From NCBI GenBank assembly GCA_004296455.1, contig AP018280.1:3534001-3598000 (forward strand): DNA of 64,000 bases, read 5' to 3'. The translations under genes and the position numbers were made by a program. Below the pieces are notes generated by a model. The model worked only from the letters and a program-made list of their open reading frames with translations. It did not search any database and was not told where the DNA came from. This document shows, piece by piece, positions 1-64,000 of this stretch. How positions within the stretch are numbered: the stretch's first letter is position 1; each line of letters opens with the position of its first letter. The DNA comes from Calothrix sp. NIES-4101 (GTDB lineage: Bacteria > Cyanobacteriota > Cyanobacteriia > Cyanobacteriales > Nostocaceae).

Positions 1-678
1 ATGCGTCGTGAAGGTTACGAATTTCAAGTTTCCCAACCACAGGTAATTTACCGCGAAGTAAACGGACAACCCTGCGAGCCTTATGAATTGTTAGTTTTAG
101 ACATTCCTGAAGAAGCAGTGGGTAGCTGCATCGAACGTCTGGGACAACGTAAAGGCGAAATGCAGGATATGCAAGTCGGTGGTAATGGACGTACAAACCT
201 CGAATTTGTGATTCCTGCCCGTGGTTTGATTGGTTTCCGGGGTGAGTTCATGCGGATGACTCGCGGTGAAGGTATCATGAACCACAGTTTCTTGGAGTAT
301 CGCGGTTTGAGTGGCGAAATTGAAGCCCGTAATAAAGGGGTGTTAATTTCCTTCGAGGAAGGTGTTTCCACATTCTACGCCATGAAAAACGCTGAAGATA
401 GAGGCGCTTTCTTCATTACTCCTGGTACCAAAGTTTACAAAGGTATGATTGTTGGCGAACATAATCGTCCCCAAGATTTGGAATTGAACGTTTGTAAAAC
501 CAAGCAATTAACCAACCACCGTGCATCGGGCGGTGAAGAACTAGTGCAGTTACAAGCTCCTATCGATATGAGTTTAGAGCGTGCGCTAGAATACATCGGG
601 CCTGATGAATTGGTGGAAGTCACACCGCAGTCAATTCGTTTGCGGAAAATGGCAAAAAAGCTCGCTGGTAGAAGATAA
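1..678 (+). CDS. typA: TypA/BipA ribosome-associated GTPase, C-terminal part (cut by window start)
   Basis: The 225 residues visible are the C-terminal region of the translational GTPase TypA/BipA, which binds the ribosome and helps assembly and stress adaptation. The visible part holds the EF-G domain V-like segment and the TypA-specific C-terminal domain, recognisable from GRTNLEFVIPARGLIGFR, the glycine-rich loop after it, and the KTKQLTNHRASG stretch. The G domain lies upstream of the window, so the ATG at position 1 is an internal methionine and not a start. A terminator hairpin follows about 95 bases after the stop. The family assignment is secure. Confidence 0.95.
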   Translation: MRREGYEFQVSQPQVIYREVNGQPCEPYELLVLDIPEEAVGSCIERLGQRKGEMQDMQVGGNGRTNLEFVIPARGLIGFRGEFMRMTRGEGIMNHSFLEYRGLSGEIEARNKGVLISFEEGVSTFYAMKNAEDRGAFFITPGTKVYKGMIVGEHNRPQDLELNVCKTKQLTNHRASGGEELVQLQAPIDMSLERALEYIGPDELVEVTPQSIRLRKMAKKLAGRR

Positions 679-770
679 AACGATTGTGGATAGTAATTTT
701 GGATTAGTACATAGTCCAAATTTCTCAAATCTACGTAATCAAATCTAGATCATATATAACTTGATTGAGA

Positions 771-796
771 AAGCCCGCAAATGCGGGTTTTTTATT
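771..796 (+). terminator. Rho-independent terminator after typA
   Basis: A GC-rich stem CCCGC/GCGGG (774-778 and 783-787) with a short AAAT loop is followed directly by a run of six T. It lies 93 bases after the typA stop and fits an intrinsic terminator on the plus strand. Confidence 0.75.
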
Positions 797-951
797 GGGT
801 ATTGGGCACTCCCCGTTTGTCCAAAATCTGGCAACCAACAGATACAGATATATCTCCATGTCTCCCTATCTCCCCGTCGCCGCGTCCTCATTTACTCCCC
901 ACTCCTCACTTCCCAATTGATACAGTAGAGAGATGGTTTTTAGCAGAGGCA

Positions 952-2343
952 ATGCAGTTAGATTTAATGACTATTCCATTATCTTCATTACCTTTACTGG
1001 CATCTACAACCGAGACAGCAGATGGTTCACTGGTGTTAGCGTCCGTCCTGTTGAGTCTAGTCGTAATTTACTTTGCCAGCAAACTTGGCGGAGAATTATC
1101 AAATCGTGTTGGTTTGCCCCCTGTTTTAGGTGAACTTGTTGGCGGTGTTGTTTTTGGAGTCTCAGCACTACATTTACTCGTGTTTCCAGGAGAAAATGTT
1201 GATGCTTCAAGTTCACTGATTATGCAGTTTTTGGAATTTAGTGATGGTTTAACTCCAGAAGCTGCCAATGGTGTTTTTCAAGCACAGTCAGAAGTCATTT
1301 CGGTACTAGCAGAAATAGGCGTAATTATTCTGCTGTTTGAAATTGGCTTGGAGTCAAATCTCAAGGATTTAATGGCAGTTGGTCTCCAAGCAGTAGTAGT
1401 TGCTTGTATTGGGGTTGCTGTGCCTTTTGCGGCTGGTACTGCTGGGTTGATGATATTTTTTGGAATTTCGGCTGTTCCGGCAATTTTTGCAGGTGCAGCA
1501 TTGACAGCAACAAGTATTGGTATTACTTCCAGGGTACTTTCGGAACTTGGTAGACTGAATTCCAAAGAAGGGCAAATTATTCTTGGTGCTGCTGTCATTG
1601 ATGACATTTTAGGAATTATCGTGCTAGCTGTCGTGGCTAGTTTAGCCAAAGATGGTGTTGTCGATGTTTCCAAAGTCGTTTATTTAATTATTGCCGCCAC
1701 CGGATTTTTAGTAGGTGCGATCGCTCTCGGTAGTATATTCAGTAAAAGCTTTATCGCAGTTGTTGAGAGACTCAAAACCCGTGGTGATTTGATTTTACCT
1801 GCATTTATTTTCGCCTTTGTCATGGCATATATCGCCGCAGCTATCCACCTAGAAGCAATTTTAGGTTCTTTTGCCGCAGGTTTAGTACTTGATGAAAATG
1901 ACAAACGCAACGAATTACAGCAGCAAGTCATACCTATTGCTGATATGCTCGTACCGGTTTTCTTTGTCACAGTTGGTGCAAGAACTGACCTAAGTGTCCT
2001 CAATCCAGCCATTCCCGCCAACCGCGAAGGTTTAGTCATGGCTATATTTCTCGTGGCGATCGCCATTATTGGTAAAGTCGTCACGGGTTTAGGTGTGTTC
2101 GGACAAGGAAAAATCAATCGTTTGGCTATTGGCGTGGGGATGATACCCCGTGGCGAAGTTGGATTAGTCTTTTTGGGTATCGGTTCTAGTACAGGAGCTT
2201 TATCCAAACCCCTAGAAGCTGCCATCATTATGATGGTAATTTTTACAACATTTTTAGCGCCACCATTACTCAGATTTGTATTCCCAGACCCTGATATCGA
2301 GCCTGTTAGTCTTATTACCGATAAACCAGCCCTTGAGGATTAG
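952..2343 (+). CDS. CPA2-family cation/proton antiporter (Na+/H+ exchanger domain)
   Basis: Integral membrane antiporter of the monovalent cation:proton antiporter 2 family, expected in the cytoplasmic or thylakoid membrane for Na+ or K+/H+ exchange. About 12 hydrophobic segments span the 463-residue protein. The GAAVIDDILG stretch carries the paired acidic residues typical of the ion-binding site of electrogenic CPA2 members, and IPRGEVGLVFLGIG is a typical late-helix motif. There is no C-terminal RCK/TrkA-N domain, so this is a short, NapA-like form. The frame is open from 781, but that stretch is low-complexity Pro/Ser sequence overlapping the typA terminator and repeat-like C-rich DNA, so the ATG at 952 is preferred. 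The exact ion cannot be told. Confidence 0.88.
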   Translation: MQLDLMTIPLSSLPLLASTTETADGSLVLASVLLSLVVIYFASKLGGELSNRVGLPPVLGELVGGVVFGVSALHLLVFPGENVDASSSLIMQFLEFSDGLTPEAANGVFQAQSEVISVLAEIGVIILLFEIGLESNLKDLMAVGLQAVVVACIGVAVPFAAGTAGLMIFFGISAVPAIFAGAALTATSIGITSRVLSELGRLNSKEGQIILGAAVIDDILGIIVLAVVASLAKDGVVDVSKVVYLIIAATGFLVGAIALGSIFSKSFIAVVERLKTRGDLILPAFIFAFVMAYIAAAIHLEAILGSFAAGLVLDENDKRNELQQQVIPIADMLVPVFFVTVGARTDLSVLNPAIPANREGLVMAIFLVAIAIIGKVVTGLGVFGQGKINRLAIGVGMIPRGEVGLVFLGIGSSTGALSKPLEAAIIMMVIFTTFLAPPLLRFVFPDPDIEPVSLITDKPALED

Positions 2344-2813
2344 GGTATTTGGTAATACCAAAAATAAATGATTCCATAATTATGGGGATGGGAAGAACCC
2401 GTCCCCACTATTGATACGATTGACAAATTTATAATTGGATTTTTGATTACAAGTCCCTGAAATTAATCGAGGCTGATGCAAAATTTGCCAATGCTGCAAT
2501 TGCCATAAATTGGGATTGACTAAAGAGTCCTCATTCTGATTATCTCTTTAGTTGGTAAATTACTAATACTGAGTCAGGCTTTGGAGACAAGTTTAATCTC
2601 AAAAGCAAATCGCAGCGTCGAAATTTCAGAGGTTTATGTTAGCATGTGACGCTACTAGCTGTATTTGTCACTGAGGAAGTATCCCTTGCTCATGAGATAT
2701 ATCCAGCATAGGTGCATCTTAAGTTACGTGTCTTTTAGGGTGACTGCATGAGGATTTGCCAATGCTGTCTTCAGATTGACAACTCCCATGAAATTGAATC
2801 AGGAGAAAACACT
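2344..2813. other. Intergenic region upstream of amiC1
   Basis: No gene is seen here. Two hairpins follow the antiporter stop: TTTGGT/ACCAAA at 2348-2362, and a 9-bp stem at 2384-2406 (GGGGATGGG with CCCGTCCCC, loop AAGAA, one G.U pair). Neither has a T-run after it, so terminator function is uncertain. The last 77 bases (2737-2813) are conserved with the leader of the next amidase gene and are taken as the 5' untranslated leader of amiC1. Confidence 0.5.
2737..2813 (+). promoter_or_regulatory. Conserved 77-nt leader of amiC1, duplicated before amiC2
   Basis: The block starts with AGGGTGAC, continues with TGAGGATTTGC, then GACAACTCCCA, and ends in TCAGGAGAAAACACT just before the GTG start. 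The same landmarks, over the same total length, stand before amiC2 at 5417-5493. An in-frame extension is open here but has a stop in the second copy, so the block is untranslated. AGGAG at 2801-2805 is the ribosome binding site, 8 bases before GTG. Confidence 0.7.
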
Positions 2814-4697
2814 GTGAAACTACATTGGTTGCTATCTAGTACTTGTGTAACTATCTTCATGCTATCGTCGCCTAGTCGTGCTGCAACGCTCGAATCTTGG
2901 CGGTTCGATTCCAGTCAAAATCAACTGGAAATTAATACCGATACAGGAGTTCAACCCCAAGCCCAATTAGTATTTAACCCAACACGTTTAGTCATAGATT
3001 TGCCAGGAGTAACATTTGGACGCAGACAGGTGATACAACCTGCATCCGGTGCATATCGATCGCTACGGGTGGGACAATTTAATCAGCAAATGTCTCGTAT
3101 CGTTGTTGAACTTGCACCCGGTTATACAATTGACCCCAAGCAAGTTAAATTCGAGAGCAAATCAGCTAATCGCTGGCTAGTAAAATTACCAGAACCCCAA
3201 ATTGAGCGAAATAGTTCCCCTGCCGCCACAAATTCTGCTGCAAATACCTATAATTCCGTCGTCTTGGGACAGGACAAGAAATCTGATTCATCCATACGGG
3301 CTGGTAACCTTGCCCAAGGCGCAACTCAAATAGAAAATATCCAAATTACAGGCGACGGTTTCTTCGTGCGGACAAGCGGCGGTAACCCTTTAACTCGTGT
3401 GAGCCGCAGTCGCGATCGCCAAACTATTAATATTGATATTGCCAGTTCATCAATATCAGCAAACTTTTTACAGAGAGATGTTTCAGTTAATCGCTTTGGT
3501 GTCAATCGCGTTACTTTTTCACAAATTGATGGCAGAACTCCAATCGCGAGGATGTCTTTGCAGGTAGATAAAGACAGTCCCGACTGGCGAGTGAGTAAAA
3601 GTAGTGGTGGTTTAGTTGTACTACCAAATCGCCTGGGCAGTATTTCCAAAGGAGATTCTGGCAATAACCCAAATCCACCTATTTCTAGTCCCAACCGACC
3701 TTTTCCTGGTATCCCAGCCCCCGAACGTAATGACTCCCCAGCTACAATCCAATCTGTTGAACTAGGGGGCGGAGGTACACAATTAATTATTCGCGCAGAT
3801 CAAAAACTCACAGCCACGGGTGGTTGGGATAGAACTTCAGGAATGTTCCGCATCACAATTCCCAATGCTCGCCTCACATCAAACGTTCGTGGACCATCAT
3901 TAGATAGCGGTAGCCCACTTCTGCGGATTCGACTACAAGAACAACAGCAATCAGGAAGTGTTATCGTCATGCTGCAACCAGCAGCAGGGGTACAAATTGG
4001 TCAACTTAATCAGATTACGGGACAGTTTCTCGCCTTAGAATTAAATCGCTATCGTTCCATCCCCCCATTAAACCCACCAGTCGGACTACCTCCATTTCCT
4101 CAACCCAATCCTCCCAATCCAAATCCCACACCCATGCCGCCACCACGACGCAATGATGGGCGATTAGTAGTAATGATTGATCCGGGACATGGTGGTAAAG
4201 ACTCGGGAGCACCTGGTATTGGCGGAACCCTAGAAAAAAATATTATTCTGCCGATTGGCATTAGGGTAGCGCAGATTTTGCAGCAAAATGGGGTACAAGC
4301 CGTGATGACACGTAATGGTGACTACTTTGTCACCTTACAAGGGCGCGTTGATATGGCAGACAGAGCGAATGCAGATGTTTTTGTGAGCATACATGCCAAT
4401 TCGGCTGGTGCAAGTCGTCCGGATGTGAATGGATTGGAAACGTATTATTACGACAGTGGTCTGAGTCTTGCTCGCATCGTCCACGCTAATATACTTCAAA
4501 GTCTGAATATTCGAGACAGAGGAGTCAGACGAGCACGTTTCTATGTTCTCAGAAAAAGTTCTATGCCCTCGATTTTAGTTGAGACGGGCTACATGACTGG
4601 ACAAGAGGACATTGCCAGGTTACAAACACCCCAGTATCAGGCGCAAATGGCAGATGCGATCGCGCGAGGCATCCTCCAATATCTTCGCCAACGATAG
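2814..4697 (+). CDS. amiC1: N-acetylmuramoyl-L-alanine amidase, AMIN + amidase_3, first tandem copy
   Basis: Zinc-dependent peptidoglycan amidase that cleaves the bond between MurNAc and the stem peptide. The 627-residue protein has an N-terminal signal peptide ending near SRA-ATL, two AMIN-type beta domains (WRFDSSQNQLEI, then VELGGGGTQLIIRADQ), a proline/asparagine-rich linker, and a C-terminal catalytic domain with the zinc and catalytic residues in DPGHGGKDSGA, LEKN, SIHAN and VETGY. In Nostoc and Anabaena the tandem AmiC pair drills septal nanopores needed for cell-cell communication and heterocyst differentiation. The GTG start is chosen from AGGAG 8 bases upstream and conservation with the second copy. 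amiC2 follows after 796 bases, so separate transcription is likely. Confidence 0.92.
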   Translation: MKLHWLLSSTCVTIFMLSSPSRAATLESWRFDSSQNQLEINTDTGVQPQAQLVFNPTRLVIDLPGVTFGRRQVIQPASGAYRSLRVGQFNQQMSRIVVELAPGYTIDPKQVKFESKSANRWLVKLPEPQIERNSSPAATNSAANTYNSVVLGQDKKSDSSIRAGNLAQGATQIENIQITGDGFFVRTSGGNPLTRVSRSRDRQTINIDIASSSISANFLQRDVSVNRFGVNRVTFSQIDGRTPIARMSLQVDKDSPDWRVSKSSGGLVVLPNRLGSISKGDSGNNPNPPISSPNRPFPGIPAPERNDSPATIQSVELGGGGTQLIIRADQKLTATGGWDRTSGMFRITIPNARLTSNVRGPSLDSGSPLLRIRLQEQQQSGSVIVMLQPAAGVQIGQLNQITGQFLALELNRYRSIPPLNPPVGLPPFPQPNPPNPNPTPMPPPRRNDGRLVVMIDPGHGGKDSGAPGIGGTLEKNIILPIGIRVAQILQQNGVQAVMTRNGDYFVTLQGRVDMADRANADVFVSIHANSAGASRPDVNGLETYYYDSGLSLARIVHANILQSLNIRDRGVRRARFYVLRKSSMPSILVETGYMTGQEDIARLQTPQYQAQMADAIARGILQYLRQR

Positions 4698-5493
4698 ACA
4701 CTCATGAACACCTAAACCTTTCAAGCCAATCAATCCTGAATTCTCATGTTTAAACAGAACACATTTTTTTGAAAAATGCAACTAAAACTGTTAAATATAA
4801 GCTAACTTAGGCATTGGTCATTGAACATTATGCATTGGGTGTAACGAACACATACAACTAACAAACGATTACTATACTAGGCATGGTTAAAAATTGGGCT
4901 TTTCAAAATGGCTATTAGCTTTTGGCAGTTAGCTGGAAACTAACTGCGATCGGTTATAACTAAAAGCGCTTCAGTTTACTATTTTCTTGTACTGAAAATT
5001 AATTTAGTGTTTGAATTGGCAAATTATGGATTGACATTGTATTTAAAACATGAAACTTTGTGGCGGAATATACCATCTAATCATCAAGAACTAAAATCTA
5101 ATATTACTCGGTAAATAAGTCATAGTTGGAATTTCAGACTTGGAATTAATTCTATCTTCTATACTGTTTACAAGTATAATCTGATGCTTAATAAAGTACG
5201 TTTTAGCGACTTAATAGACTCAATAGTATTTAAAATTGTCAAGGTCAAAGCTATGCGTAGCATCTTTGTCAAGCTAATCGCAAAGCAAGTAAAAAACGAA
5301 GATATAGCATCGGAAGTTCTGCATAAAGACACCTAACTCCTCAAAGAAACTTCCTTGATTTTTCAACAAAGGTTTGGGCGGTGAGCTTGTTCCATAGACG
5401 ACTAGCAAACCTAATAAGGGTGACGGTGTGAGGATTTGCTAACACTTAGACAGAATGACAACTCCCAATTTAATGGACTCAGGAGAAAACACT
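4698..5493. other. Intergenic region between amiC1 and amiC2
   Basis: No convincing gene is seen. It holds an inverted repeat at 4918-4967 (GCAGTTAG/CTAACTGC inner stem, GCTTTT/AAAAGC outer stem) of a kind seen in other gaps of this window. A small hairpin, CAAAGCTA/TAG-CAT-CTTTG, lies near 5245-5270. The last 77 bases repeat the amiC1 leader. Its length suggests amiC2 has its own promoter. Confidence 0.5.
5417..5493 (+). promoter_or_regulatory. Conserved 77-nt leader of amiC2
   Basis: Same landmarks as the amiC1 leader, in the same order and total length. Here the upstream frame is closed by TAA/TAG, which confirms that the conserved block is not coding. AGGAG at 5481-5485 lies 8 bases before the GTG start. 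Confidence 0.7.
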
Positions 5494-7425
5494 GTGAAAC
5501 TACACTGGTTACTACCCAGCACTATTGTTACAGCTTTGATTATTTCCTCACCCGCTCATGCAGCAAAACTTAACTCTTGGCGGTTTGATCAAAGTCAAAA
5601 TCGTTTAGAAATTACAACCGAAGGTGCTGTCCAGCCAAGAGCACAGCTAGTATTTAACCCAACTCGATTGGTATTTGACTTACCAGGAACCCAATTTGGT
5701 CGTCCTCAATTGAGTCAACCAGTTGGTGGTGCAATTCGGGCGTTGCGTGTCGGGCAATTTGATAAAGATACCACTCGTATCGTTGTCGAACTGGCTTCTG
5801 GCTATACTCTCAACCCCCAACAAGTTAAAGTTGTTGGTGTTAGTCCCAATCGTTGGACTGTACAACTACCCAAACCGGAACGCGAACAAGAGGGAGACAA
5901 CGCAACCACAAACAACGTTTACAACGTAGTTACGACTAATAACTCCAATAATTCCAGTTCTAATACTTCTAATTCTAATAGTCTATCTAATAGTGTACCT
6001 AGCAGAACAACAGTGGTGGCAGCCACCGAAATTGGTACCCAAATTGAAAATGTCCAAGTTACGGGCGACGGATTTTTTCTGCGGACAAGTGGTGGTGGAA
6101 ATCCGCAAATTCGCGTCATTCGTAGTCTAGATAAACGGGCAATAGATATTGATATCAGTGGCGCGACTATCTCACCTCAACTAAAAGAACGCAACCTGTC
6201 AGTTAATAAGCTTGGTGTAAACCGTGTTCTTTTGTCGCAGTTAAATTCCAGAACGCCTACTGTACGAATGCAGTTGCAAGTAGAAAAAGATAGTCCTGAC
6301 TGGAGAGCCTCAAAAAGTGGTAATAACGCTTTCATTGTTATTCCTGGGACACCAGTAGTTCGTTTGCCCGATCGAAATAATAATGCGCCAACAGATAGGG
6401 ATAACAATCAACCAGATCGACCTGTAAATAATGACATAGCTACAATTCAGTCAGTTGAACTCAACGCCACTGGCTCGCAACTTATTATTCGTGGAGACCA
6501 ACGTTTAACAGGGAGTGGTGGCTGGGATAGAGCGACTGGACTATTCCGGATTACAATTCCTAATGCCAAACTATCACGAGACTTGCGAGGGCCTTCATTG
6601 AGTGCCAATAGTGCCGTACTCAGGGTTAAACTCCAACAAGAATCCAATAACGTCGCGATATTAGTTCAACCTGCTGCCGGTGTACAAGTGGGACAAGTAA
6701 ATCAACTAAGTGGTCAGTTGATTTCTCTCGATTTGCGGCGCGGTAATATTGCGAGCAGACCCCCAACAAATCCTCCAATTAATCCTCCCGTTGTCCTACC
6801 ATTACCACGTCCCAACCCCCAACCACTACCACCAGGCGGAGGTGTTGTCAACCCACCCAAGCCTCAACCCCGAAATCCAGTCCCTAAGGGTAAAATAATT
6901 GTGATTGTTGACCCTGGACATGGCGGTAAAGACTCAGGTGCTCCTGGAATTGGTGGATTATTAGAAAAAAATGTCATTTTACCAATTGGTAAAAGAGTAG
7001 CTGCCATTTTGGAGCAAAACGGTGTCCAAGCTGTCATGACACGGGATGCGGACTATTTTGTAGACTTGAAACCAAGGGTTGATTTAGCAGAACGTGTTAA
7101 TGCGACTTTGTTTGTGAGTATTCACGCCAATTCAATTGGTGGTCGTCCTGATGTTAATGGTTTGGAAGTCTACTACTACGATAGCGGTTATCAATTAGCC
7201 GAAGCAGTCAGGAAAACAATTCTTCAAAGTATTCCTACCATCAAAGATAGAGGTACCCGCAAAGCGCGATTTTATGTACTGCGGAAGAGTTCTATGCCTT
7301 CGATATTGGTTGAAACCGGCTATATGACAGGACGGGAAGATAACCCTCGTCTTGGGACTGTAGAGTATCAAAATCGGATGGCAGATGCGATCGCACGTGG
7401 TATTCTCCAATACCTGAAGAGATAA
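5494..7425 (+). CDS. amiC2: N-acetylmuramoyl-L-alanine amidase, AMIN + amidase_3, second tandem copy
   Basis: Paralogue of the preceding gene, with the same order over 643 residues: signal peptide ending near AHA-AKL, two AMIN domains (WRFDQSQNRLEI and VELNATGSQLIIRGDQ), an Asn/Ser-rich spacer, a Pro-rich linker and an amidase_3 domain. Zinc and catalytic positions are intact in DPGHGGKDSGA, LEKN, SIHAN and VETGY. The catalytic domains of the two copies are much more alike than the Asn- and Pro-rich linkers, as expected for an old tandem duplication under selection for activity. Known role of the family in filamentous cyanobacteria: septal nanopore formation and cell communication. murI follows after 170 bases. 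Confidence 0.92.
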   Translation: MKLHWLLPSTIVTALIISSPAHAAKLNSWRFDQSQNRLEITTEGAVQPRAQLVFNPTRLVFDLPGTQFGRPQLSQPVGGAIRALRVGQFDKDTTRIVVELASGYTLNPQQVKVVGVSPNRWTVQLPKPEREQEGDNATTNNVYNVVTTNNSNNSSSNTSNSNSLSNSVPSRTTVVAATEIGTQIENVQVTGDGFFLRTSGGGNPQIRVIRSLDKRAIDIDISGATISPQLKERNLSVNKLGVNRVLLSQLNSRTPTVRMQLQVEKDSPDWRASKSGNNAFIVIPGTPVVRLPDRNNNAPTDRDNNQPDRPVNNDIATIQSVELNATGSQLIIRGDQRLTGSGGWDRATGLFRITIPNAKLSRDLRGPSLSANSAVLRVKLQQESNNVAILVQPAAGVQVGQVNQLSGQLISLDLRRGNIASRPPTNPPINPPVVLPLPRPNPQPLPPGGGVVNPPKPQPRNPVPKGKIIVIVDPGHGGKDSGAPGIGGLLEKNVILPIGKRVAAILEQNGVQAVMTRDADYFVDLKPRVDLAERVNATLFVSIHANSIGGRPDVNGLEVYYYDSGYQLAEAVRKTILQSIPTIKDRGTRKARFYVLRKSSMPSILVETGYMTGREDNPRLGTVEYQNRMADAIARGILQYLKR

Positions 7426-7428
7426 GAG

Positions 7429-7494
7429 TCGCCATTGGCGATGCCCGATGACGGACACTTTCTTTCACAAAGGGAAGTAACCCCAGAAGTGTCC
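7429..7494 (+). other. Two hairpins between amiC2 and murI
   Basis: TCGCC/GGCGA (7429-7441) starts right at the amiC2 stop. GGACACTT/AAGTGTCC (7453-7460 with 7487-7494) forms a perfect 8-bp stem with a 26-base loop. No T-run follows. They may protect the 3' end or attenuate readthrough into murI. Confidence 0.4.
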
Positions 7495-7595
7495 TTCCCC
7501 ATTTCCATAATTTCTGATCAAAAACCTTGGCTAAATAATTGTTGAATTGCAATAAATCCTGTATCTTTAATCAAAACACAAAACAATAATTACCA

Positions 7596-8477
7596 GTGTT
7601 TCCATCTTCCTTATTTGAAGGCAATTTTTTCCAAATCTCCGATCAAGAACCCCAACGTGCCCCCATTGGAGTTTTTGACAGTGGTGTGGGGGGTTTAACG
7701 GTACTACGCGAACTCTATCGCCAACTTCCCCAGGAGTCAATTATCTACTGTGGGGATACGGCACGATTGCCTTATGGCATTCGCTCGCAAGCTGAAATTA
7801 TCCAGTTTAATCGTGAAATTCTCACCTGGATGCAAAGTCAAGGTGTGAAAATGGCAGTGATGGCATGTAATACTAGCTCTGCGCTGGCACTAGAAATTAT
7901 TCGCGAAGAATTTAATTTTCCCGTTATTGGGGTCATTCTCTCAGGTGCAAGGGCTGCCATAGAAAAAGGTAAGCGTATTGGTGTTATCGCTACTCCTGCC
8001 ACTGCCAAAAGTAATGCATACAAAAACGCTATCCTGGAAATTGACCCCGACATGCAAGTTTGGCAAGTTAGCTGTCCAGAGTTTGTCCCTTTAATTGAAC
8101 AAAATCGTATTCACGACCCCTATACAATAGAAGTCGCCCGTTCTTACCTAGAGCCTCTTATTGATCGCGAAATAGACACCTTAGTCTATGGTTGTACTCA
8201 TTATCCTCACTTGTCTCCCATATTGCGATCGCTCCTTCCCAATAATGTCAATTTAATAGATCCAGCAGTGCATGTTGCCACTGCTTGCGCTCAAGAACTA
8301 GAATTACTCAGTCTAAGAAACAACCATCTACCAATGCCAACTCGCTTTGTTGTCACTGGTTGTCCACAGCAATTTTCCCAATCATCTATCAATTGGCTCG
8401 GCTGCACTCCCACCGTTGAAGTAATCCATTTTAGTGAGATTGCTGTATCTAGCACTCGGCATGATGCTATCAATTAA
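7596..8477 (+). CDS. murI: Glutamate racemase
   Basis: Converts L-glutamate to D-glutamate for the peptidoglycan stem peptide, in the cytosol. The 293-residue protein has the family signature IGVFDSGVGGLTVLREL near the N-terminus, the first catalytic cysteine in MACNTSSA and the second in VYGCTHYP. The start is GTG, and about 24 residues precede the conserved core, so the true start could lie a little downstream. The neighbours upstream are two peptidoglycan amidases, which makes this a small cell-wall block. A pair of hairpins lies after the stop. Confidence 0.95.
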   Translation: MFPSSLFEGNFFQISDQEPQRAPIGVFDSGVGGLTVLRELYRQLPQESIIYCGDTARLPYGIRSQAEIIQFNREILTWMQSQGVKMAVMACNTSSALALEIIREEFNFPVIGVILSGARAAIEKGKRIGVIATPATAKSNAYKNAILEIDPDMQVWQVSCPEFVPLIEQNRIHDPYTIEVARSYLEPLIDREIDTLVYGCTHYPHLSPILRSLLPNNVNLIDPAVHVATACAQELELLSLRNNHLPMPTRFVVTGCPQQFSQSSINWLGCTPTVEVIHFSEIAVSSTRHDAIN

Positions 8478-8515
8478 TGGGAGGGTTACATAGATGAATG
8501 GGCAAGCTTAAGTGC

Positions 8516-8578
8516 GCGGTTAAAATCACCGCTAGAGAAAGTGTAGTGCAGCCCATCTAGGAGAACACTATACTTTCT
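8516..8578 (+). other. Paired hairpins downstream of murI
   Basis: GCGGT/ACCGC (8516-8532) is followed by a 13-bp stem pairing 8536-8548 with 8566-8578 (AGAAAGTGTAGTG with CACTATACTTTCT, one G.U pair in RNA) around a 17-base loop. There is no T-run, so this could be a 3' structure of the murI message or a Rho-type end, but it is not a classic intrinsic terminator. Confidence 0.4.
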
Positions 8579-8618
8579 GACAGCTATAAAATTTAACATA
8601 AACCTACCTGATTACGAC

Positions 8619-8786
8619 TTATTGACCATTAACTGCTTCTGTAACATTAGATGTCACCGAAACATTTGTATCTTTGGTCTCAGTTTTTTGACTATTACGT
8701 TTAGCTAATGCTAATAATAGATAGATTGAAAATAAGTATCCGGTAGCTAATAAAACAATCATAATAGGCATTTCCACGTAAAACAT
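8619..8786 (-). CDS. Small single-span membrane protein, 55 aa, unknown function
   Basis: Short minus-strand frame between the convergent murI stop and a long gap. The 55-residue product begins MFYVEMPIMIVLLATGYLFS, continues into a hydrophobic helix of about 22 residues, and then has a positively charged AKRNSQK stop-transfer segment and a Thr/Val/Asn-rich polar tail ending VNGQ. The layout is that of a bitopic small membrane protein such as those found in photosynthetic or NDH complexes, but I do not recognise the family. A second possible start is the methionine at residue 6. No strong ribosome binding site is seen. A structured segment lies about 210-380 bases upstream on the same strand. 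Confidence 0.5.
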   Translation of the reverse strand: MFYVEMPIMIVLLATGYLFSIYLLLALAKRNSQKTETKDTNVSVTSNVTEAVNGQ

Positions 8787-10197
8787 GTTTTTACCATCTG
8801 CTTTGTCTACGCAATTGCAGCTTATCCTTCTTCATGCAATTCCAGCCCTCAATATTAATTATTGACAGCAAACAATGCCCATTACTACGAAGCACTGGAA
8901 TGGAAGAACCTTGAAGTTAAGAATAAGTTAACTTCGTTTGTGATTATTTTTTTCTACAGATTTACTGCCATCAAGCATTCAAACCGCCAACATAGCTATT
9001 TACGGCTGAGAAGGCAGTTCTCACAAATCTGCATATTCTGAGTATTTTTCCCTACTACACAATAGGATATATAGCCTTTAATTATACTCAAAGGCTAAGG
9101 TTGAAACCTGCTGGGATAGCCGTAAAATGCAAATAACTTGCCTACAAAAGTTGTATCCAAGTTAATGAATCTCAGTAGCTACTTAGCTTTATCGATTCAA
9201 CCATGTTGATTTCTATTTATGTACAAATCAAGACGGCTATAAACCCTAAGAGAGCGATAAACCTTCCTGAAGTGAATAACAAAAATTTTGAAGTCCCTTG
9301 ACATTAGCGTAACATAACCGCCTCACCTTTTCGAGTGGTTAGCTGTTAATTTTGAAAAATTCTCTTTAATGCCAGTAGAAAATCAAATACATCGATTTTC
9401 TGGCATCACAATAATCACTAAGTGTGGTTAGTGCGATCGCTACTAGGAGCTAAAATTAAACTTTAGTTTTCCTCACGTAATTGATTTTCTAAAGCGATTT
9501 TTGTCTCTACATAGCTGGAGAAGCAATCAAAATTTCCATCAAATTACAGACTCAAAATATACTGCTATTTCTTCAATATCAATGTATAAATCTAAACTTG
9601 ATTATACTATAAAAATCAAAAAATATATGGCTTGCGATACCAGTTTCAGGTCAAGATAATGAAGTTAGAAAGCTTGACGGAAAAAGTGTAGAAAACATTT
9701 GAGCGGATCATTTAGAACTGACTCACCCAAAAAAACTTATCTCGCCATGGACAAACTAGTATTCATTGAATTTGTTTTTTGGGTATAGAGCTTTGGTGTT
9801 GGTGCAGGCTAGCTCTTCTGGCAGGCTAGCAATCACAAAGCTTTATTTGTCGTCATCAGCATCCAAATCGCCTGGAAGTTGGCAAGTATTCGAGATTTTC
9901 AACACATCATACCATCAACTCAAGTTTTCCTTTTGCTTTCTATTTCTAAATACAACCGAAAAATACACAATCCGAAAATTCTGTTGTCCAGACTGTAAAT
10001 AGTTGTTAAGCAAGCACTGGCAGCTAAATCTGGTGGATGGTGGTTAGGAATTGTAAATTCCCAAAACTTCTCAACCTATTTCCCTTTCAACCTTTTACAG
10101 CTTTTTCTTGATCAACGCTTTGCAGCAGCACTGCGTTATCTTAAAATGAGTAGAGAATATGTAAACTTTCGTAACTTAAGTCAGAGTCCGCCCATCC
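8787..10197. other. Long AT-rich gap between the 55-aa gene and sds
   Basis: Except for the structured block at 8999-9164, I see no gene in 1.4 kb. An open frame of 78 codons at 9766-10002 starts with TTG, lacks a ribosome binding site and has no recognisable composition, so it is not called. The promoters of sds (plus) and probably of the 55-aa gene (minus) must lie here. Confidence 0.4.
8999..9164. ncRNA. Candidate structured RNA or long 5' leader (unclassified)
   Basis: Closing stem TTTACGGCT (8999-9007) pairs perfectly with AGCCGTAAA (9118-9126). It encloses three hairpins: GAGAA/TTCTC (9008-9022), TAGCCTTT/AAAGGCTA (9072-9097) and AGGT/ACCT with TGAA loop (9098-9109). Immediately after comes a long stem, TAACTTG + TACAA with TTGTA + CAAGTTA (9134-9164), interrupted by one 2x2 internal loop. 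On the minus strand it would sit in the leader of the 55-aa gene; on the plus strand it would be a free RNA. It does not match tmRNA, RNase P, SRP RNA or riboswitch motifs that I recognise. Confidence 0.35.
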
Positions 10198-11169
10198 ATG
10201 ACCCCAGCTACCTCCTTTTTTACCCCTGTGGAAGCAGACCTGCAAATACTAGCAGAGAACCTGATACAGCTTGTTGGAAATGACCACCCCATCCTCTTTG
10301 CGGCGGCAAAACACCTATTTGGAGCTGGGGGAAAGCGTATCAGACCAGCGATTGTTTTGCTAATATCGCGGGCAACCATGTTGCAAAAAGATATTACTCA
10401 GCGCCACCGTCGCCTTGCGGAAATCACGGAGATGATCCACACTGCGAGTTTAGTGCATGACGATGTAGTTGATGAATCAGATGTGAGACGTGGTGTTCCC
10501 ACTATTCATAGTTTGTTTGGCAATCGGATTGCTGTATTAGCAGGAGATTTTTTCTTTGCCCAATCATCTTGGCACTTGGCAAACCTGGATAATTTAGAAG
10601 TTGTGAAGTTGCTATCACAGGTTTTGATGGATTTTTCGGTTGGAGAAATCCAACAGGGACTAAATAGATTTGATACTAGTATATCCTTAGAAACCTATCT
10701 GAAAAAAAGTTATTACAAAACTGCATCTTTAATTGCCAATAGTTCCAAAGCTGCGGGAGTAATCAGCGAAGTTTCATCGGAAATTGCCGAACATCTGTAC
10801 GAATATGGCAATCATTTGGGTTTAGCATTTCAAATTGTTGACGATATTTTGGATTTTACGAGTTCGACAGATACATTAGGCAAGCCAGCAGGTTCCGACC
10901 TCAAAAGTGGTAATCTGACAGCACCAGTTTTGTTTGCATTGGAAGAGCAACCAGCTTTAGAAGTAACCATCGAAAGACAATTTGCTCAAGATGGCGATTT
11001 GGAGAAAGCAATGGCTTTAATTCTTGATACCCAAGGGATTCAGAGGGCAAGAGAGCTAGCAGCATACCATGCTAAGTCAGCAGTTGAACACATTTTAGAA
11101 CTTCCACCCTCGGAACCAAGACAAGCTTTAGCAAATATGGCGGACTTTGTATTAAGTCGGCTTTACTGA
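10198..11169 (+). CDS. sds: Solanesyl/polyprenyl diphosphate synthase
   Basis: Trans-type long-chain prenyl diphosphate synthase that condenses isopentenyl diphosphate units onto an allylic primer, in cyanobacteria supplying the C45 side chain of plastoquinone-9. The 323-residue protein has both aspartate-rich motifs: DDVVD at residues 88-92 (in LVHDDVVDESDVRRG) and DDILD at 215-219 (in FQIVDDILDF), plus the GGKRIRP substrate-binding segment near residue 45. Length is typical. The chain length made is inferred from the family and from the amiC-murI-sds neighbourhood known in Nostoc-type genomes, not read from the sequence. Confidence 0.9.
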   Translation: MTPATSFFTPVEADLQILAENLIQLVGNDHPILFAAAKHLFGAGGKRIRPAIVLLISRATMLQKDITQRHRRLAEITEMIHTASLVHDDVVDESDVRRGVPTIHSLFGNRIAVLAGDFFFAQSSWHLANLDNLEVVKLLSQVLMDFSVGEIQQGLNRFDTSISLETYLKKSYYKTASLIANSSKAAGVISEVSSEIAEHLYEYGNHLGLAFQIVDDILDFTSSTDTLGKPAGSDLKSGNLTAPVLFALEEQPALEVTIERQFAQDGDLEKAMALILDTQGIQRARELAAYHAKSAVEHILELPPSEPRQALANMADFVLSRLY

Positions 11170-11256
11170 AAACTTTACCAAAAATTTATTTTAGCGAGTG
11201 ACTCATTAATTCCCACAATGTTGCTTGTGACAAGTTAAGCTGATATCTGATAGTTT

Positions 11257-11730
11257 TTAGGCGATATCAGGAGGAATAGAACTGCGTCCATAGTTTTGTT
11301 GGAGCGATCGCTGGAATAAGGCTTGTAGATTCGAGCGTTCGATCTCAACAGTGTTATTGGTCGTGCCAGTCGTCTCAAAAAAAACTATACTATCTACGGG
11401 TTCTAATGCTACCAATTGGAACAAAACATGTGTCACGGGAATGGGTGCAACAATTACTTGAGGGTTAGACACAGCATCAGTGCTGGCTTTACCATCTTGT
11501 AGTGTAGGGTAAGCGTATATCACACATTTTTCGAGTTCTGGATTTGCACGGTTGCTTAATGTTGTCATCACCCAGCGTTCATCCATGTCTTGCAGGATAT
11601 AGTATTGGGAATGACGTAATGAGGAAGCGATCGCGGAAAGGACAGGAGCGATTGCTGTAATCAGTTGTGGTGTTATACCATCTTGGGGTGCTTTGTCAAT
11701 CAGCAATTGAATTTGTGCTTCTAAGTCCAT
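11257..11730 (-). CDS. Conserved cyanobacterial hypothetical protein, 157 aa
   Basis: The product is soluble and mixed alpha/beta, with no signal peptide or transmembrane segment. It starts MDLEAQIQLLIDKAPQDG and carries a helical N-terminal third, a central YYILQDMDERWVMTTL strand-rich section and a helical C-terminus. I recognise no catalytic motif. It is divergent from hetZ, with 208 bases between the two starts, so both promoters share that region. It is convergent with sds. Function unknown; the coding call rests on length, codon-like composition and gene-context conservation in Nostoc relatives from memory. Confidence 0.75.
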   Translation of the reverse strand: MDLEAQIQLLIDKAPQDGITPQLITAIAPVLSAIASSLRHSQYYILQDMDERWVMTTLSNRANPELEKCVIYAYPTLQDGKASTDAVSNPQVIVAPIPVTHVLFQLVALEPVDSIVFFETTGTTNNTVEIERSNLQALFQRSLQQNYGRSSIPPDIA

Positions 11731-11938
11731 AAATTACTTGTAAACCGATGGGTAGGTGTTAAGGGTAAAGTAAATCAAAGTGCAAACAATCGAACCAGAG
11801 TTGGGAATAATAGATTAAACCAAATCTGAAACTTTTGGATATACTTTGCGTTTAGCTTATACGCAAAACCTGAAACTAAACACCCGTCGTCCTACAGGTT
11901 GTAAATAGGTATGTTAGGGTCTTTTGAACAACGAGACT
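11731..11938 (+). promoter_or_regulatory. Divergent promoter region of hetZ and the 157-aa gene
   Basis: The region contains a perfect inverted repeat TTTGCGT-N9-ACGCAAA (11845-11851 and 11861-11867) about 70-90 bases upstream of hetZ. In Anabaena, hetZ is controlled by HetR through a GAGGGGTCTAACCCCTC-type site. I see no good copy of that site here, so the repeat above is the only strong dyad. Assignment to a regulator is open. Confidence 0.4.
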
Positions 11939-13129
11939 ATGAATTTAGCCGCAACCACAACTATTCAGGGAGAAAATTCTATCGGCGTGGAGGCGATATT
12001 TGAACTCCTCTTCCAGGAGCTTCGACAATCAACCAAAGCTTCGGAGCAAAATTGCCACGATGTGGCAATGCGAATCACTGCCGAAGTCTACCGCATTTGC
12101 AGCGAAAGCAAACGCATCCAGGCTTCCGGTGCTATAGAAAGCTCTGCCATGACCCTTGCCCGACATCGGCTCTCCCAGTGCCTACGCTACCATCAGTTGG
12201 GTTCCAATCGGGGGCGCGTCGATCTCCACAGTACCTTAAGTGCGATTATTTATCGTTACATTAACCCTCCACAAAGGCAACTGAGCTACCAAGGGCGGTT
12301 GACAATTATTGAAGATTTTCTCCAAAGTTTTTATTTGGAAGCACTCAATGCTTTTCGACGCGAAAACCAATTAGGTGCTACCTACCAGCCCCATACCTTG
12401 CTTGAATTAGCGGAATACATGGCATTCACAGAACGCTATGGGAAACGCCGCATTCCCTTACCCGGACGACAGCAACAGTTGATTATTCTGCGGGCACAAA
12501 CTTTTTCTCAACAGCAACCCCCAGAAACCTGTGTCGATATTGAACAAGCTGCTGAAGGTAGTACCAATGAAGCGGATGGAGCTTGGGAAGACCCGGCAGT
12601 ACAGCGATTGCGGAGTGCAATGGCAACTCAACCGGAACCCGAACCACAAGAAGACACGCTACGTTCTGTGGTGATTACCGAGTTAATGAGTTATCTAGAG
12701 GAACGACAACAAACCGACTGTGCTGATTATTTTACACTGCGGTTACAGGATATGTCCGCACAGGAAATTGAATCAGTTCTTGGCTTAACCTCCAGACAAC
12801 GTGATTACTTGCAACAACGTTTCAAATACCATTTGATTCGCTTTGCCCTCTTGCACCGTTGGGAGTTGGTCCATGAATGGCTTGAAGCCGATCTGAAAAC
12901 TAATTTGGGTTTAACTCCCCAACAATGGGATACCTACATTGCTCAAATGGATGAGAAACAACGGTCTCTATTGGAGTTAAAGCAACAAGGACAACCCGAC
13001 GAAAAAATTGCCAAAAGTTTAGGGTTGTCAATGGCACAACTTCAAAAACGATGGTTTAAAATTCTTGAACAAGCTTGGGAAATTCGTAACTCTTTAGTGT
13101 CCGGATCGGGTGCATCTACTCATGAATAG
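11939..13129 (+). CDS. hetZ: Heterocyst differentiation regulator HetZ
   Basis: DNA-binding regulator needed early in heterocyst differentiation in Anabaena and Nostoc and also present in many non-heterocystous filamentous cyanobacteria. The 396-residue product begins MNLAATTTIQGENSIG, is strongly helical, and has C-terminal helix-turn-helix-like segments (SAQEIESVLGLTSRQRDYLQQR and the KIAKSLGLSMAQLQKRW region). Start: ATG 11939, with an in-frame TTG at 11924 as an alternative giving 401 residues; AGGG at 11916 is close to the TTG, so this is not decided. patU overlaps the 3' end by 8 bases, as expected for a hetZ-patU operon. Confidence 0.9.
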   Translation: MNLAATTTIQGENSIGVEAIFELLFQELRQSTKASEQNCHDVAMRITAEVYRICSESKRIQASGAIESSAMTLARHRLSQCLRYHQLGSNRGRVDLHSTLSAIIYRYINPPQRQLSYQGRLTIIEDFLQSFYLEALNAFRRENQLGATYQPHTLLELAEYMAFTERYGKRRIPLPGRQQQLIILRAQTFSQQQPPETCVDIEQAAEGSTNEADGAWEDPAVQRLRSAMATQPEPEPQEDTLRSVVITELMSYLEERQQTDCADYFTLRLQDMSAQEIESVLGLTSRQRDYLQQRFKYHLIRFALLHRWELVHEWLEADLKTNLGLTPQQWDTYIAQMDEKQRSLLELKQQGQPDEKIAKSLGLSMAQLQKRWFKILEQAWEIRNSLVSGSGASTHE

Positions 13130-14117
13130 TGACTCAGAATCCTTGCAAAACCAGTTATTCCGGTGGTTATTGGCGGAAACCGCCCTGACATCAGATGATA
13201 CTTCGGTCGAATGTAAGGAAAATAACGGGGTAGAAAATTTGACAGCTAAAGCTACTGATTTAAACAGTAGAGAACAGCAGTTAGAATGGACACCCCAAAC
13301 CTTTCAACTAGGAGAAATTCCTACTGTGCAAGAACGTTTCCAAGCCGTCCTTAAACGTCGGTTACAAATTCAAATACAAAACCATCCTCCTTTATTTCCC
13401 TGGGAAACTCAAGTAAAAGAATATCCAGATTACGCTGACAATCCATCAGTCAGTTTGGTTCCAGCTTGGGGATGGGCACAAGCCCAAGCTTCGCTGAATT
13501 TACCAATTGACTTACCTGAGCGGGTGTTTCGGCAATTGCTGGAAAAATGTCAAGCTTTGGTAACTTCTTCATTGCCACTGGGGGCAAAATTAGTTCAGGC
13601 AGTGGAGAGTTTGTTTCCCAATGACCCGCATACAATTAACGATTTAGCCGGATTGGTGCTGAGAACTCCTTATCGTTCTGCTGCCTCCAGCCTGGAGGTA
13701 ATACCCAATTTGGATAGTGATTACTCAGAACTGCAACCCCGTCAGCAAATGGCTGTGTCATTATTAGCAGCTAAACAACTGCTGGATAACTTGACACTAC
13801 CAATTTCAGCTACTAACCCAGTAATTGAAAGACAGTGGTTTACCAGTGCTGGGGCGATCGCATTGAAAGTTGAGTACCAAAGCCAAGGTTCACTGTCACA
13901 ACTTTGTATTCGTGGCAATTTACCCACCAAGGGCAGTCTCAAAGTCGTGGGGAATGGTACCCAAGCAATGGCACAATCCTCTGCTCCCGGCAGCTTGAGC
14001 TTAGAAATTACCGATAATGCCAACGCTTCACAGCCACGGCAACCCTATACTCTCGAAGTCAATTTAACTGAAATTGACGAAAAACCTTTAACATTTTTAA
14101 TCTTGCCTACACTGTAA
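13122..14117 (+). CDS. patU: Heterocyst pattern-formation protein PatU (single uninterrupted gene)
   Basis: Partner of HetZ in heterocyst differentiation and patterning. In Anabaena sp. PCC 7120 it is split into patU5 and patU3, while in Nostoc punctiforme it is one gene; here it is one 331-residue frame. An N-terminal acidic, low-complexity part is followed by a helical middle (TVQERFQAVLKRRLQIQIQ, then PPLFPWETQVKEYPDY) and a beta-rich C-terminus. No catalytic motif is seen. ATG 13122 overlaps the hetZ stop as ATGAATAG; a GTG at 13110 in the same frame is an alternative. Overlap implies translational coupling. The identification rests on sequence memory plus the hetZ neighbour. Confidence 0.85.
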   Translation: MNSDSESLQNQLFRWLLAETALTSDDTSVECKENNGVENLTAKATDLNSREQQLEWTPQTFQLGEIPTVQERFQAVLKRRLQIQIQNHPPLFPWETQVKEYPDYADNPSVSLVPAWGWAQAQASLNLPIDLPERVFRQLLEKCQALVTSSLPLGAKLVQAVESLFPNDPHTINDLAGLVLRTPYRSAASSLEVIPNLDSDYSELQPRQQMAVSLLAAKQLLDNLTLPISATNPVIERQWFTSAGAIALKVEYQSQGSLSQLCIRGNLPTKGSLKVVGNGTQAMAQSSAPGSLSLEITDNANASQPRQPYTLEVNLTEIDEKPLTFLILPTL

Positions 14118-14460
14118 TAAAAAACACTGGCACTAAAATTTTAAATTATCAAACGCCATCAGTTTAGAGATGACGAATCCTGGTTTTAAAGCGTATCCTT
14201 GGTTTAAAGAAGCGGTCATAATTTTAGGCACTGACAACGTCGAATCATCGGCAATGCAGTGCCTCTAACGTCTACGGAAAGCAGCATAATTGAGGATTGG
14301 AAATCGGATTTAAGATTAGTTATTGTGGAATCGCATAATTGAATTTTCTGTAACTAATCTGTCAATATCTTGTTCCAATAATCGTAATTATACTGAGAAA
14401 GTTAGAGTCCGTCGCGTCTACGTTTCTGGATTGCAAACTGTTTGCTGCTTTCTAATCAAA
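14118..14460. other. Gap between patU and the transglutaminase-like gene
   Basis: No gene is seen. A perfect 8-bp stem, AGGCACTG (14226-14233) with CAGTGCCT (14257-14264), could be the 3' end structure of the hetZ-patU message, although no T-run follows. The frame of the next gene is open from 14323, but the stretch before 14461 shows no conserved protein character. Confidence 0.4.
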
Positions 14461-16797
14461 ATGTTGAAATTTACCAGGATAAATCGGCTTTGGCGTTTAC
14501 CTCAATGGATGAATTGGCAGCAAAGTGTGTTTCTGCCATCTTTGTCGGAAACAGAAAGTTCCGTTCCCTTGAGAGTGCTAGTGTTGTTGTTGGTTACTGT
14601 AGGGATTATTGCCAAGGATATTGCAGCAGAAACTCAATCGTCTTTTTGGGCAGTACCTTTAAGTATTGTGGGTGCGAGTTGGAGTTACTACCGTCGTCAC
14701 AATCGCAATGTATCGGTAAAATTTGGTATCGCCATTGGAATGTTAGTAGCACTGGGTGCTTTCTTTGGGCGACTATTGGGGGAGTTGAACGATACACGAT
14801 TGGTATTAGCGGAATTGTTAATCCAACTCCAGGTACTGCACAGTTATGATATGCCTCGGCGCAAAGATTTAGGCTATTCGATTGTCATTGGGGTGATTTT
14901 ACTTGGGGTTGCTGCAACTCTGAGTCAAACTTTAGCCTTTGCACCTGTTTTGTTGGTGTTTTTAGGCGTTGCTTTACCGACTTTAATTTTTGATTATCGA
15001 TCGCGACTAGGGATTACCAATTTTCAAGAGAAGAAGGAGAAACGGAAGTCAGAAAGGATTTCTGCGGTTCTACCTTCTTATTTTTTATTGTTTACTCTCA
15101 TCTTGGCGACTGGTTTGGGCATTTTCGCCATTTTACCGAGATTCCCTGGCTATCAGATGCGGATGTTTCCTGTTAGCTCCAATATTGAAGTCAAAGGCAA
15201 TTTTACCGGACGCAGCATTATCAATCCCGGTTATGTGCGTCAGGGGAATGGTAATGGCAATGGTACAGGAACAGGTAGTGGAGGAAGTGGAGAACCCGGA
15301 CAGGTTGATTCTAGCTTCTACTACGGGTTTAACAGTCGCATGAACCAAAATCTGCGTGGTGAAATGAAGCCCAAAGTTGTGATGCGGGTGCGATCGCAAA
15401 TTGAGGGTTTTTGGCGAGTGCTAGCTTTTGATAAATACACGGGGAAAGGATGGGAAATTTCCCGGAATGAGAAAACCCAAACCTTTAAACGTTCCCCTTG
15501 GAGTTACCAAATTTTTCTTCCCCGCCCCAACTCTGTTGGGACTACTCAAGAAGTAGTACAGACATATGCAGTTGTTGACGACATGCCAAACTTAATCCCG
15601 GCAATGTCATACCCCAAGGAAGTTTACTTTCCTGCACCGATGATCGCAGTTGATACTGAGAATAGTTTACGGGCTCCGGTAAATTTAGTTGATGGTTTTA
15701 CCTATACTGTGGTTTCCGAAGTTCCGATTCGCGATCGCACATTGCTGGGTAAAGCTGGCACTACATATCCAGCTAGTATTACCAAAAATTATTTAGAGAT
15801 TCCCAGCGAGATTGCCGACAAAGTTCGCGATCGCACCGAAGAGATATTAGCAAACTATAACAAGAATCGAGTTGGGCAATCGGAAAAAAGTCTTGATTCT
15901 AACTATGAAAAAGCACTTTACCTCGCACAATATCTCAAACAACACTATAAAATTCCCGAAAGTTTAAACGAGTTTCCTTTTTTGACAGAGAAAGAAGACT
16001 TAGTAGAGGCATTTTTATTCAAATATAAGGGTGGTTATCCCGACTATTTCTCTACAACCTTAACGGTGATGTTGCGCTCAATTGGTATTCCCGCCAGGCT
16101 TGTGACTGGTTTTGCATCAGGACAATTTAATCCATTTACGGGAATGTATATTGTTCGTAATACCGATGCTTACGCAATGACGGAAGTGTATTTCCCCAAA
16201 TACGGTTGGTTTGCTTTCGATCCAATTCCTAATCATCCTCTAATTCCACCATCGGTGGAAGAAACTCAAACTTTTTCTGTGCTTCAGCATTTTTGGAAAT
16301 GGGTAGCGGGTTGGTTGCCTTCACCCATTAGTGGTTTTCTTAATAATCTCTTTGAGGTAATTTTTACCTGGTTGACAAAAACATTCCTGTGGTTCTTTGG
16401 CTTATTTGCCAAAGGTTGGTTTGGTATTGTCCAAGGGTTAATTATTGCCACAGCCTTTGGTTTCTCCGGCTGGTTAACATGGCAAGGATGGAAAAAGTTG
16501 TACAATCGCTCTGCCTTAAGGAAATTACCACCAATGGAAAGCCTTTACCAACAAATGTTGCAGTGGACTGATGCTAAAGGTTTGGGCAAACACCCATCAC
16601 AAACCCCATTAGAATTTGCGAAAGTCTCTTACCAACAACATACGACTGCCACTGCTGAAGTGATTGATGAAATTTGCCAAGCTTATGTTGATTGGCGTTA
16701 CGGAGGTTATGCCCCCAATTTACATCGATTGCGATCGCGATTGCAGGAAATGAAAAGAATTACCAACAATAATGCTTGGTTACAGAGGAGAAGCTGA
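14461..16797 (+). CDS. TgpA-like membrane protein with transglutaminase domain
   Basis: Multi-pass membrane protein of 778 residues. The N-terminal part has about six hydrophobic segments (residues ~35-220, DUF3488/TgpA_N type). A long extracytoplasmic part contains a Gly/Asn-rich loop and a transglutaminase-like papain fold around KYKGGYPDYFSTTLTVMLRSIGIPARLVTGF and TEVYFPKYGWFAFDP. A late transmembrane helix and a cytoplasmic DUF4129-like tail (QWTDAKGLGKHPSQTPLEFA) complete it. The usual catalytic cysteine position is occupied by D-Y-F-S (RxGxCxxF in active enzymes), so the enzyme may be inactive or structural. The start at ATG 14461 fits the membrane topology; upstream codons lack conservation. 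Confidence 0.82.
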   Translation: MLKFTRINRLWRLPQWMNWQQSVFLPSLSETESSVPLRVLVLLLVTVGIIAKDIAAETQSSFWAVPLSIVGASWSYYRRHNRNVSVKFGIAIGMLVALGAFFGRLLGELNDTRLVLAELLIQLQVLHSYDMPRRKDLGYSIVIGVILLGVAATLSQTLAFAPVLLVFLGVALPTLIFDYRSRLGITNFQEKKEKRKSERISAVLPSYFLLFTLILATGLGIFAILPRFPGYQMRMFPVSSNIEVKGNFTGRSIINPGYVRQGNGNGNGTGTGSGGSGEPGQVDSSFYYGFNSRMNQNLRGEMKPKVVMRVRSQIEGFWRVLAFDKYTGKGWEISRNEKTQTFKRSPWSYQIFLPRPNSVGTTQEVVQTYAVVDDMPNLIPAMSYPKEVYFPAPMIAVDTENSLRAPVNLVDGFTYTVVSEVPIRDRTLLGKAGTTYPASITKNYLEIPSEIADKVRDRTEEILANYNKNRVGQSEKSLDSNYEKALYLAQYLKQHYKIPESLNEFPFLTEKEDLVEAFLFKYKGGYPDYFSTTLTVMLRSIGIPARLVTGFASGQFNPFTGMYIVRNTDAYAMTEVYFPKYGWFAFDPIPNHPLIPPSVEETQTFSVLQHFWKWVAGWLPSPISGFLNNLFEVIFTWLTKTFLWFFGLFAKGWFGIVQGLIIATAFGFSGWLTWQGWKKLYNRSALRKLPPMESLYQQMLQWTDAKGLGKHPSQTPLEFAKVSYQQHTTATAEVIDEICQAYVDWRYGGYAPNLHRLRSRLQEMKRITNNNAWLQRRS

Positions 16798-17637
16798 ACA
16801 ATTTCTCAATCATAAAATTCGCAATTACCTCCGGGAAGGGTTACACCTATACAATTACAGCCACTACATAATTGTTTACACAGCAAGCCATCATGGGAGC
16901 GATCGCATAGTTAAAAAAGCTACTTGTAAAGGCTTGTGGAATTCAACCCCAAAATGATGTAACTTGCTTCTCGGAAAGTATTGCGGATTGCGAATTGGTA
17001 ATTGCTGAGAGTGCTCTTGAGGCAATAATTTCAACAGTGTTGATTAGGTTAATCGCTCTTTAGGCATTTAATGAATTTTGATAACTTTATTTTTTGTATT
17101 ATTAGTATAATCATATTCCTTTCTCAAAAGAATTTATAAAGCTTAATCGATATGAAAATCAACAAAATATACCTGTCTTCAATGCCCAGCTTTTGTTCTT
17201 TTCAAAAGCTAATTTGATGTCAGTCTTGCTGTAATAGGGGAATGAAGAGATACACTGTAAATAAAAATATAAGTATTTACCACGTAAAATAATGTAAATT
17301 TTATGTGTTTTATTTATCTAACACTGATAAAAATTAATAATATATACATAATCATTTCATCATAATTTACCTATATCTTGAGGATGATTTTAATTAAACT
17401 TGATTGATAAAGATTAAAAAAAAGCAATCATTATTTAAAAACAATTGAAGAACGCTAATTTTGGCGTTGAAACTGCTATTTTTTGGGGATAACATGAAAA
17501 ATAGTACTTTGTAGAAACATAATTAAAGCGACATTACCGTATACGCATTGTAAAAAAAGTGCAATTCGGTTTTCGATCACGAAATGTTGCCTGAGATTGT
17601 GTTTCTCCTCACACCACGTTGAACGTCAGTTTATTTT
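16798..17637. other. AT-rich intergenic region upstream of remA
   Basis: 840 bases without a convincing gene. A 61-codon frame at 16772-16957 overlaps the preceding gene and has no family character. A CTCCTCACAC string near 17604 recalls the Yfr1 core but lacks its flanking hairpins. Nothing else stands out. Confidence 0.4.
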
Positions 17638-17904
17638 ATGGACATTCAGCTAATCAACATCGGCTTTGGCAATATTGTCTCAGCCAATCGAGTAGTTGCC
17701 ATTGTCAGCCCAGAATCCGCCCCGATTAAGCGCATCATCACCGATGCACGCGATCGCGGCCAACTGGTTGATGCAACTTATGGTCGTCGAACTAGGGCTG
17801 TAATTATTACCGATTCCAGTCATGTGATTCTCTCAGCAATTCAGCCGGAAACGGTGGCAAATCGCTTTGTAATTTCACGGGAACATCAAACGGTAGATAA
17901 TTAG
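17638..17904 (+). CDS. remA: DUF370/RemA-family small DNA-binding regulator
   Basis: Small 88-residue protein of the RemA/YlzA family (DUF370), DNA-binding proteins that in Bacillus activate extracellular matrix genes. The sequence [32 protein letters not shown] and the following AKR-like [26 protein letters not shown] are typical. The neighbour downstream is gmk, the same order as ylzA-gmk in Firmicutes, 180 bases away with a terminator between. The target in cyanobacteria is not known; a role in matrix or osmotic regulation would be inference. Confidence 0.88.
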
Positions 17905-17907
17905 ATT

Positions 17908-17945
17908 AACTGGTGGGTTAAAATTCCCACCCAGTTTATTTTGTA
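17908..17945 (+). terminator. Rho-independent terminator after remA
   Basis: AACTGGTGGG (17908-17917) pairs with CCCACCCAGTT (one bulged base), loop TTAAAATT, followed by T-rich TTATTTTGT. It starts 4 bases after the remA stop. Confidence 0.7.
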
Positions 17946-18084
17946 TCGGTAGTACTATGTGGATTAGAATAGTTTATCTGTCACTGATACTACCAATAAA
18001 AATTAGTCAACTGTCGCTGTATCAACTAAACAGCGACGCATGGCTAATGAATAATGTCTATTGATTGATTCATAGGTTGAGCGG

Positions 18085-18711
18085 ATGATGCAACTTTTAT
18101 CCATCCAGAATGGTGCTACTATCAAAAAATGCCTTTCACAAGGCAAATTAATTGTCTTAACAGGTCCAAGCGGAGTTGGTAAAGGCACATTAATGCGATC
18201 ACTGCTTCAGCGTCATCCGGAACTATATTACTCGGTTTCGGCGACAACTCGCTCCCCCCGTCCGGGAGAAATTGATGGCAAACACTACCATTTTATTAGC
18301 CGTAGCAAGTTTGAACAACTAGTTGCTCGCGGTGAATTTCTCGAATGGGCTGAGTTTGCTGGTAACTACTACGGTACTCCCAGACAAGCCGTTCTCAACC
18401 AAATTAATTCGGGCAAATGTGTGGTGCTCGAAATTGAACTGGAAGGGGCGAGACAAATACGTAATTCTTTCCCGGAAGCCTTCAGCATTTTTATTTTGCC
18501 ACCTTCCCTGAGCGAATTGGAAAAGCGTATACGCAGTCGAGGACAAGACCCAGAAGAGGCAATTATCCGCCGTTTGCATCGTGCCCAAGACGAAATCCAT
18601 GCTGCTCACGAGTTTGATATTCAAATTATCAATGACGATTTTGAAGCCGCTTTAAGTTCAATCGAAGAAGCTTTAAATTCTTTTCAGCCTTGTCAAGAAA
18701 GTATGCTCTAA
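18085..18711 (+). CDS. gmk: Guanylate kinase
   Basis: Phosphorylates GMP to GDP with ATP in purine nucleotide metabolism. The 208-residue protein has the P-loop [17 protein letters not shown], the GMP-binding [19 protein letters not shown] segment, the lid [17 protein letters not shown] and the adenine-contacting IINDDFEAA end. The first ~18 residues before the P-loop are an N-terminal extension; ATG 18085 and ATG 18088 are adjacent start options. It stands downstream of remA, and gpsA follows. Confidence 0.95.
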
Positions 18712-18724
18712 GTATTTAAGCTAT

Positions 18725-18766
18725 TAGATATCTAGTAGTTAGCTAAAAACTAACTACTAATATCTA
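18725..18766 (+). repeat. Long hairpin between gmk and gpsA
   Basis: TAGATAT + TAGTAGTTAG (18725-18742, one bulged C) pairs with CTAACTACTA + ATATCTA (18750-18766), a 17-bp stem with a 7-base loop. It is one of several intergenic inverted repeats in this window built on a GTTAGCT core. Confidence 0.6.
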
Positions 18767-18818
18767 GCTGGAAATTCCCAGTTTTGACCATGCACAGTAT
18801 AAAGGATAGTCTCGTTGA

Positions 18819-19847
18819 TTGCACCAACCAGTAAAAAAGCTGTTGCTGCCTCATCTGAATCAGGCTACGAAAATTAAAATCGAAAAATTGACCAATCCCA
18901 AATTGACTAATCCAAAAAATATCGCTGTTCTCGGTGCAGGTGCATGGGGGACTGCTTTAGCTGCGATTGCCAACAATAAAAATCATCAAGTAAAAATTTG
19001 GTCGCGTAGTGGTTTAACATCTGGAGATTCTCTCTCTTTGGCTGATGTTGTCAAAGATGCTGATATTATTCTGTCGGCAATCTCGATAAAGGGAGTCAGT
19101 CAAGTTGCCAAGCAAATTCAGTCTTTATCTATTCCCGAAGATGTTATTTTTGTCACAGCAACAAAAGGACTAGACCCGGAAACGACTCGTACACCGTCGC
19201 AGATATGGCAAGCGATGTTTCCCTTACATCCAGTAGTTGTACTATCGGGTCCCAATTTATCCAAGGAAATTCAACAGGGCTTACCATCCGCAACCGTCGT
19301 TGCTAGTCGTTCGGCGACTGCTGCGGAGATTGTACAGATTGTTTTTTCATCACCACAGTTTCGAGTCTATACAAATCTCGATCCCTTGGGCGTGGAATTG
19401 GGGGGCACCTTAAAAAATGTAATTGCGATCGCATCTGGTGTATGTGATGGTTTAAACTTGGGAACTAATGCCAAAGCAGCACTAGTTACTCGGGGACTCA
19501 CAGAAATGGTTCGCATTGCTGTGTCCTGGGGTGCCAAGGCGGAAACATTCTACGGTTTATCTGGTCTAGGGGATTTACTCGCTACTTGTAATAGTTCCCT
19601 CAGTCGCAATTACCAAGTTGGTTATCAATTAGCTCAAGGTAAAACCCTGAGCGAGGTTATCGCACATTTACAGGGAACTGCCGAAGGAGTGAATACCTGT
19701 AAAGTGTTGATGCAAAGTGCGAAAAAACAAAATATTTCCATACCAATTACAGAACAAGTGTATCGGCTTCTGCAAGGAGAAATTACACCTCGCCAAGCTT
19801 TAGAAGAATTGATGCTGCGGGATATTAAACCCGAATATCACGATTGA
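18819..19847 (+). CDS. gpsA: Glycerol-3-phosphate dehydrogenase [NAD(P)+]
   Basis: Reduces dihydroxyacetone phosphate to sn-glycerol 3-phosphate for lipid synthesis. The cofactor-binding Rossmann motif is NIAVLGAGAWGTALA, the SGPNLSKEI loop follows, the catalytic lysine is in GGTLKNVIAIASG, and the substrate site is SGLGDLLATCNSSLSRNYQVG. The frame begins with a TTG at 18819 that places ~36 residues before the Rossmann motif, more than usual; in-frame TTG codons at about 18888 and 18903, inside a tandem KLTNPKLTNPK duplication, are likelier starts. No ATG in frame precedes the motif, so the start remains uncertain by ~28 residues. Confidence 0.92.
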   Translation: MHQPVKKLLLPHLNQATKIKIEKLTNPKLTNPKNIAVLGAGAWGTALAAIANNKNHQVKIWSRSGLTSGDSLSLADVVKDADIILSAISIKGVSQVAKQIQSLSIPEDVIFVTATKGLDPETTRTPSQIWQAMFPLHPVVVLSGPNLSKEIQQGLPSATVVASRSATAAEIVQIVFSSPQFRVYTNLDPLGVELGGTLKNVIAIASGVCDGLNLGTNAKAALVTRGLTEMVRIAVSWGAKAETFYGLSGLGDLLATCNSSLSRNYQVGYQLAQGKTLSEVIAHLQGTAEGVNTCKVLMQSAKKQNISIPITEQVYRLLQGEITPRQALEELMLRDIKPEYHD

Positions 19848-20461
19848 TTAGTTATTGATTTTCAAATTCTGGATTTTGGTTCTCGCCTAGCTTTAGAAAA
19901 GCTTCCCTTACCACCAACATTACAGGCGATCGCATTCACGTGAACGCATAATTCGAGACGGAATTAACTCTAGCATCATAATACTTAATGAAAAAATGAC
20001 AATTCCCTGACAAAAACCTTCAGGAAAGCACTAGGGAATCTATGTAGATATGATTATGCCACAGTCGAAGAAAAATTTTACCTAACTATGTTTATATCAC
20101 GTGATAAAAGTTACCGTCAATAGGATTTGGTTTCTAAAATCTAAAAAATATTCCTAGAAGCTGTTATTATCAGTCTTTTTGAGTAAACCCTGGTAATATT
20201 TCGGAGCCATGCTAGCTACATTTTTTCTAAGTGTCAAGTATTAAATAGTACAACACACTAAAAAGCTCAAAAAAAATCCCAAAAATATCTGTCAACAGTG
20301 TTAGTTCCCATTAAATCGTGGGAACAATATCAACAGTTGATTAGCTGACCTTATCCTGCGGGAAGCAAGCTAAGGATTCCACCATTACTGAATGCAGGTC
20401 AATCCTTTGAAGCGTTGCTTACCACAATCTATTGTTACCTGGAGCCATTGAGACGATCCTT
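19848..20461. other. Long leader region of the sigma factor gene
   Basis: No gene is seen in 614 bases. Two strong hairpins lie in the last 160 bases and are listed separately. The length points to a long untranslated leader or several promoters for the sigma factor gene. Confidence 0.45.
20304..20420 (+). promoter_or_regulatory. Tandem hairpins in the sigC 5' leader
   Basis: First hairpin: GTTCCCA (20304-20310) pairs with TGGGAAC (20319-20325). Second: AAGCAA (20363-20368) with TTGCTT (20415-20420), and inside it AAGGATT (20372-20378) with AATCCTT (20401-20407), around a 22-base loop. The second ends about 40 bases before the start codon. This could be an mRNA stability or translation-control element. 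Confidence 0.4.
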
Positions 20462-21715
20462 ATGCCAGCAACATCTTTGTATACAGATGCCACCTACGAA
20501 GCCCCACAGTCTAGCCAAACCTTCGATCCTGAACTTGGAGTTGATGAAAGTGAATTGTCGGTAGAGGATTTGCAAGAACTGGAAATTGTTTCGCAAGAAG
20601 AAACAGCTAGTTTTGCAGCTACTCCTAATCGTCGCAGCACTGATTTGGTACGCTTATACCTTCAAGAAATTGGTCGGGTTCGGTTATTAGGACGAGACGA
20701 AGAAGTTTCGGAAGCTCAAAAAGTCCAGCGCTATTTACGGTTACGCATTGAATTAGCTAAATCTGCCAAGCAGGGAGATGAAATTACTTCACCCTATTCA
20801 CGAATTATTGAAATTCAAGAACGTTTAACATCCGAATTAGGGCACCGTCCTTCGTTGGAGCGTTGGGCTAGAACCGCAGAAGTGGATGTATTTGAACTCA
20901 AGCAAATTCTCGCAAAAGGAAAACGTCGCTGGGCAGAAATCGCCAATTTGACTGTTGAGGAGTTGGAGAAAATTCAGAGTAACGGACTCCAAGCCAAAGA
21001 ACATATGATTAAGGCTAACCTTCGCCTTGTGGTATCGGTGGCGAAAAAGTATCAAAATCGTGGCTTGGAATTATTAGATTTAGTTCAAGAAGGTACTTTA
21101 GGTTTAGAACGCGCTGTTGAAAAGTTCGATCCAACTAAAGGGTATCGTTTCAGTACTTATGCTTATTGGTGGATTCGTCAAGGTATCACTAGAGCGATCG
21201 CAACTTCGAGTCGTACTATCCGCCTCCCAGTTCACATTACTGAAAAACTCAACAAAATCAAAAAAGCGCAGCGCAAAATCGCTCAAGAAAAGGGTCGTAC
21301 CCCAACTTTAGAAGACTTGGCTGTTGAATTGGAAATGACTCCAGCCCAAGTTCGTGAAGTATTGCTGCGGGTTCCTCGCTCAGTATCGCTGGAAACCAAA
21401 GTCGGTAAAGATAAGGATACCGAGTTAGGCGAATTGCTCGAAACTGATGGTGTAACGCCTGAAGAAATGTTGATGCGCGAGTCGTTGCAAAGAGATTTGC
21501 AAAGCTTGCTAGCTGATCTCACCACTCGCGAACGCGATGTAATTCTCATGCGTTTTGGCTTGGCTGATGGTCATCCCTACTCGCTAGCGGAAATTGGGCG
21601 TGCTTTGGATTTATCCCGCGAACGTGTACGTCAAATTGAATCAAAAGCTTTGCAAAAATTACGTCAACCCAAACGCCGTAATTTAATTCGCGATTACTTG
21701 GAATCTTTAACCTAA
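20462..21715 (+). CDS. sigC: RNA polymerase sigma factor, group 2 (SigC type)
   Basis: Non-essential sigma-70 family factor directing RNA polymerase to alternative promoter sets. The 417-residue protein has region 1.2 (TDLVRLYLQEIGRVRLLGRDEE), region 2 (IKANLRLVVSVAKKYQNRGLELLDLVQEG and the FSTYAYWWIRQGITRAI core), region 3 and region 4 with the C-terminal helix-turn-helix SLAEIGRALDLSRERVRQIESKALQKLR. It lacks the long acidic region 1.1 of the primary sigma SigA. The N-terminus MPATSLYTDATYEA resembles the SigC branch as I remember it; a TTG at 20432 is an alternative start. The SigC subgroup call is less sure than the group 2 call. Confidence 0.88.
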   Translation: MPATSLYTDATYEAPQSSQTFDPELGVDESELSVEDLQELEIVSQEETASFAATPNRRSTDLVRLYLQEIGRVRLLGRDEEVSEAQKVQRYLRLRIELAKSAKQGDEITSPYSRIIEIQERLTSELGHRPSLERWARTAEVDVFELKQILAKGKRRWAEIANLTVEELEKIQSNGLQAKEHMIKANLRLVVSVAKKYQNRGLELLDLVQEGTLGLERAVEKFDPTKGYRFSTYAYWWIRQGITRAIATSSRTIRLPVHITEKLNKIKKAQRKIAQEKGRTPTLEDLAVELEMTPAQVREVLLRVPRSVSLETKVGKDKDTELGELLETDGVTPEEMLMRESLQRDLQSLLADLTTRERDVILMRFGLADGHPYSLAEIGRALDLSRERVRQIESKALQKLRQPKRRNLIRDYLESLT

Positions 21716-21835
21716 GTGAGCGAATTCTAATTCCCAAAAATCCTAATTAATAAATCTCAGCTACTTTACGAGCGATCGTAAGGTAGCATTTGCTTTTTTT
21801 GATTAGCTAAAGTTGTCATTGTTCATATTATTTAA

Positions 21836-22732
21836 TCATTCAACTTGCCAACCTAATTTTGTCGGTTGTTTGTAAACCTTTTTCAAAGTATTTACATCCC
21901 TAGTAGAAATTAACGGTGGTTTACGAACTTGAGAAAAATATAAGACATCACTTACTAATGGACTATGCCCCCAAATTCCTAAAGCATGTCCGAGTTCATG
22001 ACGTGATGCCGCAATCAGATATTCACCAGTTTGTGTGGGGCTTAATAAGATAGTAAATCTATGAGATAAAATATTTTTTTTTGTGTAGATATCGTATGTA
22101 GTTTGAGCTGATCGCGCCCGTGGTGGATTTCCCTGAAGTGGTGGTGCTTTGCGGATGATTTTAATATCTGCCAATTCCCCTGTATTCACCAGTTGCAAGG
22201 GTAAATAAGTATTCCATTCTTCCACGGTACGGGAGACTGTTTTTACCCATATTTCGGCTTGATTTTGGTTGATATTTGTGGGTGCTTCGATGTAAATTTT
22301 TACAGGAAAATTTGACCAGACTAAGTACCCTACTCTTGTTTCCTGAACTTGGTCAAAATAATCACCACTATTACTTTTATCCTCCCATTGTTGCAGAATT
22401 TCTGGGAGGGGATGGGTTTTTGCTGTCGGTAAATTAATTTTATTTACTTGATGAGATATGTGAACTTTATGATTTGTGGAAGCGTTATTTATAGGGTTTG
22501 CGATCGCAATATTGAAAATATTGAATGAATACGGTAATGAGTGAGAAGTATCTTGAGAAATATCTTTATAAACAGCAAAAGACTGCAAGTTGATTAAAAT
22601 AACTAGCAGTCCAGTAAAAAAAATTATTCCTAAAAATACAAATAAATCCTGTAAACAGCAAGCAAATAGGATTTTAGGTTTTAGGTCGAGGATTTTCAGA
22701 CATTTTCTCAAGGTTTTTTGTATTTTCCTCAT
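21836..22732 (-). CDS. Membrane-anchored matrixin-like zinc metalloprotease
   Basis: Metzincin-type protease (M10/M12 clan). The zinc-binding motif HELGHALGIWGH is at residues 245-256, complete with the third histidine. The usual Met-turn methionine is not evident: SDVLYFS stands where a V-M-Y is common in cyanobacterial members, so the turn residue is leucine. One hydrophobic segment at residues ~30-52 anchors the protein, with the catalytic domain outside the cytoplasm. secG lies 24 bases upstream on the same strand, so the two may be co-transcribed. Substrate unknown. Confidence 0.82.
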   Translation of the reverse strand: MRKIQKTLRKCLKILDLKPKILFACCLQDLFVFLGIIFFTGLLVILINLQSFAVYKDISQDTSHSLPYSFNIFNIAIANPINNASTNHKVHISHQVNKINLPTAKTHPLPEILQQWEDKSNSGDYFDQVQETRVGYLVWSNFPVKIYIEAPTNINQNQAEIWVKTVSRTVEEWNTYLPLQLVNTGELADIKIIRKAPPLQGNPPRARSAQTTYDIYTKKNILSHRFTILLSPTQTGEYLIAASRHELGHALGIWGHSPLVSDVLYFSQVRKPPLISTRDVNTLKKVYKQPTKLGWQVE

Positions 22733-22756
22733 TTACCTATTTCCTACATCCTATTG

Positions 22757-22990
22757 TTATTTAGGCAGCCAGCCGGCACTTAATACCACAGTCAAACCGA
22801 GGAAAATGGCTGTTAATGCCCAAGTCACGCGGTTAAGAGTATTTTCTGCACTTTTGGTACTACTAAACAATTGGGCTTGTCCTCCAATTGCCCCAATTCC
22901 ATCACCCTTAGGGCTATGGAGCAATACTAATACAACTAAAGCAACAGCAGAAAATGTCCAGATACCTTGAACTATGTTTGTAACAGTCAT
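22757..22990 (-). CDS. secG: Preprotein translocase subunit SecG
   Basis: Small auxiliary subunit of the SecYEG channel in the plasma and thylakoid membranes. The 77-residue protein has two hydrophobic helices (residues ~6-22 and ~53-74) joined by the conserved LLHSPKGDGIGAIGGQAQLFSS loop. The gene order gpmI-secG on the minus strand is common in cyanobacteria. A short-repeat array of about 130 bases separates it from gpmI. Confidence 0.93.
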   Translation of the reverse strand: MTVTNIVQGIWTFSAVALVVLVLLHSPKGDGIGAIGGQAQLFSSTKSAENTLNRVTWALTAIFLGLTVVLSAGWLPK

Positions 22991-23020
22991 GATAAAAATC
23001 AGGTGAATGAAAGTTTAAAA

Positions 23021-23152
23021 AAGTTAGAAGTTAGGAGTTAGGAGTTAGAAATGAGGGCTAAGAATAAAAATCTATACTTGATAAATTTTAATTCATAACT
23101 AATAACTCATAACTATGAACTAATAACTCATAACTATTAACTCATTAATTTT
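23021..23152. repeat. Short tandem repeat array (heptamer type)
   Basis: One end carries GTTAGAA/GTTAGGA heptamers and the other end carries AATAACTCATAACT-type units. The two halves are roughly complementary and can fold. Arrays of this kind are known as STRR sequences in heterocystous cyanobacteria. It lies between gpmI and secG. Confidence 0.75.
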
Positions 23153-24763
23153 TTAATTCAGTGACATTCCAGCTTGTACGGGAGTGCGATTACCTCGCAC
23201 ATCGTAATCAGCAGGTTGCACTAAAGAACGCCCTGTCATTTCTGGGGGTTGCGGTAGCTGCAAAATATCCAGAATTGTAGGCGCAATGTCTGCTAGCTTA
23301 CCATCATTACGGAGGCTAACATCTGTACCATGTCCGGGTATTTTTGCACCTTCACCTTCCACCACAATCAGAGGAACGGGGTTAGTCGTGTGAGCAGTCC
23401 AAGGATTGCCCCCCTTATCTAGCATATACTCAGCATTGCCGTGGTCAGCAGTAATTATTGCAGTGCCACCTGCTTTGTTAATACCTTCTAGCAATCGACC
23501 AACGCAACGATCTACAGTTTCAATGGCTTGTACTGTTGCTGGAATTTGCCCTGTATGCCCTACCATGTCCGGGTTGGCATAGTTGATGACTACCAAAGAG
23601 TAAATTTGCTTGGAAATCGCAGCCAAGGCGACATCAGTTACAGCTTCGGCGGACATTGTTGGTGCCACATCATAGGTAGCAACCATTGGGCTATTAACCA
23701 ATTCACGGTCTTCACCCGGAAAGGGTTCTTCCAAGCCACCGTTAAAGAAGTAGGTGACGTGGGCGTATTTTTCAGTTTCAGCAGTGCGAAACTGCTTGAG
23801 ACCGTTTTGGGAAATTACTTCACCCAGGATATTACTGAGATTTTGTGGCTCAAATGCGACATTGACAGCTAACTCTGGGTCGTACTGTGTGAAGGTAACG
23901 AACGACAGGGGCGAAATTTGCTGACGTTCAAACCCGTCAAATTCTGCACTTACAAACGCCTGGGTTAGCTGCCGTGCCCGGTCAGGGCGAAAATTGAAGA
24001 AAATCACACCATCTCCCGGTTCGACCGCTCCTGGAGCAATACGCGCAGGGAGGATAAATTCATCGGTGATACCTTCAGCATAAGAAGATTGGACTAGTTC
24101 CACAGCAGAACGTCCATCACCGTTGCCATCTTGTGTCATTACGTCGTAGGCGCGTTTGACTCGATCCCAACGCCGATCGCGATCCATCGCATAATATCGA
24201 CCACTGACTGTGGTAATTTTGGCATTACCAATGCGATCGCAATAATTTTGAATTAGTCCAATTGCTTTTATGCCTTCGCTGGGTGCTGTGTCGCGTCCAT
24301 CGGTAATTGCATGAATGCAAACTTGGCTAATTCCTTGTGTTTTTGCTAAGTCAAGTAGTCCAAACAGATGGCTGAGGTGCGAATGTACACCTCCCTCAGA
24401 ACAAAGCCCAACTATATGCAGTTTGCCGTTTTCACGTTTCAGGACTTCCTGACAAATTTTCACCAACGCTGGATTTTGGTTAATGGAACCATCTTCGACT
24501 GCATCCGAGATGCGTACTAATTCTTGCGGTACCACTCTACCAGCGCCAATATTCAAATGACCAACTTCCGAGTTGCCCATTTGTCCTTCTGGCAAACCGA
24601 CGGCTTTTCCTGACGTGCGAATGAGGGTATGTGGATACGCTGCCCACAGGCTACTCATCACGGGAGTCTTAGCCTGTGCGATCGCATTTCCTTGTTTCTC
24701 CTCGCAGTAGCCCCATCCGTCTAAAATGACTAGCACCACGGGAGCAACAGGTGCTTTGGTCAT
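23153..24763 (-). CDS. gpmI: 2,3-bisphosphoglycerate-independent phosphoglycerate mutase
   Basis: Interconverts 3- and 2-phosphoglycerate in glycolysis, using two metal ions and a phosphoserine intermediate. The 536-residue protein of alkaline-phosphatase fold starts MTKAPVAPVVLVILDGWGYC. It has the nucleophilic serine in GQMGNSEVGHLNIGAGR (residues ~60-75), the substrate loop DGRDT and the metal ligands in TADHGNAEYM and HTTNPVPLI. The frame is open 19 codons further upstream, but alignment to the family places the start at 24763. Confidence 0.95.
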   Translation of the reverse strand: MTKAPVAPVVLVILDGWGYCEEKQGNAIAQAKTPVMSSLWAAYPHTLIRTSGKAVGLPEGQMGNSEVGHLNIGAGRVVPQELVRISDAVEDGSINQNPALVKICQEVLKRENGKLHIVGLCSEGGVHSHLSHLFGLLDLAKTQGISQVCIHAITDGRDTAPSEGIKAIGLIQNYCDRIGNAKITTVSGRYYAMDRDRRWDRVKRAYDVMTQDGNGDGRSAVELVQSSYAEGITDEFILPARIAPGAVEPGDGVIFFNFRPDRARQLTQAFVSAEFDGFERQQISPLSFVTFTQYDPELAVNVAFEPQNLSNILGEVISQNGLKQFRTAETEKYAHVTYFFNGGLEEPFPGEDRELVNSPMVATYDVAPTMSAEAVTDVALAAISKQIYSLVVINYANPDMVGHTGQIPATVQAIETVDRCVGRLLEGINKAGGTAIITADHGNAEYMLDKGGNPWTAHTTNPVPLIVVEGEGAKIPGHGTDVSLRNDGKLADIAPTILDILQLPQPPEMTGRSLVQPADYDVRGNRTPVQAGMSLN

Positions 24764-25146
24764 AATGAAACTGCCCTTTACTTTTTGTAATACCCGAATA
24801 ATACCACTGCTACCTACCATCGCAAGTGGATTTCTGCTTATTAACTTCTTTTATGAGAAATATTCGCTTTTTTAGACATTTCTTAATATTTTTCGCGTTT
24901 AATTTTTACTGATACCATTTAGCAAAATGTATTGATTAATGCAATTTATCCAACGTATGAAAATGTAATTGATTTTCATCAACAATATTTAGTATTTAGA
25001 TTAAATATATTTTTGAAAGTATTCACTACACTTTTCAGAAAAATGCTTTGGTAGAGACGCATAACATAGTACAGAAGGCTTTGACCCTCCCAGGTTAAAC
25101 TAGTTTTGGTGCAAACCGCTTCACCATTTCCGATCAGGAGGCTTTT
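24764..25146. other. Divergent promoter region gpmI / YbjN-like gene
   Basis: The region is AT-rich and I see no gene. An almost perfect ribosome binding site AGGAGG at 25136-25141 serves the plus-strand gene. No other clear site is seen. Confidence 0.45.
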
Positions 25147-25704
25147 ATGGCAGCAGACCTGCAACAAATTGCCAAGTACTTAGATAATCTTGGTTGGGAA
25201 TATCGGGTCGAGGAGGAAGACGATCGCATCATTACCGGCGTTGAAGCCGATAATATCGAAGATTTTCTGATAGTTGTCCAACTTGATGAAGAGGGCAAAT
25301 TTTTTCGGCTATTTGCACCACAAGTAATAGTAGGCGTACAAGATCATCCCTACAAAACCGCAATTCTACAAACAATGCTCGCAATCTCTTGGGAAACTAA
25401 AATGCTGCAATGGGAGTATGACCCATCTGATGGCGAGATTCGTGCCATAATTGAGTTTCCCTTGGAGGATTCGATTCTGACTGAAAAACAGTTTAATCGT
25501 TGCTTAACAGGCTTAATTCAACTGGTGGATTCTGTAGCAATACCACGCTTAGAAGAGGTAATGGAAACAGGTCATGATCCAGGGAACGTTGAACTTGGAG
25601 AGCGATTACTACTTAGTATTCAAGAACAGGCTCCGGGGTTACTCGACATTTTGGAGAAAGCAATGGAAGCTCGGAAAAAGCGCGGAAGTTTTCCCAACGA
25701 TTGA
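25147..25704 (+). CDS. YbjN-domain-like conserved cyanobacterial protein
   Basis: Soluble 185-residue protein resembling the YbjN/type III secretion chaperone-like fold: an N-terminal DNLGWEYRVEEEDDRI helix-strand element, a central LIVVQLDEEGKFFRLFAPQVIV sheet and a helical QTMLAISWETKMLQWEYDPSDGEIR segment, then an acidic helical C-terminus. AGGAGG lies 5 bases before the ATG, one of the strongest ribosome binding sites in the window, which suggests high expression. The DUF3318 gene follows after 75 bases. Biochemical role unknown; the fold name is inference. Confidence 0.75.
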   Translation: MAADLQQIAKYLDNLGWEYRVEEEDDRIITGVEADNIEDFLIVVQLDEEGKFFRLFAPQVIVGVQDHPYKTAILQTMLAISWETKMLQWEYDPSDGEIRAIIEFPLEDSILTEKQFNRCLTGLIQLVDSVAIPRLEEVMETGHDPGNVELGERLLLSIQEQAPGLLDILEKAMEARKKRGSFPND

Positions 25705-25779
25705 GCCGAATTGTTCGTAAAATCGCTATACTCCAAAGTGATACCCTCTATGTATTGATTGTTTTCTGGGGCTGGATAT

Positions 25780-26433
25780 ATGACATCCTATGCAACCTCC
25801 TCTGCCAAAGCAGAAATGAGTGAATTACGGCGATTAAAGGGCTTACTACCCCCAGAATTGCAGAGCTGGGTGACGGTGGAAGGTACGACGGAAGTCAATC
25901 CTCCCCTAATCCGTTGCGAGGAAATTGGTAAAGACCAAGTAGAAATTCAAATTGATTTGGTGAAATGGGATACTCTGGCGATCGACCAACGCAATCTGCT
26001 TTTCTGGCATGAAGTTGCTCGCGTTCAAAATGACACAATCCCTAAAGATGGTTGGGAGATGGCAGCACTCGCCATTGGTTTGGGTGGTGCTGTCGGTGAA
26101 CTTTGGGTTCAAGATGGTTTGCTATTAATATTGGCTTTAGCTTTATGTGGTGTGTCCGGTTGGCGACTTTATCAAAAAAATAGTGGCGAAAAAGTCGCTC
26201 GTGAATTAATCGAAGCCGATGAAAAAGCGATCGCTCTGGCACAACGTTTTGGCTATAGCCTTCCTAATGCCTACAAAAGCTTGGGGAGCGCCCTCAAAAC
26301 TTTGATTGATACTACCCCTGCTAAACGCCAACGTTCCAAATATGAAGCTCGTCTCTCCGCCCTGAAACGTAGCGCTAACAAAGTACGCAGCAATAAATCA
26401 TCATCCTCAAGAAATTTGGATGAAGGTTTTTAA
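25780..26433 (+). CDS. DUF3318 membrane protein
   Basis: Cyanobacteria-specific protein of 217 residues. Soluble N-terminal part (SELRRLKGLLPPELQSWVTVE, then RNLLFWHEVARVQND), two adjacent hydrophobic segments (residues ~88-130, ALAIGLGGAVGEL and LLLILALALCGVSGW), and a basic helical C-terminus rich in Lys, Arg and Ser. The ATG at 25780 is preferred over an in-frame TTG at 25759. Its position just after the YbjN-like gene suggests co-transcription. Function unknown. Confidence 0.8.
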   Translation: MTSYATSSAKAEMSELRRLKGLLPPELQSWVTVEGTTEVNPPLIRCEEIGKDQVEIQIDLVKWDTLAIDQRNLLFWHEVARVQNDTIPKDGWEMAALAIGLGGAVGELWVQDGLLLILALALCGVSGWRLYQKNSGEKVARELIEADEKAIALAQRFGYSLPNAYKSLGSALKTLIDTTPAKRQRSKYEARLSALKRSANKVRSNKSSSSRNLDEGF

Positions 26434-26784
26434 AGTTTAGGTAATTAGCAAAAACATATCTAAATATTGCATGTCATCAGGGTATGGATTGCCCATCGTT
26501 GGGGCATCTTCCCTGTTCTCCACCTGCAAATTAATGTGGTTAGCTGTTAGTGTTTAGCTCTTTTACTAGCCAAAAGCTAACAGCTAATAGCTTGATAGCT
26601 AATTTCTGAATCTCCCTATCCTTTGTAATACTTGTAGTATTTAAAAAACTATAAATGTTGTAGAGACCTACACAAAACGTCTCTACAATCTAATAAGCTT
26701 GATTAGATAAGATTAGTTTTGTCAGAATCAATTGCCTTCAATTAACCTGAGTTCACTAAAATTATTTATATTCGTGGATTTTTA
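26434..26784. other. Convergent gap with two inverted repeats
   Basis: Between the convergent DUF3318 and queE stops. It holds TTAGCTGTTAG/CTAACAGCTAA (26540-26587), a perfect 11-bp stem, and TTGTAGAGAC/GTCTCTACAA (26658-26688), a perfect 10-bp stem with an 11-base loop. The second belongs to the same family as the hairpin at 51223-51250. Confidence 0.55.
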
Positions 26785-27582
26785 CTACAACTGATGTAAC
26801 ATTTTATGAGTTTGGGGAATTACACGCACTTGTTTAACTAATCGCTTCATCATGGTCTGCCAACCTAAAACCTGGCTGGGAGAAGGTGCAAGCAAAACAA
26901 GCCCACCTACGAGTGCTGGCTCTACCAAAGGCGTGACGGGTTGTAAGAAGACGGGAATCTCCGGATTTACGTCAGCTACCAACTGAGCAAAACGTTCTAG
27001 CTCCCCAGTATCAGTACGGTCAGAAATAATTATCTTGACAAAAGTTTCGACTTGCGAATCATTGCACAGCTGGAGAAACCGAGCATGTTCCGAAAAGCGT
27101 TGTTCGCCACTTACGCTTGCGAGCTTGAAATCCATGCCTACCGAATCAATGTAAGGTAACACCATCGCTAGTTGTTCGGGACGATGACCACCAGTTTCTA
27201 AATATATTGGCAATCCAGTAGCAGCACGAACTTGAGGTAAAAATTCCTTGAGAAAGGATGCATGAAGAAGTGGTTCACCACCCGTTAAGCTAATGCTATC
27301 GTGTAAGCTAGGTATATTTTGCCGCTCTACCCATTGGAGTAACACAGGTAATGAAATTGGGTTAGAGTGAATTTCAAAATTACGTAATCCAGGGTAGGAC
27401 TCAATTTTACATTGAGTCGGTGCATTCCAGGTATTAGCGCTATCACAAAAGTGGCAACGTAAATCACACAGTGCAAAACGAATAAAAATCTGACGGGTGC
27501 CAACGTTGAGACCTTCTCCTTGGATAGCAGAGAAAAGTTCAACTAGGCGTGCAGTTGGGATAACAGTTGTGTTCGCGGTCAT
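26785..27582 (-). CDS. queE: 7-carboxy-7-deazaguanine synthase (radical SAM)
   Basis: Ring-contracting radical SAM enzyme of the preQ0/queuosine pathway. The 265-residue protein carries the iron-sulfur ligand motif CX3CX2C in FALCDLRCHFCDS (residues ~36-43), the substrate-binding SAIQGEGLNVGTRQIFIRF just before it and the GGEP loop (SLTGGEPLL). The start is ATG 27582; ten upstream codons in frame are not conserved. No other queuosine gene is next to it. Confidence 0.92.
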   Translation of the reverse strand: MTANTTVIPTARLVELFSAIQGEGLNVGTRQIFIRFALCDLRCHFCDSANTWNAPTQCKIESYPGLRNFEIHSNPISLPVLLQWVERQNIPSLHDSISLTGGEPLLHASFLKEFLPQVRAATGLPIYLETGGHRPEQLAMVLPYIDSVGMDFKLASVSGEQRFSEHARFLQLCNDSQVETFVKIIISDRTDTGELERFAQLVADVNPEIPVFLQPVTPLVEPALVGGLVLLAPSPSQVLGWQTMMKRLVKQVRVIPQTHKMLHQL

Positions 27583-27807
27583 GTGATGATATCTATGTGC
27601 TGCGTCTATCATTTAACGGCACAATAGCAAAGATGATTTTGACTTTATTTTTATATTGTGAATCCTGCTTTGCCTTTATCTGTGTCAAAACTTTAAAAAA
27701 TTAGCGATCGCCCTGATTGCTAGTGGTTATACATTAGGTTAGGGTATTCGCTAGAACAATCATGTTTGGCAGAATACATCAAAAGAGCAACGAAAGTGCA
27801 AAGTTTC

Positions 27808-28809
27808 ATGACTAGCCAACCCACAGAGGCAGATTTTCCCGTCACATTTCTGAACGAAACGGCAATAGTGCAGGTTCCAGCCAGGTTGAGCGTACTTGAG
27901 GCCGTAGCCTTTAAGCAAACCTGCCAAGAACTAGTTCAGACAAATGCTGTATTAAAACAAATTATTATTGCTTTTGACAACACTATTTTTATGGACAGTA
28001 GTGGCTTGGGAGCTTTAGTCAGTAATTTTAAAAATGCTCAAGAACAAGGGATTGAAATGGCACTCCGCAATGTCACTCCTCAAGTATTAGCAGTATTAAA
28101 TCTGACAGGGCTAGACCAGGTTTTTCCAATAGAGTCGTCAGCAGGAGCAGAATCTCTGCCTAGTTATCAACTAGAAGAGGTATTGCCTACCACCCATCCT
28201 TCCATTAAATCTTGGATGAAGCGCTTGATTGATATTTTGGGTGCAATAGTTGGTTTAGTAATTACAGCTATATTATTAATCCCAATCGCGATCGCCATTC
28301 AAATCGATGATCCAGGACCAATTTTATTCGCTCAAACCCGTTGCGGTTGGATGGGTAAGCAATTCAAGATTTGGAAATTCCGCTCAATGTGCGTTGACGC
28401 AGAAGCTAAAAAAGCCCAATTAGAAAAGCACAATCAAGTCCAAGGTGCATTTTTTAAAATTGACAACGATCCCAGAGTCACGCGAGTCGGTCGATTTCTC
28501 CGCCGAACCAGTCTTGATGAACTGCCCCAATTTTGGAACGTACTCACAGGCGAAATGAGTTTAGTTGGGACTCGTCCCCCTACACCCAATGAAGTATCCC
28601 ACTATGAAGTCCCAGAATGGCAGCGTTTAGATGTGAAGCCAGGGATGACTGGAGAATGGCAAGTTAATGGAAGGTCAAGCATACGCAGTTTCGAGGATGT
28701 AATTCGTCTCGATTTGCAGTATCAGAAAAATTGGAGTTTGTTATACGATTTGAAGCTTATTTTTAAAACCATCACAATTTTATTTAACAAAAATAGTGGT
28801 GCGGTCTAA
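27808..28809 (+). CDS. STAS domain fused to polyprenyl-phosphate sugar transferase
   Basis: Two-domain protein of 333 residues. The N-terminal ~110 residues form a STAS (anti-sigma-antagonist) domain with the phosphorylatable serine in [12 protein letters not shown]. The C-terminal ~205 residues are a bacterial sugar transferase of the undecaprenyl-phosphate glycosyl-1-phosphate transferase type: a membrane hairpin ([21 protein letters not shown]), then [40 protein letters not shown] and GTRPP. It would start exopolysaccharide repeat-unit assembly. The fusion suggests control of the first step by partner switching. ATG 27808 is preferred over an in-frame TTG at 27766. Confidence 0.88.
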
Positions 28810-29443
28810 AAAATTGCTATTTATGAACATCTAAAGTTCTAGTTAAACTTCCAAATCTTGCGTGTCCAACCCGATTTCCTCGCGAAGTTGGGTTTTTACT
28901 TGGGAATAGGTAAACAAGGAGAATTCATAATACTTTTTGGGAAGGCTAACAGCTAGGAAATAATTCCACCACAAATTTCCCTTAACTAAATATATACGTA
29001 AAAAAATTCGCCTATTTCATGATTTACATGGATTGATATACCGCATATTTAGCAATTAATGCCAACATCATATTCATCGCTGATGCTTATCTATTGTTAA
29101 ATTGATTGTCAATATATCTAGAAATACTTAATTTAAGATGACGTGCGATCGCTCTTATTCACAATTTGGGTAATATCTTTTTATAGTTTATAAATATTTA
29201 TCGAATTTTTACGTAAGTAAAAATTCTGATCCAACATCATGGGCAAAAAATTTTTGTATAAAAAATAGCTTTTACTCCCTGAAGAGGAAAAGTCAAATTT
29301 TACTCAATCTTCAATGAAAAATAACGGACATTAATAAACTCTGAAGAGAAAATTATTAATAACAGCGCTAAAAATGCACGGCAAGAAAACGCAAGAGTAG
29401 TTCGTTGTTAAACCAATAACCAGGGATATTTTAAGAAAATTTT
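28810..29443. other. Gap between the sugar transferase and glycosyltransferase genes
   Basis: AT-rich, no gene seen. An inverted repeat AACCC/GGGTT (28868-28894) with a T-run to 28897 may terminate the sugar transferase message. The rest shows nothing I can name. Confidence 0.45.
28866..28897 (+). terminator. Possible terminator after the STAS/sugar transferase gene
   Basis: AACCC (28868-28872) pairs with GGGTT (28890-28894), with an inner TTC/GAA pair, followed by five T. It is 58 bases after the stop. The stem is not continuous, so efficiency is doubtful. Confidence 0.45.
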
Positions 29444-30820
29444 ATGCGAATCTTAATTTACTCTTACAATTACTACCCCGAACCAATAGGTATCGCTCCT
29501 CTGATGACTGAACTCGCAGAGGGATTAGTTAAACGTGGACATGAAGTAAGGGTAGTCACTGCCATGCCAAATTACCCACAACGTCAAATTTATGAAGCTT
29601 ATCGCGGTAAATTATTTGTTACTGAAGAGAAAAATGGTGTCAAAATTCAGCGTAGTTTTGTCTGGATTCGTCCTCAACCCAATCTATTAGACCGCATTTT
29701 GCTTGATGCTAGCTTTGTTGCCACCAGCTTTGTCCCCGCGATCGCTGGCTGGCGACCAGATGTAATTTTAACAACCTCACCTTCACTACCAGGATGCCTC
29801 CCCGCTTCACTTTTGGGATGGTTAAATCGTTGTCCTGTGATTTTAAATTTACAAGATATTCTCCCAGATGCGGCGATTCATACAGGTTTACTCAAAAATA
29901 AAGCCCTGATAAAAGTCTTCCAGATATTAGAAAAGTTTGCTTACCGCAGTTCTACCAAAATCAGTGTAATTGCTGATGGCTTTATTGACAATTTACTTCA
30001 AAAAGGTGTTAAAGCCAGTAAAATGGTGAAAATTCCTAATTGGGTTGATGTCAACTTCATTCGTCCTCTGCCCAAGGAGGCAAGTGAGTTTCGTGCTAAC
30101 CACAACCTGAACGGTAAATTCGTTGTCCTATATTCGGGTAATATCGCTTTAACTCAAGGTTTAGAAACAGTTGTTAAAGCTGCCAGCAAACTTCGCCACA
30201 TTCCCGATATTACCTTTGTCATTGTTGGTGAAGCTAAGGGATTACAGCGCTTGCAACAAGAATGTTTAGAACAAGGTGCGGATAACGTTCTATTGCTACC
30301 ATTCCAACCCCGTGAAAAATTGCCCGACATGCTTTCTGCTGCTGACGTGAGCTTGGTAGTACAAAAGAAAAATGTGATTTCCTTCAACATGCCTTCCAAA
30401 ATACAAGTCGCGCTTGCTAGTGGACGTGCCTTAGTTGCATCAGTACCAGATAGTGGTACCGCAGCACGAGCAATTCGTCAAAGTGGTGGTGGGATAGTTG
30501 TTCCTCCAGAAGAACCCCAAGCGCTAGCTGATGCAATTTTAGATTTGTATAAAGCACCAGAAAAAGTCAATTCGCTTGGTTACAATAGCCGTAAATTCGC
30601 AGTGGAAAACTATTCGTTTGATAGTGCCTTAAATCAGTATGAGTCTTTGTTCTATGCTGTCACCGAACCAACACTAGTTCCCGAGCCTCTGCTTCAGCCA
30701 GTTGTGATTGAACCTGTTTCTATTGAGCCTAATTTTGAAGCTCTTTTTTATGCAGTCCCCAAATCAACACCGATTGTAGAATCAGCATCAATTACTCAGC
30801 GAAAAATTATAGCTGAATAA
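29444..30820 (+). CDS. WcaI-like family 4 glycosyltransferase
   Basis: GT-B fold glycosyltransferase of the WcaI (colanic acid) type, 458 residues. N-terminal acceptor domain starting MRILIYSYNYYPEPIGIAPLMTELAEGL, donor domain with VVLYSGNIALTQGLETVV and FNMPSKIQVALASGRALVASV. After about residue 400 there is an unusual Pro/Glu/Val-rich tail in which the phrase LFYAV occurs twice (ESLFYAVTEP and EALFYAVPKS), which looks like a small internal duplication. The gene is downstream of the sugar transferase and likely acts in the same exopolysaccharide pathway. The sugar is unknown. Confidence 0.85.
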   Translation: MRILIYSYNYYPEPIGIAPLMTELAEGLVKRGHEVRVVTAMPNYPQRQIYEAYRGKLFVTEEKNGVKIQRSFVWIRPQPNLLDRILLDASFVATSFVPAIAGWRPDVILTTSPSLPGCLPASLLGWLNRCPVILNLQDILPDAAIHTGLLKNKALIKVFQILEKFAYRSSTKISVIADGFIDNLLQKGVKASKMVKIPNWVDVNFIRPLPKEASEFRANHNLNGKFVVLYSGNIALTQGLETVVKAASKLRHIPDITFVIVGEAKGLQRLQQECLEQGADNVLLLPFQPREKLPDMLSAADVSLVVQKKNVISFNMPSKIQVALASGRALVASVPDSGTAARAIRQSGGGIVVPPEEPQALADAILDLYKAPEKVNSLGYNSRKFAVENYSFDSALNQYESLFYAVTEPTLVPEPLLQPVVIEPVSIEPNFEALFYAVPKSTPIVESASITQRKIIAE

Positions 30821-30946
30821 GTACAGCTTGGCATTAATTCACAAGTGTTTTGATAGACAATGTACTGCTGCTTTAGACTACGCAGAGGAATGCTTTAGAC
30901 GCTTTGCGCCTACCTGTCAAATGCACCATTTTCAACCTAACCTAAA

Positions 30947-31020
30947 AAACCGGGTTTTTGAGCAAAATCGATCTTTTTGTAATCCTGGCTTTAGCCCAGG
31001 TAATATCCAAAACCCGGTTT
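30947..31020. repeat. Inverted repeat AAACCGGGTTTT
   Basis: AAACCGGGTTTT (30947-30958) pairs perfectly with AAAACCCGGTTT (31009-31020). The 50-base loop holds a second hairpin, CCTGG/CCAGG, near 30984-31000. A related AAACCCGG string occurs near 31406. It looks like a dispersed non-coding repeat element. Confidence 0.6.
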
Positions 31021-31210
31021 CTGGCATTGGTGCAGCTTTATCAATATCAATTAAAGTCAAATTATTGAAATTCCTAAACATTAAATATTTAAGATTAATC
31101 AAAATAGAATATGGGATTTACACATCACAATCTCATTTGAAGAATCTGCAAGAGTGGCGTTCGTCCAAACTAGTTTTGTTTAGGGTATAAATAGTTTAAT
31201 ATCAATAGGA

Positions 31211-31450
31211 GGTCTCCACAGAATAATTGATCCACTAATAAGGGATGATAGAAAAAGGGTAATTAAACGTCAAAATCTGGTTGTGACATTGATCAAAAAA
31301 GTTTACTCCACAGGAGTTAAACTCACAACTGAGGCTATGGCAGAAGTTGAAAAACAAATCCTTCGTCTTCCGCATCTCAAAAAATGGTTTGTTGAAATTT
31401 TTACGAAACCCGGCTCGTCATGGGATCATCTTTTTTGTGGAGTTCTCTAG
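31211..31450 (+). pseudogene. Transposase C-terminal remnant (ISAzo13-like)
   Basis: An open stretch without a start translates to a sequence containing VYSTGVKLTTEAMAEVEKQ and then RLPHLKKWFVEIF, which resembles the C-terminal end of ISAzo13-family transposases as I remember them. It ends in TAG at 31448. The rest of the transposase is missing. An identification from a short remnant is only moderately secure. Confidence 0.5.
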
Positions 31451-31612
31451 CCTAATACCCCCTCGTTGCTTGAGGTTGTCTTAAGGTTTCTATGTTGTAT
31501 ATTTTTATACAATCTTGAATAGCTAATTTATTCTGACTCCTGTAGCTTCCCCAAGCGGTATTATTCTAAGAATATTGAATTCTTCGTTTATGCTTCGGCA
31601 GCACTGCTATGT

Positions 31613-32185
31613 ATGCGCGAACAAGTATTAACTTGGTTAGCAGAACATGTTCCAGCGACTAGGATTGATCATATTCTCCGGGTCGAAGAGATGGCAATAG
31701 AACTAGCTTCTTTGCACAATATTGACAGCGAAAAAACAGCTAGTGCTGCATTAATGCATGACTTAGCAAAATATTTTTCGCCGAAGCGATTGTTGCAAAT
31801 GGCAAGGGCAGATGGTCTGGAGATAGATGAGGTGCTGGAGAGTAATCCCCATTTACTACATGCTGATGTCGGCGCAATTGTGGCTCGTGAAACTTTTGGT
31901 GTAAATGACAAAGAAATATTACAAGCGATCGCGAATCACACCTTGGGCAGACCAGGAATGAGTCGTCTTTGTTGTATTGTATTCTTAGCAGATAGTCTGG
32001 AACCGGCGCGGGGAGAAACCAAGGAACTCCAAGTTTTGCGAGAAGTTAGCTACTCCAATCTGGAACGGGCAATGTGGTTAACCTGCGATCGCACTGTTCA
32101 ATACTTATTAGAGCGTCGATGTACTATTCACCCCAGGGTGATTACAACCCGGAATTGGTTTTTAAGCAAATCAAAATCAAAATAA
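31613..32185 (+). CDS. yqeK: HD-domain hydrolase YqeK (symmetrical Ap4A hydrolase family)
   Basis: 190-residue metal-dependent phosphohydrolase. The HD signature is seen as H in RIDHILRVEEMA, the HD pair in LMHDLAKYF, H in HLLHADVGA, and IANHTLGRPGMSRL with the distal D in FLADSLEPARG. YqeK proteins hydrolyse diadenosine tetraphosphate to ADP. The gene sits just before rsfS, as in many bacteria, and the pair is probably co-transcribed (135 bases apart). Confidence 0.9.
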   Translation: MREQVLTWLAEHVPATRIDHILRVEEMAIELASLHNIDSEKTASAALMHDLAKYFSPKRLLQMARADGLEIDEVLESNPHLLHADVGAIVARETFGVNDKEILQAIANHTLGRPGMSRLCCIVFLADSLEPARGETKELQVLREVSYSNLERAMWLTCDRTVQYLLERRCTIHPRVITTRNWFLSKSKSK

Positions 32186-32320
32186 TTATGACTGGGTCGT
32201 CAACATGACACCTGTTTTTTTGTTAGTATTCAAAAAAACCTTGCAAACATTTGTAGTTTAAAATTTATTAGATGCGATTGTCAAAAATTGTTAAATAAAA
32301 ACTAGCGCGACTGAGGTTTA

Positions 32321-32752
32321 ATGTCCGATAACTTTACAGAAAACTTTCCATTACGGTCTACAACGGTGACGAATAGCCCAGTTGAAATCACAGCGATTGA
32401 TGGCGATGATGCAAGTGGCAAGCTGGCTTTAGTGGCAGCAGATGCAGCATCAGATCGTAAGGCTGGAGATATATTGCTATTGAGAGTAGCAGATGTATCT
32501 TACATCGCAGATTACTTTGTGGTGGTGACAGGCTATTCGCGGGTACAAGTACGAGCAATCGCTGATTCAATCGAAGAAAAAGTCGAACAGGAACTCCAAC
32601 GACTTCCCTTGCGAACAGAAGGAAAAGCTGAAGGTTCCTGGGTACTTTACGATTACGGGGATGTCCTAGTTCACGTTATGATGCCCAAAGAACGCGAATT
32701 TTACAACCTAGAAGCGTTTTGGGGTCATGGTAAACGGATTGAATTTACCTAG
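32321..32752 (+). CDS. rsfS: Ribosomal silencing factor RsfS
   Basis: Binds ribosomal protein L14 (encoded here by rplN at 59 kb) and blocks joining of the subunits when nutrients are short. The 143-residue protein has the DUF143 core: [35 protein letters not shown], then [35 protein letters not shown]. An N-terminal extension of ~30 residues precedes the core. Neighbours are yqeK upstream and CGLD27 downstream (47 bases). Confidence 0.93.
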
Positions 32753-32799
32753 AACAGTATTCAGTTCACTAACACTGATGGCAGTGGGAGTTAGCCAAC

Positions 32800-33297
32800 A
32801 TGATTAATTCTTCGGTTTCATGTCCGGTTCCAACCGAACAACAACCTGTCAACGAGTACGAAGAGTTAAAATCCGCTTGGTTATTTCGCGATTGTGCCGC
32901 AAACTGGCGCAAGTACGGAGCGCGAATAGTGTGGATTTACGGTTTGTCCTGGTTTATTGCAGCACCATTATCGGCTGCAAGTTTTGCCCCTCATAAGTAT
33001 ACCGTTCAGTTTCTTCTGAGCAGTGCGGCAGGAGCAAGTATTGGTGTTGTTCTGATACTGGTACGTTTGTATTTAGGATGGTCTTACATACGCGATCGCC
33101 TTTTCAGTCCGGTAATCTTCTATGAAGAATCTGGGTGGTACGATGGTCAAACCTGGACAAAACCTGAAGAAATTTTAACTCGTGATCGGCTAATTGTAGC
33201 TTACCAAGTGCAACCAATTTTGCGACGCTTGCAATTTACATTTGCTGGCTTGGCTGTATTGTACGTTGCTGGTACGATTATTTGGCAGATTTTATAA
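32800..33297 (+). CDS. CGLD27 / DUF1230 (Ycf36) membrane protein
   Basis: 165-residue protein of the CGLD27 family, conserved in cyanobacteria, algal plastids (Ycf36) and plants. Two hydrophobic segments (about residues 48-66 and 70-90) and one at the C-terminus (ala-rich FAGLAVLYVAGTIIW), with the conserved SPVIFYEESGWYDGQTWTKP and LTRDRLIVAYQVQPIL. Plant members act in adaptation to low iron; the biochemical role is not known. The yqeK-rsfS-CGLD27 order is a recurring cyanobacterial cluster. Confidence 0.87.
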   Translation: MINSSVSCPVPTEQQPVNEYEELKSAWLFRDCAANWRKYGARIVWIYGLSWFIAAPLSAASFAPHKYTVQFLLSSAAGASIGVVLILVRLYLGWSYIRDRLFSPVIFYEESGWYDGQTWTKPEEILTRDRLIVAYQVQPILRRLQFTFAGLAVLYVAGTIIWQIL

Positions 33298-33298
33298 A

Positions 33299-33447
33299 AG
33301 TTAGGAGTTAAGGGTTAGGAGTGAAGAGTAGGGGTAAACCATCTTGATTGCTTTGCCAATACAGCAAGTAGGATTAGAAAATAAATTTTTGAGACCCTAG
33401 TTAGCAATTTGTAACTCATAACTCATAACTCATAACTCATAACTCAT
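33299..33447. repeat. STRR array with five AACTCAT heptamers
   Basis: Five perfect head-to-tail copies of AACTCAT run from 33413 to 33447, immediately before the asparaginase start. The opposite end (33299-33325) carries GTTAGGAGTTA-type units of roughly complementary sense, so the two ends can pair. Confidence 0.8.
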
Positions 33448-33455
33448 TATCAGCA

Positions 33456-34403
33456 ATGGGAAAACGAACTCAAGCCGCAGCATTGGAAGTCCGCTTGCTG
33501 CGCGAAGGCATCATCGAATCGAGACACATAGTTCAAGCTGTTGTATCTGACGAACGCGGAAGGATTTTATCAGTTGCGGGGAATGCCGAAACTGCTACCT
33601 TTGTTCGTTCTGCACTCAAGCCATTTCAAGCACTTGCCGTTACTGCTACTGGTACACTCGAACGCTACGATTTAAGCGATCGCGATTTGGCAATTATCAC
33701 AAGTTCCCACAAGGCGAGCATTGAACAAGTGCGACAGGTGTTTAATATTCTCTGGCGAGCGGATATTGACTCATCAGCGTTGCAATGTCCAACCCCTCAA
33801 GGGAAACGCAGTTCTTTGGAATACAACTGCTCCGGGAAGCACGCGGGAATGCTAGCGGTGTGCCAGCAACGACATTTCCCTCTGAATACTTACATGGAGC
33901 GTAAGCACCCGATTCAACAGTTGATTATCACCAAAGTCGCAGAATTACTACGAATGCCCGCCGAAGAATTTATTGGTGCTCATGACGATTGTGGCGTACC
34001 CACCTATTTATTGCAAATTGGGCAAATGGCGCATTTATACGCCCAGCTTGCCTCTCGCAGCAATTTAGATATGGAGCGAATAGTCAGGGCAATGACTCAC
34101 CACCCAGTTCTAGTCGCAGGTGATGGCGAATTTGACACTGAGCTAATGCGTCTGACTCCTGGCGAACTTGTCAGTAAATCAGGTGCAGAAGGTGTACAGT
34201 GTGTCGGTAGATTAGGAGAAGGCATGGGACTGGCTATTAAAGTTGTAGATGGAGCAAAACGCGCCAAATACGCTGTTGCCATTCACCTACTGCAACAAAT
34301 GGGTTGGATTTCTCCAAGTTCCGCACAAGCCCTATCGGAGAAATTCATGAACGTCAATCAGTACAACCGTTTGGAAGTAATTGGAGAATTATCGTTTTTA
34401 TAG
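33456..34403 (+). CDS. L-asparaginase II family protein (PF06089 type)
   Basis: Asparaginase of the AnsA/asparaginase II class found in rhizobia and cyanobacteria, not related to the classical bacterial type I/II enzymes. 315 residues; the conserved stretches include SALKPFQALAV, the SSHKASIEQV loop, the CPTPQGKRSSLEYNCSGKHAGML segment and GAHDDCGVPTYLL. A Ser-x-x-Lys element (SSHK) and the conserved cysteines in NCSGKH and DDCGVP correspond to catalytic or zinc-binding positions in the family. The preceding array leaves only 8 bases to the start. The tRNA gene follows after 42 bases. Confidence 0.87.
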   Translation: MGKRTQAAALEVRLLREGIIESRHIVQAVVSDERGRILSVAGNAETATFVRSALKPFQALAVTATGTLERYDLSDRDLAIITSSHKASIEQVRQVFNILWRADIDSSALQCPTPQGKRSSLEYNCSGKHAGMLAVCQQRHFPLNTYMERKHPIQQLIITKVAELLRMPAEEFIGAHDDCGVPTYLLQIGQMAHLYAQLASRSNLDMERIVRAMTHHPVLVAGDGEFDTELMRLTPGELVSKSGAEGVQCVGRLGEGMGLAIKVVDGAKRAKYAVAIHLLQQMGWISPSSAQALSEKFMNVNQYNRLEVIGELSFL

Positions 34404-34445
34404 TTGCCAAAATTCTGGTTTGGGTCTATACTAGTTAAAGACGAC

Positions 34446-34784
34446 GCGGGATAGAGCAGCCTGGTAGCTCGTCGGGCTCAAGTGGATAAAATAACTAAAC
34501 GCTTAAAAGTTATTTTTTCTGTGGGCGGTACGTAAAGAAACTTGCGTACGTTTATCTGTCAAACTCGGGGAAGCCACTAGCGCGGTAATCCCGAACCAAG
34601 CCGAGAATTTTGATTCATCAAGGTTTAAGGAAGGTGTAGAGACTGGAAGGCAGATACCCTAACGTAAAGTCGAGGGTAAAGGGACAGTCCAGACCACAAA
34701 CTAGTTGAATCAACTGGGCAGTGAAAACTGTAGATGGTAAGCATAACCCGAAGGTCAGTGGTTCAAATCCACTTCCCGCCACCA
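34446..34784 (+). tRNA. Initiator tRNA-fMet(CAT), interrupted by a group I intron
   Basis: Exon 1 is 34446-34479 and exon 2 is 34742-34784, 77 bases when joined, with CCA encoded. Initiator features: the first pair is unpaired (C1 against C72), the anticodon stem has three G-C pairs (GGG/CCC) around CTCATAA, and the acceptor stem is GCGGGA with TCCCGC. The intron falls between T33 and the anticodon CAT, which gives the U at the 5' splice site and G at the intron end that group I splicing demands. Introns in cyanobacterial initiator tRNA genes are known. Confidence 0.9.
34480..34741 (+). ncRNA. Group I self-splicing intron, 262 nt, no ORF
   Basis: Recognised by position in the anticodon loop and by core elements. 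CTCGG (34564-34568) pairs with CCGAG (34601-34605) around GGGAAGCC and AACCAAGCC strings typical of cyanobacterial tRNA introns. GACTG (34641-34645) pairs with CAGTC (34685-34689) as a P7-like element beside GACAGTCCAGACC. The intron ends in GGTAAG with the terminal G. No homing endonuclease frame fits in it. The detailed P1 guide pairing was not resolved. Confidence 0.88.
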
Positions 34785-34800
34785 AATTAAAAGGTTAAAG

Positions 34801-34843
34801 TAAAGCTTTGCAAATGGAAAATATTTGCAAAGCTTTATTTTTT
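34801..34843 (+). terminator. Rho-independent terminator after the tRNA gene
   Basis: A perfect 14-bp stem, AAAGCTTTGCAAAT (34802-34815) with ATTTGCAAAGCTTT (34823-34836), loop of 7, followed by ATTTTTT. It is 17 bases after the tRNA 3' end. Confidence 0.88.
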
Positions 34844-35064
34844 ATGTTGAACTAATTTGAATTAATTTGGATAATTAGTAATATTTGGCTCCAAAACTGA
34901 AGACTGTTGTACTTGACGTACTTATTAGTCGATGGGGACTGTAAAAACCTGTCGAATCTCCGGGCGAATTTTGATATATCTTAAAGTAGAATTCGTGCAA
35001 ATCAAAAATATTCAAGTACAAGTATCTTAGTCAAACTATATTAATAAAGCTGGAGAGGAAAACA

Positions 35065-36483
35065 GTGAAGTTGCAGCGACCTATATTAGTTGGAGGGCTG
35101 GGATTGTCCTTTGCATTGTGGTTATTCGACACTTTGCAAGACACATTTGTCCAAGTTACAGAAGTGAGTTTGTTAAGTTTAATTGCAGTTGGTGGTGGTT
35201 TATTGTTATTCAAACAGAATCGCACCAACATGACTAAGTTTGAGGCAGAATTACCACGCGATCGCGCTACAGTTATTTCAGCGATCGCCAAAACCGAAGT
35301 CTTAGTCAACCAACTCGCCAACGAAGCCGCAAATCATCAGCATTTAACCAGTTTGCAGGAAAAAGTTTCCCAGTTGCAAGTCGAAATTGACCGCACAGAA
35401 ATGCAATTGGCTGTAACTGGTGGAAAATCTGTTGGTAAATCTACTCTCATCCAGGTTTTACAACAAAATAATTTTGATATAGGTGTTACATCTCTAAAAT
35501 TTCAAGAAACAACACCATTATTTCTCGAAAAAAAAGAAACTCCTGATACCGCAGCACTGAACACAGGCATCACATCAGATTACATTTTATTTATTACCAA
35601 CGGTGACTTAACAAATACTGAGTATCAAACTTTTCAGCAGTTAAAAACCGCAAATCAAGGTACTATGCTGGTCTTAAACAAACAAGACCAGTATATAACA
35701 GGCGATCGCGAAAGTATTTTACTTTCCCTCAAACAGCGACACGAAAATATCGCCGCCACATCTGCTTCCCCTGTAGCCATTAAGGTTCGTAAGCATGGTG
35801 ATGACGGCACCATAGCCGAATGGATGGAACAGCCTGAACCTGATGTACAACAATTAACACTAAAGTTGGCGGAAATCTTGACATCCCAAGGGCAACAGTT
35901 AATTTGGGCAACAACCGTTAGAAAAGCCAATATCCTCAAAGCGGAAACCCAAAATTACTTGAATGGAGTTAGAAAAGAACGAGCCAATCCAGCAATTGAG
36001 CAATATCAGTGGATAGCAGGTGCGGCTGCATTTGCCAACCCCGTACCGGCATTAGATATTTTAGCGACTGCGGCAATAAATGCTCAAATGATAGTCGATT
36101 TGGGGGGAATATATCAGCAAAAATTCTCCCTCGAACAAGCTAAAACCGTGGCTGCGGAAATGGGGGCTTTGATGCTCAAATTAGGTTTAGTGGAAATTTC
36201 TACTAAAGCCATCAGTACCATTCTCAAAACTAACGTAGTCACCTACGCAGTTGGTGGCGTGATTCAAGGAATCAGTGCAGCATACCTAACAAGGGTTGCA
36301 GGTTTAGCACTGGTTGAATATTTCCAAGTGCAAGAAGTTGCCCTAGAAACAGGTAATGGGCTGAACTTGGAGCAGTTGCGCCAAAATTTACAACATGTTT
36401 TCCAGCAAAGCCAGCAGGTATCAGCTTTACAAGGATTTGTGAGTCAAGGTGTGAAGAGATTACTACCGGAAGTTGCTGCTTAA
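35065..36483 (+). CDS. DUF697-type membrane GTPase
   Basis: 472-residue protein. Two N-terminal hydrophobic segments (residues ~6-25 and ~33-50), a coiled-coil part (~75-115), then a GTPase domain with the P-loop TGGKSVGKSTL, the G3-like region weakly conserved, and NKQD as the G4 guanine motif. A C-terminal DUF697 region with amphipathic hydrophobic helices follows (IAGAAAFANPVPALDILATAAINAQM). Start GTG with AGAGGA 6-11 bases upstream. Proteins of this type are widespread in cyanobacteria; possible roles are membrane remodelling or iron/ion uptake, but none is shown. Confidence 0.82.
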   Translation: MKLQRPILVGGLGLSFALWLFDTLQDTFVQVTEVSLLSLIAVGGGLLLFKQNRTNMTKFEAELPRDRATVISAIAKTEVLVNQLANEAANHQHLTSLQEKVSQLQVEIDRTEMQLAVTGGKSVGKSTLIQVLQQNNFDIGVTSLKFQETTPLFLEKKETPDTAALNTGITSDYILFITNGDLTNTEYQTFQQLKTANQGTMLVLNKQDQYITGDRESILLSLKQRHENIAATSASPVAIKVRKHGDDGTIAEWMEQPEPDVQQLTLKLAEILTSQGQQLIWATTVRKANILKAETQNYLNGVRKERANPAIEQYQWIAGAAAFANPVPALDILATAAINAQMIVDLGGIYQQKFSLEQAKTVAAEMGALMLKLGLVEISTKAISTILKTNVVTYAVGGVIQGISAAYLTRVAGLALVEYFQVQEVALETGNGLNLEQLRQNLQHVFQQSQQVSALQGFVSQGVKRLLPEVAA

Positions 36484-36492
36484 TTGCTGCAC

Positions 36493-36534
36493 GCAAAGTC
36501 GCAAAGTTTTTGATTCCCAGTTTTGTGACTTTGC
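36493..36534 (+). other. Hairpin after the DUF697 GTPase gene
   Basis: GCAAAGTC (36493-36500) pairs with GACTTTGC (36527-36534) with a 26-base loop and no T-run. It could be a 3' end structure. Confidence 0.35.
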
Positions 36535-36686
36535 TCTATCGTAGTTAATATTTATTATTTTTATTTCTTTTAAATTGAGTAATTAATATTATTTTTTCCG
36601 TGAAAACCCCTGAATTATGGTTTAATTTATTAAAATAGTCTTAAGTTTTGATAAGATATTCTAATGGATCGCTGGTAGAAAAAACG

Positions 36687-37367
36687 ATGGCAGCAGACTA
36701 TCCAGATATTGATATTGCGCCATTTATCGACCACACGCTGTTAATTATGACAGCTACGTCGGCACATGTTGAGCAATGGTGTGAACAAGCCGATCGCTTT
36801 GGCTTTGCGGCAGTATGCATTTACCCTACATATGTCAGGCTGGCAAAAGAACTGCTTCATGGGAAAAAGCCTAAGGTTTGTACGGTTATTGGTTTTCCCA
36901 CAGGGGCAACAACTTCAGCAACAAAGCTGTATGAGGCTTTAGAAGCAACGGAAAATGGAGCCACAGAATTAGATGTGGTTCTTAATTTAGGTTGGTTGAA
37001 AGCTGGGAAAACTGATGAAGTTCACCGAGAAATTGCGGAGATTTGTGAAGAAACTGGGCAAACTGTAAAAGTGATTTTAGAAACTAGCCTGCTGACTGAT
37101 GCCGAAAAGCGTTTAGCAGCAGAACTGGCAATGGAGGCGGGTGCAGCTTTTTTAAAGACAAGTACGGGTTGGAATGGTGGTGCTACCGTCGAGGATATAC
37201 GCCTTTTGAAAGAATTAGCACGCGATCGCGTAGGAATTAAAGCCTCAGGAGGTATTCGCACATCTGAGCAGGCTTTAGACTTAATATTAGCGGGAGCAAC
37301 TCGTCTGGGCACTTCGCGAAGTATCGAATTGATTCAAGGACTTGATAAGCTGGAGAAGAAAGAATAG
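36687..37367 (+). CDS. deoC: Deoxyribose-phosphate aldolase
   Basis: Class I aldolase splitting 2-deoxyribose 5-phosphate into glyceraldehyde 3-phosphate and acetaldehyde. The 226-residue protein has the FIDHTLL N-terminus, [15 protein letters not shown], the [14 protein letters not shown] acidic stretch, the Schiff-base lysine in [15 protein letters not shown], and the phosphate-binding [12 protein letters not shown] 36687 is chosen over an in-frame start at 36648. recO follows after 80 bases; the deoC-recO pairing is common in cyanobacteria. Confidence 0.93.
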
Positions 37368-37447
37368 TTATTAGTTATTAGTTCTTCTCTTTGAGCAATA
37401 CCCTGTTCCCAATACCGAATGCCCCATGCCCCATTCCCAATTAACTA

Positions 37448-38389
37448 ATGAGTAGAACCTACAAAGCCACAGGTATTAACCTTAAAGCCCAAGCATTTGG
37501 TGAAGCGGATCGATTGGTGACTATTTTAACTAGAGAGTACGGTTTAGTAACAGCGATCGCGCCTGGGGCACGCAAGCACAACTCAAGTCTGGGCGGTAGA
37601 ACTGCTATGTTTGTTGTTAATGAAGTATTAATCGCCAAAGGGCGCAGTTTAGACAAAATTACACAAGCTAATACTGTAAAATCTTATCCTGGTCTAGCTA
37701 AAAATTTAGGTAAATTAGCTGCTAGTCAATATTTAGCAGAGATCGTTTTGTGCCAAGCTCTAAGTGAAAACCCTCAAGAAGAATTGTATGATTTGTTAAA
37801 TGAGCATTTAGATCGTTTGGAGTCGGTGGAGAGCAAAAATTTCTCGAAAGTATTAGCTCTTTTGAGTCATGCCATTTTTCAATTTCTCGTTTTAGCAGGA
37901 TTGACACCCCAAGTTGAAGCTTGTTGTTTAACGCAACATCCACTCAAACCCGATTTTGGAGAACTAAAAAGCCAGGTTGGTTTTAGTGTCAATGCTGGTG
38001 GAACAGTGTCTTTGGCAGCTTGGGAACGTTTGCGACGTGAAGTAAATTCGCCAACAGCAGAAATTCCTCAATCTGTAGCTAGTTCTGTTGTGCGTGAAAC
38101 TGGAAAAAATTATAGTGCTGAAGGTTTTCCAATCTACGAAACGATTTTTCACCCCGAAGAGTTGCCAGCAGTATCTAAACGCTTAAATGCGACAGAACTA
38201 TATTTGCTTCAACAGTTATTGCAACCAGACATCTCACACTTTGATGCAGTTGAAGATAGTCAATATGAAAATTGGTTGTCTGTTGAAAATTTATTGCGTC
38301 AGTATACTCAATATCACTTTAGCCGTTCGATTCGCTCTGCTGCCTTAATAGATTCTTATTTTGCTGCCAACCATGATGCAACCGTCTGA
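37448..38389 (+). CDS. recO: DNA repair protein RecO
   Basis: Mediator that, with RecR, helps load RecA on SSB-coated single-stranded DNA. The 313-residue protein begins with the OB-fold [43 protein letters not shown], followed by the helical domain with [19 protein letters not shown]. The cysteine cluster expected for a zinc site is reduced (EACCLTQHP only). The MFS gene overlaps its end by 17 bases, so it is coupled. Confidence 0.9.
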
Positions 38390-40079
38390 ATTACATAGAA
38401 AAAGTCTATCCCCATTACCTAACCACCCAGGGAAACATAATCGAGCGTCTGCACTCAAATCTACTAACGGTTCAAGTGCAAATTCTCATATTAATCCAAA
38501 TATTAATTCAAAATCTTCAAATCACCTGTATTCTGAAGATTCACCAGCAAGAGGCATTTCTGAAGAAGAAAATATCATTGGTAATAAACAAAAAAATGAT
38601 AACGGTCAAATCGAATCTAAGCTAAATTTAAGTGATTTGCCTAATTTAGATAACAATTTAGATCAAGCTAACGCTTCTATTACTGCGAATGGAAACGGTA
38701 AAGCAATTTCCTCTGCAACGGACAATAATAATGGCACAGGAAATCCTGATTCTAGGAGCCATGAATTAATCAATTCCGAAACATCAACACCTGATTCCGA
38801 GCAAGGCTTTTTACCTGTATTAAAAAACTCTAATTTCCTAGCACTTTGGGGTGGTCAAGTCTTCTGCCAAATGGCAGATAAAGTATATCTAGTCTTAATG
38901 ATTGCTTTAATTAAAACCCAGTTTCAAACTGGTGACCAAACGATAAGCGGTTGGGTTTCAGCAATTATGATGGCTTTTACAATCCCAGCAGTATTGTTCG
39001 GTTCGTTGGCTGGTGCATTTGTAGATCGTTGGCGGAAAAAGACGGTATTAGTGGCAACAAATGTTTGGCGGGGAATTTTGGTTTTAGCAATACCGCCACT
39101 GTTATGGTTGACTCACGATTGGCATCCCATTGGAGCTTTACCAGTTGGGTTTTTAATTATTTTAGGAATAACTTTTTTCGTTTCGACTCTGACACAATTT
39201 TTTGCACCCGCAGAACAAGCCGCGATTCCCTTAGTCGTGCAAGAACAACATTTACTTTCAGCAAATTCTCTTTACACAACCACAATGATGGCATCGGTGA
39301 TCATTGGTTTTGCTGTTGGTGAACCCTTGCTGACAAGTGCTGATAAATTGTGGTCGCAAATTGGTGGTAGCGGTGGTTTAGGTAAGGAAATTGTCGTTGG
39401 TGGAAGCTATGCGTTAGCAGGATTAATTTTATTACTGATTTCCACAAAAGAACAATCCCAAGAAATTACTAGTGAAACACCCCACATCTTTAGCGATTTG
39501 CGCGATGGATTAAGTTATCTCAAAGTGAATCAAGCCATTCGCAACGCCTTAATTCAACTAATAATTTTATTCTCTGTCTTCGCCGCACTTACTGTTTTAG
39601 CTGTCCGTTTAGCAGAAATAATCCCTAACCTCAAACCCGAACAATTTGGTTTTTTACTCGCTGCTGGGGGCGTTGGTATTGCTATAGGTGCAATCATTAT
39701 CGGTCAATTTGGTCAGCGTTTTTCCCATACTCAATTAAGTTTATGTGGATGTATTGGCATGGCTGCATCATTGATTGGTTTATCTTTATTTACCAAGCAG
39801 TTATTAATGGTATTGGGATTTATTTTGTTACTGGGAGTTTTCGGTGCCTTAATTGGTATCCCCATGCAAACCACAATCCAAACCCAAACACCTCCAGAAA
39901 TGCGTGGTAAAGTTTTTGGCTTACAAAATAATGTGATTAATATTGCCCTATCTTTACCCTTAGCCTTAGCTGGTGTTGCAGAAACATTTGTGGGTTTGCA
40001 AAATGTGTTTCTGGGATTAGCTGCGATCGCATTTTTGGGTGGTACTTTAACCTGGTATAAATCGAGCGATGGAAGTTAA
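38373..40079 (+). CDS. MFS transporter with long disordered N-terminus
   Basis: 568-residue major facilitator of the EntS/MFS_3 type with about 12 hydrophobic segments from residue ~150 on ([27 protein letters not shown], later [22 protein letters not shown] with the conserved D-R-x-x-R/K loop). Residues 1-140 are Asn/Ser/Asp-rich and look disordered, unusual in length for such exporters. Two adjacent ATG codons (38373, 38376) are possible starts inside the 3' end of recO. The substrate is unknown. Confidence 0.85.
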
Positions 40080-40464
40080 TTTATTTTGGTCTCAACATTT
40101 CAGTTTAGAAACCAATGATTGAGTCAAGTAGCCGTCAGGCAACATCATCATAGAGTTGCTTGATTTTTAACAAGCGAGGCTATATTTCCATCAATGACAA
40201 TCGTAGTTTTACATATCGTGATTGCGCGGAGAATCCCAGCTAAAATAACAACATCTGCTATCAATGTAAAATCTTAGCTGGTGAATCTGAAGTGGGAAAA
40301 CACATGGTTATAGGGAATTTAAAAAAGTTAATTTTTATTGGTTAGTGTTTAGATTGGCAGGATTTTATGATATTTAAAAGTCCAGAAGGTGCAAGATACT
40401 AAAAGCACAAACATAGAAAGTCAAATTTAATATATCTAACCTACAAGTTAGTAACTGATAAAGA
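40080..40464. other. Gap before the second glycosyltransferase
   Basis: 385 bases with no gene seen. A small hairpin GCTTG/CAAGC near 40154-40172 lies after the MFS gene. Nothing else is recognisable. Confidence 0.4.
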
Positions 40465-41613
40465 ATGCGTATAGCTTGGATTGGGAAAAAAACACCCTTT
40501 TGTGGTAATGTCACCTACAGTCGAGAAATTACAAATGCATTACTCGATCACAAACATGAAGTCAGCTTTTTACATTTTGCTCAAGAGCATACTCACGCTG
40601 AGAATTTGACTAATTGTCAAGACGTTCCCTTACCTTTTATTTACAAGTCTCAGGTTTATACTATTCCCACGTTAAAAGCAACTAAGGTATTAACAGATTC
40701 ACTCAAACAGATAAAACCCGATATAGTTCACGCTTCGCTAACGCTGTCACCGCTTGACTTTTTTTTGCCGGAGATTTGCGAAGAATTGAATTTACCTCTT
40801 GTTGCTACCTTCCATCCAGCTTTTGACAGGAAGGTGACGACTATCGCCTCTAGTGCCCAATTTTTGACTTACCAACTTTACGCTCCCTTTTTGGTTAACT
40901 ACGATAGTACAATCGTATTTTCCTACTTGCAAAAAGATTGGTTAGCCCGTTTGGGTGTCCCAGAGGAAAATATTGCAGTCATTCCCAACGGGGTTGATGT
41001 CATCAAGTATTCCCCTGGTGCTTCCCGGTTAAAGGAAGAATTTAAAGCCGAGCGCCTTTTTGTCTATCAAGGGCGGATTGCTCCAGAGAAGAATGTTGAG
41101 TCGCTTTTAAGGGCTTGGAAACAAGCGAAAATGGGAGTTGGTAGTAAATTGTTGGTTGTTGGTGATGGTGCTTTGAAAAACAACCTGGAACCATTTTACG
41201 GCTCGGAATATAACATTATTTGGCTAGGGTTTGTGGCTAGTGAAGAACGCCGCATCGAAATTTTACGGGGGGCAGATGTCTTTATTTTGCCTTCCTTAGT
41301 CGAAGGTTTGTCGCTGTCATTATTGGAGGCAATGTCCTGCGGAGTGGCTTGTATGGCTACAGATGTGGGTGCAGATGGGGAAGTACTGGAAAAAGGAGCC
41401 GGAGTTGTCTTAAATACAAGAAGTGTGCGATCGCAATTACGAACATTACTACCATTATTCCAAGACCATCCCGAATTAACAACATTGTTGGGGCAAAAGG
41501 CAAGACAACGAGTGCTGGAACGTTACACTCTTAATAAAAATATCTTGCAGTTGGAAGAATTATATAGCCAGGTATTGCAAAAACCACGAATGCAAATTAT
41601 TCGCGGTGCGTGA
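40465..41613 (+). CDS. Family 4 glycosyltransferase
   Basis: 382-residue GT-B glycosyltransferase. The N-terminal acceptor domain starts MRIAWIGKKTPFCGNVTYSREI, and a FHPAFDRKV loop contains a typical acceptor histidine. The donor domain has YQGRIAPEKNVESLL and the E-x7-E motif in LPSLVEGLSLSLLEAMSCG. It likely uses a nucleotide-sugar to glycosylate a lipid or polysaccharide. A hairpin of CAGTTTG/CAAACTG follows its stop. Confidence 0.86.
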   Translation: MRIAWIGKKTPFCGNVTYSREITNALLDHKHEVSFLHFAQEHTHAENLTNCQDVPLPFIYKSQVYTIPTLKATKVLTDSLKQIKPDIVHASLTLSPLDFFLPEICEELNLPLVATFHPAFDRKVTTIASSAQFLTYQLYAPFLVNYDSTIVFSYLQKDWLARLGVPEENIAVIPNGVDVIKYSPGASRLKEEFKAERLFVYQGRIAPEKNVESLLRAWKQAKMGVGSKLLVVGDGALKNNLEPFYGSEYNIIWLGFVASEERRIEILRGADVFILPSLVEGLSLSLLEAMSCGVACMATDVGADGEVLEKGAGVVLNTRSVRSQLRTLLPLFQDHPELTTLLGQKARQRVLERYTLNKNILQLEELYSQVLQKPRMQIIRGA

Positions 41614-41722
41614 CAGTTTGATTTTAAATGAGTGAAATCACAAACTGATTATCAACCTGTTGCCAAAATCATCAATACAGTTTATTCGTTAGGCTTAGGG
41701 AAAAATGAAAAAGTAACGAAAA

Positions 41723-42343
41723 ATGCCCTTTGCTTTAGAAATTATTTCTGCCCGTGAAGTCAACCGCGATTTCGGAGAAGATAGTTACCGTCATTGGACA
41801 TTATTGATTGGTGTCTTGCGATCGGGGATAATCAAGCTGCGAGAAGATATTGTCATACCTGCACACAATGGCAAACCTTTAGTTGCTAATATTATCGGAC
41901 TGGAACCAAATATTAGTGATGCATTAACAGGAGAAAAATTATTAATGAAATCTTCCCGTGCATTCTCTCAAGATGTACCAGATTTCATGCGGCGCAGAGG
42001 TAAATTATGGCTCAAACAATCTGCGCGCAAACAAATTAAGTTCACTGATATCAATCAACCATTTATGGTTGTCACTTGGGAACCGGCTCATAATCCTACA
42101 GAGATTGAAATTGGTAGTATCGCCACGGAATGTTCCCAGGAACTCTACCAAAGTCGAGTCTTGGAGATGTTGCAGCAGGAACCCGAACGCATTTTACACT
42201 GTCGAGATTGTGCTGCACAATTATCAAATATACCGGAAGCAATGCCTTATTTAAAAGAGCTTCTGAATCACCCCAATCGAGAATTAGTTAAACGTGCAGT
42301 TGGGATATATAACTATTTGCACTGGCAAATGAAAAATAATTAG
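41723..42343 (+). CDS. Conserved hypothetical protein, 206 aa
   Basis: I do not recognise a family. The N-terminal half is beta-rich and begins MPFALEIISAREVNRDFGED; the C-terminal 80 residues are helical, with CRDCAAQL (a C-x2-C pair) and a LPYLKELLNHPNRELVKRAVGIYNYL-like pattern resembling a HEAT-type repeat. It is 109 bases downstream of the glycosyltransferase with no clear terminator between except one hairpin, so it could be in the same transcript. Confidence 0.7.
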   Translation: MPFALEIISAREVNRDFGEDSYRHWTLLIGVLRSGIIKLREDIVIPAHNGKPLVANIIGLEPNISDALTGEKLLMKSSRAFSQDVPDFMRRRGKLWLKQSARKQIKFTDINQPFMVVTWEPAHNPTEIEIGSIATECSQELYQSRVLEMLQQEPERILHCRDCAAQLSNIPEAMPYLKELLNHPNRELVKRAVGIYNYLHWQMKNN

Positions 42344-42890
42344 TTTTTATAGTCAGGCTTGAGCATATTCATGTTTCTAGTGCTAATTCACAACTATAAA
42401 AAACTCAATTAAGTTAGGAATAGCAATTCAAAATTAATAGTAGTCAACATAATCAGGAAAACAATTTTAGTTTGATGACTAAAATATGACCCCTACCCAC
42501 ACTTAACTACTCACAAAGAGAGAGTGCAAAATTGATTTTTATCTCTCAGCAATGAGATATTTAGTCTCTGTTCTTACTTTAGGCATTACGGTGAGCTCTT
42601 GTCAGCATAGTTACCTTCGAGATGAGAAGTCACTTTTATGAAAGTAGCTACTTAGTCTTTCTGTAGCTATTTTGCATATTTATGTGTTTTGGCGTAAGCT
42701 GTACTTAATAATTTATTTTAGTTACATAAATTGACTAGTTATTGTTGCCTTTATACATCTATTAACATGCTGTTTTCTGTAGATGTCCTAGAGAATACTG
42801 ATGTTACTAAGTACCTATCTTGACAACATTAATTTCACAAGCAATTTTTGGGAAAATTGATTAATTTGTGATTAAATTTATTCAATAAAT
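42344..42890. other. Gap before endonuclease V gene
   Basis: 547 AT-rich bases. The only feature with protein character is a 29-codon frame (42552-42641) with a lipoprotein-like signal, listed separately. No terminator seen. Confidence 0.4.
42552..42641 (+). CDS. Tiny lipoprotein-like reading frame or 5' remnant, 29 aa
   Basis: ATG followed by a hydrophobic stretch and a lipobox-like end: MRYLVSVLTLGITVSSCQHS, then a charged stretch and a TGA stop. The shape is that of a lipoprotein signal peptide with the mature protein missing. There is no good ribosome binding site. It may be a remnant of a lost gene, a mini-lipoprotein, or chance. Confidence 0.25.
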   Translation: MRYLVSVLTLGITVSSCQHSYLRDEKSLL

Positions 42891-43556
42891 ATGAAGATTT
42901 ATCAACGTCACGAATGGTCGCTATCTATAGAAGATGCGATCGCTATTCAGGAACAGTTAAATCAAGAGGTAATAACCGAAGATAAACTCAAGCACGAGAT
43001 TGAGTATGTTGCAGGGGTCGATATGGGATTTGCAGAAGATGGAAAAGTCAGTCGAGCAGCTGTAGCAGTATTAAGCTACTCCGATTTAAAGTTGCAAGAA
43101 ACAAGTATTGCCTACCGTCCAACAACATTTCCCTATATTCCCGGTTTCCTTTCCTTTCGAGAGATTCCGCCAGTTATCGATGCCTTAGAAAAGCTAGAAA
43201 TTACACCCGATATCATTTTGTGTGATGGACAAGGTATCGCTCACCCGAAGCGGTTTGGCATCGCCTGTCATCTAGGTGTGCTATTGGATATACCAACAAT
43301 AGGTGTAGCAAAATCACGATTAGTTGGTAAGCATGAGCCACTATCTGAAGAAAAAGGTAGTTGGCAACCTTTAATATATCGGGGTGAAACAGTTGGTGCA
43401 GTCTTGCGAACCAGAACCGGAGTGAAACCAGTATACGTTTCTCCTGGTCATCGCATTAGCTTGCAAACTGCGATCGCTTGTGTTTTGCACTGTACACCTA
43501 AATATCGTCTTCCAGAAACAACAAGAATTGCTGATAAATTAGCTTCGGCTCGATAG
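42891..43556 (+). CDS. nfi: Endonuclease V (deoxyinosine 3' endonuclease)
   Basis: Repair nuclease that nicks DNA 3' to deoxyinosine. The 221-residue protein shows the catalytic acids in YVAGVDMGF and LCDGQGIAHPKRFG, and the FPYIPGFLSFREIP loop with the conserved tyrosine wedge region (PYIPG) and catalytic glutamate. The VAKSRLVG segment is also typical. It is transcribed alone, with gaps on both sides. Confidence 0.93.
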   Translation: MKIYQRHEWSLSIEDAIAIQEQLNQEVITEDKLKHEIEYVAGVDMGFAEDGKVSRAAVAVLSYSDLKLQETSIAYRPTTFPYIPGFLSFREIPPVIDALEKLEITPDIILCDGQGIAHPKRFGIACHLGVLLDIPTIGVAKSRLVGKHEPLSEEKGSWQPLIYRGETVGAVLRTRTGVKPVYVSPGHRISLQTAIACVLHCTPKYRLPETTRIADKLASAR

Positions 43557-43799
43557 AGAAAATTCATTTGTAATAGTCTACGAAAAGCTAAAGTTATCGC
43601 GTCATATCTGACAGAAAGCTGACATCTACCCAATTACTAAATTCCCATACCCAAATATTTGATACTCAATATCAATTCACCACTAAAACTTAATCAACTA
43701 TAACTTTTCCTAAATATTTGATTCTCCTAGCAAATCGTGTTAGGAATCGCACAAGGCAAATTTGAAGTAACGATCGCAGGAGTCTTTGGGACTGAAACA

Positions 43800-44342
43800 A
43801 TGAGCGCACTAATTCTTAAGTGGTACGATGCAGGTCAAGAAAAAACTCAGACAATTTACGAACAACAACCAACTAAAAACCCTGGAACAGTTCGCATTGG
43901 TCGCGATCCACTCAGATGCGATATTGTTTTGAGTCATCCGACAGTATCCGGTTTACATGTCGAAATATTCTTTAATCCCCAGCAACAAAGATTTTTGATT
44001 CGGAATCTCCGCGAACAAAACCCCCCCGTCGTCGATGGGAAACGACTAAAACGGGGAGAAAAACCTTTAAATCAAGGTAGTGTAATTCTGCTTGGACAGG
44101 CTCATATCCAAGTTGCGGGAGTATCTACTATTGAAGCAACGGTTTTGGCACCACCACCAGAAAACTTAGAGCGACCTGTACAGATTCCAGTGGCAGCACA
44201 ACCAGCATACAAACCAGCCTACGGTTTAGAATGTCCAAGATGTCACCGTGTTTCGCCGATTGAACATTTAGAGTTAGGTTGTAAGTGGTGTGGGACTTCG
44301 CTTGCAGCCGCAGCTAGTGTTTTGGTGACACCAAACCAATAG
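43800..44342 (+). CDS. FHA domain protein with C-terminal zinc ribbon
   Basis: 180-residue protein. FHA domain at residues ~25-100 with the phosphothreonine-binding core VRIGRDPLRCDIVLSHPTVSGLHVEI, and a C-terminal zinc ribbon with CPRC and CKWC pairs (residues ~144-165). Proline-rich linker between. FHA domains bind phosphothreonine, often with Ser/Thr kinases; no kinase gene is in the window. ATG 43800 is preferred over an in-frame TTG at 43737. FraH of Anabaena also combines FHA and zinc-ribbon parts, but in another order. The FHA-oxidoreductase gene follows after 61 bases. Confidence 0.85.
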   Translation: MSALILKWYDAGQEKTQTIYEQQPTKNPGTVRIGRDPLRCDIVLSHPTVSGLHVEIFFNPQQQRFLIRNLREQNPPVVDGKRLKRGEKPLNQGSVILLGQAHIQVAGVSTIEATVLAPPPENLERPVQIPVAAQPAYKPAYGLECPRCHRVSPIEHLELGCKWCGTSLAAAASVLVTPNQ

Positions 44343-44403
44343 CAAATGACCTTAGTCAATTTAGGGTAGAGCAAAGCAGAAACGGGCAAGGTGAAAGGGG
44401 AAA

Positions 44404-46380
44404 ATGAGCAATAATCCAGAAATTCAATTATCTTTAGAAGACCCAGCAACGGGAGAACGACGGACACCGCGTTTACGTGCGCCGATCGCTTTTGGTCGAG
44501 AATTTGCACGAATGCCAGCAGAACACAACGGAGAGCGTGTGACGCGGATGGTATTAGATAGTAAGGAGGTATCACGCGATCATGCCTTACTAGAGTGGGA
44601 AGGAAACCAACTATTCGTCACAGACCAAGCTAGCGTTAATGGTATCTATGTTAACGGCCAACGTCAAAAACGCAGTGCGATCGCAAATGGTGATACTCTC
44701 CAAATTGGTCCCTATGCCATCACCATTACTTTTGTTGTTAGCAACACACCGCCAGTAAATATTAATATTAATCAAAATTCGAGAATTCATTTTAATCCTA
44801 ATACTAACCTCCCCGACCCCAACTGGCGATCGCCTCAACAAGCAACACCCCTGGGCAGCAGTTTCCCACCACCCATATTTAGGGAGCAGCAAATTCCGGT
44901 ACCAGCCATCCATGCCACAGGTTTACCTGTGGACGAATGTGACTTTTTAGCCATTGGTGCTGGATTAGGTAGCTTTATTTGGACTGATTTGTTGCGAATT
45001 TGTGGTGTCAAAAGCGAGAAAATTATCGCTTTGGGTTTAGAAAAAGAACCCTATGCACGTTACAAACGTCTATGTTTGAATTCACAAATTCCTTTACACG
45101 AACGTTTGCGATCAAATTCCGACTCTTGCCCGGATAATATTTGGGGATATCCCAGTTACGCATGGCGTGAAGCTTGGCATGATTTGACTAAAGGTAAGTT
45201 AAATCAATCTTTTCGATATTTGTGGCAAGTATTTGCCGAACCGACCTATGCAGAAACCTATACACCCCGTGCAGGCAATGTCTTCGACTCCATCGACCGA
45301 GAAGCAAGACGTATCGGGTGGGAACAGATTTATCGCTACGGGCGAGTACGAGGTATCCGCAAAACCGATGATGGCCGTTATTGTGTCGCCTACTCTCGCG
45401 CACCCGGAAACCATGCATTTTTAGTGACGCGATATCTGCATTTAGCAACTGGTTATCCAGCTATTCAGTTTTTACCTGATTTGCAAACATATCGCGAAAA
45501 ATATCAAGATTTTAAATCGGTTGTGAACGCTTATGAAGAACACGACCACGTTTACGAACAACTCGAACGTCAGGGAGGTACAGTATTAATCCGGGGACGG
45601 GGTATTGTGGCATCCCGTGTAGTGCAGCGACTTTACGAAGCCAGAAGAAAGAATCCCAACATTAATGTACTGCATTTGATGCGATCGCCGAAACCAATGG
45701 GTAACAGATTTGGCAAAGCCCAACGTCTGGTCAAAAATCATTACGAATTTCAACCATTCAACTGGCCTAAAGCCTGCTGGAGTGGAGAACTCCGAGTCAT
45801 GCTGGAAAAGGCTAGCCCCGAAGAACGCAAAACCCTACTTGCTGACTGGGGAGGTACTACTACCGCAGATCGTGGCGACTGGCAGCGTATCATCGAACAA
45901 GGGCGGAATGAGAGGTGGTACGATATCCGCTTTGGCGAAGTTAAAAATGTGGAACGCGATGCGAAAGGACGAACAATCACCCACATTCAAGAAAAAGACT
46001 TTGGGCACATGACCCTAACTTTAGATGCTGATTTTATTATCGATGCCACCGGACTTGATGCCAAAGTTGAAGCCAGTCCTTTGCTTGATGATTTAGTCAG
46101 ACATTACCACCTGCCATTAAACAGCTTGGGACGTTTTGCAGTTGCAAATAATTTTGAACTGGTAGAAATGCGGAACGGTAAAGGACAAATGTACGCGGCT
46201 GGTGCGATAACTTTGGGTGGTCCCTATGCTGCCGTTGATAGTTTTTTAGGTCTACAATTTGCGGCTTTAACAGCAGTTGATGCCCTAGCGCAATCTCGCG
46301 CTCCCGGAGTAAAACGTTTAAATGCCCTAACTTCCTTTGGACAATGGTTGAAGTGGGTGTTCAATCAGTCCCCCTCTTAA
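44404..46380 (+). CDS. FHA domain fused to a FAD/NAD(P)-binding oxidoreductase-like domain
   Basis: 658-residue fusion. N-terminal FHA domain (residues ~18-110) with IAFGREFARMP, the SRDHALLEW core and NGIYVNGQRQ. A Pro/Asn linker follows. From residue ~178 there is a large dinucleotide-binding domain beginning CDFLAIGAGLGSFIWTDLL (GxGxxG-like) and a second nucleotide-binding stretch GGTVLIRGRGIVASRVVQRL, then FIIDATGLDAKVEASPLL and the terminal AAGAITLGGPYAAVDSFLG typical of flavoprotein monooxygenase-like families. A phosphothreonine reader attached to a redox-like domain is unusual. Substrate unknown; the FHA gene upstream is probably a partner. Confidence 0.8.
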   Translation: MSNNPEIQLSLEDPATGERRTPRLRAPIAFGREFARMPAEHNGERVTRMVLDSKEVSRDHALLEWEGNQLFVTDQASVNGIYVNGQRQKRSAIANGDTLQIGPYAITITFVVSNTPPVNININQNSRIHFNPNTNLPDPNWRSPQQATPLGSSFPPPIFREQQIPVPAIHATGLPVDECDFLAIGAGLGSFIWTDLLRICGVKSEKIIALGLEKEPYARYKRLCLNSQIPLHERLRSNSDSCPDNIWGYPSYAWREAWHDLTKGKLNQSFRYLWQVFAEPTYAETYTPRAGNVFDSIDREARRIGWEQIYRYGRVRGIRKTDDGRYCVAYSRAPGNHAFLVTRYLHLATGYPAIQFLPDLQTYREKYQDFKSVVNAYEEHDHVYEQLERQGGTVLIRGRGIVASRVVQRLYEARRKNPNINVLHLMRSPKPMGNRFGKAQRLVKNHYEFQPFNWPKACWSGELRVMLEKASPEERKTLLADWGGTTTADRGDWQRIIEQGRNERWYDIRFGEVKNVERDAKGRTITHIQEKDFGHMTLTLDADFIIDATGLDAKVEASPLLDDLVRHYHLPLNSLGRFAVANNFELVEMRNGKGQMYAAGAITLGGPYAAVDSFLGLQFAALTAVDALAQSRAPGVKRLNALTSFGQWLKWVFNQSPS

Positions 46381-46500
46381 AATTTATTAGTTAAATGCCC
46401 CATACCTAACTCAGGATTAGTGCTTTTTTCCTAGAAATCTCGCGTAATTCCCTAGAAATGTATAGAATCTTTAAGAGATAGCAGATAATCTATATTTAAA

Positions 46501-47226
46501 ATGCAAACTTTTGTAAAACCTATTTCGATGCAGGTATCGCTGCAACCGACTCCCACGCCAACTCAACCCAAAAAGATTGTGGCACTAGGAGATAGCTTAA
46601 TATATGGATTTGGTGACCCTGACGGTGGCGGATGGGTAGAAAGATTACGCCGTCAGTGGATGTTGCCCGATAGTCCCGGTCACGTAGTTTATAACTTGGG
46701 TGTCAGAGGCGATCGCACCATGCAAGTCGCTCAACGTCTCGAAGTTGAATTTCGTCACCGTGGAGAGTTGCGAAATCGTGTTCCCGACTTGATTATTCTT
46801 TCTGTGGGAGTTAATGATTCTGCCCGTGTCGGCAAGTTAGACGGTAAAAATTATACTGAGTTTTCCCGGTTTGAAACGGAAATTGCAGTATTACTGGAAC
46901 AGGCACAGCAGTTGTGTCCGGTGCTGTTTGTGGGTATGGTTCCTGTGAATGAGAGTCAAATGCCCTTTGCAGAATGTTTGTATTATAACCATACAGACCA
47001 GTATAAATACAAAGAAGCTACACGTTTAGCTTGTGTTGAGAGAGGAATACCTTATCTTGATATTTTCCAACTTTGGATGACTCAGGGAGATAAATGGTTG
47101 CGCGATCGCCTTTCCGAAGATGGTTTACACCCTAATAGTTTGGGGTATCAAACTTTACTAGAAGAAGTTGTAAATTGGGAAGGAACTTTAGAAGTACTGA
47201 GTCCTGAGAGACACTTGCTAAAGTGA
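46501..47226 (+). CDS. SGNH/GDSL-family hydrolase
   Basis: Esterase or lipase-like hydrolase of 241 residues. The four SGNH blocks are visible: nucleophile in IVALGDSLIYGFGD, the glycine in YNLGVRGDRT, the asparagine in SVGVNDSAR, and the acid/histidine pair in SEDGLHPNSLGY. No signal peptide; residues 1-22 are Thr/Pro-rich. It lies 120 bases after the FHA fusion gene. Substrate unknown. Confidence 0.88.
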   Translation: MQTFVKPISMQVSLQPTPTPTQPKKIVALGDSLIYGFGDPDGGGWVERLRRQWMLPDSPGHVVYNLGVRGDRTMQVAQRLEVEFRHRGELRNRVPDLIILSVGVNDSARVGKLDGKNYTEFSRFETEIAVLLEQAQQLCPVLFVGMVPVNESQMPFAECLYYNHTDQYKYKEATRLACVERGIPYLDIFQLWMTQGDKWLRDRLSEDGLHPNSLGYQTLLEEVVNWEGTLEVLSPERHLLK

Positions 47227-47432
47227 CTGTTGAACGTAAAAAATTGATAAATAGGCTCTGATAACTGAGTAATTAGTTGAACAAGTATCTCTTTTGCCTT
47301 TTTATAAAAAATTAAGTTGATATCTTGCGGAATTTTCCTTGATTCTGCTGCAATTCTAATTATGCAAGCTTATTTTTCAGACTCTAACCCCTCATTCATA
47401 ATTCCTAACTCTGCACTTTTAACTAAAAAATT

Positions 47433-47855
47433 ATGACTCCTACACTATTTGGACGCTGGCAGACTCGTTTACTATTACTGGCTACGGTTGGTGTATTAGT
47501 CTCTTTACCCTTTGTTGTGACTGCACCAGATGCTGAACAAGGGATTTATTTTTGGGTTCTTGCTTATGTAGCGATTTTTGGGATTATTTGGGATATAGTT
47601 TATGATCGCATCCAAAAATATCGTTGGGATAGAGATTGGCCCGCAGTGTATCAACTTTTGGCGGGAATTTGGGAGATGGTATTTATTTTGTGTGGAGTCA
47701 AACTGATTGGTTTACCAGCAATACCAAAGGAATTACCACTAGATAAATTTATTTTGCACTATGGTGCTGTCTGGTTAGCTATATTTACTGTTTCCCAAAC
47801 CCTGATGAGAGTAATTTTTGTGCGCTGGCGTTTCCGTGGAGGAGAGTGGCTTTAG
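47433..47855 (+). CDS. Small four-helix membrane protein, unknown
   Basis: 140-residue hydrophobic protein. Four apparent membrane segments (about residues 13-30, 42-58, 77-98 and 112-130) with a positive-inside YDRIQKYRWDRDW loop. It ends RWRFRGGEWL. Homologues in cyanobacteria are conserved hypotheticals as far as I recall. An intrinsic terminator follows the gene. Confidence 0.75.
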   Translation: MTPTLFGRWQTRLLLLATVGVLVSLPFVVTAPDAEQGIYFWVLAYVAIFGIIWDIVYDRIQKYRWDRDWPAVYQLLAGIWEMVFILCGVKLIGLPAIPKELPLDKFILHYGAVWLAIFTVSQTLMRVIFVRWRFRGGEWL

Positions 47856-47921
47856 GATAACTTGTTCAAAAGTTTTTCCTAGGGAAGGGTTATCAAGCAT
47901 GATTTGAGATTAAGTTCGCTG

Positions 47922-47953
47922 AATGACTGGAAGTATTTGTCAGTCATTTTTTA
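47922..47953 (+). terminator. Rho-independent terminator after the four-helix protein gene
   Basis: A perfect 8-bp stem AATGACTG (47922-47929) / CAGTCATT (47941-47948) with an 11-base loop, followed by a T-run. It lies 66 bases after the stop. Confidence 0.75.
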
Positions 47954-48102
47954 TTGACTATTTTTGATAGGATATCTACACGCGATCGCGTTTTAACCTT
48001 CTTTGACACTGTTGGCGAAATATTGCTTAACATTAAAAAGTGATAAAAACCAATCAATCTGGAGAAATTGTGAGTGACTTCTTGCAGCAGTTTTGGCACT
48101 AA

Positions 48103-48597
48103 TCAGAAACTGTCAACCAGAAGTTTTATTTCTTGAATAAATCGATTAAGGGACTTCTGTGCTGCTTTGTAAGCTGAAGCTTGCCGTCCCAACTTCAATT
48201 CAAATAAAATGCGATCGCGTATTGCTTCAAAATCTACAACGTCATGCACAAAATTAATGGCTGACCGTTCCTTAAGCTCTAAATTTTCTTTTTGAAGATT
48301 CTGTACTTGGGTTCGGAGCCTCGGAATCTCCAGATCGTACCGTGTAATACTCGGCAATGGTTCAGAAAAATTCTGTGTATTAGAAGTAGAAATATTTGAA
48401 TTTCCCCGTGTAATACATGGAGTCAGGTTACTTCTAACTATTTCCTCTAGATAGTCAGCCCTGGTTAATCCCAAGCATTCAGAGGCGATACCTAACGCCT
48501 TCCAGGTATCATCTGTTAGTCGTAAAGAACGCACCTCGCGGTAGTCCGAGCTTTTAATCGCAAACTTCCCCTGAATATCCCTTTTCATCTTTTTCAT
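48103..48597 (-). CDS. Ribbon-helix-helix-like DNA-binding protein with coiled coil
   Basis: 164-residue protein. Residues ~21-56 (strand EVRSLRLTDDTW, then helices KALGIASECLGL and TRADYLEEIVR) match the pattern of a CopG/Arc ribbon-helix-helix domain. A Ser/Asn-rich middle carries two short repeats, PCITR (60-64) and PSITR (82-86). A leucine-heptad coiled coil occupies ~88-112, and a helical tail follows. The promoter lies between two inverted 15-bp repeats, and more copies lie inside the gene (separate entries). This is what an autoregulated repressor or partition-type protein would look like; its target is not proven. It sits next to a transposase remnant, so mobile origin is possible. 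Confidence 0.72.
   Translation of the reverse strand: MKKMKRDIQGKFAIKSSDYREVRSLRLTDDTWKALGIASECLGLTRADYLEEIVRSNLTPCITRGNSNISTSNTQNFSEPLPSITRYDLEIPRLRTQVQNLQKENLELKERSAINFVHDVVDFEAIRDRILFELKLGRQASAYKAAQKSLNRFIQEIKLLVDSF
48340..48354. repeat. Operator-like 15-mer, copy 1 (intragenic)
   Basis: CCGTGTAATACTCGG, 14 of 15 bases as in the copy at 48406. On the coding strand it reads CCG AGT ATT ACA CGG, encoding PSITR. Confidence 0.6.
48406..48420. repeat. Operator-like 15-mer, copy 2 (intragenic)
   Basis: CCGTGTAATACATGG, encoding PCITR on the minus strand in the same reading phase as copy 1, 66 bases apart. A weaker copy (11 of 15) lies at 48373-48387. Confidence 0.65.
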
Positions 48598-48609
48598 AGG
48601 ATCTACCCA

Positions 48610-48624
48610 CCATGTAATACACGG
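48610..48624. promoter_or_regulatory. Operator-like 15-mer, copy 3 (promoter, start-proximal)
   Basis: CCATGTAATACACGG, near-palindromic, exact reverse complement of copy 4. It lies 12 bases upstream of the RHH gene start and just downstream of the -10 box, where it would cover the transcription start. Confidence 0.75.
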
Positions 48625-48626
48625 AA

Positions 48627-48655
48627 ATTTTAAAAATCTTTTTAGTAGTTGTCAA
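48627..48655 (-). promoter_or_regulatory. Sigma-70 promoter of the RHH gene
   Basis: On the minus strand, -35 TTGACA (48650-48655), a 17-base spacer and -10 TAAAAT (48627-48632). The -35 box directly touches repeat copy 4 and the -10 box ends 2 bases before copy 3. Confidence 0.8.
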
Positions 48656-48670
48656 CCGTGTATTACATGG
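48656..48670. promoter_or_regulatory. Operator-like 15-mer, copy 4 (promoter, distal)
   Basis: CCGTGTATTACATGG, the perfect inverted partner of copy 3, 31 bases away, immediately upstream of the -35 box. Confidence 0.75.
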
Positions 48671-48692
48671 TATAGTTGCTTTGACTTATTCT

Positions 48693-49465
48693 TTAATCAC
48701 CTTGGGGTTGCAATTGTTTGAAACGAGATGAGCGAGTTTTAGCAAGAGGTATACCATTTAGCCAAGCATCCAACCGTACTAAATTAAGCGCACAAGCAAT
48801 GAAAACCTGCATCAAGTGAGTTTTCTTTAAACCGATGTAGCGAGATTGACGTAGGTTAGAGCGCCGTATACCTTGTGAATGTGTTGACTCGATACCAGCA
48901 CGTTGATTATAAGTAGCTTTCCACTCATGTGTTTGTTGAGTTTGTCGTCGAGTTTGGAGTGCTATATGTTGCACTTGTGGAAGAAAAGTCAACTCCCGTG
49001 GTTCGGTTTTTGACTTAGTGCAAGATGAACGAACCGGACAATTTCTGCATGTTACGCCATTAAACCTCACACGAATCAGGTTAGCAATATATCCAGTAAC
49101 TTTTGTTCTGCGCCACCAGCTAGTAATCGAGTCCGGAACTCAGAAAGGATGGAATAGTCAAAGCCAGGGTCAGTTAAAGGGAGGCTCAATATATACTTCC
49201 AGTCAATATGTCCACGTACTGCATCTGCCGCCTGTCTGTCAGATAAACTCTCCATAAATTGCATTATGCACACCAATGCTAGCCGCCAAGGTGTATACGC
49301 TGGCTGCCCGTTTTGTGGAAATAAGTCGGCAAATACTTCCTCCTCAAAGATACTTCCCAAGGTATCCCGGATCTTCATGTAAATATTTCCTTTTGGGAAA
49401 GATGCACGTGCCACCTTTACTGTTTGTTGAGGTATGTCGGGGATATTTTGGGGATGCATCGACAT
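48693..49465 (-). pseudogene. IS1182-like transposase with internal deletion
   Basis: Two fragments of one transposase. The N-terminal part (49076-49465) reads MSMHPQNIPDIPQQTVKVAR, then LFPQNGQPAYTPWRLALVCIMQF and SDRQAADAVRGHIDWKYILSL, typical of the DUF772 domain. The C-terminal part (48693-49070) has FNGVTCRNCPVRSSCTKS and the RAGIESTHSQGIRRSNLRQSRYIGLKKTHLM end typical of this group. The middle, including much of the DDE core, is missing: together they give ~254 residues against ~450-550 for intact members. The parts meet in different frames near 49072. Certainly inactive. Terminal inverted repeats were not found by eye. Confidence 0.85.
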
Positions 49466-49783
49466 GGTAACAATTTATCTCAGCGTTCAGGATTTAATTA
49501 TCCTATCGCTGCGGAAGTAATCAGAATTTTCGTGCAATATTACGTTGCCAAAATTGTTAAGCAATATTTCGCCAACAGTGTCTTACTCTCACCCTTGTAC
49601 TCATATATCGTAACCTTAATATTATCTTCCCGGTTGACAGATACTGGGGTCTATGCAATTTTTGGTGCTTTTGATTTTATGAGGGCAATACCACGAGAAG
49701 ACTTTGCTGCAAAACCACGCGAAAAAGTAAAATTTATCGCTACTGATTTTTATGAAAAATATTCTTTGTATAGTCGAGATTAG
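49424..49783 (+). CDS. Doubtful reading frame, 119 aa, beside the transposase remnant
   Basis: Plus-strand frame starting with TTG inside the transposase 5' end. The part after 49490 (FNYPIAAEVIRIFVQYYV, later IPREDFAAKPREKVKFIATDF) has a balanced composition and could be the tail of a gene interrupted by the insertion element. No family is recognised and no ribosome binding site is visible. Confidence 0.25.
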   Translation: MLRYVGDILGMHRHGNNLSQRSGFNYPIAAEVIRIFVQYYVAKIVKQYFANSVLLSPLYSYIVTLILSSRLTDTGVYAIFGAFDFMRAIPREDFAAKPREKVKFIATDFYEKYSLYSRD

Positions 49784-50176
49784 ATACGCAAATTAGCTTA
49801 GTCTGTAAATATCTAAGAATTTTCTTCACATAGATATATATCCCCAAAATTAGCAACATGAATCAACACTTAATTATCTACAGCTAGCGAAAATAATCTG
49901 TTACAAAATAGTACAATTCTCAATCAACAAATTCGCTTATCTGGGAAAGCTTCTCCAGCCATACTTTGCAAACTGATAGCCACCAAAACCTCCACAAAGC
50001 TAAATTAAATTAAACCTCAACCAGTTTAAATTTCCAAGCAGTTTTTCCAGCCAAATAAATTTAAAAATACTCGAAAAGCAATTAAATTTAATGCTATTCC
50101 CTGAAAAGGTGAAAAACAATCTCCAAGGTAATTCAAAAAACCTAAACTCATTCCAAAGCAGAGGATAATATTTCAG
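49784..50176. other. AT-rich gap before the AMIN gene
   Basis: 393 bases, very AT-rich, no gene seen. The AMIN gene has GAGG (50160-50163) about 13 bases before its ATG, with no other marked site. Confidence 0.4.
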
Positions 50177-51196
50177 ATGAGTAATACACTCGAAAATCAG
50201 CAACTTCTAAAAATACCACAACCCAATCGCAAACATTTCTATAAAAAGCTATTCTCAATTAGCATATTTAGTATATTTAGCTTGTGTGGAGCCTTATTAC
50301 TACCAAATATTCATACCGCGATCGCACAAAATGCTCAACTTCAAGAATGGCGATTTTTGCCAGAATTTGCCCAGTTAGAATTTACTCTTTCTGCGGCTTC
50401 CCAACCCAAAGTATTTTACCTCTCTCAACCCTCACGCCTAGTCCTAGACATTCCCAACACAAAATTAGGCTTTGTTCCCACTCGGCAGAATTATAACGGT
50501 GCAATTCAAAGTATCCGAGTTTCTCAACTCAAAGCTAAAACTAATATTACCCGTATAGTTCTCGATTTTGCACCAGGAACAAATTTTAATCCCAACCAAG
50601 TATTATTACAACCAGTTTCCTCGAACCGTTGGGTATTACGTCCCTTCGTTACCGGCTATAACCCTACTGTGACACCACAGGGATATTTCCCCCCACAATC
50701 TAATAATTCTCCATCAGCAACCCAAACACCACAGGAGCAAACTAACCTACCACCAGCAGTTTACGCACCTCAAGCCCCGAACAATAACTTGCCAGGATTC
50801 TATCCACCTCAAGTACCCAACAATAACTTGCCAGGATTCTATCCACCTCAAGCACCCAACAATAGCTTGCCAGGATTCTATCCACCTCAACCCACTGGAA
50901 ATCTACCATCAACATTGGGAAATAGTAGCCTGCCTCCAGTCACTAATAACATTACTAATAGCACTCAACAACCTTTTGTCAGCGTTCCCCCACTCAACTC
51001 CAATAACACCTCAAAAACACCTGGCTCAATACTACCGCCAGCCAGCTTTCCCAACCCATCTGGAGGTTTTAATAATCCTCCTCCATTAATTAACCTCAAT
51101 TCCGTTACTACCTACCCAAATAGCGTCAATACTGATACCAATCCCGGTATAGTTCCATTGCCCTGGGGACAAAGCATACCCAATCAAGGACAGTAA
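50177..51196 (+). CDS. AMIN-domain protein with tandem Pro/Asn repeats
   Basis: 339-residue exported protein. Signal segment at residues ~23-50 (LFSISIFSIFSLCGALLL, then AIAQNAQ), one AMIN domain at ~50-155 (LQEWRFLPEFAQLEFTLSA, RLVLDIPNTKLG, TRIVLDFAPGTNFNP), then a long Pro/Asn/Gln-rich tail without a catalytic domain. The tail has three 13-residue repeats of the type APNNNLPGFYPPQ (50774-50890, 39 bases each). AMIN domains target cell-envelope polysaccharides; a structural or anchoring role is likely but not shown. It is the third AMIN gene in the window. Confidence 0.82.
   Translation: MSNTLENQQLLKIPQPNRKHFYKKLFSISIFSIFSLCGALLLPNIHTAIAQNAQLQEWRFLPEFAQLEFTLSAASQPKVFYLSQPSRLVLDIPNTKLGFVPTRQNYNGAIQSIRVSQLKAKTNITRIVLDFAPGTNFNPNQVLLQPVSSNRWVLRPFVTGYNPTVTPQGYFPPQSNNSPSATQTPQEQTNLPPAVYAPQAPNNNLPGFYPPQVPNNNLPGFYPPQAPNNSLPGFYPPQPTGNLPSTLGNSSLPPVTNNITNSTQQPFVSVPPLNSNNTSKTPGSILPPASFPNPSGGFNNPPPLINLNSVTTYPNSVNTDTNPGIVPLPWGQSIPNQGQ
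50774..50890 (+). repeat. Three tandem 39-bp repeats inside the AMIN gene
   Basis: Copies at 50774-50812, 50813-50851 and 50852-50890, almost identical, each encoding one APNNNLPGFYPPQ unit. The near identity at DNA level indicates recent expansion or homogenisation, with length variation expected between strains. Confidence 0.9.
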
Positions 51197-51222
51197 TCAC
51201 GTCAGTAATCAATCATAAAAAT

Positions 51223-51250
51223 TTAGAGACGCGATGTATCACGTCTCTAA
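51223..51250. repeat. TTAGAGACG/CGTCTCTAA hairpin between convergent genes
   Basis: A perfect 9-bp stem (51223-51231 with 51242-51250) 27 bases after the AMIN stop and facing the DUF3172 stop. Same family as the 10-bp hairpin at 26658-26688, also between convergent genes. Confidence 0.65.
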
Positions 51251-51365
51251 TCATAAATAGCCTATTTCCACAATTATTAAGCTAATTGGAATTTAGTTTT
51301 TAATAGCAACTGAGGCTCTCAAAACATTACAGGCACTGAATTATTCAATTTAAATGTACCTCAGT

Positions 51366-51905
51366 TTAAAATCGTTCTGTTCCCTGAGGTGGAGCAACAG
51401 CACCAGGTTGAGTCAAGAAAAAGTTTTGAGCCGCTTCGTTTTGATATATACAGCGAATGTCAGGTTTGTCACTATCCAAATTACCAGTAAAACCAAAAGT
51501 ATTTAAACGGTTTTTACAATCTCGCACCTGTTCTGATGTCACCAGATTCCTTTGTTCCAATATCGCCCAGTTATTTTGCCTAATCACGCATCCAGGACGC
51601 ATACTAGGTTGACCTACATATACATTAAACGGGTTAAGAGTCACAAACAACCGAGCATCCATTACCATTGCACTCGCACCATACTGAGCACAAATTTCTG
51701 GGTTTGGAGCTTTAGTATCAATAAATTCACGGGAAGCTACATTGGATGGAGTTAATGTAGTTGTGGAACTAAACGCAATACCAATCCCAATTCCGAGAAC
51801 AAACACCCCTCCCAAAATCGCTATGGTGGTGAAATTGAACACCGGGGATTGGAAAGCAGAAGATTTTGAAGTAGTAGCCGATCTACTTGGAGGTCTACGT
51901 CTCAT
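51366..51905 (-). CDS. DUF3172 protein, membrane-anchored
   Basis: Cyanobacteria-specific protein of 179 residues. A basic, Ser/Arg-rich N-terminus is followed by one transmembrane helix (TTIAILGGVFVLGIGIGIAF, ~residues 26-45) and a soluble domain with PEICAQYGASAMVMDARLFVTLNPFNVYVGQP and later a conserved cysteine in GCVIRQNNWAILEQ. No catalytic motif is recognised. ndhN lies upstream on the same strand, 189 bases away. Confidence 0.82.
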   Translation of the reverse strand: MRRRPPSRSATTSKSSAFQSPVFNFTTIAILGGVFVLGIGIGIAFSSTTTLTPSNVASREFIDTKAPNPEICAQYGASAMVMDARLFVTLNPFNVYVGQPSMRPGCVIRQNNWAILEQRNLVTSEQVRDCKNRLNTFGFTGNLDSDKPDIRCIYQNEAAQNFFLTQPGAVAPPQGTERF

Positions 51906-52034
51906 TGTTGCTTTATCAAGTTTTAGCCTGTTTGGGAGTGAGTAGTCTAAACTGCCCTCCCTCCTTAACAGTATGACGATTATTCGCCCTAGTTGTGTGT
52001 GATTTTTGTATTTTAGTTAATAACTAGATAATAC

Positions 52035-52056
52035 TAGGGGCGCGATCGCGCCCCTA
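52035..52056. repeat. Perfect 22-bp palindrome with HIP1 core
   Basis: The core GGGGCGCGATCGCGCCCC is extended by TA on each side; the centre is the HIP1 octamer GCGATCGC. It lies 39 bases after the ndhN stop and could act as a terminator stem for ndhN, although no T-run follows on the minus strand. Confidence 0.7.
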
Positions 52057-52094
52057 AAAATTTATTCGTGGTTAACTAGTATCCTAAGCAACAC

Positions 52095-52574
52095 TCAGCT
52101 AGCAACAGCGAAAGTCTTCTCAAGAGGAGTCCAACGGAAAGAGCGATCGCCTCCCCGTTCAACAATTACTTTTACACGTGGCTCCATACTAGGTAGTGCA
52201 GCCAAGTACTCTAACTCTTGATCAGAAAGAACATGCCCTTCGAGAATCCACAAAACCAAACCTTTCGACTTTGGCGGTAACTGCTGCAACTGATAAGTCA
52301 AAATCGGAGGTACGTAATAAACATAACCAACAGCCGCACCGCTACCAGTACTTTTCTTACCCAAATGTGGTGGTCTAACACCGTGAATTCGGGTGAGATA
52401 GGCAGCTACATCACCTAAACCCCGTGCCGTGAAGTTGAGCGCATTGTAACCCGCAGCACGCAGTCGGCGACGATACCGGCCTTCAAAACCCCCTTCCAGG
52501 GGAGCATAAACGCCTAAAGCGCCATATTTCTCTAAATCGCGAATTAGCCCTTTACCAGTGGTAATTAGTGCCAT
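52095..52574 (-). CDS. ndhN: NAD(P)H-quinone oxidoreductase (NDH-1) subunit N
   Basis: Peripheral subunit of the cyanobacterial/plastid photosynthetic NDH-1 complex, used in cyclic electron flow and respiration. The 159-residue protein begins MALITTGKGLIRDLEKYGAL and shows the typical YRRRLRAAGYNALNFTARGLGD and VLWILEGHVLSDQELEYLAALP. Its neighbour is the ribosomal protein cluster, divergently transcribed, as in Nostoc-type genomes. Confidence 0.95.
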   Translation of the reverse strand: MALITTGKGLIRDLEKYGALGVYAPLEGGFEGRYRRRLRAAGYNALNFTARGLGDVAAYLTRIHGVRPPHLGKKSTGSGAAVGYVYYVPPILTYQLQQLPPKSKGLVLWILEGHVLSDQELEYLAALPSMEPRVKVIVERGGDRSFRWTPLEKTFAVAS

Positions 52575-53511
52575 GAGTTTTTTTCCTATCCCACTTCGAT
52601 ACTTCTATTATTGACTGGGAATCGTTAAATTCAATTACATGATTAACTTATGGTCAACATTAGCGAAAATTAGGGCATTTTGCAGTGCCAAAGGCAGGGA
52701 AATGGCGCAAAGTATAGAAAGTGGGGGTGAGAAACAAAAACTCTTCTTCCTTGTCTCTAGCTCCCCCATGTTCTTCCAAAAAAATTATAGACAAAAATGT
52801 ATTTACATTATATACTGTTAGATTGTGACCAAATTTAATGATCAATTAAATTTGTATTGCAGTGTAATACACTTTTGGCGACATCAAAAACAAGTTAGCA
52901 AGAATCTGATTCAAAAAATGACAATTCATTTTTAGATAGGGTAAACTATCTTGGTGACTCATAGACTGATAAGATTAATAGCCTTAGGGAAATTTTGGAG
53001 CTTCATTCGAGATACCAAAGCCAGCCTTGAGAGATTTAATTAGATTCACTAAGTTAGTCAAGACAGGCTAGACAAGCCTTCAGAAAGCTTGTAGAGTCGC
53101 CAGCAAAACCAAAACAAAGCAAAAACTGAGCATTAATGTTGGTTTCAGGCATTATATTTAAGTCTCAGAAGTGCGGATACTGAGTGGTTTCACCACTTAA
53201 GTCCGAAGCCAAAACCAAAGTGCCAGAGTAATACTGGAAAAAAGTGTTGCTGCACAACTAGCAGAGCTAATTCAAGCCGACATTGCAATGCCAGAGAGTG
53301 GCTTTTTAGGAAGATACTCCTCGTAGTAGTTCTGGTATAGTTTCGATGGTTAAAGATTGGTTAGACTCAGCAAATTCGCAGAAACTGCGGTAAGGCTAGA
53401 TAGCGGTTTTCCGCTTACTACCAGAAAATTATCTGGATAGTTTAGACTGTTTTGTTTTGGTAAATCTGAAATAGATAATTAAAGATTAAGTAAAAAGGAG
53501 AACCAGTAACT
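52575..53511 (+). promoter_or_regulatory. Long divergent region: ndhN promoter and S10-cluster leader
   Basis: 937 bases without a clear gene. Features: an AGTGTAATACACT core at 52861-52873 like the 48.6-kb operator repeats; a stem CGGA...AGTGGT/ACCACT...TCCG at 53174-53205; and AGCGG/CCGCT with a TTTT loop at 53402-53415. The last two could belong to an untranslated leader of the ribosomal operon. AAAAGGAG at 53493-53500 is the rplC ribosome binding site. Confidence 0.5.
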
Positions 53512-54153
53512 GTGTCTGTAGGTATTCTCGGCACCAAACTGGGCATGACCCAAATCTTTGACGAAGCAGGAGTTGCAATTCCTGTCACCGTTGTCCAAGT
53601 GGGACCATGTACAGTTACACAAGTAAAAACTAAACAGACCGACGGTTACTCTGCCATTCAAGTTGGCTATCGCGAAGTGAGAGCAAAAGGTTTAAACAAA
53701 CCAAAATTGGGACATTTGAAAAAATCAGAAGCCCCAGCTTTGCGTCACTTGCGGGAATATCGCATTGAAAATGCTAGCGAGTATTCTTTAGGTCAACAGA
53801 TTACGGCAGATATTTTTAGCGCCGGTCAAATCGTAGACGTGAGCGGAACCAGTATCGGTCGAGGTTTTGCGGGTAACCAAAAACGTAATAACTTTGGTCG
53901 AGGACCCATGTCCCACGGTTCTAAAAACCACCGTGAACCCGGTTCTATCGGTGCGGGTACAACACCCGGTCGTGTATTTCCTGGTATGCGAATGGCGGGT
54001 CGTCTTGGTGGTAAGACTGTAACTATAAAAAAATTAACCGTTGTGCGAGTCGATAGCGATCGCAACCTATTACTAATCAAGGGAGCCATTCCAGGTAAGC
54101 CTGGAGCCTTGGTCAACGTCATCCCTGCCAATTTAGTCGGCAGAAAAAAATAA
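53512..54153 (+). CDS. rplC: Ribosomal protein L3
   Basis: First gene of the cluster, as in other cyanobacteria where rpsJ lies elsewhere. 213 residues, GTG start with AAAAGGAG upstream. Family stretches [18 protein letters not shown] and the central extension [43 protein letters not shown] reach towards the peptidyl transferase centre of 23S rRNA. Complete and typical. A short-repeat array separates it from rplD. Confidence 0.97.
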
Positions 54154-54159
54154 TGTTGG

Positions 54160-54280
54160 TAGTTGGTAGCTAGTGATTGCTAGGTAGTAGTTAATGATAT
54201 TTCGAGTCACCAATACTAAATACCTAATAACCAATAACTAAACAACCAATGACCAATAACTAATAACTAGTAACCGACAA
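54160..54280. repeat. Short repeat array between rplC and rplD
   Basis: The left part has GGTAGT/AGTTGGTAGCTAGT units; the right part has AACCAATAACTAA/CAACCAATGACC-type heptamers. The two sides are of opposite base bias (G/T, then A/C) and partly complementary. Confidence 0.7.
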
Positions 54281-54284
54281 AAAA

Positions 54285-54917
54285 ATGTTTGAGTGTGTAG
54301 TTAAAAATTGGCAAGGGGAGCAAGTCGGACAAAAAACGTTCGAGATGAAAGTTGCCAAGGAAGAAAATGCCTCCCATATAGTACATCGCGCTTTGGTTAG
54401 ACAAATGACCAATGCTCGTCAAGGTTCTGCAAACACCAAAACCCGTTCGGAAGTACGAGGTGGTGGTCGTAAACCCTGGCGGCAAAAAGGTACAGGTAGA
54501 GCGCGTGCAGGTTCGATTCGATCGCCATTATGGCGTGGTGGTGGTGTCATTTTTGGACCCAAGCCGCGCAAATTTAACATAGAAATGAACCGCAAAGAGC
54601 GGAAATTGGCATTGCGTACAGCATTTGCTAGCCGAATTGACGATTTAATTGTTGTCGAAGAATTTGGTACCCAACTATCGCGCCCAAAAACCAAAGAATT
54701 GGTACAGGCGATCACTCGTTGGGGTTCTGCGCCAGACGATAAAACTTTATTAATTACATCGGAACGTAACGACAACGTTTATTTCTCAGCCCGTAATATT
54801 GAAAACGTGAAGTTGCTATCAGCAAATCAACTCAACGTTTACGATTTACTAAACGCTGATAAAATCATCGTTACCGCACCCGCATTAGAACAGATTCAGG
54901 AGGTCTACAGTGCCTAA
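54285..54917 (+). CDS. rplD: Ribosomal protein L4
   Basis: 210 residues with [15 protein letters not shown], the extended loop [49 protein letters not shown] that lines the exit tunnel, and the C-terminal globular end. In proteobacteria L4 regulates its own operon through the leader; such control here would be inference. It overlaps rplW by 8 bases. Confidence 0.97.
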
Positions 54918-55227
54918 CTATAATGACCCCCGTAACCTACCCGACCTCGTACGTCGCCCCATCGTCACCGAAAAAGCGACCATTTTAATGGAGCAAAACA
55001 AATACACATTTGAAGTAGCTCCTAAAGCCGACAAATTTCAAATTAAAGCGGCGATCGAAAGCCTTTTTGATGTCAAAGTCACCAAGGTAAATACTATTAA
55101 CCCGCCGCGTAAGAAAAAGCGTGTTGGTAAGTTTGTTGGATTCAAACCCCATTACAAAAAGGCAATTGTTACAGTTGCCCCTGGGGATGAAGAGAAGATT
55201 CGACAAGTTCTATTCCCAGAAGTGTAA
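54910..55227 (+). CDS. rplW: Ribosomal protein L23
   Basis: 105-residue exit-site protein, a docking place for trigger factor and SRP. It shows [21 protein letters not shown]-like N-terminus (here with [16 protein letters not shown]) and the [32 protein letters not shown] loop. Start inside the end of rplD implies translational coupling; rplB follows after 12 bases. Confidence 0.96.
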
Positions 55228-55239
55228 CGGTAATTAATC

Positions 55240-56103
55240 ATGGGTACTCGTTCTTATCGTCCCTACACCCCTAGTACGCGAGAAGTCACAATTTCCGACT
55301 TTGCGGAAATTACCAAAGACAAGCCGGAAAAGTCGCTAACGGTATACAAGCACCGTAAAAAAGGTCGCAACAACCAAGGGCGTATCACTAGCCGCCGCCG
55401 GGGTGGTGGACACAAACAGCTTTATCGCATCATTGATTTCAAACGCGACAAACGTAGCATTCCCGCGAAAGTTGCGGCTATTGAATACGACCCCAATCGT
55501 AATGCTCGGATTGCGCTGCTTTATTACCAAGATGGTGAAAAGCGCTATATTCTCCACCCGAATGGGTTGAAAGTCGGCACAACTGTAATAGCAGGTCCCG
55601 AATCTCCCATTGAAGATGGAAATGCATTACCTTTGGCAAACATCCCTTTGGGTACAACCGTTCACAACGTTGAATTGACTCCTGGTAAAGGAGGTCAAAT
55701 CGTCCGCGCCGCTGGAGCTTCTGCCCAGGTCGTCGCTAAAGAAGGTGATTACGTCACCCTCAAACTACCTTCAACTGAAGTCCGCATGGTTCGTCGCGAA
55801 TGCTACGCCACCATTGGACAGGTAGGAAATACTGAACACCGCAACTTGAGCGCTGGGAAGGCAGGACGTAACCGTTGGAAGGGTCGTCGTCCTAAGGTCA
55901 GAGGTAGCGTCATGAACCCAGTAGACCACCCACATGGTGGTGGTGAGGGACGAGCACCTATTGGTCGTTCTGGTCCTGTAACCCCTTGGGGTAAGCCAGC
56001 GCTAGGTTTCAAGACCCGTAAGCGTAAGAAAGCCAGCAGTGCTTTAATCGTACGTCGCCGTCGGAAGACATCGAAACGGGGACGTGGCGGACGCGAATCT
56101 TAG
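55240..56103 (+). CDS. rplB: Ribosomal protein L2
   Basis: 287 residues, the full length for the family. It carries [21 protein letters not shown], the [20 protein letters not shown] segment and the C-terminal [22 protein letters not shown] motif whose histidine lies near the peptidyl transferase centre. Ends in the basic [16 protein letters not shown] tail. Confidence 0.97.
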
Positions 56104-56205
56104 AAAAAGTTATGAATTCATAAGTTTAGGAGTTATGAGTTTCCACTCCTAGCTCCTAACCCCAACTCCTAACTTGAAATAACTCCTAACTGGAATCAAA
56201 ATCCT
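56104..56205. repeat. Short repeat array between rplB and rpsS
   Basis: TTAGGAGTTATGAG units are followed by CTCCTAACCCCAACTCCTAACTTG units, i.e. approximately inverted copies of the same heptamer type, ending in AACTCCTAACTGG close to the rpsS start. Confidence 0.72.
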
Positions 56206-56484
56206 ATGGGTCGTTCTCTTAAAAAAGGTCCCTTTGTTGCGGATCATTTGCTCAAAAAAATAGACAGGCTCAACGCCAGTAACAAAAAAGAAGTAATTAA
56301 AACCTGGTCGCGAGCATCAACAATTCTCCCGCAGATGGTAGGTCACACAATTGCCGTGCATAACGGTAGACAACATGTTCCCGTGTTCGTTAGCGACCAA
56401 ATGGTAGGACATAAATTAGGCGAATTTGCACCTACTCGTACTTATCGCGGCCACGCCAAAAGCGACAAGAAAGGTGGTAGATAG
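56206..56484 (+). CDS. rpsS: Ribosomal protein S19
   Basis: 92 residues, complete: [19 protein letters not shown], then [58 protein letters not shown]. It binds with S13 at the head of the 30S subunit. rplV follows after 9 bases, with AGGAGA (56484-56489) as its binding site. Confidence 0.97.
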
Positions 56485-56493
56485 GAGAAAACT

Positions 56494-56856
56494 ATGGCAA
56501 CTAATACTACCAATGAAGTTAAGGCGATCGCCCGTTATGTTCGCATGTCCCCTTTGAAAGTGCGACGAGTTCTCGACCAAATACGTGGCCGAAGCTATCG
56601 CGAGGCATTGATCCTGCTCGAATTTATGCCTTATCGGGCTTGCGACCCCGTACTGAAGCTCATCCGCAGCGCCGCAGCCAACGCCGAACACAATAATGGA
56701 CTTGATCGCGCTCAATTAATAATTACCCAAGCATACGCCGACCAAGGTCCAGTTCTGAAGCGTTTCCAGCCTAGAGCGCAAGGTAGAGCTTACCAGATTC
56801 GCAAACCAACATGTCATATAACTGTCGCTGTAGCTGAAGGTGCGGTTGCGGAATAA
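56494..56856 (+). CDS. rplV: Ribosomal protein L22
   Basis: 120 residues: [39 protein letters not shown], then the long hairpin [25 protein letters not shown] that lines the exit tunnel. Complete; slightly extended ends compared with E. coli. Confidence 0.96.
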
Positions 56857-56954
56857 CCCCTAACCCAATCCTTAGCCAATAATTACGCTATTTGTCGCAA
56901 CTACGCGGTATATACAAAAAAATCCTACAGCAAGAAATTTTAGAGGAAGCATTT

Positions 56955-57728
56955 GTGGGACAAAAGATACATCCAGTAGGCTTTCGCCTAGGGATTACTC
57001 AAGAACACCAATCTCGTTGGTTTGCCGAGCCTAGCCGCTATCCAGAACTTCTGCAAGAAGACTACAAACTTCGTAAATACATCGAAGAAAAGTTAGGCAG
57101 ATTAGCACAAAATAACGCAGGCATTTCTGAAGTTCGGATTGAACGCAAAGCCGACCAAATTGACCTCGAAGTTCGCACAGCTCGACCTGGTGTCGTTGTT
57201 GGACGAGGCGGACAAGGTATTGAGTCATTGCGTACGGGACTACAAGAACTTCTCGGTAGTAACCGTCAAATCCGCATTAACGTTGTTGAAGTTCAACGAG
57301 TTGATGCTGATGCTCACTTGATTGCTGAATATGTAGCTCAACAACTCGAACGCCGGGTTTCATTCCGTCGAGTCGTGCGCCAAGCAATTCAACGTGCTCA
57401 ACGTGCCGGGATTCAAGGTATCAAAATCCAAGTAAGCGGTCGTCTCAATGGTGCTGAAATCGCCAGAACAGAAGCATCGCGTGAGGGCAGTGTGCCTTTG
57501 CATACCCTGAGAGCCGATATTGACTACGCATACTGCACAGCAAAAACTATCTACGGCATTCTGGGCATCAAGGTTTGGGTATTTAAGGGCGAGATTATCC
57601 CCGGACAAGAGGAAGCACCCACACTCAGTTCAAATCGTGGTGAACGTGGTGGCGAGCGTGGCGAACCCCGTCGTCGTGGTGGTCAACGTCGTCGTCAACA
57701 GTTTGAAGACCGCTCAAATGAAGGATAG
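56955..57728 (+). CDS. rpsC: Ribosomal protein S3
   Basis: 257 residues from the GTG at 56955 ([27 protein letters not shown]), with AGAGGA at 56942-56947 as the binding site. A frame open from 56892 adds 21 residues not found in the family, so 56955 is preferred. KH domain [15 protein letters not shown], then C-terminal S3 domain, and a low-complexity [21 protein letters not shown] basic tail longer than in E. coli. Confidence 0.96.
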
Positions 57729-57884
57729 TCGATAGTCATTTGTCATTTGTCGTTTGTTATTGGTTATGAGTCTGTAGGTTTTTTCTAAATCGTAGAAGCT
57801 CAAAGGCAAAACAACAAAGTACAAAATGCAAAGGGCAAAAGGCAAAAGACAAAAGACCAAGGACAAAGGACACTCGTACAAATC
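57729..57884. repeat. Short repeat array between rpsC and rplP
   Basis: Left side: GTCATTTGTCATTTGTCG; right side: CAAAGGGCAAAAGGCAAAAGACAAAAGACCAAGGACAAAGGAC in heptamer steps. The two sides are imperfect inverted copies, as in the rpsH-rplF gap. Confidence 0.75.
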
Positions 57885-58322
57885 ATGTTAAGTCCAAGAA
57901 GAACTAAATTCCGCAAACAGCAACGCGGACGGATGAAAGGGTTGGCTGCACGTGGTAGTTCCTTAAGTTTTGGTGATTTTGCTCTCCAAGCACAGGAACC
58001 ATGCTGGATTACCTCAAGACAAATTGAAGCTTCCCGTCGAGCAATGACTCGCTATATTCGTCGGGGTGGTAAGATTTGGATTCGTATTTTCCCCGATAAA
58101 CCAGTGACGATGCGTCCTGCCGAAACCCGGATGGGTTCTGGTAAAGGAAATCCAGAGTTTTGGGTAGCTGTCGTCAAGCCAGGGCGAATTTTATTTGAAA
58201 TCGCTGGCGTTCCCGAAGCAACGGCTCGCGAAGCAATGCGTCTGGCTTCTTATAAGTTACCAATTAAAACCAAGTTTATTTCGCGTTCTGAAATAGAACC
58301 TCAAGAACAGGAACAGGAGTAG
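57885..58322 (+). CDS. rplP: Ribosomal protein L16
   Basis: 145 residues: [21 protein letters not shown], then [65 protein letters not shown]. It lies at the A-site side of the 50S. The C-terminus adds an EPQEQEQE tail, somewhat longer than E. coli. rpmC starts 3 bases after the stop. Confidence 0.97.
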
Positions 58323-58325
58323 GTC

Positions 58326-58541
58326 ATGCCGCTTCCCAAAATTTCAGAAGCCAGAGAATTAAGCGATGAAAGATTAGCTGAAGAGATTCTGGCAATTAAA
58401 AAGCAGTTATTTCAATTGCGCTTGCAAAAAGCCACAAGACAGCTAGAAAAACCTCACCAGTTTCGACATGCTCGGCATCGTCTAGCGCAGTTATTAACTG
58501 TTGAGAACGAGCGTAAAAGAGCAGCACAACAGGAAAGTTAG
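58326..58541 (+). CDS. rpmC: Ribosomal protein L29
   Basis: 71-residue helical protein near the exit tunnel: ISEARELSDERLAEEILAIKKQLFQLRLQKATRQLEKPHQFRHARHRLAQLLTVENER. Typical in length for cyanobacteria. A short-repeat array follows before rpsQ. Confidence 0.95.
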   Translation: MPLPKISEARELSDERLAEEILAIKKQLFQLRLQKATRQLEKPHQFRHARHRLAQLLTVENERKRAAQQES

Positions 58542-58668
58542 GAGTTAGGAGTTAGTAGTTAATAGCTAAGTGGCTAGTAGTTATTTATATATTTACCTGC
58601 TGGTATGAAAGCAAAAATTAACTCATAACTCACAACTCATAACTCATAACTCTAAGTAGTAGGAGATT
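58542..58668. repeat. Short repeat array between rpmC and rpsQ
   Basis: GTTAGGAGTTAGGAGTTAG-type units at the left, AACTCATAACTCACAACTC units at the right (58619-58652), again opposite-sense heptamers. Confidence 0.75.
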
Positions 58669-58908
58669 ATGGCAGTTAAAGAAAGAGTCGGTTTGGTAGT
58701 GAGCGACAAAATGCAAAAAACGGTAGTAGTTGCCGTTGAAAACCGCGCTCCCCATCCCAAGTATGGAAAAATTGTGGTGAAAACCCGGCGTTATAAAGCT
58801 CACGACGAAGAGAATCAGTGTAAGATTGGCGATCGCGTTCGTATTTCTGAAACCCGACCACTGAGTAAAACCAAACGCTGGCAAGTCACTGAAATTCTGA
58901 ATAAGTAA
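58669..58908 (+). CDS. rpsQ: Ribosomal protein S17
   Basis: 79 residues: [73 protein letters not shown], the complete OB fold of S17. AGGAG at 58660-58664 is its ribosome binding site. rplN follows after 53 bases. Confidence 0.97.
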
Positions 58909-58961
58909 AATCTACAAATAACATTGTTAGATTTTTCACACTTTTATTAGGAAGAGTAACC

Positions 58962-59330
58962 GTGATTCAACAGCAATCTTATCTGAATGTCGCCGATAAT
59001 AGCGGAGCCCGTAAACTCATGTGCATCCGTGTACTGAGTAAAGGAAATAGCCGTTATGGCTTTGTTGGCGATCGCATTATCGCCGTCGTGAAAGACGCTA
59101 TCCCCAACATGGGTGTGAAAAAATCCGACGTTGTGGAAGCAGTTATCGTGCGTACCCGCCACACTATCCGGAGAGATAGCGGCATGAGTATCCGGTTTGA
59201 TGATAACGCCGCAGTGATCATCAACAAAGATGGAAACCCCAAAGGAACCCGTGTATTTGGTCCAGTGGCACGGGAATTAAGAGAAAAAAGCTTTACCAAA
59301 ATAGTTTCGCTGGCACCGGAGGTGCTGTAA
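58962..59330 (+). CDS. rplN: Ribosomal protein L14
   Basis: 122 residues, GTG start ([25 protein letters not shown]). It contains [28 protein letters not shown] and [29 protein letters not shown]14 is the docking site of RsfS, whose gene is at 32 kb. Its stop overlaps the rplX start by one base (TAATG). Confidence 0.97.
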
Positions 59331-59680
59331 TGACTGCCAAAAAGGAAAAACCAAAATTCCAGAAAATGCATGTCAAAACTGGCGATACAGTACAGGTAAT
59401 CGCTGGTAAAGACAAAGGCAAAGTAGGTGAAGTGATGAAAGCACTTCCCAAAGACAGTAAAGTGCTTGTCAAAGGCGTGAATATGAAAACAAAACACGTC
59501 AAACCTCAAAGCGAAGGAGAATCCGGACGGATTGTTACCCAGGAGTATCCCATCCACAGTTCTAACGTGATGTTATATTCCACTAAGCAGAACGTTGCTA
59601 GTCGTGTTTGTTATACCGTCACCGCCGAAGGTAAGAAAGTGCGGATGCTCAAAAAAACAGGGGAAATCTTGGATAAGTAG
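59330..59680 (+). CDS. rplX: Ribosomal protein L24
   Basis: 116 residues: the KOW motif at [22 protein letters not shown], followed by [39 protein letters not shown]. Assembly initiator of the 50S subunit. The start overlaps rplN. A short-repeat stretch follows before rplE. Confidence 0.96.
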
Positions 59681-59827
59681 TTAGGAGTTAGGAGTTTACA
59701 GTGGGGAGTTAATAGTAAATAGACTAACTACTCAAGCCGATTTGCGAAAAGACAATCGCCCACAGCACTCAATACTCATAACTGACTTTTTCCCTGACCA
59801 AGACCAGGGACATTAAGGACAAAAATT
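59681..59827. repeat. Short repeat stretch between rplX and rplE
   Basis: GTTAGGAGTTAGGAGTT at the left and AGTTAATAGTAAATAGACTAACTACTC next to it, then less repetitive sequence and an inverted CCCTGACCAAGACCAGGG string at 59793-59810 (CCCTG/CAGGG with a short loop). Confidence 0.6.
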
Positions 59828-60373
59828 ATGGCAAACAAGCTCAAGTCTACGTATCAAGAGACAATAGTCCCCAAACTGATAAAGCAGTTTGATTATACTA
59901 ACGTTCACCAAGTTCCTAAAGTAATAAAAGTTACTATAAACCGAGGATTGGGTGAGGCGGCGACTAATGCAAAAGCACTCGAAGCATGTCTTTCGGAAAT
60001 TGCATTAATCACTGGTCAAAAACCAGTGGTCACCAGAGCCAAAAAAGCGATCGCAGGTTTTAAGATTCGCCAAGGAATGCCTGTAGGTGTCATGGTGACT
60101 TTACGGGGCGATCGAATGTATGCTTTCCTCGAACGTCTCATCAACCTGGCACTGCCACGAATCCGTGACTTTCGTGGCATTAGTCCTAAGAGCTTTGATG
60201 GACGTGGAAACTATACCCTTGGCGTTCGCGAACAATTAATATTTCCAGAAGTCGAATACGACAAAATCGACCAAATCCGTGGTATGGACATCTCCATCAT
60301 CACCACAGCGAATAACGACGAAGAAGGTCGTGCGTTACTCAAAGAAATGGGTATGCCCTTTCGCGATCAATAA
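59828..60373 (+). CDS. rplE: Ribosomal protein L5
   Basis: 181 residues: [38 protein letters not shown], then [34 protein letters not shown] and [19 protein letters not shown]. Binds 5S rRNA. rpsH follows after 22 bases with GAGGGAAAG upstream of its start. Confidence 0.97.
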
Positions 60374-60395
60374 GTTCATCTAGACAGAGGGAAAG

Positions 60396-60797
60396 ATGGC
60401 GGCAAACGACACAATTGCAGATATGCTGACGCGCATCCGCAATGCCAATATGGCAAGGCATCAAACAACACTAGTGCCTGCAACAAAAATGACTCGCAAC
60501 ATCGCTAAGGTGTTGCGTGAAGAAGGCTTTATCGGCGAATTTGAAGAAGCTGGAGAGGGTATTAAAAAGAATTTGGTGATTTCCCTCAAATACAAGGGTA
60601 AAAATCGCCAACCCCTAATTACAGCCCTCAAACGAGTTAGCAAACCAGGTTTGCGGGTTTATTCCAACCGCAAAGACTTACCGCGAGTTCTCGGTGGTAT
60701 TGGTATCGCGATTATTTCCACATCAAGCGGTATCATGACAGACCGAGAAGCACGCCGCCAAAATGTTGGTGGTGAAGTACTTTGTTACGTTTGGTAG
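60396..60797 (+). CDS. rpsH: Ribosomal protein S8
   Basis: 133 residues: [43 protein letters not shown], ending [24 protein letters not shown]. In E. coli S8 is the repressor of the spc operon by binding near the L5 gene; no such site was identified here. rpsN (S14) is absent between rplE and rpsH, as in other cyanobacteria. Confidence 0.97.
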
Positions 60798-60804
60798 TTA
60801 TTTA

Positions 60805-60938
60805 GTCATTGGTCACTTGTCATTGGTCACTTGTCATTGGTCACTTGTCATTGGTCGTTTTTAATTAGTAAGTGAAAACATCAAATAACAAAGGACAAAT
60901 AACAAAGAACAAATAACAAAGGACAAATAACAAAGGAC
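60805..60938. repeat. 4+4 inverted array of 14-mers between rpsH and rplF
   Basis: Four copies of GTCATTGGTCACTT (three perfect, fourth ending GTCGTTT; 60805-60860) face four copies of AAATAACAAAGGAC (60883-60938, one copy with GAAC). The reverse complement of the second unit matches the first at 10 of 14 positions, so the array can fold into a long imperfect hairpin 12 bases before the rplF start. Confidence 0.9.
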
Positions 60939-60949
60939 AAAGAAGAATT

Positions 60950-61495
60950 ATGTCTCGAATTGGTAAACGTCCAATTACGGTTCCGGCAAAAGTCCAAGTG
61001 ACAATTAATGGAGCCAAAATAGTAGTCAAAGGCCCTAAAGGCGAACTTTCCCGCGACTTGCCCGCGAATATATCAGTCGCACAGGAAGGAGAAACACTTT
61101 CTGTTAATCGTCGTGATGACACTCGGGTATCTCGCCAATTGCATGGTTTGTGCCGGACATTGGTAGCAAATATGGTAGAAGGCGTATCTCAAGGTTTTCA
61201 ACGTCGTTTGGAAATTCAAGGGGTCGGTTACCGTGCTGCTGTTCAAGGTCGCAATCTGGTGCTAAACATGGGTTATAGTCATCAAGTACAAATTGCGCCT
61301 CCCGAAGGTATTCAGTTTGCGGTTGAAAATAACACTAACGTCATTGTCAGTGGATACGACAAAGAAATAGTTGGTAATACCGCAGCCCAAGTCCGTGCAG
61401 TTCGTCCACCTGAACCTTATAAAGGTAAAGGTATTCGCTATTCGGGTGAAGCCGTTCGCCGTAAAGCTGGTAAGACTGGTAAGGGTAAAAAATAA
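60950..61495 (+). CDS. rplF: Ribosomal protein L6
   Basis: 181 residues: [19 protein letters not shown], then [35 protein letters not shown] and the C-terminal [27 protein letters not shown]. It sits near the sarcin-ricin loop. rplR follows after 3 bases. Confidence 0.97.
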
Positions 61496-61498
61496 ACT

Positions 61499-61861
61499 AT
61501 GAAACTCACTCGCAGAGAATCGAAAGAACGCCGCCATCGGCGCATTCGTGGCAGGGTCAGTGGTTCCTCAGAACGCCCTCGTTTAGCTATATTTCGTTCT
61601 AATGAGCATATCTATGCTCAAGTGATTGATGACACCGCTCATCATACCTTGGTCGCAGCTTCGACCTTAGAGCCAGAATTGAAAACTCAATTAACTTCTG
61701 GTTCCAATTGCCAAGCTTCGACTGAAGTCGGTAAATTAATTGCCAAGCGATCGCTTGAAAAAGGTATTACCAAAGTAGTGTTTGATCGTGGAGGAAATCT
61801 TTACCACGGTCGCATCAAAGCGTTGGCAGAAGCAGCCCGTGAAGCTGGTTTGGATTTTTAA
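61499..61861 (+). CDS. rplR: Ribosomal protein L18
   Basis: 120 residues: [45 protein letters not shown] and the ending [29 protein letters not shown]. Binds 5S rRNA together with L5. A 145-base repeat gap follows before rpsE. Confidence 0.97.
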
Positions 61862-62006
61862 AATTGGTTAGCAGTTAATGGTTAATGGTTAATAGTCAGT
61901 CTGCTTATAGTTAATATTTTATCAAAATAAATAACTAAATAAGTATTGACAAATAACTAATAACAAATAACCAATAACCAATCACAAATCGCAAAGGATA
62001 TTAAAT
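61862..62006. repeat. Short repeat array between rplR and rpsE
   Basis: Left: GGTTAATGGTTAATAGTC; right: AATAACTAATAACAAATAACC followed by AATAACCAATCACAAATCG, in heptamer steps of opposite sense. Confidence 0.75.
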
Positions 62007-62537
62007 ATGGCAACTGGTGGTCGAAAGAAATCTAACCGCACAAAAAAAGAAGATACTACCTGGCAAGAGCGAGTTATTCAAATTCGCCGTGTTAGCAAAG
62101 TAGTCAAAGGTGGTAAAAAACTCAGCTTCCGTGCAATTGTTGTTGTTGGTAACGAACGCGGGCAAGTTGGAGTTGGCGTTGGGAAAGCATCTGATGTAAT
62201 CGGTGCTGTGAAAAAAGGCGTTGCCGATGGCAAAAAACATCTGATTGAAGTTCCGATCACTAAATCCAATTCGATCCCTCATCCCATCAACGGCATGGGT
62301 GGTGGAGCTAAAGTGATCATGCGTCCAGCTGCCCCTGGTACTGGTGTAATCGCTGGTGGAGCAGTGCGTACTGTTCTTGAATTAGCAGGAGTTCGCAACA
62401 TCTTAGCGAAGCAACTCGGTTCAAACAACCCCTTGAATAATGCCCGCGCCGCAGTGAATGCCCTCTCTACCTTGCGTACTTTATCGGAAGTTGCTGAAGA
62501 CCGAGGTGTTCCCATTGAACGCCTTTACGCTCAGTAA
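62007..62537 (+). CDS. rpsE: Ribosomal protein S5
   Basis: 176 residues: [54 protein letters not shown], then [34 protein letters not shown]. Decoding fidelity protein, with a cyanobacterial N-terminal extension of ~20 basic residues. rplO is 39 bases downstream; rpmD (L30) is absent between them, as usual in cyanobacteria. Confidence 0.97.
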
Positions 62538-62576
62538 TATCCACAACTCATTTCATTTAAGGACGAATGACAAGCC

Positions 62577-63026
62577 ATGAGACTCCATGATGTCAAGCCG
62601 CAAGCTGGCTCCAAAAAACGTGGTCGCCGCGTCGGTCGAGGTATTGCAGCAGGTCAAGGTGCTAGTGCTGGTAGAGGTATGCGCGGTCAGAATTCACGTT
62701 CTGGCGGTGGAACTAGACCAGGTTTTGAAGGTGGTCAACAACCGTTGTACCGTCGTTTACCAAAGTTGAAGGGCTTTCCCCTCGCCCCTCGGAAAAAGTA
62801 CACTACGATTAATGTAGAAAAGCTAGCTTCGCTACCCGCAGATACAGAGGTAACATTGGAATCTTTGAAAGAAGTAGGCATTTTGACTTCTGGTAAAGAC
62901 CCATTAAAAGTACTAGGTAACGGGGAGTTGGGTGTTGCACTCAAAGTCAAAGCAGCAGCTTTTACTGCATCAGCTCGTAGCAAAATTGAGGCAGCTGGTG
63001 GGAGTTGTGAAGTTTCGCCAAGGTGA
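62577..63026 (+). CDS. rplO: Ribosomal protein L15
   Basis: 149 residues: [83 protein letters not shown], then the globular end [13 protein letters not shown]. The Gly/Arg-rich N-terminal half is typical. secY starts 88 bases later. Confidence 0.96.
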
Positions 63027-63114
63027 GCCCAGTAGATATCTTCTTCAGGGCACACTCCCAGGGCAAACAATCCTCGCTGCCAGCGCCAGGTTCACTTTTT
63101 CAAGGTAGCCCTCT

Positions 63115-64000
63115 ATGATTAGTCGAGATAAAGCCCCAAGCGCTCAAGAAACTTTTATGCAGATGGCGCAAGCAGCTGGACTTCGAGGTCGGCTGCTTGT
63201 TACGGTCGGTATTTTAATTTTGATTCGGTTAGGTATTCACGTACCCATTCCGGGAATTGATCGTCAAGCTTTTGCGGCGGCGATCGCTAATAACAATCAA
63301 GTATTAAGCTTTTTGGATATCTTTTCGGGAGGCGGACTCTCGGCGCTCGGTGTTTTTGCGCTGGGAATTCTACCTTACATCAATGCTTCGATTATCATCC
63401 AACTTCTGACTGCTGCTATCCCAGCTTTAGAAAACTTACAAAAAAATGAAGGCGAAGCTGGTAGACGCAAGCTTTCTCAATATACTCGCTACGTCTCTTT
63501 GGGATGGGCAATATTACAAAGTGTTTTCATCTCAGCGTTTTGGCTACGACCATACGCAATTAGTTTTAGCCCCTTCTTTGTCGCCCAAACTGCGATCGCT
63601 CTTGTCGCTGGCTCAATGTTCGTCATGTGGGCTTCTGAGGTAGTAACTGAAAGTGGTATTGGTAACGGCGCATCCTTATTGATTTTTGTCAACATTGTCG
63701 CCACGCTACCAAAATCTTTACAAAATACAATCCAATTAGTTGAAAGTGGCGGGCGTGATACAGTCGGTCGTGTCATCGTTCTCTTACTCCTGTTCATAGT
63801 CACAACCATTGGGATTGTTTTTATCCAAGAAGGTGTCCGCCGCATTCCCATTATCTCCGCTCGCCGTCAAGTGGGTCGTCGCATCTTGGCAGAACAACGT
63901 AGCTACCTGCCATTGCGGCTTAATCAAGGTGGTGTGATGCCCATCATTTTTGCATCCGCCATCCTCAGCTTGCCTGCTTTGATTTCCCAGTTTGCTAAAA
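63115..64000 (+). CDS. secY: Preprotein translocase subunit SecY (cut by window end)
   Basis: Core channel of the Sec translocon. The frame from ATG 63115 stays open for 295 codons to the end of the window, roughly two thirds of the ~435-residue family length. It reads MISRDKAPSAQETFMQMAQA, then LLVTVGILILIRLGIHVPIPGID, the plug region NNNQVLSFLDIFSGGGLSALGVFALGILPYINASIIIQLL, and GIGNGASLLIFVNI with the QGGVMPIIFASAIL segment. The remaining helices lie beyond 64000. SecG, its partner, is at 22.8 kb. Confidence 0.96.
   Translation, partial: MISRDKAPSAQETFMQMAQAAGLRGRLLVTVGILILIRLGIHVPIPGIDRQAFAAAIANNNQVLSFLDIFSGGGLSALGVFALGILPYINASIIIQLLTAAIPALENLQKNEGEAGRRKLSQYTRYVSLGWAILQSVFISAFWLRPYAISFSPFFVAQTAIALVAGSMFVMWASEVVTESGIGNGASLLIFVNIVATLPKSLQNTIQLVESGGRDTVGRVIVLLLLFIVTTIGIVFIQEGVRRIPIISARRQVGRRILAEQRSYLPLRLNQGGVMPIIFASAILSLPALISQFAK

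Follow-up and report, generated by a model that had tools for sequence, protein, structure and literature searches.

Structured cis-regulatory leaders, whether riboswitches or protein-binding elements, consist of a long covarying fold located directly upstream of a gene and on the strand of that gene. Most riboswitch classes serve several genes. In the 64-kb window of Calothrix sp. NIES-4101 (the whole 64,000-nt stretch of DNA analysed), the gap between murI and sds contains an element with the same arrangement, but it is tied to a single gene, matches no Rfam family, and its ligand or binding protein is hypothetical. The mRNAs of small cyanobacterial proteins, such as atpT (AtpTheta/Norf1), provide a precedent. 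As in atpT, the product of the gene concerned is a small protein of cyanobacteria, and its expression is probably regulated; this likeness is one of description, not of leader homology.

The small RNAs of heterocystous cyanobacteria (NsiR3, NsiR8, NsiR9 and Yfr1; PMC4734099) are likewise conserved and non-coding, and they come from the same clade. The screen in that study kept only candidates for which a terminator was predicted no more than 350 nt from the start site, and a 500-nt leader would therefore escape it; the main text of the paper does not mention asl0095, the likely Anabaena counterpart of the gene discussed here. The openly readable full-text literature, which does not take in the primary Anabaena start-site map, held no description of the leader. 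The best reading is an undescribed cis-regulatory leader RNA; its kind is known, and only the family would be new. It would give a bacterial phylum that is among the best studied a further RNA family, one that is supported by covariation and missing from Rfam. This family is tied to a small membrane protein that is common to cyanobacterial orders and unannotated in the databases searched.

Locus and features of the candidate leader

The locus contains two amidase-like genes, murI (7596-8477, plus strand), a 55-aa ORF (8619-8786, minus strand), the gap, and sds (from 10198, plus strand). The names murI and sds are taken from an earlier sequence-only reading of the window and from our own reading of the sequence, and the two genes before murI look like N-acetylmuramoyl-alanine amidases. 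In Anabaena, amiC1 and amiC2 are alr0092 and alr0093 (PMC6974561). Together with the gene order, this would make murI alr0094, the 55-aa ORF asl0095 and sds alr0096, and we infer that the ORF corresponds to asl0095 of Anabaena PCC 7120. A predicted FurC box was given for asl0095 (PMC10406281), and it recurs with 2-3 mismatches 38 nt before the ORF in four loci (L102, L111, L117 and L118). Homologues of the 55-aa gene adjoin sds in other cyanobacterial orders, and Pfam, PDB and NCBIfam gave no credible match for the protein.

We think that the region probably forms the central part of a long, folded 5' leader that belongs to the mRNA of the small membrane protein and runs along the minus strand, starting at about 9295 and reaching the start codon at 8786. 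The features are:

8619..8786, minus strand: gene for a 55-aa single-helix membrane protein (coordinates include the stop codon); homologues in other cyanobacterial orders too
8787..9295, minus strand: predicted 5' leader of the small gene, about 510 nt, with an inferred 5' end; constant length in 88 Nostocales loci
8952..9036, minus strand: domain IV, a covarying hairpin domain, in which 9032-9025 pairs with 8962-8956 (P1)
8999..9126, no strand: closing stem of the sequence-only reading (8999-9007 with 9118-9126); this strain only, unconserved
9072..9097, minus strand: inner hairpin UAGCCUUU/AAAGGCUA; retained in both sister genomes
9216..9278, minus strand: domain I, a hairpin near the 5' end; weaker support, from covariation of a 4-pair core
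9294..9317, minus strand: promoter-like or 5'-end block TTATGTTACGCTAATGTCAAGGGA; conserved, recurs before the gene in other orders

The sequence-only reading had placed a strongly structured, unclassified RNA at 8999-9164, closed by a perfect 9-bp stem and followed by a 12-bp stem. Its central claim is borne out, as the segment folds better than shuffled sequences on both strands and relatives show covariation. The 166-base segment has a z-score of -2.72 against dinucleotide shuffles on the plus strand (2 of 200 shuffles were equally good) and a stronger one of -3.34 on the minus strand (1 of 200). The details fared less well. RNAfold pairs TTTACGGCT (8999-9007) with AGCCGTAAA (9118-9126) in a 10-pair closing helix, so the closing stem is present in this strain, but in the two sister genomes (L003 and L009) the arm 9118-9126 reads AGAGCAATT and AAAGTAATT on the minus strand, which makes pairing impossible. 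Since the stem is lost in both, it is not a conserved fold. Pairing does exist at 9134-9164, in the form of 7 and 5 pairs flanking a 2x2 internal loop and not as 12 continuous base pairs. The inner hairpin AGCCTTT/AAAGGCT is also present in the segment; the hairpin at 9072-9097 is uninformative on covariation because it is nearly invariant. The boundaries 8999-9164 did not hold: comparison of relatives points to another fold as the conserved one, which lies on the minus strand and extends well beyond them. An Rfam scan of the region found no match at the gathering score, 6S RNA and the described riboswitches included, and only chance-level matches with nothing credible at a relaxed threshold, which agrees with the label unclassified.

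Covariation and strand of the RNA

Covariation analysis had been proposed as a check, and compensatory changes were indeed found in an alignment of 76 sequences (A2) covering 9036-8952. Run separately on four subgroups, RNAalifold gave each time a domain with a closing stem of the GCAGACU/GGUCUGC type. Across the 76 relatives, 14 of the 18 pairs in domain IV are changed on both sides. Double changes occupy 55 cells, where shuffles that ignore phylogeny give 20.1, and 90.1% of cells are paired against at most 43.5% for slid versions of the structure. P1 is paired in 97% of cells and changes on both sides in 4 of its 7 pairs, and P2/P3 are paired in about 77-90%. Because of these shuffles, and because the structure was drawn partly from the same alignment, loci held out of the model weigh more (see below). 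The window's own lineage retains P1 but has a rearranged inner part of domain IV, and the window's copy has a low score of 29 bits against the covariance model R1. Domain IV differs in length among relatives in steps of one and two bases, which argues against a coding role. A competing helix in domain IV (columns 19-23 with 33-37) can form in most sequences, but only 1 of its 5 pairs shows a double change, and a switch of domain IV between two folds would lack the support of covariation.

The RNA might also belong to the plus strand and form, for instance, an extended region upstream of sds. The plus strand also beats shuffles, both in this strain and over 21 leaders, where the mean MFE is -116 kcal/mol and the mean z -3.4. 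The minus strand of the same 21 leaders folds more strongly, however (mean MFE -144 kcal/mol, mean z -4.1), and read on this strand the pairs include 177 G-U against 24 A-C. The A-C combinations would be the wobbles if the plus strand were the RNA, and the minus strand is therefore indicated by about 7 to 1. Furthermore, about 830 nt of mostly poorly conserved sequence separates the element from the block upstream of sds, which is itself separately conserved. A plus-strand RNA thus seems very unlikely.

The folding might also have arisen by chance in intergenic DNA rich in A and T, or reflect selection on the DNA and not on an RNA; this has to be weighed, since a single-sequence z-score near -3 is no proof and the closing stem first noticed is unconserved. 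The covariation, the G-U strand bias and the recovery of held-out loci make this explanation extremely improbable. At the level of sequence comparison, the data show an RNA fold under selection with the minus strand as the RNA, and an element tied to one gene.

Outside domain IV the picture is thinner. RNAalifold on the whole set returned no structure for domains I and V because the alignments are too divergent, and later support for these domains is limited to small helix cores; the 4-pair core of domain I is paired in 87% of the main subgroup and in 74% of the others. In other orders, three leaders have sense-strand z-scores of -5.8, -5.8 and -6.3 (L125, L130 and L135). Leaders there may keep a structure of their own, and many show none.

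Distribution and the 5' promoter-like block

The model R1 was run on 292 genomes of the phylum. It matched in 28 genomes of the family besides the window's own, a total of 29 of the 32 family genomes sampled, each time about 150-190 nt before the small gene and with one significant copy per genome. The window's own match (E 0.001) concerns a sequence that was built into the model. Loci outside the training set were recovered as well: L051 with E 3.8e-23, L061 with 3e-9, and L080-L082 with about 6e-4 to 8e-4. In the other families among the 292 genomes the element is absent by R1; three weak matches outside the family (E 0.007-0.04) and one weak second match are probably due to chance. As significant R1 matches occur only before the small gene, the element is not a multi-gene riboswitch. 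In three genomes of the same family (G013, G020 and G062) the small gene is present but R1 finds no element. Some Nostocaceae, L132 and L133 (and also L030, L049 and L116) have the small gene without domain IV, and in these five loci the conserved 5' block is missing at the usual distance. Nostocaceae without domain IV offer a natural comparison for the role of the leader.

The block near the presumed 5' end has the consensus TTGTGTTACGCTAAAATCTAGGGATTTTAAA on the coding (minus) strand, with a -10-like TAAAAT followed by a purine-rich presumed start; in this strain the -10-like element is TAATGT at 9306-9301, where most relatives have TAAAAT. The block lacks a canonical -35 hexamer. In 88 Nostocales loci about 460-600 nt separate it from the start codon downstream. 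Measured from the ORF start to the conserved block near 9318, the distance is 532 here and mostly about 495-560 in some 60 murI loci, with extremes of 462 and 604. We scanned 20 loci with the pattern T[AG]TGTTA.{7,13}A[AT][GT]G[GA].TT; they come from other families, orders and classes, except that two are from Nostocaceae without the element. It gave 9 matches in 393 kb with both strands counted, and all 9 are on the strand of the small gene, 346-558 nt upstream of it, a count that overstates the significance because the pattern was written after some of those sequences had been seen. That it matches nowhere else in the 393 kb is telling. The block presumably holds the promoter and start site of the leader.

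The sequence-only reading had left open a small RNA or a long leader of the 55-aa gene. The constant position, the strand signal and the promoter-like block favour the leader. Alternatively, an independent trans-acting RNA could start at the 5' block and be released by processing or early termination, with the small gene as a neighbour or a partial read-through product. The strong fold, the presence of its own promoter-like block and a conserved unpaired stretch GUAGACUGCUGA in domain IV would suit such an RNA. Yet a simple consensus scan of 8470-10200 found no terminator-like site on the minus strand, the element never occurs away from the small gene in the sampled genomes, and its distance to the start codon is nearly constant. 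We therefore consider an independent small RNA unlikely.

Transcription, proposed action and neighbouring sequences

According to the leader reading, minus-strand transcription would start near 9295 and run to the start codon at 8786. The leader would be co-transcribed with the small gene and act in cis, adjusting the expression of the small membrane protein in response to a signal. The folded domains may set translation initiation, which we prefer, or else transcription read-through into the small gene. Among the features that could carry such a mechanism none is firmly conserved. The Shine-Dalgarno sequence is occluded above the shuffled mean in 51 of 81 leaders, weakly above chance, and four loci (L021, L028, L034 and L040) have no obvious Shine-Dalgarno sequence. 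Long-range pairing between the conserved 5' end and the sequence before the start codon is striking in L135 and L058, but was rejected as a general feature, since the mean z is -0.16 over 81 leaders. An upstream ORF in the +1 frame that overlaps the start codon and in many loci has LVEQ as its last residues was also rejected: neither its start nor its length is conserved.

Directional RNA-seq of Anabaena detected antisense reads from alr0091 to alr0094 (PMC3141674). That paper does not mention asl0095 in connection with these reads. They correspond to minus-strand transcription immediately downstream of the small gene and would fit read-through from it, which makes the leader a candidate source of this unexplained signal. 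As Anabaena PCC 7120 is tractable, these claims are directly testable. A bolder scheme, to which we give little credence, is a cyanobacteria-wide leader responding to a signal from the membrane or from quinones; attenuation would then set the level of both the small protein and the antisense transcript over murI and the amidases, and so link prenyl-quinone synthesis to cell-wall remodelling.

Several other sequences in the window were observed. The genes murI and the small gene converge, and a long inverted repeat, AGAAAGTGTAGTG...CACTATACTTTCT, occupies 8536-8581 in the interval that separates their stop codons. It is possibly the shared 3' end of both transcripts, although on the minus strand it has no T-run after it. 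The roughly 90 bases before the sds start (10109-10197, plus strand) have about 90% or higher identity per position in most of 78 Nostocales loci and are non-coding in all three forward frames read; such strong conservation suggests that they serve sds as promoter or leader. A plain DNA search beyond the genus gave short matches to a 30-base piece only. This piece (8815-8844), which lies inside the leader, has 90% matches at single places in other genera, away from this locus (twice in G001, and in G002 and G075), and is perhaps a small dispersed repeat. Lastly, ARAGORN run without introns reported no tRNA in the 64-kb window, and 34449-34783 (plus strand) contains a group I intron (Rfam RF00028, 34495-34707) that appears to interrupt a tRNA gene with the flanks CGCGGGATAGAGCAGCCTGGTAGCTCGTCGGGCTC and AACCCGAAGGTCAGTGGTTC...CCACCA; this gene resembles initiator tRNA-fMet.
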